DNA of 33,771 nt. Source: a virus. The notes beneath the pieces were generated by a model that saw only the letters and a list, made by a program, of their open reading frames with translations, did not search any database and had not been told where the DNA came from. This document shows positions 1-33,771 of this stretch, one piece after another. A program made the translations under genes and the position numbers. Each line of letters starts with the position of its first letter. Position 1 is the first letter of the stretch. Location: IMG/VR virus record IMGVR_UViG_3300017986_000069, positions 1 through 33,771 of that record. One strand, given 5' to 3'.

Positions 1-1
1 A

Positions 2-292
2 AATCAAACTTGGCATTATCTTTGTAATTACGAAGATGAATACAATGCTAAAACAAAACTTTATGATATTCATCAAGTAATAAATGCAATGACTACAAGA
101 GATACTTTCTTATTTGAGGGTTCTTGGTTTAAGGACTCAGCAAAGGCTACTTATTGTCACGATTTAAGTCCTATTATTATAAACAATCAAACAAGTAAAG
201 CTAGAGATTTGTGGCATCCCGGTTCAGAAGTTATGGACCTAACTGCAAAAGAGATTAGCGACATACTTATAAATAAAATAGTAAACGCATAG
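2..292 (+). CDS. 3' end of an unidentified protein (possible SGNH-hydrolase-like C-terminus)
   Basis: The reading frame is open from the window edge (first full codon at base 2) to the TAG at 290-292, so only the last 96 residues are visible and the real start lies outside. An internal ATG at 89 is not needed as a start because the frame continues upstream. The tail contains R-D-L-W-H-P-G-S-E followed by a helix-like stretch; a D-x-x-H-P near the C-terminus followed by a helix is the layout of the catalytic Asp/His block of SGNH/GDSL hydrolases. That is a weak, motif-only resemblance: the Ser, Gly and Asn blocks would be outside the window. If correct, the protein could be an esterase or deacetylase acting on a glycan. 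It lies just upstream of radical SAM and carbamoyltransferase genes. Confidence 0.5.
   Translation, partial: NQTWHYLCNYEDEYNAKTKLYDIHQVINAMTTRDTFLFEGSWFKDSAKATYCHDLSPIIINNQTSKARDLWHPGSEVMDLTAKEISDILINKIVNA
268..275 (+). promoter_or_regulatory. Candidate T4-type late promoter box (TATAAATA)
   Basis: Exact TATAAATA inside the last codons of the upstream gene. A start near 281 would give a short leader carrying AGGAG (291-295) before the ATG at 301, so it could drive the 34-aa gene, the radical SAM gene and the carbamoyltransferase. The box is also a coding stretch in AT-rich DNA and could be a chance match. Confidence 0.4.
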
Positions 293-300
293 GAGATATT

Positions 301-405
301 ATGTTCAAGAAACTTATAGATAAATATAAGGCGTGGAAAAAACGTAGACAAAGAAACAAAAGATTAAAGGAGCTTAGAAAAAAAGATCCATTTATCTACG
401 AATAA
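301..405 (+). CDS. Small basic protein, 34 aa, function unknown
   Basis: ATG at 301 with a good ribosome binding site AGGAG (291-295, 5-nt spacing) and TAA at 403-405. The 34-residue product is very rich in Lys and Arg in its first 27 residues and ends in K-D-P-F-I-Y-E. Small basic proteins ending in a DPFIY-like tail occur, as far as I remember, in marine T4-like phages, but I could not check this. No transmembrane segment, cysteine motif or signal peptide is visible. It sits between the partial upstream gene and the radical SAM gene on the same strand, probably in one transcript. A nucleic-acid-binding or protein-docking role would fit its charge but is a guess. Confidence 0.65.
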   Translation: MFKKLIDKYKAWKKRRQRNKRLKELRKKDPFIYE

Positions 406-420
406 AATAAAAATTATATT

Positions 421-1938
421 ATGTCAGATTATGATAACGCTTCCGATATAGCGGAAAGACAACTTAGAAATATTTCTAAATCCATGTGCTATGCCAAATG
501 GAGTCAAGTGTCTTTGCATCTTACAAACGGAAAAACTCATAGCTGTTATCACCCACCTACACATTCAATTGATGTAACAGAATTAAAAGACAATCCGTCA
601 GCACTACACAATACAAAGCAGAAAAAAGAAGAACGTAAAATGATGCTTGAGGGCAAACGTCCTGAGGGCTGTTCTTATTGTTGGAAAATTGAGGATGCTG
701 GACATCGTTCTGATAGAATACATAGAAGCGGAGAGTATTGGGCACAAAACTCTAGACAAGATATTATTAAAACATTAGATATAGGAAATATTAATCCACG
801 TTATGTAGAGGTTAATTTTAATCAAGCATGTAACTTTAAATGCTCATATTGTTCGCCTCATTTATCTAATACATGGGAAAAAGAAATAAAACAACATGGC
901 CCATATAATATCATTACAACAGACAAACAAACAGTAATGCACAACGATATTAATCATTTAGATAAAATAGAGTTGATGCCTATTAAAGTAGCACAAGATA
1001 AAAATCCATATATTGAAGCCTTTTGGAGATGGTGGCCTGAGTTATATGAAACACTAGAAGTTTTTAGAATGACAGGTGGCGAACCATTAATGGACAGCAA
1101 CACATTTAAAGTATTAGATTATATTTACGAACATCCTAATGCTTGGTTAGAAGTTAGTGTTACAAGTAATATGTGCCCACCTAAACCAAAATTAATGGAT
1201 AAGTTTATTGATAAACTACAAAAACTAGAAGAAATACAAATATGGAAAAGTGAACGCTTTAACCCAGGTTCAGGTAACCATTGGTATGTAAATATGGCAG
1301 TTAAAAACTTTGCTGTATTCGTTAGCTTAGATGGGGTAGGAAAACAAGCAGAATATATGAGAAATGGGTTAGATTATGACCTTTTACAGACCAATGTTCA
1401 ACGAATTCTAAATGAGACCGATAATACTACACTTACCTTTATAAACACTTTTAATAACCTATCTTTACCATCTTTTAAAGAATTTCTTATATATATTTTA
1501 CGGTTAAGAGAACAATTTAGCAGCGATAAACAAGGAATCAAGTATAAAGATATTTACGATCCTTATAATACGCATAAGCCTTATGAAATACATCCTAGAC
1601 AAAGAATATGGTTTGATGTTCCTATACTAGAAAAGCCTGTATGGCAAAACATACATACAATACCTGCTGAGTATGAAATTTACTTAGAAGAAGCAATAGA
1701 CTTTATGGAAGAACATCAAGACACTTCTAACTTTGTTGGCTTTTATGATTTTGAGATAGAAAAAGTAAAACGTAATCTCAATCTTATGAGAGAGGGTAGA
1801 GAAAAACTAACTGAGCAAGAAATAGAAACTGCTCGATATAATTTTGTTAAATTTTTTAAACAACATGATGCTCGACGTGGAACAAACTTTCTCAAAACAT
1901 TCCCAGAGTATCTAAGGTTATGGAATAATTATGGATAA
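421..1938 (+). CDS. Twitch-domain radical SAM enzyme
   Basis: 505-aa radical SAM protein. The core [4Fe-4S] motif C-x3-C-x2-C is at Cys137, Cys141 and Cys144 (C-N-F-K-C-S-Y-C), and the SAM-binding Gly motif M-T-G-G-E-P is at about 217-222. An N-terminal set of cysteines (Cys23, Cys42, Cys84, Cys87; the last two in C-S-Y-C-W-K-I-E-D) looks like the auxiliary-cluster ligands of the twitch-type radical SAM proteins common in marine phages. Such enzymes cleave S-adenosylmethionine to a 5'-deoxyadenosyl radical; the substrate cannot be read from the sequence. There is no Shine-Dalgarno before the ATG at 421, only AT-rich sequence. The stop overlaps the next gene's start by 8 nt, so the carbamoyltransferase is probably translationally coupled and acts in the same pathway. 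Confidence 0.88.
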   Translation: MSDYDNASDIAERQLRNISKSMCYAKWSQVSLHLTNGKTHSCYHPPTHSIDVTELKDNPSALHNTKQKKEERKMMLEGKRPEGCSYCWKIEDAGHRSDRIHRSGEYWAQNSRQDIIKTLDIGNINPRYVEVNFNQACNFKCSYCSPHLSNTWEKEIKQHGPYNIITTDKQTVMHNDINHLDKIELMPIKVAQDKNPYIEAFWRWWPELYETLEVFRMTGGEPLMDSNTFKVLDYIYEHPNAWLEVSVTSNMCPPKPKLMDKFIDKLQKLEEIQIWKSERFNPGSGNHWYVNMAVKNFAVFVSLDGVGKQAEYMRNGLDYDLLQTNVQRILNETDNTTLTFINTFNNLSLPSFKEFLIYILRLREQFSSDKQGIKYKDIYDPYNTHKPYEIHPRQRIWFDVPILEKPVWQNIHTIPAEYEIYLEEAIDFMEEHQDTSNFVGFYDFEIEKVKRNLNLMREGREKLTEQEIETARYNFVKFFKQHDARRGTNFLKTFPEYLRLWNNYG

Positions 1939-3382
1939 TTTCGCAGATATAGTATGGGGAATTTCAGCAGCAACACATGATGCCTCATTAACTGTGATGC
2001 AAGGAAACACAATTTTATTTGCTTCACATTCGGAGAGATTTACAGGAATAAAAAACGACAAACACTTATCTAAAGATTTAGTTAGGTATGCTTTACGTTG
2101 GGGACATCCTACAAAAATATATTGGTATGAAGATCCATATTGGAAAGCAACAAGAAAAATATTTGCAGGACAAAAACGTCCTTGGTTAAATCCTAAAGAA
2201 TATTTAAAAAACTTTATTGAATTAGATTACATACAACCTGAAATTATATATGGTGACCATCACAAATCACACGCAGCGGCATCATATTATACCAGCCCAT
2301 TTACATCAGCAGCCATTGTAGTAGCAGACGCTATAGGAGAGTGGACTACGACATCTATATGGCATAATATGAAATGTTTAAAACGTTGGTATTATCCTAA
2401 TTCATTAGGATTGTTTTACTCTGCTATGACAGATAGAGTAGGACTAAAACCAAACGAAGACGAATATATTTTAATGGGTATGGCAGCATATGGTAATGAA
2501 TGGAAATATGAAGCAAGAATACGAGAAGAAATATTAGAAAGTGGACTTAACTTACATAAAGGAATAAAAGGTTGGGCCCCAGAACTTACAACAGAACAAG
2601 ACTTATTTGATATAGCAGCAGGTGCACAACTTGTTTATGAAGAGGAGTTTTGTAAACTATTGGGAGAGGCTGCACAACTTACAGGCGAGAAAAATGTTGT
2701 ATTATCTGGAGGATGTGCGTTAAACTGTTTAGCAAATAGACTTATTCCACAATACTTTGAAAACAACTGGATTATGCCTAACCCAGGAGACGCAGGTTCA
2801 TCATTAGGAGCAATACTAGCAGCTAAAGATAGTTATTGTAATTGGGGAGGCCCATACTTAGGTTATAACATTGTTAAGCCATATCCTATAGAGCCATTAG
2901 TAAAAGAATTAAAATCAACAGGACTGGCAGGTGTAGCAAATGGCCCTGCAGAATTTGGCCCTAGAGCTTTAGGCAATAGAAGTTTATTAGCAGACCCTCG
3001 AGGTGAAACAATGAAAGCTAAAGTAAACACAATTAAAAACAGACAAGAGTTTAGACCGTTTGCCCCTGTTATAAGACAAGAGGATGTATCAAAGGTATTT
3101 AATGTAGAGGCAGACTTTGTTTCACCTTATATGCAATACATTGTTACTTGTAAATTCCCAGATAAATATCCTGCTATTGTTCATAAGGATGGCACAAGCA
3201 GAGTTCAAACAGTTACAAGAAAGGAGAATGCGGGATTATACGACACATTAACAAGGTGGTATGAAGACACAGGATGTCCGCTATTATTAAATACAAGCTT
3301 AAATATAAAAGGACAACCTATTGTAAATGATGAAAAAGATGCCGAAAAATTTGCTAAACATTACGGTGTCAAAGTTTTCTAG
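1931..3382 (+). CDS. NodU/TobZ-family O-carbamoyltransferase
   Basis: 483-aa carbamoyltransferase. The N-terminus (G-I-S-A-A-T-H-D-A-S, about residues 10-19) is the ASKHA-fold phosphate-binding start typical of NodU/CmcH/TobZ proteins. G-D-H-H-K-S-H-A-A-A at about 108-117 supplies the His-rich metal/catalytic motif, and A-D-A-I-G-E-W follows. The C-terminal Sua5/YrdC-like half has E-F-G-P-R-A-L-G-N-R at 341-350 and F-R-P-F-A-P-V, both hallmarks of the family. Members use carbamoyl phosphate and ATP to make carbamoyl-AMP and then carbamoylate a hydroxyl, usually on a sugar. At 483 aa it is shorter than TobZ-type enzymes (roughly 550-570 aa). The start overlaps the radical SAM gene by 8 nt. The acceptor may be a glycan, a nucleoside or a small metabolite; the sequence does not say which. 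Confidence 0.9.
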   Translation: MDNFADIVWGISAATHDASLTVMQGNTILFASHSERFTGIKNDKHLSKDLVRYALRWGHPTKIYWYEDPYWKATRKIFAGQKRPWLNPKEYLKNFIELDYIQPEIIYGDHHKSHAAASYYTSPFTSAAIVVADAIGEWTTTSIWHNMKCLKRWYYPNSLGLFYSAMTDRVGLKPNEDEYILMGMAAYGNEWKYEARIREEILESGLNLHKGIKGWAPELTTEQDLFDIAAGAQLVYEEEFCKLLGEAAQLTGEKNVVLSGGCALNCLANRLIPQYFENNWIMPNPGDAGSSLGAILAAKDSYCNWGGPYLGYNIVKPYPIEPLVKELKSTGLAGVANGPAEFGPRALGNRSLLADPRGETMKAKVNTIKNRQEFRPFAPVIRQEDVSKVFNVEADFVSPYMQYIVTCKFPDKYPAIVHKDGTSRVQTVTRKENAGLYDTLTRWYEDTGCPLLLNTSLNIKGQPIVNDEKDAEKFAKHYGVKVF

Positions 3383-3383
3383 G

Positions 3384-3391
3384 AATAAATA
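3384..3391 (+). promoter_or_regulatory. Near-consensus late promoter box (AATAAATA) with ATG at predicted +1
   Basis: AATAAATA, one base off TATAAATA, followed by exactly five bases (ATATT) and the ATG at 3397. The T4 late box spans about -13 to -6, so the ATG would sit at +1. An AGGA (3381-3384) lies 12 nt from the ATG and could instead serve read-through mRNA. Confidence 0.4.
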
Positions 3392-3396
3392 ATATT

Positions 3397-3717
3397 ATGA
3401 ATAATGTTATCCCAATTAATAGGGTGAAAAAGAAAGAGAAACCAAAAAAACTATTAGGCTATAGAATGTCCTTTTATTCTGAGGAGGAAATTACTTTGGC
3501 TTTATTAGCGCTAAACTATTTTGGTTTTGAACATATACGTTTTACCAGACTTAATTTAAAGGGAGTAGATCCAACATATATACATAAGTGCGCAATTAAA
3601 TTAAAAAATTCAAATTTAATGAGCAAAGATTCAAACAAACTATTAGATAAATTAATACAAAATTATGAAGAAGTCTATCAAGACAAGGAAGTGAACGATG
3701 CCAACAAAATTTTCTAA
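3397..3717 (+). CDS. Hypothetical protein, 106 aa
   Basis: I do not recognise this protein. It starts 14 nt after the carbamoyltransferase stop, behind a late-like box, and ends 20 nt inside the next gene. The first 20 residues are Lys-rich and look disordered; the middle (about 22-75) has alternating hydrophobic and charged residues that suggest helices (S-E-E-E-I-T-L-A-L-L-A-L-N-Y-F-G-F); the last third is Lys/Asn/Asp-rich. A helix followed by Y-I-H-K-C-A-I-K-L-K could be a helix-turn-helix-like unit, but that is only an impression. No catalytic motif, membrane segment or cysteine cluster is visible. Confidence 0.65.
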   Translation: MNNVIPINRVKKKEKPKKLLGYRMSFYSEEEITLALLALNYFGFEHIRFTRLNLKGVDPTYIHKCAIKLKNSNLMSKDSNKLLDKLIQNYEEVYQDKEVNDANKIF

Positions 3718-3922
3718 ATCATTTAAATCCATAGACAAAGTTACAAAGAAACTTTCAGTAGTTCATGACTATATGAAAGGCAAATCTAAAGACGAATTAT
3801 TTGAAACTATTAATAAAGATGGCGTCAATAAAAAACTTAGAGCAAAATGTATTCGAGAGTTAGACAGACGTAAAATTAAATATGTCTGGGAAAAACAACC
3901 TTCAACAAAGCTGGAATTATAA
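3698..3922 (+). CDS. Small conserved phage protein, 74 aa, function unknown
   Basis: ATG at 3698 with AGGAAGTG upstream (about 3687-3694) as the ribosome binding site; the gene begins within the last 20 nt of the previous gene and its stop overlaps the next start as TAATG, so the three genes are probably coupled. The protein is small and basic (M-P-T-K-F-S-K-S-F-K-S..., later L-R-A-K-C-I-R-E-L-D-R-R-K-I). This pattern, a Lys-rich start, a K-S-K-D-E-L-F-E helix and a final R-x-E-L-x-R-R-x-I-K segment, resembles short hypothetical proteins I recall from marine T4-like phages. No function is known to me. Confidence 0.7.
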   Translation: MPTKFSKSFKSIDKVTKKLSVVHDYMKGKSKDELFETINKDGVNKKLRAKCIRELDRRKIKYVWEKQPSTKLEL

Positions 3923-4239
3923 TGCCAATGTATGATATACAAGACATCGAAACAGGAGATGTCGATACTGTTATGTGTTCTTATGATAAACTCAAAGAAG
4001 TATTAGCAGAAAATCCCAATTTAAAACAAATTTACACAAAAGCGCCAGGTGTTATACATGGCACAGGCGATAGAACTAAACCACCTAAAGGCTTTATGGA
4101 TGTTCTAAGTAGAATATCAGAAGCCAATCCTACAAGTGCGTTAGCCGATGACTTAGGCAAAAAAGACCCAAAATCAGTAAAAATAAGAGAAGCCAATAAG
4201 AGAGTTAAGTCTAAGATAGGCGACTTATTTAAGACGTAA
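3922..4239 (+). CDS. Conserved phage protein related to the FmdB-like small-protein family, 105 aa
   Basis: The ATG overlaps the previous stop (TAATG). The N-terminus M-P-M-Y-D-I-Q-D-I-E-T-G-D followed by D-K-L-K-E-V-L-A-E-N-P-N-L and A-P-G-V-I-H-G-T-G resembles the FmdB-type small proteins of T4-like cyanophages, which begin M-P-T-Y-x(5-7)-T-G and carry an E-N-P-x-L motif and an S-A-P-x-I-V-S-G-like turn. The usual zinc-ribbon CxxC pairs are absent (one Cys only, about residue 19), so if related it is a metal-free version. The C-terminal third is Lys/Asp-rich and helical. Function unknown. It is the last gene before a stand-alone promoter. Confidence 0.65.
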   Translation: MPMYDIQDIETGDVDTVMCSYDKLKEVLAENPNLKQIYTKAPGVIHGTGDRTKPPKGFMDVLSRISEANPTSALADDLGKKDPKSVKIREANKRVKSKIGDLFKT

Positions 4240-4266
4240 AAAACACAACTTTTTTTAAAAAAATGC

Positions 4267-4295
4267 TTGACTTTTGGTCACCTCGGTTGTATAAT
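4267..4295 (+). promoter_or_regulatory. Strong sigma70-type promoter; predicted +1 falls on an ATG
   Basis: TTGACT (4267-4272), 17-bp spacer, perfect TATAAT (4290-4295). The next six bases are ATAAGT and then ATG at 4302, which is where +1 would fall. Preceded by an A/T homopolymer tract (4239-4263) resembling an UP element. Probably read by unmodified host RNA polymerase, so early. Confidence 0.85.
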
Positions 4296-4328
4296 ATAAG
4301 TATGTTAAACAATAAAAGTGAGGTAAAA

Positions 4329-4658
4329 ATGTTAAACAGTAAATATGAAGTAGCAGAAGCAAAAGCATTAGAATTATGTCAAGCAATCGAAGAAAAACAT
4401 AAAGTAGATTGGCCAACATTACCACTTAACGTATATCTTAAAAAAGGTAGAAAGTATATCAAAATTATTAGAAAAAATGAGTCTCAACAATGTGTATGGG
4501 GTTTCATTAACCTTAAAAATGAGAATTTTAATGTTGGTGATGTGTTAATGGCAGCAGGCTGGAACACACCAGCAACTAATAAAGCAAGAGGCAATATTGT
4601 AGAAAATGATTATAAAATTACAGGATCAAGATTATATGGCCCAGACTACCTTAAGTAA
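4329..4658 (+). CDS. Hypothetical protein, 109 aa (possible 118-aa leaderless form from 4302)
   Basis: A start at 4329 has a Shine-Dalgarno-like GTGAGG about 5 nt upstream and gives 109 aa. A second in-frame ATG at 4302 coincides with the predicted +1 of the promoter at 4267-4295 and would add nine residues from a leaderless mRNA. The earlier in-frame ATG at 4263 lies inside the promoter and is not usable. The protein has Y-I-K-I-I-R-K followed by V-W-G-F-I-N and then G-D-V-L-M-A-A-G-W-N-T-P-A-T-N-K-A-R-G-N-I, a pattern of short conserved hypothetical proteins in many phages (G-D-x-L-x-A-A-x-W-x-x-P-A-x-N-x-A-R-G-N). Function unknown. Its 3' end overlaps the exonuclease gene by 23 nt. Confidence 0.75.
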   Translation: MLNSKYEVAEAKALELCQAIEEKHKVDWPTLPLNVYLKKGRKYIKIIRKNESQQCVWGFINLKNENFNVGDVLMAAGWNTPATNKARGNIVENDYKITGSRLYGPDYLK

Positions 4659-5322
4659 ATATAAGCATAACTTTGTTGACGTTGGCGATATTCGCCAAGT
4701 CAACCTACCTGAAGGGCGTAGATATGTTACACCCGAAGGCAAGAAGTATCCTAGTGTTACAACAATATTAGGACATAAAACACCACCTTGGATATTAGCT
4801 TGGCGTAAAAGAATTGGTGAGGAAGAAGCAGACAAAATTGCTAGACGTGCAGCAGTTCGAGGCACTAAGTTTCACACTCTAACAGAAAATGTATTGCTTA
4901 ACAAAGAAACAGATCATAAAGAAGTATTAGGATTATTAGATCAAAAAATGTATGAATCTTATCGTCCATTACTAAATGATGTTGACAACATACAAGCAAT
5001 AGAAGCTAAATTATATTCAGACCATTTGCGTTTAGCAGGACAGGTAGACTGTATTGCAGAATATAAAGGTAAGCTTTCAGTTATAGATTTCAAAACATCT
5101 AAGAAAAAGAAAACACTCTCAGGATGTGGCAATTACTTTGTTCAAACAGCAGCTTATGCTATTATGTGGGAAGAAAGAACAGGCATTCCTGTAGATCAAA
5201 CAGTAATCATTATGGCAGTAGAAGAAGATGAACCAATTGTTCATGTTCAAAAACGTGATGATTATGTCCCTAGATTATTAGAACTTAGAGACGAATACGA
5301 AAAAGACGTCCAAACGGTATAA
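4636..5322 (+). CDS. PD-(D/E)xK exonuclease, RecB/Cas4 type
   Basis: 228-aa nuclease with the full RecB-family motif order: His80 (F-H-T-L-T-E), Glu123, G-Q-V-D with Asp138, V-I-D-F-K-T with Asp151 and Lys153, and Q-x3-Y at Gln170-Tyr174. The N-terminal Y-P-S-V-T-T-I-L-G motif is also typical of phage members. These enzymes bind Mg2+ and degrade DNA ends. I chose 4636 (M-A-Q-T-T-L-S) over 4606 because AGGA lies about 10 nt upstream and 4606 has no ribosome binding site. The gene overlaps the preceding one and shares its sigma70 promoter, suggesting early expression. There are no Cas4 iron-sulphur cysteines (only Cys139 and Cys164), so a plain exonuclease is more likely. Probable role: host DNA degradation or recombination/repair. 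Confidence 0.87.
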   Translation: MAQTTLSKYKHNFVDVGDIRQVNLPEGRRYVTPEGKKYPSVTTILGHKTPPWILAWRKRIGEEEADKIARRAAVRGTKFHTLTENVLLNKETDHKEVLGLLDQKMYESYRPLLNDVDNIQAIEAKLYSDHLRLAGQVDCIAEYKGKLSVIDFKTSKKKKTLSGCGNYFVQTAAYAIMWEERTGIPVDQTVIIMAVEEDEPIVHVQKRDDYVPRLLELRDEYEKDVQTV

Positions 5323-5329
5323 TAACATC

Positions 5330-5358
5330 TTGACTTACCTATAAAGTTACTATATAAT
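5330..5358 (+). promoter_or_regulatory. Strong sigma70-type promoter; predicted +1 falls on the epimerase ATG
   Basis: TTGACT (5330-5335), 17-bp spacer, TATAAT (5353-5358), then AGTAGC and the ATG at 5365, again exactly six bases between the -10 hexamer and the ATG. No Shine-Dalgarno precedes this ATG and no other nearby in-frame ATG exists, so the mRNA is probably leaderless. Confidence 0.85.
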
Positions 5359-5364
5359 AGTAGC

Positions 5365-6240
5365 ATGTTTAACAACGAAGAAATCCCAAATATCATTGTA
5401 ACCGGAGGCTGTGGCTTTATCGGAAGTCATTTTACTGAACGATTACTTGATGAGGGATTTTGCGTAACGGTTGTTGATGACAAACGTCAAGGAGATTGGG
5501 TAATACCTCATCCTAATGTTAAATATTATTTTGAAGATGTCGCAAACTTCAATCCGTTTAAAGGGGAAATAACCCCACCTGTAGCTATCTTTCATTTAGC
5601 TAACTCGCCTCGTGTTCGCAGATCGTTAGAACGCCCAACGGAAACAATCGTTAATAATATCGCATCAACAGCCGCCGTCGCAGATTGGGCAAGAATAATG
5701 AATTGTAGATTATTTTTCGCTACTTCATCTAGCACACAATATTCGGATTCTGATAATCCTTATACATGGTCCAAAGCTAATTGTGAAAACTTGTTAGAAT
5801 TATATCATAGACTTTATCAGTTAGATTATTCTAAACTTTACTTTTATAGCGTTTATGGGCCCGGTGAAGCAGATTACGGAGAATACAGCACAGTTATAAG
5901 ATGCTTTAAAAAGAAATATTTGGAAAACAAACCTTTACAGGTATTTGGAACAGGTAAAAAGGAAAGAGACTTTACACACGTCTACGATGTTGTTCAAGGA
6001 TTAATACAACTATTAGCAGACGAAAACGCTCCTAAAATTGTTCACTTTGGAAAAGGAAGTCCTAGAAGAATTAAAGACATTGCTGAAGCATTTGACCACC
6101 CAATTATTAACGCATTTGACCAACCAGGTGAAGCACAGAAAACATTATGTAAAACACCTTATATTGAATGTCCAACAGAAGTTATAGCATACATAAAAGA
6201 TTGGGTAAAAAGAAATCACAACAGGAGTAATGATGATTGA
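5365..6240 (+). CDS. NAD-dependent sugar epimerase/dehydratase (extended SDR)
   Basis: 291-aa extended short-chain dehydrogenase/reductase. The Rossmann dinucleotide motif T-G-G-C-G-F-I-G-S lies at 13-21, a Ser-rich catalytic strand (T-S-S-S-T) at 120-124, and the catalytic Tyr-x3-Lys at Tyr133-Lys137 (Y-T-W-S-K). F-G-T-G-K-K-E-R-D-F-T-H-V-Y-D at about 194-208 is the substrate-side motif shared by GalE/RmlB-like enzymes acting on nucleotide sugars. It is a little short (GalE is about 338 aa). Exact substrate (UDP-glucose, UDP-glucuronate, dTDP-glucose) cannot be told. It has its own sigma70 promoter with the ATG at the predicted +1, so early expression is likely. It may feed the same glycan or base-modification route as the carbamoyltransferase 2 kb upstream, which is inference. 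Confidence 0.88.
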   Translation: MFNNEEIPNIIVTGGCGFIGSHFTERLLDEGFCVTVVDDKRQGDWVIPHPNVKYYFEDVANFNPFKGEITPPVAIFHLANSPRVRRSLERPTETIVNNIASTAAVADWARIMNCRLFFATSSSTQYSDSDNPYTWSKANCENLLELYHRLYQLDYSKLYFYSVYGPGEADYGEYSTVIRCFKKKYLENKPLQVFGTGKKERDFTHVYDVVQGLIQLLADENAPKIVHFGKGSPRRIKDIAEAFDHPIINAFDQPGEAQKTLCKTPYIECPTEVIAYIKDWVKRNHNRSNDD

Positions 6241-6529
6241 GAAAGTTATAGATAATACACAAGAAAAACCAGTAGAAAAATTATCAGATGTGCAACTTAT
6301 TACAAAGAAGTTTAAAACATCTACACAATTTTCGCAACATATTGAGAAGATTGCTTTTCGGACAGATAGTAGTTGCATTGATGTTCTTGTAGATTATTGT
6401 GAGAAAGAAAACATAGAAATTGAAAGTGTTAAGAAACTTCTCAATGCCTCACTAAAGGAAAAAATTAAACAAGAAGCTTTAGATTTAAATTTACTAAAAG
6501 AGAAAAGAAAGAACAAGTTACCTATATAA
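6233..6529 (+). CDS. 33: Late-promoter transcription coactivator gp33
   Basis: 98-aa protein resembling T4-like gp33, which bridges the sliding clamp gp45, RNA polymerase and the late sigma gp55 at TATAAATA promoters. Recognisable family features: L-I-T-K-K-F-K-T-S-T-Q-F-S-Q-H-I-E, then D-Y-C-E-K-E-N-I-E-I-E-S-V, and L-K-E-K-I-K-Q-E-A-L-D-L-N-L-L near the end. The identification also rests on synteny, as gp59 and gp32 follow, like the T4 33-59-32 block. Start 6233 is preferred over the adjacent ATG at 6230 because AGGAG (6223-6227) is then 5 rather than 2 nt away. The gene overlaps the epimerase stop and its own stop overlaps gp59 as TAATG. Its presence agrees with the late boxes seen in this window. 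Confidence 0.82.
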   Translation: MIEKVIDNTQEKPVEKLSDVQLITKKFKTSTQFSQHIEKIAFRTDSSCIDVLVDYCEKENIEIESVKKLLNASLKEKIKQEALDLNLLKEKRKNKLPI

Positions 6530-7110
6530 TGGAACCTTTCGATGTTTATAAGCTTTATTTAGCCTTAAAACTACACTTTACAACATGGAGCTATGATATA
6601 GCAAAACATAAAGGTGCAGTTAAAGGCAAAAAAGAAACCTTTCTCAGACGTAAGGATTTAATGTCTGTTAGAAAGATTGCCAGAGACTTTACTAAACAAC
6701 AAGTCATAGATTTTCTTGTTGCTAACTTTGTTTCAGGTGACCGCTGGGGAGGAATGTTTGATACCTCAGCAATGGATGTATATAAAGAATGGGACTCTAA
6801 AAAGGACAGACTTTTATACAATTTTGAGGCAGATTTACATAAGATTATTTTTCGTATGGAATCTGACAAACTAAAATCAGCAGTCGAAGGACAGCATCCA
6901 TTAATATTAAGAATGTTATTGGGTAAAGATATTAATCTTGAGACTGTGGTTTTATTAGAAAAAATTAATCCTTTTGTTATGGAATATAAGGATGATTTTG
7001 TTCTAGGTGATACGGTTATGTTAATAATTAAATATAAATTATTTGTTAAAACAGACTTAGATAAATTAAATAAGTTTTCGGACAAAATAAATGAGATATT
7101 TAATACATAA
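6529..7110 (+). CDS. 59: gp59, loader of the gp41 replicative helicase
   Basis: 193-aa protein (T4 gp59 is 217 aa). The start M-E-P-F-D-V-Y-K-L-Y-L-A-L-K-L-H-F matches the D-x-K-x-V-Y-K-L-Y-L-x-I-K-x-H beginning of T4 gp59, followed by T-W-S-Y-D-I-A-K-H-K. Later segments (F-L-V-A-N-F-V-S-G-D-R-W-G-G; R-L-L-Y-N-F-E-A-D-L) also match the family layout. gp59 binds branched DNA and gp32-coated ssDNA and loads the gp41 hexamer at forks. Position between gp33 and gp32 is the T4 order. The start overlaps the gp33 stop (TAATG), implying coupling. The 192-aa reading frame opposite it is a shadow. Confidence 0.85.
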   Translation: MEPFDVYKLYLALKLHFTTWSYDIAKHKGAVKGKKETFLRRKDLMSVRKIARDFTKQQVIDFLVANFVSGDRWGGMFDTSAMDVYKEWDSKKDRLLYNFEADLHKIIFRMESDKLKSAVEGQHPLILRMLLGKDINLETVVLLEKINPFVMEYKDDFVLGDTVMLIIKYKLFVKTDLDKLNKFSDKINEIFNT

Positions 7111-7114
7111 CTCT

Positions 7115-7122
7115 TATAAATA
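7115..7122 (+). promoter_or_regulatory. T4-type late promoter box upstream of gp32
   Basis: Exact TATAAATA in the 74-nt gap between gp59 and gp32. Predicted +1 near 7128 would leave a leader of about 57 nt before the gp32 ATG at 7185. Confidence 0.75.
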
Positions 7123-7126
7123 TATG

Positions 7127-7179
7127 TGTCCGCAGATACAGGACAAATATACAACGTAATACAACGCAATACAAGGAGA
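7127..7179 (+). promoter_or_regulatory. gp32 leader: small hairpin and three 10-nt A-rich repeats (possible autoregulatory operator)
   Basis: TGTCC (7127-7131) can pair with GGACA (7141-7145) around a 9-nt loop. It is followed by three 10-nt near-repeats, TACAACGTAA, TACAACGCAA and TACAAGGAGA (7150-7179); the last contains the ribosome binding site AGGAG. T4 gp32 represses its own translation by nucleating on a 5' structure and spreading over unstructured sequence to the start codon. This leader has the same order of parts, but the regulatory reading is inference. Confidence 0.4.
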
Positions 7180-7184
7180 AAAAT

Positions 7185-8102
7185 ATGTCGTTTAATACAC
7201 TATCAGATCTTCGTCAAGCACGAGGAAATTTCGATAACTTAATGAAAGAAGTCGAAAAAATTTCAAATCCAAGTCAGTCCAATTCAGGTGACGACAGAGA
7301 ATGGAAACCAACAGTAGATAAAGCAGGAAACGGTTATGCCGTTATTAGATTCTTGCCGCCTACTAAAGGTGAAGATATGCCATGGGTAAGATTATGGAAT
7401 CATGGATTCCAAGGTCCTTCAGGTAAATGGTATATAGAAAATTCATTAACTACACTTAACCAACAAGATCCTGTTTCAGAATTAAATTCTGAGTTATGGA
7501 ATAGTGGTGTTGAGGCTAATAAAGAAATTGCTAGAAAACAAAAACGTAGACTAGCATATTACACTAATATTTTGGTAGTTAGTGATCCAAGTGCTCCAGA
7601 AAACGAAGGTAAAGTATTCTTATACAAATTTGGTAAGAAAATATTTGATAAAATTAAAGATGTCATGCAACCTCAATTTGAGGATGAGACACCTATTAAT
7701 CCTTTCGACTTTTGGGAGGGTGCTAATTTTAAATTAAAAATTAGACAAGTAGAAGGCTATAGAAATTATGATAAAAGTGAATTTGATAGCCAATCAGTAG
7801 TCGCAGAAGATGACGCTGTGATTGAAGAAATATGGGGAAAACAACATTCATTATCTGAAATTGTTGATCCTAAAAACTTTAAATCATATGCAGATTTAAA
7901 AGCGAAACTTAATATGGTATTAGGTGGTGGTGCAACAGTAGCAACAGCAGAACAAATTTCTAATGAGACAGGTGACGTTGCTGATGATACATTTGTTGAA
8001 CAAGCAGTAAAAGCTCAAGCAGCCCCTGCAACTAATCCAGTTAAGGAAGAAGATGAGGATGACACTCTAAGTTATTTTGCTAAATTAGCAGAAGATGACT
8101 AA
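7185..8102 (+). CDS. 32: gp32, single-stranded DNA-binding protein (zinc-free version)
   Basis: 305-aa homologue of T4 gp32 (301 aa), which coats ssDNA during replication, recombination and repair. Matches include A-G-N-G-Y-A-V-I-R-F-L-P, G-K-W-Y-I-E, D-P-S-A-P-E-N-E-G-K-V-F-L-Y-K-F-G-K-K-I-F-D-K-I and W-E-G-A-N-F-K-L-K-I-R-Q-V-E-G-Y. The T4 zinc ligands (His64, Cys77, Cys87, Cys90) are absent; the protein has no cysteine at all, and that loop reads L-N-Q-Q-D-P-V-S-E-L-N-S-E-L-W-N. The C-terminus is acidic (E-E-D-E-D-D... A-E-D-D), as needed for contacts with replication partners. Ribosome binding site AGGAG at 7174-7178. A late promoter lies upstream and a terminator downstream. Confidence 0.95.
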   Translation: MSFNTLSDLRQARGNFDNLMKEVEKISNPSQSNSGDDREWKPTVDKAGNGYAVIRFLPPTKGEDMPWVRLWNHGFQGPSGKWYIENSLTTLNQQDPVSELNSELWNSGVEANKEIARKQKRRLAYYTNILVVSDPSAPENEGKVFLYKFGKKIFDKIKDVMQPQFEDETPINPFDFWEGANFKLKIRQVEGYRNYDKSEFDSQSVVAEDDAVIEEIWGKQHSLSEIVDPKNFKSYADLKAKLNMVLGGGATVATAEQISNETGDVADDTFVEQAVKAQAAPATNPVKEEDEDDTLSYFAKLAEDD

Positions 8103-8120
8103 ATCCTAAACATCGGAGGG

Positions 8121-8146
8121 AAGGGCATTATTTGCCCTTTCTTTTT
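8121..8146 (+). terminator. Rho-independent terminator after gp32
   Basis: AAGGGCA (8121-8127), loop TTATT, TGCCCTT (8133-8139), then a T/C run ending in five Ts (8140-8146). It lies between the convergent gp32 and tape-measure-like genes; the opposite strand lacks a U-tract after the hairpin, so it should act mainly on plus-strand transcripts. Confidence 0.85.
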
Positions 8147-8150
8147 GACT

Positions 8151-11100
8151 TTAAATTCTGCGACCTATATATTGTCGTCTTTGGAAATGTAACGGAGTAT
8201 TGTCGTTAATACGAGATGTTGGTGGGGCGGTTACAATAATGTCGCCCTCGGAACCTGTGTTATTTGTTACATTGTTTACAACTGTTTGGCCTCCGCCTTG
8301 CATTCCAGCCATTTGGCCTGTTTGTTGTTCTATACTTGTCATATTTTCAACAGCATCACCTGTTGGAACAGGATCTAAACCTGCTACCTGTGCCTTTCCT
8401 GTTTTCTTTTGATTTAATGCATCTTGAACAGCCTTCATATCATCAGCAGATAAGTCGTCATCTTGAACAATTGCTTGTAATTCATCTATACTAGCATCGC
8501 CTAATTTACTTCTATCTATTTTAGACTTTCTCATACCTCTTTCTTTATAAAGGCCTGATTCTTTTGCTGACTTAAAGCCTGCTTCAGTATTAGCTTCTAG
8601 TGTATCTGCTATTTTCTTTCTGTCTACACCTATTGCCGAAGTAGCTGCTTCATTGTTCATTAATGCTTTTACAATAGCAGCATTTTTAATAGCAGCTTTA
8701 TCGTTATCTGATAACTCAGCGTCCCCAGCTTCTTCTAACAACGCAGCCTCAATTTCATTTGCTTCTTGTTGTATTTTACTAGCTAACCCACTATCTTTTT
8801 CTGCGATTTGTTTCATCGCTTCTTCTGCCTGAGCATTTGACTCAGCTAACTCACCGGGATCTACATCTAACGCATCACCTACAGCGCCGCCAAGTTTTTT
8901 ACCTGCAAACGAACCACCGAAGTAACCTATAGCTCCTCCAATAAGTCCACCTACAACTGTTCCTACAACAGGAATTGCTGAACCTATTGCCGCACCAGCA
9001 GCCGCGCCTGCAAGAGCACCGCCTGCTCCACCTACGCCTTCTCCTACTGCTTCAGCCTTTGCAATTTGTTCTTCTTCTGCTGTTAGTTTGCCTGCATCTG
9101 CATCTGCTTCTGCTTGTTTTGAACCCGAATAAGCTGTATAGGCTCCTAAGCCAACTGCTGCTACAGCACCACCTGCCTTTGTAAGCATGGCACCTTTACC
9201 TTTAAACATATTACCTAGTCTAGACAGTTTGCCTTTTTTGCCTTTGCCTTTTTTGCCTTTCTTGTTTTTACCGCCTGTTCGGCCCATGATGTCCATGCCA
9301 CCACCGCCGTCGCCGTCGCCACCTAAAGCTCCGTCTTCTAATAGTTCTCTAATTTTTACTAGCTCTTCATATGACTTTTCTTGGAATGACTCTCTATCTG
9401 TTCCACTAAATACGGAACCTGATGCTTTAGCTTTACCGCCTCCGCCTGTTAACGGAAGTTCTCTTTGGCCAGTGGTTTCTCCTTCAGCTACTGCATCTGT
9501 TGCGCCTTCTAAAGCGGCTACATTTAATTGAGGCCTACCGGAGCTATCTGTTCTTAAGAATTCATTATCTGGATTTGCTCCTTCAGGTGTTGTTAAACTT
9601 AATCCTTTTTCGTCGCCTACCATATCGGCAAGTCCACGTGTTTGTATTTCGGCTCCTGTTTGTATTCTTATTTCTCTTTGAGCCATTTCCTCACGTTGAT
9701 TATCAGTATAAAAATTACTTAATCCGCCTGTTCCAGCATCACCAAATAATCTTGTAGGTGAGAATGCTTGTTTTAACCCACCAAAGAATCCTGCTCCCTG
9801 ATCTATATTTAAACTTTCTTTTAATGAACCTGTAAATGTCTTTTTACCGAGATCTTTTTGTAGGTCCTTAAGTCCTAATAAACTTTCAAAATCAGGAGCA
9901 CCTTCTACACCGCTTTCTTTTGCTATTTGAGATTCAACACGAAGTTCTTTAATCATGTTGTTGACTTCTTTTACAGCTACTTCTTGATCTTTACCTGTAG
10001 CTGTTTGAGCCTTATTCATTAATTGGGTTAACCCACCAATTTTTTCTCCTACTTTACCTTCAGGATCTGACTCCATTAATTGTTGTAAAGTAGCTGCGTT
10101 TGCTGTTATGTTCTTTGCTAATGATGATGAGCCTTTAGCAGTTCTAAATGCTAATTGGTTTGATGTTTCTCCTGCGCCTATTACATCATCGCCTCTTGCG
10201 TCTTTTACAGCACTAATAAAATTTTCAACTCTACTTTCTGATTCTAAATAAGCATCCTCTTTTGCTAAGGCTCCTGTAATCTCGTTTCTATATCTAGTTG
10301 CGTCCTTGCCTGTTTTTGTTTTGTATTGTTCTCTTCTTACTGTTGCTTGACCACCTATCAAAAGTTTTGACATTTGGTTTTGGTTGACGTTACCTTCTAA
10401 GTCTCCTTTTTCCCCTCTTAATTCTTTTTTGGCGTCTGTTGGATCTACTGCATAGCTACGTTCTCTTAAGGATTCACTAGGGTTATTAGGATCGTATGTT
10501 CTACTTCTTCTCGGTGCATTACTTCCGCCTGACAATGGAAGTTCTTGTTGTCTTTTATTTACTTGTCTTTGTGCTTGTGTTTGGTTTACAGGAACTTTTC
10601 TCGGAATACTAGGTGCATTAGGATCTCTTCCAAACAATTCTCCTTGAACAGGAACCGTTCCACTTGATGATACATTAGGAGTCGTTTGTGCTGTGCTTGT
10701 TGTGGTTCTTGGTGCACTTCTTTCGTCTTTTACTATAACTGTCTGTCCGCCAGTTCCTCCGCCGCCTCTGCCTGCATTAATATCGTCAATCTTCTTTAAT
10801 AATGCTCCTATACCTTGCTCTACTCTAATTCTAGAATCACGTGCACCTTTGTTATGTTTTCTTTGTTCTTTATAGAAGTCACCTTCAAGTCTACCTTTTA
10901 AAATGTTACCTCTTTTCGATATAAGAGTCTCAGCAATTTGCATCTTGTTGAAAGTTTTATTGTCTTTAGCTTCATTTTTAAGAAAGTCTGTTTGTTCTTT
11001 AGATTGTCGTTTTACTTCATCTAACTCGTCTTTAATACTTTGCTCTAAATCATTAAAGCCCTTCTCTTTTTCGACAGATGGGTCCTTAGACTTTGCAGCC

Positions 11101-11159
11101 TCCATATCTCGCAGCATTTTCTCCATGCCTGCTATTAAACTTCTAGGTGCTTCTGGCAT
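8151..11159 (-). CDS. Large tape-measure-like virion protein, 1002 aa
   Basis: 1002-aa protein at the end of the minus-strand tail operon, starting in a TAATG overlap with the gp51 stop. Order of regions: charged helical/coiled-coil N-terminus (about 1-130); low-complexity Gly/Thr/Gln/Arg-rich part (about 130-240) with Q-E-L-P-L-S-G-G, a motif repeated at about 565 as R-E-L-P-L-T-G-G; further helical segments (240-600); a Lys/Gly tract (about 620-640); a long Gly/Ala-rich hydrophobic stretch (about 645-760) compatible with membrane insertion; charged helices (760-930); and a T-V-V-N-N-V-T-N-N-T tail. Large size, helical charged composition, a Gly/Ala hydrophobic segment and a position just after gp26/gp51 fit a tape measure protein (the job of T4 gp29). 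I do not see direct gp29 identity, so another internal virion protein is possible. Confidence 0.6.
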   Translation of the reverse strand: MPEAPRSLIAGMEKMLRDMEAAKSKDPSVEKEKGFNDLEQSIKDELDEVKRQSKEQTDFLKNEAKDNKTFNKMQIAETLISKRGNILKGRLEGDFYKEQRKHNKGARDSRIRVEQGIGALLKKIDDINAGRGGGGTGGQTVIVKDERSAPRTTTSTAQTTPNVSSSGTVPVQGELFGRDPNAPSIPRKVPVNQTQAQRQVNKRQQELPLSGGSNAPRRSRTYDPNNPSESLRERSYAVDPTDAKKELRGEKGDLEGNVNQNQMSKLLIGGQATVRREQYKTKTGKDATRYRNEITGALAKEDAYLESESRVENFISAVKDARGDDVIGAGETSNQLAFRTAKGSSSLAKNITANAATLQQLMESDPEGKVGEKIGGLTQLMNKAQTATGKDQEVAVKEVNNMIKELRVESQIAKESGVEGAPDFESLLGLKDLQKDLGKKTFTGSLKESLNIDQGAGFFGGLKQAFSPTRLFGDAGTGGLSNFYTDNQREEMAQREIRIQTGAEIQTRGLADMVGDEKGLSLTTPEGANPDNEFLRTDSSGRPQLNVAALEGATDAVAEGETTGQRELPLTGGGGKAKASGSVFSGTDRESFQEKSYEELVKIRELLEDGALGGDGDGGGGMDIMGRTGGKNKKGKKGKGKKGKLSRLGNMFKGKGAMLTKAGGAVAAVGLGAYTAYSGSKQAEADADAGKLTAEEEQIAKAEAVGEGVGGAGGALAGAAAGAAIGSAIPVVGTVVGGLIGGAIGYFGGSFAGKKLGGAVGDALDVDPGELAESNAQAEEAMKQIAEKDSGLASKIQQEANEIEAALLEEAGDAELSDNDKAAIKNAAIVKALMNNEAATSAIGVDRKKIADTLEANTEAGFKSAKESGLYKERGMRKSKIDRSKLGDASIDELQAIVQDDDLSADDMKAVQDALNQKKTGKAQVAGLDPVPTGDAVENMTSIEQQTGQMAGMQGGGQTVVNNVTNNTGSEGDIIVTAPPTSRINDNTPLHFQRRQYIGRRI

Positions 11160-11299
11160 TAGCTTTTCATATCCCTCACGGTTTCTTTATTCTTTTCTAT
11201 TTTCTTACGCAAGTGCACAACTAGCATACTTACATATATTTCTCTTTCCCAAGGCAACATTTCTTCTATTTCTGATAGACTCCAATGATGTTCTTGCAT
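11159..11299 (-). CDS. 51: gp51, baseplate hub assembly protein (probably expressed mainly by -1 frameshift from gp26)
   Basis: From the only ATG in frame (11299) the product is 46 aa: M-Q-E-H-H-W-S-L-S-E-I-E-E-M-L-P-W-E-R-E and so on. The P-W-E-R-E-I-Y-V-x-M-L signature matches the small gp51 proteins of marine T4-like phages. The frame is open and protein-like further upstream (I-T-L-S-Q-D-S-L-E-N-Y-F-K-T-N-F-L-L, 11353-11300), but contains no ATG, GTG, TTG or CTG there; only an ATA overlapping the gp26 stop. That missing part is reached if ribosomes slip -1 on T-TTT-TTC at 11362-11356 near the end of gp26, giving a gp26-gp51 fusion of about 297 aa. Its stop overlaps the next start as TAATG. 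Whether a free 46-aa form is made is unclear. Confidence 0.75.
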   Translation of the reverse strand: MQEHHWSLSEIEEMLPWEREIYVSMLVVHLRKKIEKNKETVRDMKS

Positions 11300-11313
11300 T
11301 AATAAGAAATTCG

Positions 11314-11342
11314 TCTTGAAATAATTTTCAAGAGAATCTTGA
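11314..11342 (-). repeat. Alternative stem-loops downstream of the frameshift site
   Basis: TCTTGAAA (minus 11333-11326), loop ATTA, TTTCAAGA (11321-11314) forms an 8-bp perfect hairpin. A TCAAGA just upstream (11342-11337) can instead pair with TCTTGA (11333-11328) around a 3-nt loop. Both structures lie 13-22 nt after the slippery heptamer, further than the usual 5-9 nt, so a stimulatory role is uncertain. Confidence 0.5.
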
Positions 11343-11349
11343 GAAAGAG

Positions 11350-12051
11350 TTATGCGAAAAAATGTTCGTATCCGTTAATTGATACTGCATTTGGCTTTCC
11401 GCAATCTTCTTTAGGACAAGTATATTCTACAATGTGTTCTAACATTGGCATTGTCTTAAAGAACTCTCTAGTCTCTGCAAGAGCCTCAAGTGGTAAAGTT
11501 TCTACAAAACCTACAACTTCATCATCTGTTTCCTTAGATACATCCCATGATTGTTCGGCATCAAATACGGTGTCGATACAATGTTTTAGGATCTCAACAT
11601 CATCCAAGTCATCAATTTTATTCATTATGTGTGCTGGCGGGAATTTTAATATCATTCCTACAGTCTTATCTTCATTTAGAAAAATTGTTTTTGAGGAATC
11701 TGAATCAAGATTATTAATCTTAAATTCATCAACTTCAACTTCATAACTCATTGTGCCTTTACAATGTCCACAAATTAACATGAACTCTTGTTTGTTACCT
11801 ACAGACTCTTTTCTTATTTGTAAGAAAGTCCATTGTAACAAGTGCATTGGCAATTTAGTTGCATCTACTTCTCCAAACGAACAGTTGGTGACAACTTGTT
11901 GACATACGTTAAGCATATCTTCATATTCACCGTCAGAAGCCATTGTTAAAAGTTTTTCTTCTTTTACCTTAAAAGGCCTAAATTTATATGTTTCATTTGT
12001 TCCTGGGAACGTTAAATTAAATGTTGGTGTCTCCAATACTGGTAGCGCCAT
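11350..12051 (-). CDS. 26: gp26-like baseplate hub assembly protein
   Basis: 233-aa protein of the T4 base plate (gp26) family. The start M-A-L-P-V-L-E-T-P, then F-R-P-F-K-V-K-E-E-K-L-L (25-35), N-C-S-F-G (56-60) and I-R-K-E-S-V-G (79-85) are typical. Two Cys pairs, C-G-H-C (94-97) and C-x4-C (212, 217), probably form a zinc ribbon. In T4, gp26 and gp51 are adjacent and needed to assemble the central hub with the tape measure gp29. Ribosome binding site AGGAGA lies 6 nt upstream of the ATG at 12051. The gene ends with a slippery T-TTT-TTC two codons before the stop, which would fuse it to gp51 in the -1 frame. Start and family are clear; the frameshift is inference from sequence. Confidence 0.85.
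   Translation of the reverse strand: MALPVLETPTFNLTFPGTNETYKFRPFKVKEEKLLTMASDGEYEDMLNVCQQVVTNCSFGEVDATKLPMHLLQWTFLQIRKESVGNKQEFMLICGHCKGTMSYEVEVDEFKINNLDSDSSKTIFLNEDKTVGMILKFPPAHIMNKIDDLDDVEILKHCIDTVFDAEQSWDVSKETDDEVVGFVETLPLEALAETREFFKTMPMLEHIVEYTCPKEDCGKPNAVSINGYEHFFA
11356..11362 (-). promoter_or_regulatory. Slippery heptamer T TTT TTC: candidate programmed -1 frameshift site (gp26 to gp51)
   Basis: On the minus strand the last gp26 codons read GAA CAT TTT TTC GCA TAA. The heptamer is in the correct X-XXY-YYZ phase, two codons before the gp26 stop. A -1 slip reads TTT TTT CGC ATA ACT and enters the gp51 frame, which is open from there. Confidence 0.65.
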
Positions 12052-12070
12052 TCTTTTCTCCTATAATATA

Positions 12071-12733
12071 TTAAATAAAAGGATCTCTTTGAGGAGGTTG
12101 TCCTTTATTTGATTTTAATTTGCCGTCTTCAAAAGTTCCATCTAAAACCGGTCTTTGTTTCTTTCTTGCATCCTCTGCAATTGGCTCACATGGTTTGTAT
12201 ATCCATTTAACTGAAGATACGGTGAGTGAGATTCTTAAAGGACCAGGCGAACCTGCTGAAACAGGAATCAAGTTTAAAAGTTTTGGAACACTATCAATAA
12301 GTTTCCATTCTCCTAATACTTGATCTTGTTGCGACAAACTTTTTACTACAATAGACCCAAATACTTCATCCGGGAATGCTAACTCTTTTGTATAAGGATT
12401 AGCAGCTAGAAATATCCAGTCTTCAAAAACGTGCCTATGGGCCCATTTTTCATCTGCAATAAATGTAAACACAGACTCTTGTCCTAAAAAGTCTACGTTC
12501 TTAATTCTGTATTCCTGCCAAGCACCTATTTTAACAGGTTCTACTTGGGCAGAAAGTCCTGGGATTTGAGCTTCTTCACAAAATAAAGTAAGAGTTTCAT
12601 CTACACCCGGATACCATTGTCTTAATGCAAAAGGTAAATTAAACTCTACCTCATACCTATCAGCACGAGGTAAATGTTGTTCTCTTACCGCAGCTCTAAA
12701 ATTGCTTAGTTTAAATTTTGCTTTATCAGCCAT
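12071..12733 (-). CDS. Tail-tube-fold protein, probably baseplate tail tube initiator (gp54-like)
   Basis: 220-aa protein with the layout of T4 tail-tube family members (gp19/gp54): R-A-D-R-Y-E-V-E-F-N-L-P (24-35), then L-F-C-E-E-A-Q-I-P-G-L (49-59), a strand with F-T-F-I-A-D (88-93), F-E-D-W-I-F-L-A-A-N-P-Y-T (102-114) and a final V-S-S-V-K-W-I-Y (172-179) followed by a disordered Lys/Pro tail. The R-Y-E-V... I-P-G... F-x-x-W pattern is typical of proteins that stack as the tail tube. Presence in an operon with gp26, gp51 and the tape-measure-like protein, and gp48 on the other side of the divergent promoter region, suggests gp54 rather than the major tube protein gp19. The start overlaps the preceding gene by 8 nt. 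T4 gp54 is longer (320 aa). Confidence 0.6.
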   Translation of the reverse strand: MADKAKFKLSNFRAAVREQHLPRADRYEVEFNLPFALRQWYPGVDETLTLFCEEAQIPGLSAQVEPVKIGAWQEYRIKNVDFLGQESVFTFIADEKWAHRHVFEDWIFLAANPYTKELAFPDEVFGSIVVKSLSQQDQVLGEWKLIDSVPKLLNLIPVSAGSPGPLRISLTVSSVKWIYKPCEPIAEDARKKQRPVLDGTFEDGKLKSNKGQPPQRDPFI

Positions 12734-13307
12734 TTATAATTTCTCTCGAATCCCTGTAAATTTTTTGTTGTCCAGCACCTACAAAGTTTTGCGTTGGCAT
12801 AAAAATAGATGCTCTCCAATGTTCTGTTTTAACTTGTAAAAATCTAGAACGAATATTTTTTGTTATATATCTTTTAACACAAGGTCTAACTTCTGGAAAT
12901 CTACTTACCTTTTTAAGTAAACTCCAGGACACTTGCATTTTACTATATCCGTCCTTGTCAGGAATTTTATCCTGTGTTTTTTCAAGTCTGTCTAATAATT
13001 GTGCTCTTAATAACGGTGGTAGGTAATGTAAATTAAGTCCATAAAACCCACCAGGTGCGTCATCAAAAGGAACACATAAAGGGAATGTATCCCAATAAGG
13101 CAGTCTATCTTTTGTTTTAGGTTCATATACAAACATATACATTCCACCTATATCTAGACTACTTTTTAGCTTACCCAAATCTGAGCTCATAACTTCTTGT
13201 GGTGTATTGAGCCCACTAGCTAACTTTCTTATGTTAGCTTGATACCATTGCATAGAACGGTCTGTTGTTCCAGCCTTAGCACTTAACTGTTCAAATGGAT
13301 TTGCCAT
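12726..13307 (-). CDS. Conserved T4-like structural or completion protein, 193 aa (gp2/gp3 role possible)
   Basis: A family I associate with marine T4-like phages: short N-terminal helix (N-P-F-E-Q-L-S-A-K-A), a Q-W-Y-Q helix, then I-G-G-M-Y-M-F-V-Y-E-P-K-T-K-D-R-L-P-Y-W-D-T-F-P-L, G-L-N-L-H-Y-L-P-P-L-L-R-A-Q-L-L-D, and a C-terminal V-K-R-Y-I-T-K-N-I-R-S-R-F. I am not certain of its function. In T4 the genes next to 4 are 2 (DNA end protector) and 3 (tail completion), so a completion role is possible from position only. I chose the start at 13307 rather than the upstream ATG at 13364, because a perfect late box TATAAATA ends five bases before this ATG and the longer start would overlap gp4 by 49 nt. 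Confidence 0.7.
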   Translation of the reverse strand: MANPFEQLSAKAGTTDRSMQWYQANIRKLASGLNTPQEVMSSDLGKLKSSLDIGGMYMFVYEPKTKDRLPYWDTFPLCVPFDDAPGGFYGLNLHYLPPLLRAQLLDRLEKTQDKIPDKDGYSKMQVSWSLLKKVSRFPEVRPCVKRYITKNIRSRFLQVKTEHWRASIFMPTQNFVGAGQQKIYRDSREIING

Positions 13308-13312
13308 ATAAG

Positions 13313-13320
13313 TATTTATA
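13313..13320 (-). promoter_or_regulatory. T4-type late promoter box with ATG at predicted +1
   Basis: Minus-strand TATAAATA (13320 to 13313), then CTTAT, then ATG at 13307. No Shine-Dalgarno lies upstream of this ATG, so the transcript is probably leaderless. The box overlaps the last codons of gp4. Confidence 0.75.
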
Positions 13321-13756
13321 ATGATAGGCCGAGTTCTTTTTCCGTTATTATTAAGAACTCCCAACCTTTGTGATTAGCAAATTGTTTAGCACTTTCCCAC
13401 TTTGCTAAATTTACTCCGTATTGTTTTACCTCATTTATAAATTTTTTAGTTTTTCTTTGAGGAATTTTAGGCTCTTTTGTAAATCTATGAGGTTTTACTT
13501 CTACTAAATATTTTTTATCTTTAGTTTCAACAAAAAAATCAACGAAGTATCTATGTATTCTATTATCTAATGGACTTTTGTAAGGAACCACAATTTCCTC
13601 AGAACTCCAAGACAATACATCTTGGTTCTTGTCTGCCCAATTCATAAATTTTAGTTCGTAGCTACTCCTATATACAATATCATTTACACGACCTTTGTAT
13701 TTACTAGGATTTTTAGGAACAAACTTTCCTTGATATATTTCCTTTGAGTATGCCAT
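13316..13756 (-). CDS. 4: gp4 head completion protein (endonuclease-like)
   Basis: 146-aa homologue of T4 gp4 (150 aa). The start Y-Q-G-K-F-V-P-K-N-P-S-K-Y-K-G matches T4 gp4 closely. Nuclease-like residues are kept: Glu34 in Y-R-S-S-Y-E-L-K-F, Asp73 in Y-F-V-D-F-F and Glu86-Val-Lys88 (E-V-K-P), a PD-(D/E)xK arrangement related to TnsA-type nucleases. In T4, gp4 joins the filled head so that the tail can attach; whether it cuts DNA is not settled to my knowledge. Ribosome binding site AGGAT lies 3-4 nt upstream of the ATG at 13756, and a minus-strand late promoter box lies at 13785-13792. First gene of the minus-strand late operon. Confidence 0.9.
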   Translation of the reverse strand: MAYSKEIYQGKFVPKNPSKYKGRVNDIVYRSSYELKFMNWADKNQDVLSWSSEEIVVPYKSPLDNRIHRYFVDFFVETKDKKYLVEVKPHRFTKEPKIPQRKTKKFINEVKQYGVNLAKWESAKQFANHKGWEFLIITEKELGLSL

Positions 13757-13763
13757 ATCCTAT

Positions 13764-13771
13764 TATAAATA
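13764..13771 (+). promoter_or_regulatory. T4-type late promoter box for the gp48-gp53-gp27-gp5 operon
   Basis: Exact TATAAATA on the plus strand. Predicted +1 near 13777 gives a leader of about 28 nt containing GAGGA (13795-13799) before the gp48 ATG at 13805. Confidence 0.8.
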
Positions 13772-13784
13772 ATGATAATAACGT

Positions 13785-13792
13785 TATTTATA
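13785..13792 (-). promoter_or_regulatory. T4-type late promoter box for the minus-strand gp4 operon
   Basis: TATAAATA on the minus strand (13792 to 13785), predicted +1 near 13779, about 23 nt upstream of the gp4 ATG (13756). It faces the plus-strand late box at 13764-13771 across 13 bp. Confidence 0.8.
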
Positions 13793-13804
13793 TCGAGGAA
13801 ACGT

Positions 13805-15052
13805 ATGGCAGTAGCAGACGACCCAAACAGATTTAGCACAAGAGGATCTGAATTTAATCAAGGAGGACAACCTAACTCTGATTATGCATCAGGTTATGAT
13901 CCTGTCTCAGAAAGAGCTCGTCAAACTGCCTTTTCAGATTATGAAAATGGTATAGAAGGAGACTCTAATTATAAGAGTAAAAAAGATCTATTAAAGTCTA
14001 TGCACTCTAGTGAAATCAAAACATTGCAGTATCCTCAACAAGTTGGATCTTCAGATTTCAAAGAAGACGAAATGGTTCAACCTCATTCAGTAGTATTTTA
14101 TATACAAGCAAGAACAAACACAACCGTAGGAAGACTATCAAAAGAAAGTGGAACAGGCAATGCAGATTGGATTAAAGCTCAAGAAAAATTAACTGAACAA
14201 TATGCTAGAGAAAATAGAGCTAAAAGTGAATCTGCAGATGCTGTAGCAGGAGCTGGAACAGCATTAGGATCGGCAACTTTAGCAACAGGTGTTGCAGGAA
14301 AATTTATTGGAGAAAACGCATCTGCATTAGCTAAACCTTTAATTATAGGAGGTGCAGGTCTTGTAGGAGGAGCAACAGCAGGATTTGCTGTTGACAGTCC
14401 AGAGTTAGTTAGACTTATGACAACTATACAACTTCATATTAATAATCCTCCATCAACAGCATATTCAGCTAATTATAATGAAGAATCATTAGGTGTTGCA
14501 GGACAATTAGCATCAGGTAGATCATCACTTCAAGATGTGATGTCAGGTGCTGAATTTATAGGAAGAAATCTAATGATAGGTGCGGCAACATTACCTGCAT
14601 CTATGGGTTTAGGTGATGCAAACTTTGCAGGTGCTTTAGAAGCTACAACTAAAAAGGTAAATAACCCATTTAAAGAACAATTATTTAAATCTATGGGCTT
14701 TAGAAAGTTTCAATTCAACTATAGATTTAATCCTAGAAATAAAGGCGAATACGAATCAGTTCAAGAAATTATTAAACAGTTTAAGTTCCATATGCACCCG
14801 GAAAGACAAGAAGGAGAATTCTTCCTAATGTATCCTTCAGAGTTTAGTATTGAATATAGATGGTTTGACCAAGAAAATACACATCTCAATAGAATATCCT
14901 CATGTGCGTTAACAGATATGAATATAACATATGGAGGAGATGGATTCACAACAATAATAGGCACAGGTGGTGCACCTTCAGAAATTAATATGACATTGTC
15001 GTTCACAGAACTAGAAACATTAACAAACGACAGAATAGCAGACGGGTATTAA
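13805..15052 (+). CDS. 48: gp48, baseplate tail tube cap
   Basis: 415-aa homologue of T4 gp48 (364 aa), which sits on the baseplate hub and, with gp54, starts tail tube polymerisation. The C-terminal half is diagnostic: F-K-S-M-G-F-R-K-F-Q-F-N-Y-R-F-N-P-R, F-K-F-H-M-H-P-E, F-F-L-M-Y-P-S-E-F-S-I-E-Y, and S-C-A-L-T-D-M-N-I-T-Y followed by L-S-F-T-E-L-E-T-L-T. A Gly/Ala-rich hydrophobic segment lies at about 145-195. The start is 13805 (M-A-V-A-D-D-P), with GAGGA 5 nt upstream; an in-frame ATG at 13772 directly abuts the late box and cannot be in the late transcript. First gene of the plus-strand late operon. Confidence 0.88.
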   Translation: MAVADDPNRFSTRGSEFNQGGQPNSDYASGYDPVSERARQTAFSDYENGIEGDSNYKSKKDLLKSMHSSEIKTLQYPQQVGSSDFKEDEMVQPHSVVFYIQARTNTTVGRLSKESGTGNADWIKAQEKLTEQYARENRAKSESADAVAGAGTALGSATLATGVAGKFIGENASALAKPLIIGGAGLVGGATAGFAVDSPELVRLMTTIQLHINNPPSTAYSANYNEESLGVAGQLASGRSSLQDVMSGAEFIGRNLMIGAATLPASMGLGDANFAGALEATTKKVNNPFKEQLFKSMGFRKFQFNYRFNPRNKGEYESVQEIIKQFKFHMHPERQEGEFFLMYPSEFSIEYRWFDQENTHLNRISSCALTDMNITYGGDGFTTIIGTGGAPSEINMTLSFTELETLTNDRIADGY

Positions 15053-15053
15053 T

Positions 15054-15557
15054 ATGTATTTTAGAGCGGTTCCAAATTTTTTATATAAGTTTAACAACAG
15101 TCAAAAAATAGTTAAAGATATTTTTAGACGTGCAGGTCTTCAGAAAAAATATGAACAAAGAGCATACTTAGTTCCTTATTTTATACGAGATGGAGTGAAG
15201 CCAGAAGACATAGCTTATGAACAATACGGTTCTGCAAAATACCATTGGGTAATTTTAATGTTTAATGATATTATAAATGTAAATGAAGAATGGCCGATAC
15301 ACTCTAATGACTTGTTTAGATATTGCACAGATAAATATGGAACAAACAATGTCAACGATACACACCATTACGTTAAAGCAGGAACAGATATAATTTGTGA
15401 TTATGAGGATGCAAAATTTATATCAGGAGATATAGCTGCTGTAACGAATTATCAATACGAAGAAAATTTAAATGACGAGAAAAGACAAATAAAACTTCTT
15501 AATAGAAAATATTTAAAAACATTTACGTCTGAATATAAAAAGTTAATTAAGACATAA
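15054..15557 (+). CDS. 53: gp53, baseplate wedge protein
   Basis: 167-aa homologue of T4 gp53 (196 aa). Diagnostic is the central Y-E-Q-Y-G-S-A-K-Y-H-W-V-I-L-M-F-N-D-I, matching A-x-x-x-Y-G-N-P-x-Y-W-V-L-L-M-C-N-D of T4, together with the F-x-x-x-x-Y-x-L-V-P-Y-F-I-R-D-G start and the C-terminal R-x-I-K-L-L-N-R-K-Y-L-K-T-F pattern (R-Q-I-K-I-I in T4). gp53 joins neighbouring wedges around the hub. The ATG follows the gp48 stop by one base, without a clear ribosome binding site, so translation is likely coupled. Confidence 0.9.
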   Translation: MYFRAVPNFLYKFNNSQKIVKDIFRRAGLQKKYEQRAYLVPYFIRDGVKPEDIAYEQYGSAKYHWVILMFNDIINVNEEWPIHSNDLFRYCTDKYGTNNVNDTHHYVKAGTDIICDYEDAKFISGDIAAVTNYQYEENLNDEKRQIKLLNRKYLKTFTSEYKKLIKT

Positions 15558-15563
15558 TATATC

Positions 15564-16961
15564 ATGTTTGTAACAGAAGAAAAAATCTCAAAAGCGGGTG
15601 ATTACACTATAGACGAATTATTTTTGACCCCAGCTGATGGGTCGTCAATACCATTACAACCTTTTATGCTAGAAATAAACCTTTATGAGGATATTTTTAG
15701 CCCTGTTTTATTTGGTAATATTATAATATCAGACTCCACAAATTTAATTAGTAGAACACCTATATTAGGTAATGAACTAATTACAATGAAAATAAGAACA
15801 AATACTTTAGAAGACAATAACTCGAATGTAATAGAAAAAACATTCCAAATATATGCTATAGAAGACAGAAAATTAATAAGCGATAGGCAGGCAGGTTATA
15901 AATTAAGTTTTACTTCTAGAGAAGGTTATATAGATAATATTAATGCAATTTCTAAAACTTTTAGAGGAACGACTAGCGATATTGTTGAGGATATATTTAC
16001 ACAATATATAGAAACACCTAGAAAAGTAGATAGTGATAAAACAACAGGATTAATTATAACGGATAGTCCTCATAGAAGTAGTGTAACATTTACTTCTAAT
16101 TTTTGGGGCTCTTTCCAATGTATGAATTTTTTAGCAAAACGTTCTAAAGGAAACACATTAAACTCCACAGACTTTTTATTTTACGAAAGCAATAAAAACT
16201 TTTATTTCACATCTTTAGAAAGTTTAATTAGTAATCAAATAGAAAACGGAATATTTGACGATTATGTAATGGAGCCAGAAGGAGCTAACTTTCCAAGAAG
16301 AAGTTTTCCTTTTGACTATGTAGGTAATAAACTTCCTAACGGATTTACAAATTTAGAAAAATGTGCAATACCGAAAACATTAGATATAATGGAAGATGCA
16401 GATAATGGATATTTAGCAGGAGCAGGTTTTAGTTATGATGTGGTTACTAAACAATACGAAGAAAAAACATTTGATGCTAGAAAACAATTTTCAAACTTTG
16501 TAAGAACAGGAGAGGGTGTTCCAATACCAGAGGGTGTTGCAAGAAACCCATATAAATTTAAGGAATTTTTTCCTTTAAATAGTGCTTTATATAACGATTA
16601 TAATTTAGATGCACTAACTGTAGACAATAAATTAATTAGGCAAAGTTATTTAAATTCTATTAATAATTTTAAATTTGAACTAACATTTCCAGGTAGAACA
16701 GATATAGAAGTAGGAAGAGTAATTAATTTAGTATATCCTTCACCTGAAGAAAAAGCCAAAGACGGCGATAGTCCAGGAACACAAGCTGGCGTAGATTTTG
16801 ATAGATTTTTATCTGGCCCTCTTTTACTAACAGCGTTACACCATAAACTAGATAGTCAAGGTTATGTTATTATGGCCGATGGCGTTAAAAATGGATTAGC
16901 TCAAAGTTTAGGATTAGAAGGTGTTAATGAAGAAGAGGTTGATGGTTATGAATTCATATAA
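15564..16961 (+). CDS. 27: gp27-like baseplate hub subunit
   Basis: 465-aa protein. The N-terminal half follows the hub pattern of T4 gp27 homologues in marine phages: L-Q-P-F-M-L-E-I-N-L-Y-E-D-I-F-S-P-V-L-F-G followed by I-I-I-S-D-S, then L-I-T-M-K-I-R-T, Y-A-I-E-D-R and a W-G-S-F-Q-C-M-N-F-L-A-K-R-S tail-protein motif near 190. The C-terminus (L-L-L-T-A-L-H-H-K-L) is the end of the second tube-like domain. gp27 forms the trimer that connects the gp5 spike to the tail tube. It lies between gp53 and gp5 and overlaps gp5 by 14 nt. T4 gp27 is 391 aa; the extra length lies in the middle and C-terminal parts. Confidence 0.8.
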   Translation: MFVTEEKISKAGDYTIDELFLTPADGSSIPLQPFMLEINLYEDIFSPVLFGNIIISDSTNLISRTPILGNELITMKIRTNTLEDNNSNVIEKTFQIYAIEDRKLISDRQAGYKLSFTSREGYIDNINAISKTFRGTTSDIVEDIFTQYIETPRKVDSDKTTGLIITDSPHRSSVTFTSNFWGSFQCMNFLAKRSKGNTLNSTDFLFYESNKNFYFTSLESLISNQIENGIFDDYVMEPEGANFPRRSFPFDYVGNKLPNGFTNLEKCAIPKTLDIMEDADNGYLAGAGFSYDVVTKQYEEKTFDARKQFSNFVRTGEGVPIPEGVARNPYKFKEFFPLNSALYNDYNLDALTVDNKLIRQSYLNSINNFKFELTFPGRTDIEVGRVINLVYPSPEEKAKDGDSPGTQAGVDFDRFLSGPLLLTALHHKLDSQGYVIMADGVKNGLAQSLGLEGVNEEEVDGYEFI

Positions 16962-18615
16962 TATTTGGTTAGGTATTGTTGAGGATAGAAACGATCCTGA
17001 GTTTTTAGGACGTTACCGTGTTAGAATATTCGGACTACATTCAGCTAATAAAGAAACTTTGCCCACAGCAGATTTACCTTGGGCTATTCCTGTTATGCCT
17101 TCAATCTCAGCATCAATTTCAGGCGTAGGATTTTCACCTACAGGTATTGTAGAAGGCTCAACTGTAATAGGATTATTTTTAGATGACGAAGAGCAACAAC
17201 CAGCGGTATTAGGAACTATACCCGGCATACCTTTTAAGGATGCTAACCATAAAGATCCAGACAATGAAGCAGGAGCTGATGAAGAAAATAGAAAAACTAT
17301 AGAAACTTTAGAAAAACAAATTTCAGAATTAGATTCCAAAATACAAAAAAACCCATCAAATTTAAATTTAGTAGCAGAAAGAAATAGTTTACAAAATCAA
17401 AGAGATTTAATAGCAGGTGTGGGCAATAATGTAGGATTTACAGATCCATTTAAACAATTTCCGAGAAGTGTTACAGGAACAGGACTTAATTCACTTAAAG
17501 AGCCAGACTCATCTAGATTAGCTAGAAACGGTGAAGCAGAAAAACATATTACACTAACATCTAAAAGAAGCCAACGTTTATCAGAAGAAAATGACGGAAC
17601 ACAAATACCAACAGCAGTAGCACCAGACGTTTCTTCTGTAGGTGAAAAATACGACAACGCAAAATACGATAGAGAAACTTGGGAAGAACCTCATCCTCGT
17701 TTCGGTAATACTGCAACAGGTGCCTACCCAGAATTAGGAGTAGCTCCCACAGAAGATAATATGAAGCCTGGGGAGTCTAGTTTATATCCTTATAACCATG
17801 TAAGAGAAACAGAGTCAGGTCATGTGTTTGAAGTAGACGACACACCTGACAACGGCAGAATACACGAGTTTCATAACTCAGGCACATTTTATGAGATACA
17901 AGCAGGTGGGGATAAAATTACAAAAATTGTTGGTGACGATTATGAAATTGTTTTACAAAACAAAAAATGCTTTATACAAGGTGCATTAAATATAACAGTA
18001 GGCGGAGATGCTAACTTTTATATTAAGGGAGACAAATACGAAGAAATAGAAGGCAACTCATTTACAACAATATTAGGCGATAGAGTTACTAAAATTGGCG
18101 GTAATGATTTATTAGAAGTTTTAACAGATAGTAATACACAGATAAATGGAAGAATGGGACAACGTGTTACAGGAGACAATAATTTAGAAGTATTAGGTAA
18201 TCAAGATATTACAGTTGCACTTGATAGAAAACTAAAAGTATCAGGCAAAGATAGTGAAATATTTGGTGCAGATAGAAAAGTTCAAAATAATGCATCATAC
18301 ACAGAAATTACAAAAGGAAATTATTCAAGTATTGCCATAGGAAATATTAAATTTGGTGGATCCGGTAATGTTGAAATAGGAGTTAAAGGAACATCTAAAT
18401 TATTTTCAACAGGCTCACAAACATTAAAGTCTGACGCAGCACAGGAATTAAATGCTACAGTTACAAATATATTACAAGATACAAACGTTACAGGAACAGT
18501 AGACGCCTCAGTAGAGGTTAAAGCAGGTAGCCCAGAAGTAACATTAACAGGTCATAAACACGAATATGTCCCAGGTAGTGGGTCACCTACTGACACAGCA
18601 ACAGGAGAAGGATAA
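16948..18615 (+). CDS. 5: gp5-like baseplate spike protein lacking the lysozyme domain
   Basis: 555-aa spike protein. The N-terminal OB-fold is clear (W-L-G-I-V-E-D-R-N-D-P, G-R-Y-R-V-R-I-F-G, then L-P-W-A-I-P-V-M-P... V-I-G-L-F-L-D). Where T4 gp5 has a lysozyme domain this protein has a Glu/Lys/Leu-rich predicted coiled coil (about 110-155) and a disordered stretch, with no lysozyme motif. From about 275 on, strands with V-G-G-D, I-K-G-D, I-L-G-D and V-T-G-D turns form the triple-stranded beta-helix of the spike; it ends with L-T-G-H-K-H-E-Y. The start at 16948 (M-N-S-Y-N-I-W-L-G) fits GAGG 9 nt upstream; the frame also opens from GTG 16921. It overlaps gp27 by 14 nt. Penetration is then probably mechanical, with no peptidoglycan cleavage by this protein. 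Confidence 0.87.
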   Translation: MNSYNIWLGIVEDRNDPEFLGRYRVRIFGLHSANKETLPTADLPWAIPVMPSISASISGVGFSPTGIVEGSTVIGLFLDDEEQQPAVLGTIPGIPFKDANHKDPDNEAGADEENRKTIETLEKQISELDSKIQKNPSNLNLVAERNSLQNQRDLIAGVGNNVGFTDPFKQFPRSVTGTGLNSLKEPDSSRLARNGEAEKHITLTSKRSQRLSEENDGTQIPTAVAPDVSSVGEKYDNAKYDRETWEEPHPRFGNTATGAYPELGVAPTEDNMKPGESSLYPYNHVRETESGHVFEVDDTPDNGRIHEFHNSGTFYEIQAGGDKITKIVGDDYEIVLQNKKCFIQGALNITVGGDANFYIKGDKYEEIEGNSFTTILGDRVTKIGGNDLLEVLTDSNTQINGRMGQRVTGDNNLEVLGNQDITVALDRKLKVSGKDSEIFGADRKVQNNASYTEITKGNYSSIAIGNIKFGGSGNVEIGVKGTSKLFSTGSQTLKSDAAQELNATVTNILQDTNVTGTVDASVEVKAGSPEVTLTGHKHEYVPGSGSPTDTATGEG

Positions 18616-19250
18616 TGGCGTGTGGTTTATCAAAAGATATGTTAGCATTAGCAGACCAAATAGATTCTGTTAATGAGGCCATTGATGAAAAAATTAATAA
18701 TGCCACAGCGCCTATTGAAGATTTATTAGGTGATTTTGAAAATACTATCAATGGTGCTGTAGATGCTGTTGAAGCTAAAATAAAAGTTGCAGTTCCTTCA
18801 CTTATAGACAAAGTAGTTCCAGACAATTTACAAACTGATATAGAAAATATGGCAAGAATAGCATTGTTAGGAGCTATAGCAATACCACAGTTTTTAACTG
18901 AATTAGATAGATTAAAAGATAAATGGGGACCTATATTAGAAGGCAGTGGACAAGATATAGATTTAAATAATATAGCAGACTTAATAAGAAATGGCGCGTT
19001 AGATATAGATACGCTCTGTAAGAAAATACCTAACATAGATTTCCCAGGTGGAGATCAAGTCAATGTTATGGTAAAAGGAATACCTGTAACATTTCCTAAT
19101 GTAGATGCTGTAGACATTATAAGAGGAGACCCAATTCCAAAAATAACAAAACCAGAGTTTTCTGTTAATGTAGGCATATTAAAAAACGCAGCTAAAGACA
19201 GATGGATAAATTTCGATTTACCTAAACTTTTCAAAGGCCCTAGGGGCTAA
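18615..19250 (+). CDS. Virion protein of unknown function between gp5 and gp25, 211 aa
   Basis: Starts in a TAATG overlap with gp5. The first 85 residues are Ala/Asp/Glu/Ile-rich and look helical (E-A-I-D-E-K-I-N-N-A, E-N-T-I-N-G-A-V-D-A-V-E-A-K), followed by a hydrophobic stretch (A-R-I-A-L-L-G-A-I-A-I-P, about 80-92) and a short Cys-containing segment (D-I-D-T-L-C-K-K-I-P-N-I, about 130-142). The C-terminal part is Pro/Ile/Val-rich with V-K-G-I-P-V-T-F-P and a basic end. Proteins of this type sit between gp5 and gp25 in marine T4-like phages as I remember them. In position it could be part of the spike tip or hub; it does not look like a PAAR protein. Confidence 0.7.
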   Translation: MACGLSKDMLALADQIDSVNEAIDEKINNATAPIEDLLGDFENTINGAVDAVEAKIKVAVPSLIDKVVPDNLQTDIENMARIALLGAIAIPQFLTELDRLKDKWGPILEGSGQDIDLNNIADLIRNGALDIDTLCKKIPNIDFPGGDQVNVMVKGIPVTFPNVDAVDIIRGDPIPKITKPEFSVNVGILKNAAKDRWINFDLPKLFKGPRG

Positions 19251-19255
19251 AAACA

Positions 19256-19263
19256 TATAAATA
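19256..19263 (+). promoter_or_regulatory. Perfect T4 late promoter (TATAAATACTATT) with ATG at predicted +1
   Basis: TATAAATA followed by CTATT and the gp25 ATG at 19269. The 13-base string matches the extended T4 late consensus as I know it. No Shine-Dalgarno precedes the ATG within 20 nt, so this mRNA is probably leaderless. Confidence 0.85.
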
Positions 19264-19268
19264 CTATT

Positions 19269-19667
19269 ATGGAAACATTAAAAGTATCACGACTCTATAA
19301 AGACTTTGATATGTCTTTCGGCGTTAACGCTGTAACAGGAGACGTAAATAAAAAACTTGACGTAAATGCTGTTAAACAATCAGTAAGAAACTTATTGCTA
19401 ACAAATTTATTTGAAAGGCCTTTCCAGCCTCTTTTAGGTTCCTCATTAAGAGGACTTTTGTTTGAACCAATGACTATGGTAACAGCATTATCAATAGAAA
19501 AATCAGTCAGTAATTTATTAAAAGCGTATGAACCAAGAGCGGAACTAATTAATATAAAAGCAAATCCGCAATATGATAATAACTCATACGAACTTAGTGT
19601 AACTTTTAAAGTGGTGGGATTTAATAGCCCAGAAATATTAACACAAACCTTACAGAGGCTTAGATAA
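19269..19667 (+). CDS. 25: gp25, baseplate wedge protein
   Basis: 132-aa homologue of T4 gp25 (132 aa), with the same length. Features: K-D-F-D-M-S-F-G (13-20), V-K-Q-S-V-R-N-L-L-L-T-N-L-F-E-R-P-F-Q-P (36-55), G-S-S-L-R-G-L-L-F-E (58-67) and the C-terminal L-S-V-T-F-K-V. This is the gp25/lysozyme-like fold protein that, with gp6 and gp53, forms the inner baseplate ring and initiates sheath polymerisation; the same fold is found in type VI secretion TssE. It is a well-conserved wedge component. The gene starts directly at the predicted +1 of a perfect late promoter, so it appears to have a separate late transcript even though it lies in the middle of the operon. Confidence 0.95.
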   Translation: METLKVSRLYKDFDMSFGVNAVTGDVNKKLDVNAVKQSVRNLLLTNLFERPFQPLLGSSLRGLLFEPMTMVTALSIEKSVSNLLKAYEPRAELINIKANPQYDNNSYELSVTFKVVGFNSPEILTQTLQRLR

Positions 19668-19669
19668 AA

Positions 19670-20041
19670 ATGGCAAATAAAATATTAAGAATAACAGAAG
19701 TAGCACCAGCAGGTGTATCTATCTTTCAAAAGAAAAAGGAAGCGGAATCTTTAGAAGCCGGAACAGACGAACACAGCAAACCTCATATTATATTTGATTG
19801 GTATAATATTAGTCCAGATTGGCCGGCTAATCCAGAAGGATATCCTTTTAATGACGAAATGATGCAACAATCATTTGATATTGATGACAACGATATATCT
19901 ACTCTTATTGTAAATATAGCATTTACAACTGATGATGAGATTATATTCAACGATCCAGTATCAGAAAGAGCACAGGAAAGAATAGACTACAACGAAGCTA
20001 ACAGCGTAATTGTTACTATCGAAGAATTAGACAAGGAGTAG
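19670..20041 (+). CDS. Hypothetical protein between gp25 and gp6, 123 aa
   Basis: Starts 3 nt after gp25 without a recognisable ribosome binding site, ends 4 nt before gp6. The protein is acidic and looks mostly extended, with hydrophobic strands (P-H-I-I-F-D-W-Y-N-I; S-T-L-I-V-N-I-A-F-T-T; S-V-I-V-T-I-E-E-L) separated by polar turns. I do not recognise a family. No membrane segment, cysteines or catalytic motif is visible. Its place between two inner wedge genes suggests a small wedge component or chaperone. Confidence 0.7.
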   Translation: MANKILRITEVAPAGVSIFQKKKEAESLEAGTDEHSKPHIIFDWYNISPDWPANPEGYPFNDEMMQQSFDIDDNDISTLIVNIAFTTDDEIIFNDPVSERAQERIDYNEANSVIVTIEELDKE

Positions 20042-20044
20042 TAA

Positions 20045-21949
20045 ATGGCTCAATTAAATGTAACAGAGCTCGACTTTGAAGATATTAAGTCGAACCTTAG
20101 AACCTTTTTTGAATCACAAAGTGAATTCTCAGATTATGACTTTGAGGGCTCAGCTCTTAGCATTTTAATTGATTCTTTAGCATACAATACTCATTACAAC
20201 GCTATATTAGCACACATGCTTGCTAATGAAAGCTTTTTAGATACTGCAATTAAAAGAAGTTCAGTAGTTTCATTGGCAAAGGCAATAGGATATACACCTA
20301 AAAGTAGAAAGGCAGCACAAGCAACATTAAATTTATCTATAATACCTGGAACAAGTTATACAAATTCTGTATTTACTTTATCAAGAGACTCAGCATTTAC
20401 AGCAGGAAAAGATGGAACAACTTATACATTTTATCCTAGTGAAGATGTATCCGCTACTCTACAAGATGTAGCTGGAACAAATACTTTTGTTTTTAATGAT
20501 TTAATCGTAAAAGAAGGAACAAGAGTATCAAATAGTTTTACATTATCAGCAGATAAACTACAAGGTCCTTTTATTATACCTAATAAAAATATTGACACAA
20601 CAACATTAAGAGTTAGAGTTCAAAAATCAGGTTCAGATTTAGCAATAGAAACATACAACAAAGCATCAAACTTTGTAGATTTAAATAGCACATCAAAAGT
20701 TTATTTTGTTGAAGAAGGACATGACGGCTTATATCAAATAGTATTTGGCGATGGAGTTATAGGAGCAGGATTAGATGCAGGTAATGTTGTTGTTATAGAT
20801 TACCTAGTTACTAATGGAGAAAGCGCAAACGGATGTAAGACGTTTACAAACTCACAAACATTAACAGCAGTAGGAGAATTGGTTTCTAATACTGTTAGCA
20901 GTGTAGCAGGAGGCGGTGCAAAGAAAGAAAGTATAGACGAAATTAAAAGAAACGCACCTCAATACAATGTAACAAAAAATCGAGCAGTTACAGCAAAAGA
21001 TTATTCGGCATTGATTCAACAAGTAAATCCAAATATTCAATCAGTTTCAGTCTGGGGCGGAGAGGACAATGATCCTCCAATGTATGGAAAAGTATTTATT
21101 TCACTTAACCCAGCACCAGGTTCTATTATAACACAATCAGATAAGGATTTAATTACAGCAGAAGTTATTGACGTTAAAACACCTATAGCAATTCAACCCG
21201 AATATGTTGATCCAGAGTTTACATATATTGGGTTAAAAGTTACAGCAACATATGATAATAAGGCAACTACACTAACAGCAGGACAGTTAAATAATTCTAT
21301 TAATAGTGCAATAACAGAATTTTTTACAACAGACTTAAACTATTTAAATAAAAGTTTTTATTATAGTGTATTACATGATTTAATCAAAGGCGTATCAGAT
21401 TCAATAACATCTGTTAATATTGTTACAAGACTACAAAAAAGACTTACACCGACGTTAAATACAGATGCCAACTATTCGTTTGCTTTTAACAACAAATTAG
21501 AACCTAGATATTTTCATTCTACTTGGTTTACAGCAAAAATAGCAACAACAAACTATAAGGTTAAACTTGTTGACGTTCCAAGTAGCACAGTAGTTGCACC
21601 TGTTTATAGTGGAACAGGAACACTTAAATTAGAAACAGAAGATGGAATAAGAATTGCAGATGTTGGAACAGTAGATTATGACACAGGAAAAGTTACAATA
21701 TCTGAAATGCACGTTGTAAGCTTGTTTGGAGATGAAACAAAAATTAGAGTTACTTCTTCTCCTCACGAAGACGTAAAAGACATTTTAACAAATGTTTTAA
21801 GAAGAACAAGTGATACAACAGCATCAGCAGTCGTTGCTAAACCTAGTCAAAATACAATACTATCATTAGACGACACCGTTTATAATTTAACAACAGGTGC
21901 AAGATTGGGACTAACAATCGATTCTGTAATTAAACAAAAAGAGGTATAA
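20045..21949 (+). CDS. 6: gp6, baseplate wedge protein
   Basis: 634-aa homologue of T4 gp6 (660 aa). The start L-N-V-T-E-L-D-F-E-D-I-K-S-N-L-R-T-F-F-E and S-D-Y-D-F-E-G-S-A-L-S-I-L-I-D-S-L-A-Y-N-T are typical, followed by A-N-E-S-F-L-D-T-A and G-Y-T-P-K-S. The central domain has V-F-G-D-G-V-I-G and the C-terminal part the I-A-D-V-G-T-V-D-Y-D-T-G-K-V strand motif. gp6 dimers form the wedge ring that rearranges on contraction (homologous to gpJ/TssF). Start at 20045, with AGGAG (20035-20039) 5 nt upstream. It shares an operon with gp25 and the gp7-like gene. Confidence 0.95.
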   Translation: MAQLNVTELDFEDIKSNLRTFFESQSEFSDYDFEGSALSILIDSLAYNTHYNAILAHMLANESFLDTAIKRSSVVSLAKAIGYTPKSRKAAQATLNLSIIPGTSYTNSVFTLSRDSAFTAGKDGTTYTFYPSEDVSATLQDVAGTNTFVFNDLIVKEGTRVSNSFTLSADKLQGPFIIPNKNIDTTTLRVRVQKSGSDLAIETYNKASNFVDLNSTSKVYFVEEGHDGLYQIVFGDGVIGAGLDAGNVVVIDYLVTNGESANGCKTFTNSQTLTAVGELVSNTVSSVAGGGAKKESIDEIKRNAPQYNVTKNRAVTAKDYSALIQQVNPNIQSVSVWGGEDNDPPMYGKVFISLNPAPGSIITQSDKDLITAEVIDVKTPIAIQPEYVDPEFTYIGLKVTATYDNKATTLTAGQLNNSINSAITEFFTTDLNYLNKSFYYSVLHDLIKGVSDSITSVNIVTRLQKRLTPTLNTDANYSFAFNNKLEPRYFHSTWFTAKIATTNYKVKLVDVPSSTVVAPVYSGTGTLKLETEDGIRIADVGTVDYDTGKVTISEMHVVSLFGDETKIRVTSSPHEDVKDILTNVLRRTSDTTASAVVAKPSQNTILSLDDTVYNLTTGARLGLTIDSVIKQKEV

Positions 21950-21952
21950 TAA

Positions 21953-24100
21953 ATGGCTCATCTTATCCCGAGCTATTATAGATATGTAGAATCTATAACT
22001 ATTACGGACGCAGGTTCGGGATATACTTCTGTTCCTACAATCACAATTTCAGGTGGTGGTGGAACAGGAGCCACAGCAACAGCAGCAATTTTTAATGGTT
22101 CGATACAAACAATAACCGTAACTAATATAGGTTCAGGTTACACATCGACACCAACCGTAACTGTAGATGGCAACGCTGTTCTTACAGCAGTTTTAAATTT
22201 CGCACAAGGACCATCTACAGAATACAATACGAAACAAGCTACATTAGTAGACAACACAATTCCAGAATTTGTAAGAGAAGACCATCCAAAGTTTAAAACT
22301 TTTATAGAAACCTATTACAAATTTATGGACCAAGAAGGCAATCCTTCTAACGTCTTATTAAATAGTAGATTTACAGATTTAGATGAGGCATCAAATGCCT
22401 ATTTAGAAAAATGGCGTAAAGCAATAGCACATGATTTTCCTGCCGTTTTTCAAGCAGACAAAAAGTTTTTATATAAAAATTTAAAAGACTTATACGAAAC
22501 AAAAGGAAGTAAAAGATCCATACAAGCATTTTTTAGAATACTGTATGGTGAGGAAATAGAAGTAGAATATCCTAGTAGATATGTATTACGAGCATCCGAC
22601 GGTAGATGGCTAGAAGAAACAACTGTAAAAGCTGTCGAAGGTCCTAACGGAACGGATGTATCTACATTAGCAGGTAAACTTGTTGATGTAAAATACTATG
22701 AAACAATAGGAACAGTTACTACAATTAAAACAATTCAAGCAACAGTTCAAAGGGTAGAGAAAACAGCATATACAAACCCACAATCATATGAATTAGTTTT
22801 AACACTTCCAAGCTCAACAACTGTAATCCCTGGACCGGGTGCAGGATTAGAACTTACAATTACAGAAACTGCCGGTGTAATTACAAACATAGGTATAGCA
22901 AACGGCGGTTCTGGATATGTAGCGACACCTACTATAATTATCCATTGTGCTGATGGCAACGGAGTGGATGCAACAGCATTACTTACAACAACCGATGGAG
23001 TAGTTACAGGTGTCTCAATAACAGACGGAGGTTCGGGTTATACTTCTCCTTATATAGAAATAGTAGAAGATAATTTTAGAACTTTCGTTACATTACGAGA
23101 TAGAACAAATGAGTCCTCAAATATTGAGGCTTATTTAATTAGAACACTACGAAGCGTCACCTCAGGCTCAGCTGCTAGCACACCAGCAGGTTTTAGAGTA
23201 GGTGATGTTTTTGTAATTAACGAAACAGGTGATGATGGTAGAGGATATGCGTTAGATTATTTTTCTGAAGACTATACGTTTATTGGAGGTAATAATAACG
23301 CATTTATTAAAGTGGAAACAATAGACTCAAATGGTATTCCTACATCATGGAGTATTATTAACCCAGGGTCAAATTTCTTCTTAGAGTCACCAACCATTCA
23401 AGTTACATCAGTTACCGGTGTAGAACTTGATATAATTTTAACGACAGGATACTATTTTAGTTATCCTGGCAAATATACAGATGATAGAGGGAAACTATCA
23501 GACGTAAACAGATTACAAGATAACAATAGATATCAGAGTTATTCCTATGTTATTAAAACAGGAAACTCCTCATCTGATTGGATAGAAAAATATAAAGAAG
23601 TATTACACCCAGCTGGGATGGAAGTGTTTGGTGATTTAATTATCAAAAATACACTTAACTTCACAAACTATTCTATAGCGTCAGGTGTGTTTGATATTAA
23701 TAGATACTTCCAGACTGATGCAGTCACATTATCAGATAGCTTATTCTTTACATGGTATCAAGAGATAGCAGATTCTACTGTTTCAATAACAGACGTTATT
23801 GTAGTAGCATACAATAAAGGATTAAGCGATACAACAAGCATCTCAGATGATGGAACTGTATTCAACTTTGGTAAAAATATAACGGAAACGGCCACTACAA
23901 GTGATGCTACATTCGTTATAAATAACAGTAAGAATATAAATGAAACACAAACAGCCTCAGAGCAAATAGCATTATCATTAACTAAACCATCGGTTACAGA
24001 TACAGCTACAACATCAGACTCAGGTAGTTTAGTGGTTCAGGATTATGCAGAAAGTTATTTTGCTAACGATTATGTCGGTGTAGGCAGAACCTTTACATAA
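21953..24100 (+). CDS. Baseplate wedge protein, gp7-like by position, 715 aa
   Basis: Located between gp6 and gp8, the position of gene 7 in T4. The N-terminus (about 15-80) carries two G-S-G-Y-T-S-x-P-T modules. A core domain follows: [23 protein letters not shown] (about 102-124), [19 protein letters not shown] (about 172-190), [15 protein letters not shown] (195-209). This core occurs in virion proteins of marine T4-like phages next to gp6. Two more G-S-G-Y modules lie at about 315-365. The end has short repeats (T-A-T-T-S-D, S-I-S-D-D-G) and the tail [12 protein letters not shown]4 gp7 is 1032 aa and I cannot align it directly, so the gp7 name is positional. Confidence 0.75.
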
Positions 24101-24116
24101 TACTTTGGAGAAACAA

Positions 24117-24554
24117 ATGTTTAAAGAAAAAATGAACGCTACTGGTAAAGTCCACGTAGTGCTTACAGATAAGAACGGTAACATTAAACAAGAATTCGAA
24201 ACAAATAACCTAGTGGTAGATGATGGTTTGGACCATATCGCTTCTAGACTTAATTCAACACCAACTTCAATGTCACATATGGCATTGGGTTCAGATAATA
24301 CTGCGGCTGCTAGCTCAGACTCAGCATTAGGAACTGAATTAGCTAGGGTTACTTTTGATTCTGATAATGTTACTAACAATGCTATTGCTTATGTAGCAAC
24401 ATTTAGCGCAGGAACAGCAACAGGTTCTATTAGTGAAGCAGGAGTTTTTAATGCTTCATCAGCAGGAACTATGTTATGTAGAACTGTTTTTAGTGTTGTT
24501 AATAAGGCAGCATCAGACGTTCTTACAGTTACTTGGACAGTAACAATAGCTTAA
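24117..24554 (+). CDS. Small virion protein, 145 aa, tail-fibre/baseplate associated
   Basis: Start at 24117 (M-F-K-E-K-M-N-A-T-G-K-V), with GGAG (24107-24110) 6 nt upstream; an in-frame TTG at 24105 is not needed. The protein reads L-T-D-K-N-G-N-I-K-Q-E-F-E-T-N-N-L-V-V, then M-S-H-M-A-L-G-S, G-T-E-L-A-R-V, A-Y-V-A-T-F-S-A-G-T, I-S-E-A-G-V-F-N and V-T-W-T-V-T-I. This pattern recurs in small structural proteins of many phages; the strands suggest a beta-sandwich. Located between the gp7-like gene and gp8. Could be a wedge-peripheral or fibre-attachment protein. Confidence 0.75.
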   Translation: MFKEKMNATGKVHVVLTDKNGNIKQEFETNNLVVDDGLDHIASRLNSTPTSMSHMALGSDNTAAASSDSALGTELARVTFDSDNVTNNAIAYVATFSAGTATGSISEAGVFNASSAGTMLCRTVFSVVNKAASDVLTVTWTVTIA

Positions 24555-24566
24555 TAAAAATTAAAA

Positions 24567-26165
24567 ATGGCGTTATTACTCAGACAATTAGGTAGAACTG
24601 AATTAGCAAGATCCTTTCATCGGGATATTTTAAATTCATTCGATTTATATTACTTCTGTTTAGGAAGAACATACGCATGGACGGATGACACAAGTCCAGA
24701 AACACCTTTAGATTCTGATAATTATACAAATACATTTAGACGAAATGTGTTGTTTGCACAAAGAGTGTCAACAGCAGATATCTGTTTATTAGCAAGAAGA
24801 ATAAACTGGACATCAGGGACAGTTTACGATCAATATGATGACGCACTTTCATCTACAAACACAGCTTACTCGGGCGCTGATAACTTACAAGAAGCAAACT
24901 TCTATGTATTAACAGATGAATATAAAGTCTATAAATGTTTATTTAATAATAATAACGCACAAAGCACAGAAAAACCAACAAGCACTTCAACAAGTGTTTT
25001 TGAGTTATCTGATGGTTATAAATGGAAATTTTTATTCCAAGTATCATCAGGTGACCAAACAAAGTTCTTAGATGCAGAACATATACCTGTTAGAAAATTA
25101 ACAGGTAACCCAACTTTCGACGTCAACGGAGAATTAGATTCGATAACTGTAACTGCTGGAGGCTCTGGTTATACATCAGCACCAACAGTAGTTATATCGG
25201 GAGACGGAACAGGAGCTGAGGCTACTGCTACCATAAGTGCAGGTGCAGTAGACTCGGTGACTATTACAAATGCTGGCTCAGGATATTCTTTCGCTCTTGT
25301 TTCATTTACAGGTGGCGGAGGTTCCAATGCTACAGCAACAGCAACACTAGGTGACGCAGATAGTTTACCTGCTTTAGGTAGTGCTGTAGAGGGAGCAGCT
25401 ATACAAGGCTCACTAGATTACATAGAATTATTAACACCAGGACAAGACTATACATCAGGAGATGTTCAAGTCACAATTACTGGTGACGGCTCAGGTGCTG
25501 AGGCTTCTTTAACAGTAGCTGCAGGAACAGGAGCAATAACAGGAATAACAGTTACAAATCCAGGATCGGGTTATTCTTTTGCAGACATTACATTTTCACA
25601 AACAGTAGGTGTAGGAACAAGTGCTACAGCAAGAGCAGTTCTTTCCCCACCTGAAGGACATGGAAGTAATCCTATAAAAGAATTGTTCGCTAAAACATTA
25701 GGATTAACAATTTCATTATCAGACAATACAAATACAGATTTAATTGTAGGTAACGATTATAGACAAATTGGGTTAGTTAAAAATTTATATAACTACTCAG
25801 GCTCTACAATATTTGAGGCAGCAACAGCAACAGCGGCCTTTGTTATTAATCAAACATCAGCAACAAACTATGCTGTAGATGATATAGTTACATCATCAGA
25901 CGGCGGTAAGTTTAGAGTATCACAAGTTTTAATAAATGATGATGAAACAACTTACGATGTATGGTTAGTTCCAGAGATAGGACTTATTTCTGGATCTTCA
26001 GTTTTAACAAATAGCACGCAGGGTTTGACAGGTTTGACTATAAATAGTGTTACAAATCCAGAGATTGACGTCACATCTGGAGATGTTGTTTACATAGAAA
26101 ACAGATCTCCGGTAACAAGAGCGAGCGATCAAGTAGAAACAATTAAAGCATTTATTAATTTTTAG
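24567..26165 (+). CDS. 8: gp8, baseplate wedge protein with inserted GSGYT modules
   Basis: 532-aa homologue of T4 gp8 (334 aa). Matches: N-terminal F-H-R-D-I-L-N-S-F (compare S-K-F-R-T-E-K-M-L-N-F-Y-N-S-I), [10 protein letters not shown], the middle V-Y-K-C-L-F-N-N-N and [11 protein letters not shown] (T4: D-G-Y-V-W-E-Y-L-F-E-I), and the C-terminal [17 protein letters not shown] (T4: M-E-N-R-P-P-I-I-M-A-M-D-Q-T-E-E-I). Between about residues 188 and 350 are four G-S-G-Y/Q-D-Y-T-S-type repeat modules that T4 gp8 lacks and that account for most of the extra length. No ribosome binding site before the ATG at 24567, only an A-rich stretch. Confidence 0.9.
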
Positions 26166-26175
26166 AGAATAAAAA

Positions 26176-29100
26176 ATGGCATTAAATTTAAACGCATCAC
26201 CATATTACGACGACTTTAGCGACGCTAAGAAGTTTCAACGTATCTTATTCAAACCAGGTGTTGCAGTTCAAGCCAGAGAGCTAACTCAATTACAATCACT
26301 TTTACAGGACCAAGTAAGAAAATTAGGTGAATTTACTCTTAAAGAAGGTTCTGTAATTTCAGGATGTGTAGAACAATTAGTTACAATTCCGTTTATTAAA
26401 ATTAATGACACAGATTTTGACGGAACAAGTGTAGACAACACTACCTTAGATGATTATATTGGAGACAATGTAATCGGTGGAACAACAGGATTAACAGCAA
26501 AAGTAGTTGCAGTAAAAACTGGAACAGAGGCTGGACGTCCTGGAATGAAGACATTATATTTAAAATACACATTTGGTAGTGGCTCTACGTTATATAATAA
26601 CTTCACAGCAGGAGAAACATTAACAGTTAGCTCCGCAGACACAGACAGAAACGGAGATACTTTCGTTGTTAATAGTATTGAAGGAACAACAGCAGGAGAT
26701 GTTTACTACGGTGAGACAGGTAAATTAAAACTTAGCGAAGGTTTAATTTATGCTAGAGGACAGTTTATTTTAACTGACGAATTAGAAACATTTATTGCAG
26801 ACCATACTGTTAACGGAAAGTTTGATGTAGGTTTTGAATTAACAGAAAGTGTTGTTACATCAGGTGACGACACAACATTACTAGATCCAGCAGCAGGTTC
26901 ATTTAACTACAATGCACCAGGTGCAGATAGATATAAAATTACAGCAACATTATCTTCATATCTAGATACAGCAACACAACCAGATGAATTCTACAAATAC
27001 TTAGACGTAGAATATGGACAGGTTGTAAGAAATGAAACACAAATAGATCCTTTTGCCGAGTTAGGTAAAAAGTTAGCTCTTAGAACTTATGATGAGTCTG
27101 GAGACTATACTATAAAAGGAAACAAGGTTGCTATTAGAGAACATTTAAAAGACACAGATGGAAACGGTGGCGTATATACAAGCGCTAATGGTGGCGACAG
27201 CACTAAATTAATTGTGTATGTAGAGCCAGGTAAATCAGTAGTTGGTGGTTTCCCAAGAGAATTATTAGAAAGTAAAAGACTAGATGTTCTTAAGTCAACA
27301 GACTTTGTAACAAAAGAAAGTCAACCAGTTTCAACAGCATTTGGTAACTATGTTATTGTAGACGAGGTATCAGGTGTATTTGATGTTGACGGTGGCGGTA
27401 AAGTAGACTTATATGACACAGCACATAATTCAGTAACAAGTGGAACACACTCTGGAACATCTTTAACAGGAAATAAAATAGGTAGTGCAAGAATTAGACA
27501 CTTTGCACATTCATCAGGCACACAAGGTGCGGCAGCATGTCAATATAAACTTTACTTATATGACATTCAAATGCTTACAGGTTCATTTGCAGACGTAAGA
27601 ACACTGACATTTAATTATTCAGGAACAGTTGGTTTTGCAGATGCTGTATTAAACTCAGCAGGCAATGCTGAAATTAAAGAAGCTAAATTTAACAAGTTTT
27701 TATGGAAACTTAATTACGATAATATTAAAACATTACAAGCAGATAGTAGTGCATATGATTATAGTTTCCAATATACAAAAGAATATGATGTTTCATTAGG
27801 AACAAACGGAGACACTACTATTACGTTGACAGGAAATGAAACTTTCCCTGTATCAACATTCTCAGATTCAAACGTAAATGCAAACTTTAATATGGTTGTT
27901 AAAGATGGATTTACACTTGACGCTGTAGCAAAAGACTCAGGTGAGGTTATTGACTTAACAAGTGCAACATTTACATATAACAATTCACAATCTATATCAA
28001 TAGATTTAGGAACATCAATTTCAGGTTCTAATAGAGATGTTAGAATTTATGCTAATGTTATTATAAATGACGGCACACCAATAGCAAAATCATTAACTGA
28101 GAATGTATATGTTAAAATAGATACATCAACACACGAAAACGGACAAAGCGGCAGTTACTCATTGGGTGTAGCTGACGGATTTAAATTACGAGAAGTTAAA
28201 GCATACACAGCATCAGATTATACAACGGGCGAATTAGACGTTACTTCGCATTTTAACTTCGACAATGGGCAAAAAGATAACTTATATGGACACGCTAGAA
28301 TTGTTAAAAAATCTAGCAGTAGTTTAAACTTAGGAACATATCAATGGTTGGTTGCTAAATTTGATTACTTTACCCATACAATTTCAGGACCTACATTTGC
28401 TTGTATAGATTCATATCCAGTAGATGACACAGGAGCCACAGGAATTAAAACAGAAGAGATTCCTGTTTACAAATCAGAAATTAGCGGAGACTTTCCTTTA
28501 AGAGATAGTATTGACTTTAGACCTTATGTAACAGACACAAGTTCTCCTAATATAGCAGTAGGCTCAGCTCCTGAAAACCCATCAGAATTACAACAAATTA
28601 ATAGACCTTCAGGAGGTCTTACAAACCCAGTTCCAAGTGAAGAGTTTACAACAGACTTAGAATATTACAGAGGCAGAGGAGCTAGAGTAGTATTAGATCA
28701 CGACGGAGAGTTTAGAGTAGTATTAAGCGAGTTTGCTGACAATCCTAAACTTCCAGCTCTCCCAGAAAAATGTATGGAACTAGCCAAGTTTATTTTACCA
28801 GCATATCCTTGTTTATCTCCTCATGCAGCAAGGAACGCAAATAGGCCTGAATACGGCATCAACATTAAGCAGGCAGATAACAGACGTTATACAATGCGAG
28901 ACATTGGTGCCCTAGAAAGACGTATATCTAATCTAGAATACTATACAACACTTTCTATATTAGAAAAACAAGCAAACGAACTTTCTATATTAGATAGCAC
29001 AGGCTTAGATAGATTTAAGAACGGAATATTAGTTGACTCATTTACAGGACATAATATTGGTGCTGTAAGCGATCAAGACTATCACATTGCTATCGATCCA

Positions 29101-32100
29101 AAGGCACAAGAACTAAGACCTTATTTTTATTCAGAAAACATTGAATTAAAACTTAACAGCACAAGCTCAGGTGTATCTAAATCAGGTGATATTGTTCACT
29201 TACCATATGATATACAACCATTTACAAGTAACTATCAAGCAAGTAAATATAAAAACCTAGTAACAGATTTATTATTTACTTGGACAGGTAATGTCGAATT
29301 AGATCCACCTGTAGATAATTTTGTTGATACAACAACACGTCCAGCAGTTCAAGCCAACTTCGAAGGAAACTTTGATGCTTGGGAGAACATGGCCGATGCT
29401 TGGGGAACACAATGGGGTGCTTGGGAAGATGTCGGTGCGGCACAAGTTACAAGAGAAGACGTATCCGTAGATAGACAAGTAGCTGGAGGAACAGGTGGCT
29501 CAGACACATTTACAACAGTTACAACAACACAAAAACAACAATCAGTAGGAACAAGCATTAGTGTTTCAGACGGAGGATTTGAATCTCAGTCATTAGGAAA
29601 TAAAGTAGTAAGCACTGCTATTGTTCCATTCATGAGACAACTTGCTGTCAGATTTACAGCAACAAGATTAAAACCAAACACAAGAGTTTATCCGTTCTTT
29701 GACGGACAAGCAGTTAGTGAGCATTGTAGGGCAGACTACAATAACTTAGGTGGCGAATTAGTCACAGATGTAAACGGAGACATCGCAGGATATTTTGTTA
29801 TACCTGCAGGTGAATTTAGAACAGGAGCTAGAAACTTTAGACTAGTAGATGAACCTAATAACAACGAAAAGGTTATAACAACTGTAGCAGAAGCATTATT
29901 CCAATCTTCAGGACTACATCAAGAAGTTCAAGATACTATTGTTTCTATGAGAACAGCTCAGGTAGTAACAAACAGGGCTACAAAAGACAGAGTAATGACA
30001 GACGTTACTACAGGCTTTGTAGCAGGCGGAGGAACACCTTTACCACCCCCGGTAAGTGTTCCAGTTCCAGTCCCGGTTCCAGTTCCAGTCCCGGAGCCAG
30101 TATATATTCCGGTTCCAGCAACGGTTCAGAATCCGGAACCTACACCGCCCCCACCACCACCTGAGGAACCACCTCCACCACCACCTCCGCCACCACCTCC
30201 ACCGCCCCCACCGCCTCCTCCACCACCACCCCCGGAGCCTATTCCTACTCCTGAGCCAGATGTTCAAGAGCCAGCAGTCTTCGATGTATGGGATAGAGGT
30301 GATTGGAGAGACTTTAACTTTGGTTGGGAATGGAGAAACTTTGGCCCAACAAGTCTCGATCCATTAGCACAAACATTTAAAGTGCAAGGACAAAAAGGCG
30401 GAGTATATATTGATTCCGTAGACTTGTTTATACAGTCTAAAGGAACATTGGGCTTAGAAGTTCAAATTAGAGAAGTTATTAACGGAGTCCCAGGACCTCG
30501 AATACTTCCTTTTGGTAAAAAATACTTAGCTGCTTCAGATATTCAAACAACTTATACATCTACTGATAATAAAACAATATTTAGAAATCAGAACTTTAAG
30601 TTCCCAGCACCTGTATTCTTACAAAACGACACAGAGTATTGTGTTGTCCCAATGCCTGAAGGAAACGATGAAGGCTATAACGTATGGGTAGCAGAACTAG
30701 GTGAAAATCAAGTAGATACAACACAAAGAATAACAAAACAAGCACATGGAGGTATATTATTCTCCTCATCAAATAACACATCGTGGACTCCTATACAATC
30801 AGAAGACATGATGTTTGGTGTTAATAAATGTGTATTCCAAACAAATTCAACTGAAGATGCATATTTAGAAAATAAAGATTTAGACTGGATATCGTTTGAA
30901 GACTTTGCCACAGGAGATAGTTTTGAGCAAGGTAGATATTTACACGCATTTAAATTTAATATTACATCAGGTGGAACAGGTTATTCATCAGCACCAACAG
31001 TTAGCTTCTCCGGAGGGGGAGGAACAGGTGCAGCAGCTACTGCAACAGTTTTAGCAGGAGCCGTTACAGCAATTACAGTAACAAATCCAGGAACAGGTTA
31101 TACATCAGCACCTACTATTAGTTTAACAGGTGGTGGTGCTTCAGCAGATGCTACAATAACCGCAGAACTAAAACTAGGACAAGTTAAAGAATGGAATAGT
31201 TTATATAACTATGCAACAGTTCAAAATGCTACTACAAATTTATATTTTGAAGTAGGTGATGTTGTAGGTAGTAGCGCAACGTATGCTACAATTTCATCCT
31301 TTACAAACAAGGTTGTAGACGCTCTAGCATTAACAGGAGGATTTACAACTCCAACAGACACAACATTAAGCGCTTCTCTTGCACTTACAAACACAGGAGC
31401 AGGAAGTGTTAATACAACTTACAGTGCGTTTGAAAAAGGCAAAACTGAAGAACTAACAGAACAGAAAACAATTTACAGTTGGTCCCAAGAAGGAACTTTA
31501 TATTCAGGATCTAAAACAGGTAGAGTAAAACTAACATTAGGTTCTGATAATGCTAACCTATCACCAATGGTAGACTTGGCACAGATGTCAACATTAGCAT
31601 TTAAAAACGATATTAATAATGTTTCAACTAACGAAACAGGTAAAACAGGTGGAGACGCCGCATCTAAATATATTTCTAGAAGAGTAGTATTAGACGAAGG
31701 ACAAGATGCTGAAGATCTAAAAGTTTACTTGACACAACAATTACCAGCAGGAACATCAGTAAAAGCATATGGTAAATTTAAAAACCAAGGTGATGATGCT
31801 GACTTTAATACAGATTTAAATTGGATTGAGTTAGAATCAGATGAAGTTCCAAACGATACACCTATAGGATATGGCGAATATAGATTTGGCATTCCATCTA
31901 AAGGAAGTAGCGATGCTGGATTAAATGGCAATGGTAAGTTTGAATATACATTACACAGAATTACAGGAATCACAGTTACAAACGGAGGCTCAGGATATAC
32001 TTCGGCTCCAACTGTAACAATTTCACATAGCGGAAACGGATTCGGAGCAACAGCAGAAGCAGAAATTTCAGCAGGCGCTGTTACAGCAATTAACATTATT

Positions 32101-32304
32101 AATCCAGGAAGAGATTATGATGGTGGAACTGTAACTGTAACATTAACAGGCGGAGGCGGTAGCTCAGCTACAGCAACTGCTACACAAGGAACAGTTACGT
32201 TTGAAAGTTATAAGACGTTTGCAGTTAAAATTGTCCCTCTAAGTAGTAACACAGCAATTATACCTAGAGTAAAAGACATGAGGGCAATAGCACTACAGGC
32301 ATAA
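26176..32304 (+). CDS. Giant virion protein with DUF4815-like N-terminus, 2042 aa
   Basis: The N-terminus, [23 protein letters not shown] and [14 protein letters not shown], is that of DUF4815 virion proteins of marine T4-like phages. The middle contains R-D-S-I-D-F-R-P-Y (about 776), a predicted helical segment ([17 protein letters not shown], about 907-923) and a receptor-adjacent beta-rich part. A proline-rich linker (about 1288-1365) has a V-P repeat and a run of more than 20 prolines. After that come [10 protein letters not shown] and D-P-L-A-Q-T-F (about 1395), then two pairs of G-S-G-Y modules (about 1595-1660 and 1930-2010). Position after gp8 is where T4 has gp9, gp10, gp11 and gp12, so it probably forms part of the outer baseplate and fibre attachment. 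No ribosome binding site better than AGAG is visible. Confidence 0.85.
30025..30270 (+). repeat. Proline-codon microsatellite in the giant virion gene
   Basis: A CCN-rich tract encodes V-P repeats (six Val-Pro units) and then a nearly continuous polyproline run. C content is far above the AT-rich surroundings. It separates the DUF4815-type part from the C-terminal part. Confidence 0.9.
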
Positions 32305-32316
32305 ATTTTAGGATAT

Positions 32317-32324
32317 TATAAATA
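32317..32324 (+). promoter_or_regulatory. TATAAATA box immediately before a start codon (spacing does not fit +1)
   Basis: TATAAATA followed by CA and the ATG at 32327. A T4-type late start would fall about 3 nt inside the gene, so either it starts the transcript for the next gene, 32570, or it is a chance match. Confidence 0.3.
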
Positions 32325-32326
32325 CA

Positions 32327-32566
32327 ATGGAAGGCACAAAATTTATAGAAGTCGAAGGAGTAGGATACTTATCAAGAGATACTTATTCAAAAGCTTTGAT
32401 TAATCGTAATAAAACAGCCTTAGCACAGTATAGACAGAAGAAATTAATTCAAGAAAAACAATTTGATTCTATACAAAAGTGCTCAGATGATATAAATACA
32501 TTAAAGCAGGAGTTAACGGACATTAAAAATACGTTAGCAACTCTTGTTAATAGTTTAAAAGGGTAA
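32327..32566 (+). CDS. Small coiled-coil protein, 79 aa
   Basis: Starts M-E-G-T-K-F-I-E-V-E-G-V-G-Y-L-S-R-D and then becomes helical: N-R-N-K-T-A-L-A-Q-Y-R-Q-K-K and a C-terminal L-K-Q-E-L-T-D-I-K-N-T-L-A-T-L with hydrophobic residues in heptad-like spacing. Marine T4-like phages have similar small proteins (K-V-E-G-x-x-x-L-V-R-D start, Lys/Glu-rich helix, T/E-L coiled-coil end) in their structural region, as I recall. Function unknown. AGGAT (32310-32314) is 12 nt from the ATG; ends 4 nt before the next gene. Confidence 0.75.
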   Translation: MEGTKFIEVEGVGYLSRDTYSKALINRNKTALAQYRQKKLIQEKQFDSIQKCSDDINTLKQELTDIKNTLATLVNSLKG

Positions 32567-32569
32567 TAA

Positions 32570-33070
32570 ATGGCTACAATTACATTAAGATCTGTAAAAG
32601 GTTCGCCGTTAACAAATAACGAAGTCGATACTAACTTTACTAATCTAAACAACGATAAATACGAATCAGGTGATGCAATAGCAGCATCTACTTTATCGGC
32701 GTCTAGTCACCTAACAGTTAGTGGAGAAACAACACTATCTATTGACTCCTCAGTTACAGCTGCAGGAACAGATCAATCAGGAGCCACAGCCCTTACTAAC
32801 ACGTTTAATGTTGTAAATACAGCAACTGCTAACCAAGGCGTTAAATTACCCGACGCAACAACAGGTAAAATAGTTACAGTATTAAACGACACATCCGTAA
32901 ACGTTAAATTATACCCGGCGTCCTCAGAAAGTATTGATGCTCTATCATCTAATATTGCTAAAGACTTGCAAGCAGGACATTCATTAAGATTAGTGGCAGT
33001 ATCTGGATCCAAATGGAACAGTTTACAGCCAGTTTTAATTTATGATTCAAGTGGAAATAGAGTTAATTAA
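32570..33070 (+). CDS. Tail-fibre-like virion protein, 166 aa
   Basis: Starts M-A-T-I-T-L-R-S-V-K-G-S-P-L-T-N-N-E-V-D-T-N-F-T-N-L-N, a start shared by many tail fibre and virion proteins of marine T4-like phages (x-L-T-x-x-E-x-D-x-N-F-x-x-L-N). The rest is Thr/Ser/Ala-rich and beta-type (S-S-H-L-T-V-S-G-E-T-T-L-S; G-V-K-L-P-D-A-T-T-G-K-I-V-T-V-L-N-D). C-terminus L-I-Y-D-S-S-G-N-R-V-N. GGG (32561-32563) is 6 nt upstream of the ATG. Probably a small fibre or fibre-associated head domain. Confidence 0.75.
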   Translation: MATITLRSVKGSPLTNNEVDTNFTNLNNDKYESGDAIAASTLSASSHLTVSGETTLSIDSSVTAAGTDQSGATALTNTFNVVNTATANQGVKLPDATTGKIVTVLNDTSVNVKLYPASSESIDALSSNIAKDLQAGHSLRLVAVSGSKWNSLQPVLIYDSSGNRVN

Positions 33071-33082
33071 TAGAGGAACCAA

Positions 33083-33771
33083 ATGAGACCATTAAGAATT
33101 AAAGCTTCGGCAACACCAATAACAAGTTCCAATTTCCAGGGCTTACAGGAAATGACGGATGCTGAAATAGAACAATATCTATCAGCAACAATAACAAACA
33201 AATTCGCAACTGATACAGACGGAACAGGTGCAGCAGAATTAAATGTTACAACAGACGCTTCAGGTTTAGGAGAAACAATAGGAACATTCGTAGATACAAG
33301 CAGAACAGAAACTATCGGAACTCACCCGGCAACAGGAGCTACATCAACTACAACTTACACATTCAAACAATGTGATGCGTTAGCAACAGAAAGTTTATCA
33401 AATAGGCCTGTTGGATACGACAGTGCTATTAAAGAGTTTACTGACAATGACTTAGACACAGATGTTTTAGATAAAGTTATTTCAGACATGGTAGGTGAAA
33501 GCGATTATACTGTTGGACAATACAAATTAGCTACAACAGCACCTTCAGGTGGAACATGGACATCACGTTACACAATTACAGATACTGCACAAGGCGGTAA
33601 TACATCTATTTACTTGTGGCAAAAAACAAGCCCTACTTCATCAGCCAACTCAGATTTGGTCTCTCTTAAGGTTGAAGGTAGCAGCGGTGTTAAAATGATG
33701 TCATCTTCAGAAGTTGAACAAATGGTTCCTAACTTCCGAAACAGAATTTTACAAAACGGCATTGGTAAATA
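33083..33771 (+). CDS. Virion structural protein, N-terminal 229 residues (cut by the window end)
   Basis: ATG at 33083 with GAGG (33073-33076) 6 nt upstream; open to the window end. The start M-R-P-L-R-I-K-A-S is followed by G-L-Q-E-M-T-D-A-E-I-E-Q-Y-L, as in virion proteins of marine T4-like phages that I remember as next to fibre genes. The visible part is Thr/Ser/Gly-rich with Y-T-F-K-Q-C, T-E-S-L-S-N-R-P-V and Y-L-W-Q-K-T-S-P, and a helical E-F-T-D-N-D-L-D-T-D-V-L-D-K-V-I-S-D-M-V. No known enzyme motif. Because the 3' end is missing, length and C-terminal domain are unknown. Confidence 0.8.
   Translation, partial: MRPLRIKASATPITSSNFQGLQEMTDAEIEQYLSATITNKFATDTDGTGAAELNVTTDASGLGETIGTFVDTSRTETIGTHPATGATSTTTYTFKQCDALATESLSNRPVGYDSAIKEFTDNDLDTDVLDKVISDMVGESDYTVGQYKLATTAPSGGTWTSRYTITDTAQGGNTSIYLWQKTSPTSSANSDLVSLKVEGSSGVKMMSSSEVEQMVPNFRNRILQNGIGK

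Follow-up and report, generated by a model that had tools for sequence, protein, structure and literature searches.

gp26 and gp51 of a T4-like phage form a very probable tail assembly chaperone cassette with a predicted -1 frameshift

Our analysis indicates that a minus-strand locus in the window (the whole 33,771-nt stretch of viral DNA analysed, IMG/VR record IMGVR_UViG_3300017986_000069) is very probably the tail assembly chaperone cassette of a T4-like phage, encoding a short protein, gp26, and a predicted -1 fusion of gp26 with gp51. This reading draws on the frameshift signal and its conservation, homology to T4 gp51 and the predicted fold of gp26; frameshifting itself, the ratio of the two products and their contacts are predicted. 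The preliminary description of this DNA had placed gp26, gp51 in the -1 frame and a 1002-aa protein in that order with a TAATG junction, and the coordinates, order and frame were all confirmed on the minus strand. It did not include a slip site, which we locate at 11362-11356. The features of the locus are as follows.

12071..12733, minus strand: tail-tube-like protein, 220 aa (phrog_45 tail tube, E 2.4e-17; phrog_3629, E 4.8e-9)
11350..12051, minus strand: gp26, short tail assembly chaperone (TAC-N, G-like), 233 aa (PF12322, E 1.3e-42; phrog_150, E 6.5e-43)
11370..11377, minus strand: place of the Shine-Dalgarno (SD)-like element, weak here (TAACGGAT, -3.3 kcal/mol)
11374 to the stop at 11159, minus strand: open gp51 frame, -1 relative to gp26
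11362-11356, minus strand: slippery heptamer T_TTT_TTC, in frame with gp26 and 10 nt ahead of its stop
11159..11362, minus strand: -1 frame as it would be read after the slip, the predicted C-terminal extension (TAC-C, T-like), of which the ATG ORF is only 11159-11299
11307..11339, minus strand: predicted hairpin, a possible stimulator (-11.2 kcal/mol, z -2.24)
11159-11299, minus strand: gp51 ATG ORF, 46 aa, first ATG at 11299 (phrog_634 'baseplate hub assembly catalyst', E 2e-14)
8151..11159, minus strand: 1002-aa ORF, probable tape measure (weak PHROG tape-measure matches)

The gp26/gp51 pair sits between the tail-tube-like gene, which precedes gp26 in the place of lambda V, and the 1002-aa ORF, whose identity as a tape measure is only probable. 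At the TAATG junction the last A of the gp51 stop codon is shared with the ATG of the 1002-aa ORF. Profile matches to PF12322, phrog_150 and phrog_634 were all present, placing the pair in the T4 gp26/gp51 family. Elsewhere in the window, a head-closure protein (gp4-like, phrog_218; 13316-13756) has a match to PF08722, the N-terminal domain of TnsA-like endonucleases (E 6e-21), and 421-3382 encodes a radical-SAM-like protein and, after it, a Nol-like carbamoyltransferase, which may serve in metabolism or modification.

The slip site and the signals around it

In codons, the 3' end of gp26 reads CAT TTT TTC GCA TAA, so that the heptamer at 11362-11356 stands in the phase required for a -1 shift, in a region where the -1 frame is open. 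The predicted frameshift product has 297 aa, running through gp26 to ...YEHFF and continuing as RITLSQDSLENYFKTNFLLMQEHH... in the -1 frame. Relatives were drawn from IMG/VR and from phage records (Kyanoviridae, pelagiphage HTVC008M, and Methylophilales, Sinorhizobium, Pseudomonas, Stenotrophomonas, Vibrio, Cronobacter and other phages); rescanning viral sequences with the alignment brought up the same contigs only. Among the distinct gp26 genes with gp51 downstream, gp51 lies in the -1 frame, complete gp51 frames end 167-203 nt past the gp26 stop, and the +1 frame meets a stop after a median of 16 nt; 104 of these 105 genes carry an in-frame T_TTT_TT(C/T/A) 7-16 nt upstream of the stop. When the genes were grouped into clusters sharing less than 50% identity, the first Phe codon of the site was TTT in 22 of 22 clusters (TTT and TTC occur 130:123 elsewhere in those genes), and the codon preceding it ended in T (NNT), again in 22 of 22; the motif turned up at 1 of 5171 other in-frame positions. 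The conservation of the slip site is not chance; since the 22 clusters are not fully independent, the product of probabilities (9e-13) serves as a rough guide only.

The sole relative without the slip site was Vibrio phage K452 (L041, 5001-5908), which reads ACG CTT TTT GCG TAATG at this place. Its gp51 is still in the -1 frame but is not directly followed by any annotated long tape-measure-like ORF, and the record yielded a single copy of phrog_150. Cronobacter phage S13 (L042, 4932-5848) is listed under Straboviridae in an unverified record; it differs from the T4-type genomes examined in carrying the slip site, with gp51 in the -1 frame, and only one copy of phrog_150.

Sequence around the slip site carries further candidate recoding signals. 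Across 23 representatives, predicted structure peaks in the interval starting 11 nt from the start of the slip site (mean z -1.90), compared with mean z values between -1.0 and +0.2 away from it, and their downstream hairpins come out at -10.7 kcal/mol versus -7.0 kcal/mol for synonymous shuffles, with 0 of 100 shuffles as strong. The hairpin of the window is matched in stability by 2% of synonymous shuffles and lies 16 nt past the heptamer, farther than usual. Many relatives have an SD-like element about 7 nt upstream of the slip site, averaging -4.7 versus -0.9 for the background; set against synonymous shuffles the family gives -4.8 versus -3.9 kcal/mol, a modest excess, and the signal is partly explained by conserved amino-acid sequence. 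We set aside an SD-driven shift in the window, since its element is weak and indistinguishable from synonymous shuffles and the excess in the family is modest.

The combination of a hairpin after the slip site with an SD-like element before it is a possible addition to the published picture. Tentatively, and with slightly less than even probability, the T4-like frameshift signal might be viewed as a dnaX-like, three-part one (an SD-like element about 7 nt before U_UUU_UUC, plus a hairpin) whose parts have been traded between lineages, so that the ratio of short to long product would be tuned in each lineage, and which the T4 group would have swapped as a whole for gene duplication. The window has the hairpin and almost no SD.

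Homology to T4 gp51 and the fold of gp26

In T4, genes 26 and 51 lie on opposite strands, so no frameshift can join them. Residues 13-244 of T4 gp51 align with residues 21-277 of the predicted fusion, across the junction (E 9e-9), and a profile comparison of gp26 with T4-type gp51 gave 97.7%. The proteins of the two phages are homologous (phrog_150, phrog_634), with T4 gp51 the counterpart of the window's fusion product; the difference is that T4 has separate genes and no frameshift, whereas the one gene of the window is predicted to make both forms.

Copy number follows the same division. T4 and five T4-type genomes each contain two phrog_150 copies, of which the short one stops at profile positions 236-246 and the long one extends to 281-282; in a sixth T4-type genome (G005) the long copy is in two pieces. 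Frameshifting genomes contain one copy, and its match stops at 231-235 (for Stenotrophomonas phage BUCT608 it was extended across stop codons to 253); eight of their records also yielded the neighbouring -1 fragment. The two-gene T4-type arrangement is absent from the window: the 33.8-kb record, a fragment, holds one PF12322 copy and has an overlapping -1 frame instead. In IMGVR_UViG_2974754850_000001 (L168, 5001-5758), a T4-type gp51 is split into two ORFs in different frames, by a sequencing error or a real break.

We modelled gp26 with AlphaFold2 on 18 gp26 sequences (pLDDT 88.5). The preliminary description had proposed comparing its fold with G/GT-family chaperones, and the two best VIA-align rows were both tail assembly chaperones: 3fgx (Z 8.1, gp26 residues 5-94) and 2ob9, from HK97 (Z 7.7, residues 1-84, 83 aligned, rmsd 3.3), with the next row at Z 4.7. 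A Z near 8 is moderate alone and is telling here because both chains belong to one functional family (PMC9603447). The model supports a tail assembly chaperone fold for residues 1-94 (TAC-N, as in HK97 gp13). Foldseek alone returned no significant match for the gp26 model (2ob9 at E 4.4), and sequence searches of Pfam and solved structures with gp26 yielded PF12322 only, the other matches being chance-like. Profile comparison found no sequence similarity of gp26 to lambda G or HK97 gp13 (hhalign probability <1% against single sequences), though such similarity is not a defining feature of this highly diverged family.

Beyond residues 1-94, gp26 is predicted to be mostly beta structure and, in the window's lineage, carries two cysteine pairs. 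These pairs are zinc-ribbon-like and are absent from several cyanophage and pelagiphage homologues. The natural T4-type fusion, gp51, was modelled with a pLDDT of 82.9.

Alternative readings of the locus

Public records annotate gp26 and gp51 as two separate proteins, a hub component and a hub assembly catalyst, which would be made independently or by coupled reinitiation; the records we fetched list two CDS with no slippage, and T4 gp51 is a separate gene. We consider this arrangement highly improbable for the window because of the properties of the gp51 frame. Its ATGs almost never have an SD sequence (a run of at least four precedes the first ATG of the -1 frame at 1% of loci, compared with 32% before gp26) and vary in position among relatives, and in Nitratidesulfovibrio phage SRB7757 (L039; gp26 homologue 5001-5720) the frame has no ATG after the slip site, making an ATG-started gp51 impossible in that phage. 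The slip-derived stretch upstream of the gp51 ATG is conserved as protein in the alignment, and from the gp26 stop to the 21st codon past the slip site the three positions of the -1 codons diverge by 0.076, 0.042 and 0.263, a pattern that bears the mark of translation in the -1 frame; judged from these comparisons, the -1 frame upstream of the ATG is under protein-level selection. The fusion also outscores the separate parts, with 89.6 bits against phrog_634 versus 54.8 for the ATG-started ORF, and 187.9 bits against phrog_150 versus 148.2 for gp26 alone. The separate gene of T4, moreover, encodes a full-length gp26-like plus gp51 protein, not a short gp51 alone.

Other readings accept the fusion and differ on its origin or its role. 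Transcriptional slippage can occur where six or more T stand in a row, and with seven T in some relatives, RNA polymerase rather than the ribosome might generate the fusion. We regard this as very unlikely, given that the heptamer preserves the X_XXY_YYZ phase of a tandem slip, most often with C as its last base, and that the downstream hairpin and SD-like element fit ribosomal -1 shifting. It is somewhat less improbable, though still unlikely, that the shift is real and the proteins serve the baseplate hub only, the 1002-aa protein being some other structural protein: T4 genetics puts gp26 and gp51 in hub assembly (PMC3004832), and the 1002-aa protein's own PHROG tape-measure matches are mixed as well as weak. 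Against a purely hub role stand the tail assembly chaperone fold predicted for gp26 and the long, length-variable protein (464-1083 aa) that occupies the same place in nearly all relatives, that of HTVC008M matching seven tape-measure profiles. In T4, gp29 is both the tape measure and a protein of the hub (PMC3004832), so hub and tape-measure roles may be one. The 1002-aa protein had no match among solved structures, and a comparison of T4 gp29 with candidate tape measures from five groups showed no convincing mutual similarity. The position of the 1002-aa protein, the size variation among relatives and the weak profile matches make it a likely tape measure.

Proposed mechanism and relation to known systems

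The suggestion that gp26/gp51 might be the T4-type equivalent of the lambda G/GT chaperones is borne out by gene order, frame, slip site, the T4 gp51 fusion, the copy pattern and the gp26 fold, and the assignment of gp26 as G-like (TAC-N) and of gp26-gp51 as GT-like (TAC-NC) is well supported. Under this chaperone reading, most ribosomes would finish gp26, while a minority would slip back one base at T_TTT_TTC, probably aided by the downstream hairpin, and produce the 297-aa fusion. By analogy with lambda gpG and gpGT, many gp26 copies would then coat the 1002-aa tape measure protein, the C-terminal domain of the fusion would recruit tail tube subunits, and both gp26 and the fusion would leave afterwards. 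Both gpG and gpGT of lambda bind the tape measure through their G sequence, and gpGT binds the tube subunit through its T part; the two are made at a ratio of 30:1, and neither is retained in the virion (PMC5009743). T4 gp51 is also absent from the final particle (PMC3004832). Since the T part of lambda binds the tube subunit, the gp51 part would be expected, on the same analogy, to contact the tail tube protein and not the 1002-aa protein.

The locus shares with lambda G/GT and HK97 gp13/gp14 the order of tube, tail assembly chaperone, -1 extension and tape measure, as well as the pairing of a short product with a -1 fusion (predicted in the window), and the N-terminal fold of the gp26 model resembles HK97 gp13 (2ob9). 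It differs from them in its lack of detectable sequence similarity, in its T-run slip site and in the length of gp26 (233 aa, with an extra beta domain carrying the cysteine pairs, compared with 140 aa for lambda G and 128 aa for HK97 gp13). In the Vandenendeviridae and Andersonviridae, other phage families that are likened here by arrangement and slip site, a -1 frameshift has been proposed at a T-rich GTTTTT near the TAC-N end, before the tape measure gene (phage Adele; PMC12846349).

As conveyed by citing papers, the principle of the T4-like chaperones was already published in outline in 2022 by Vladimirov and colleagues, closing the T4 gap. The novelty of the window's locus is limited accordingly. 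The abstract of that study reportedly names T4 genes 26 and 51 and states that several groups frameshift. T4 was still excepted in 2016 (PMC5009743). As relayed by later papers, Vladimirov, Gautam & Davidson 2022 (Virology 566:9-15, pmid 34826709) described some T4-like phages in which the short form and the long fusion are encoded by separate genes (via PMC10885494), and the work is cited for T4-like phages whose TAC-N genes contain poly-T slip sites (via PMC12846349).

Our data suggest that 'gp51' in these records, which span 22 divergent groups, would be more aptly annotated as an extension of gp26 made by frameshifting than as a gene of its own, and the locus points to the protein after gp51 as the likely tape measure. 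The findings support the use of the lambda-like trick of short and long chaperones in T4-like tails, in a lineage far from the laboratory phages.

Follow-up and report, generated by a model that had tools for sequence, protein, structure and literature searches.

The -1 frameshift that yields gpG and gpGT in phage lambda was reportedly described by Levin in 1993 and Xu in 2004. For the T4-like phages, the abstract of Vladimirov et al. 2022 is said to state that frameshifting is kept in several groups and that T4 uses genes 26 and 51. The tail assembly chaperone (TAC) genes of that work reportedly belong to the same gene family as gp26 and gp51 of the locus described here. Atkins et al. in 2016 described the G-T frameshift as widely conserved in long-tailed phages "except T4" (PMC5009743). 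In the passages of two later papers that refer to it, the title of Vladimirov, Gautam and Davidson 2022 announces the identification of the TAC genes in T4-like phages and suggests that their products arise otherwise than by frameshifting (PMC10885494, PMC12846349). The same passages credit this work with poly-T slip sites in T4-like TAC-N genes (PMC12846349) and with two gene copies, one short and one long (fused), replacing frameshifting in some T4-like phages (PRFect, PMC10885494). The original prediction for our locus had held that a gp26/gp51 frameshift was not a standard description; going by these passages, this part did not stand, poly-T slip sites in T4-like TAC genes having been described in 2022. 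Since such slippage was then proposed for T4-like phages, the gp26-gp51 slip adds a well-documented example to a mechanism already known.

We propose that gp26 and the gp51 frame of the window (the whole stretch of viral DNA analysed, 33,771 nucleotides) constitute one chaperone gene with two products obtained through a -1 slip on U UUU UUC, a reading to which we give a probability of about 0.92.

Anatomy of the probable slip site in the window

The virus record carries genes of T4-like myovirus type, and its nearest named relatives are marine Kyanoviridae (pelagiphages, Melnitz, and cyanophages). On the minus strand, the gene order is head closure gp4, DNA-end protector gp2, tail tube, gp26, gp51 frame, and tape-measure-like protein (Table 1). 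The last four are comparable to the V-G-T-H order of lambda. With a phrog_45 gene upstream and a phrog_794 gene downstream, gp26 and the gp51 frame occupy a chaperone-type position, and the gp51-frame stop (TAA 11161-11159) shares a base with the tape-measure ATG (11159) in a TAATG overlap.

The 3' end of gp26 reads CAT TTT TTC GCA TAA, in which T TTT TTC lies in phase as the original prediction had stated, with one sense codon (GCA) between it and the stop; it is the sole in-phase X XXY YYZ within the window gp26. Translation of the -1 frame from the slip onward gives FFRITLSQDSLENYFKTNFLLMQEHHWSLSEIEEMLPWEREIYVSMLVVHLRKKIEKNKETVRDMKS; this frame remains open until TAA 11161-11159 and is indeed the gp51 frame, and up to the gp51 Met it runs FFRITLSQDSLENYFKTNFLL-M... 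Between the slip and ATG 11299 lie 19 codons devoid of ATG, GTG, TTG, and CTG, which agree with the 18 announced when counted from ATA 11353. The conceptual fused product is 297 aa long, as foreseen, versus 233 aa for gp26, and its extension represents 67 residues, counting both slip-site Phe. By anatomy, the locus thus specifies a short and a long form with a common N-terminal domain.

Table 1. Features of the gp26/gp51 locus and its neighbors (window coordinates).
Feature	Position	Strand	Support or remark
gp26 zero-frame product, 233 aa, putative TAC-N	11350..12051	-	PF12322 T4_baseplate, E=1.3e-42
Slippery heptamer T TTT TTC	11356..11362	-	in phase with gp26; kept in 118/118 + 80/80 related loci
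gp26 stop codon TAA	11350..11352	-	offset from the slip differs among relatives
-1 frame extension and stop, putative TAC-C domain, containing the annotated-style gp51	11159..11362	-	phrog_634, phrog_150
Stand-alone gp51 ORF, gene-finder style, 46 aa, ATG 11299	11159..11299	-	ORF list
Candidate stimulatory hairpin, 16 nt past the heptamer	11307..11339	-	-11.2 kcal/mol, z=-3.71
Tape-measure-like protein, 1002 aa	8151..11159	-	phrog_794 tail length tape measure, E=2.1e-9
Tail-tube protein, upstream of gp26	12071..12733	-	phrog_45 tail tube, E=2.4e-17

Conservation of the heptamer and of the -1 extension

The six coding sequences around the site contain 12 in-phase X XXY YYZ per 2,227 positions. 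A single heptamer in a single gene is weak evidence, because the chance of finding one in any 5 given codons is ~3%. Alignment of related gp26/gp51 loci, the check called for by the original prediction, revealed that T TTT TTC or T TTT TTT is kept at the gp26 end, with an open -1 frame, in all 118 first-round loci (the window, two isolates, and viral contigs recovered by three scans, each with a readable gp26 end). The same holds for T TTT TT(C/T/A) and an open -1 frame in 80/80 more distant loci, which came from a fourth scan with a gp26 profile and whose gp26 is 29 to 45% identical to that of the window. Many loci are near-copies (193 collapse to 69 non-redundant loci), and the contig ends inside the extension in four of them (L017, L072, L146, and L151, two being within the 80-locus set). 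This recurrence at the same aligned position, together with the open -1 frame in both sets, removes chance. The best reading, and one that the comparison supports, is that gp26 is fused to gp51 through programmed -1 frameshifting, the heptamer being kept in close and distant homologues; the slip itself is very probably real.

The strictness of the site is also apparent in its spelling. Among 52 clustered gp26 sequences, T TTT TTY encodes 52/52 terminal Phe-Phe pairs versus 1/51 other pairs, and the codon preceding the slip always ends in T versus 39% of gp26 codons. Counted from the first T, the gp26 stop is found at 7, 10, 16, or 31 nt depending on the locus; what is fixed in position is thus the slip site, whereas the stop drifts. 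Carriers of the slip include Aeh1, PX29, Aeromonas AP1, phi-Grn1, Stenotrophomonas Bhz51, PhiW-14, Rhizobium RHph_Y68, pelagiphages, Melnitz, and cyanophages. In one locus (L115), gp26 is interrupted by an unrelated internal stop, the heptamer being still present; this TAA, at ~1987 of a HTVC008M-like contig otherwise 99% identical, is probably a sequence error or the mark of a dead copy.

Variant sites were also observed. The slip site at the gp26 end of RHph_Y68 (L141) is T TTT TTG and not T TTT TTY. Three Ackermannviridae loci (L124, L131, and L130) and Vibrio phage K361 (L125) are without the canonical heptamer at the gp26 end; in all four, a gp51-like extension (..MPWHLDLL.. or similar) is nonetheless encoded in the -1 frame past gp26, and NTT TTC occurs near the gp26 stop. 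The Ackermannviridae with NTT TTC, in the form ATT TTC, are Salmonella, Dickeya, and Aeromonas phiA8-29 phages. The NTT TTC motif is reminiscent of the slip site of T7 gene 10, G GUU UUC.

The T run itself could suggest another origin of the two products, namely, slippage of the RNA polymerase giving mixed mRNAs, as a homopolymer of 6 to 9 T is present at every site. However, the run at most sites is limited to six T before a C, which is short for polymerase slippage, their phase relative to the codons is always X XXY YYZ, and hairpins lie past the site in two clades. We therefore regard transcriptional slippage as highly improbable and retain -1 slippage of the ribosome.

Regarding these hairpins, none of 200 shuffles was as stable as that of the window, whose spacing from the heptamer exceeds the 5 to 9 nt usual for stimulators. 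Cyanophages have a different hairpin ~7 nt past the heptamer, in which the named pairing outdoes slid versions and covariation is modest. Over the 69 non-redundant loci, mean z was -0.74 past the slip versus -0.33 in the gene body (p=0.009). We rejected the idea that all loci share a stimulatory hairpin, as the signal is strong only in the clade of the window and in cyanophages; over the 69 loci it is weak, and we treat the structure as a putative clade-specific helper. The Rfam scan of the locus gave no match.

The extension, of about 57 to 71 residues, is conserved across loci. Its identity to that of the window is 32 to 72% in 49 aligned loci versus 26 to 46% for gp26, so that conservation is generally higher in the extension than in gp26. 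Both parts of the product belong to the T4 gp26/gp51 family (PF12322, phrog_150, and phrog_634; E=1.3e-42, 6.5e-43, and 1.2e-23). Already in its first residues, well ahead of the ATG, the -1 peptide aligns with phrog_634 (baseplate hub assembly catalyst, gp51), and phrog_150 (baseplate hub) crosses the junction, gp26 covering 5-232 and the -1 peptide 235-276 of 282. NCBIfam has no model for the window gp26 or gp51. From the slip to the first Met, variation by codon position in the -1 frame is 0.26/0.21/0.51, mostly at the third position and coding-like. The extension is protein-coding, and its conservation holds before as well as after every codon that might serve as a start.

These data bear directly on the current cyanophage annotation, in which gp51 is an independent 46-aa protein initiated at ATG 11299 and gp26 and gp51 are merely adjacent genes. 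An ATG is found 22 codons into the extension in 47/51 clustered loci, and gp51 is annotated separately in records such as HTVC008M and S-RSM4. Nevertheless, this start is absent in four loci (L016, L026, L028, and L121), no SD-like sequence precedes it in any of the 51, and the annotated starts disagree between records (Mosig, S-PM2, and P-SSM7). The 19 codons ahead of the ATG are moreover conserved as protein and match phrog_634 and phrog_150, and the invariant heptamer would be left unexplained. An independent gp51 is thus very unlikely. Neither of the cases that the original prediction had named against itself, overlapping genes with no heptamer and a good gp51 start or evidence of translation only from ATG 11299 or ATA 11353, is what the loci display, the start being neither universal nor preceded by an SD-like sequence. 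Given the ATG in 47/51 loci, separate initiation of a short gp51 may occur in addition to the slip. A non-standard start near the gp26 stop has the least to recommend it: ATA 11353 of the window is shared with most cyanophages, but this codon is Leu in 10/51 and Val in 5/51 relatives, so that no start-like codon is conserved there, and we consider initiation at this place extremely improbable.

T4 genes 26 and 51

The frameshift reading accounts for two earlier descriptions. Sullivan et al. in 2010 reported that cyanophage gp51 has ~20% of the usual length, its first ~200 residues being missing, and that gp51 is absent from Aeh1 (PMC3037559); the short length was noted there with no explanation. 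Cyanophage gp51 looks short because gp26, read in the zero frame, supplies the residues that it lacks, and gp51 was reported absent from Aeh1 because its extension sits in the -1 frame downstream of T TTT TTC. In the Aeh1 locus (L137), this unannotated extension lies at ~2498-2680.

In T4, PF12322 includes both gp26 (208 aa) and gp51 (249 aa). In the T4 locus (L030), their genes are located at 3803-4429 and 4480-5229 on opposite strands. T4 gp51 spans 13-280 of phrog_150 and has in addition a phrog_634 match. In an alignment that includes the conceptual fusions, the end of T4 gp26 falls at the slip position, where the extension begins, whereas T4 gp51 runs on collinearly, its C-terminus corresponding to the extension. 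Hence, T4 gp51 resembles the fused product of the window and T4 gp26 its short product, with the difference that T4 has two separate genes on opposite strands and no slip. Judged by their sequences, T4 gp26 and gp51 are paralogues, gp51 being the long form. Separate short and long genes are found in T4 and in its Straboviridae relative Maroon, and the tree places the T4-type genes on one side of a branch with moderate support (92/95) and long branches, a topology that is compatible with a single duplication.

We tentatively put forward an evolutionary scenario in which the gp26/gp51 slip would be the ancestral state, shared by nearly all lineages other than the T4 group, and would persist in Ackermannviridae and some Vibrio phages through the non-canonical NTT TTC, the T4 pair having arisen by a duplication that fixed each product, short and long, in a gene of its own. 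This scenario is possible, with odds somewhat short of even.

Putative chaperone function and comparison with known systems

By analogy, gp26 and its fusion are most likely a T4-like TAC-N/TAC-NC pair, the analogue of lambda gpG/gpGT. In the model that we propose, most ribosomes would halt at TAA 11352-11350 and release gp26 as TAC-N, while a minority would move one base back on U UUU UUC and produce the 297-residue TAC-NC carrying the gp51-frame domain. On the pattern of lambda gpG/gpGT, the protein encoded by the adjacent tape-measure gene would be bound by many copies of the short form and few of the long form, the extra gp51-frame domain would recruit tail-tube subunits, and neither form would remain in the virion. 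Slippage in vivo and such an efficiency are what we infer from the locus, and a chaperone role is proposed because of the lambda analogy (PMC5009743) and of T4 gp51, which is needed for assembly and absent from the final particle (PMC3004832).

The fold of gp26 was predicted with AlphaFold (mean pLDDT, 93.6) from an alignment of the scan loci. The search of the PDB with this model gave no significant match among the 50 best matches listed. The HK97 tail assembly chaperone 2ob9 ranked 38 with E=3.9, which is not significant, despite having the top probability (0.13) and target TM-score (0.42) among these 50; its likeness to gp26 is suggestive only. The PDB sequence search with the gp26 profile returned nothing meaningful and no sequence relative. 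In the viral structure library, the matches were mainly other gp26-like proteins of diverse phages. Gp26-like folds were seen in such distant phages as Bacillus SP-15 and Campylobacter CP220 and in siphovirus contigs, and the chaperone family may therefore be much wider.

Our study corrects a widespread annotation, since hundreds of cyanophage and pelagiphage records carry a truncated "gp51" with a guessed start, and its practical gain is a correct joined-CDS annotation. Read as one frameshifted chaperone gene, the locus aligns T4-like tails with those of lambda, P2, and Mu, T4 being the exception. As with lambda gpG/gpGT, a short chaperone ORF undergoes a -1 slip near its 3' end and the extension reaches the tape-measure gene; lambda, however, slips on G GGA AAG and its gpG is shorter, and the likeness drawn here is one of anatomy. 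The TAC locus of Pseudomonas phage Adele (Vandenendeviridae/Andersonviridae) shares a conserved -1 slip, a T-rich site, and an uninterrupted -1 frame, which, like gp51, is usually annotated as a separate hypothetical gene, whereas its site is GTTTTT and the phage families are different (PMC12846349).
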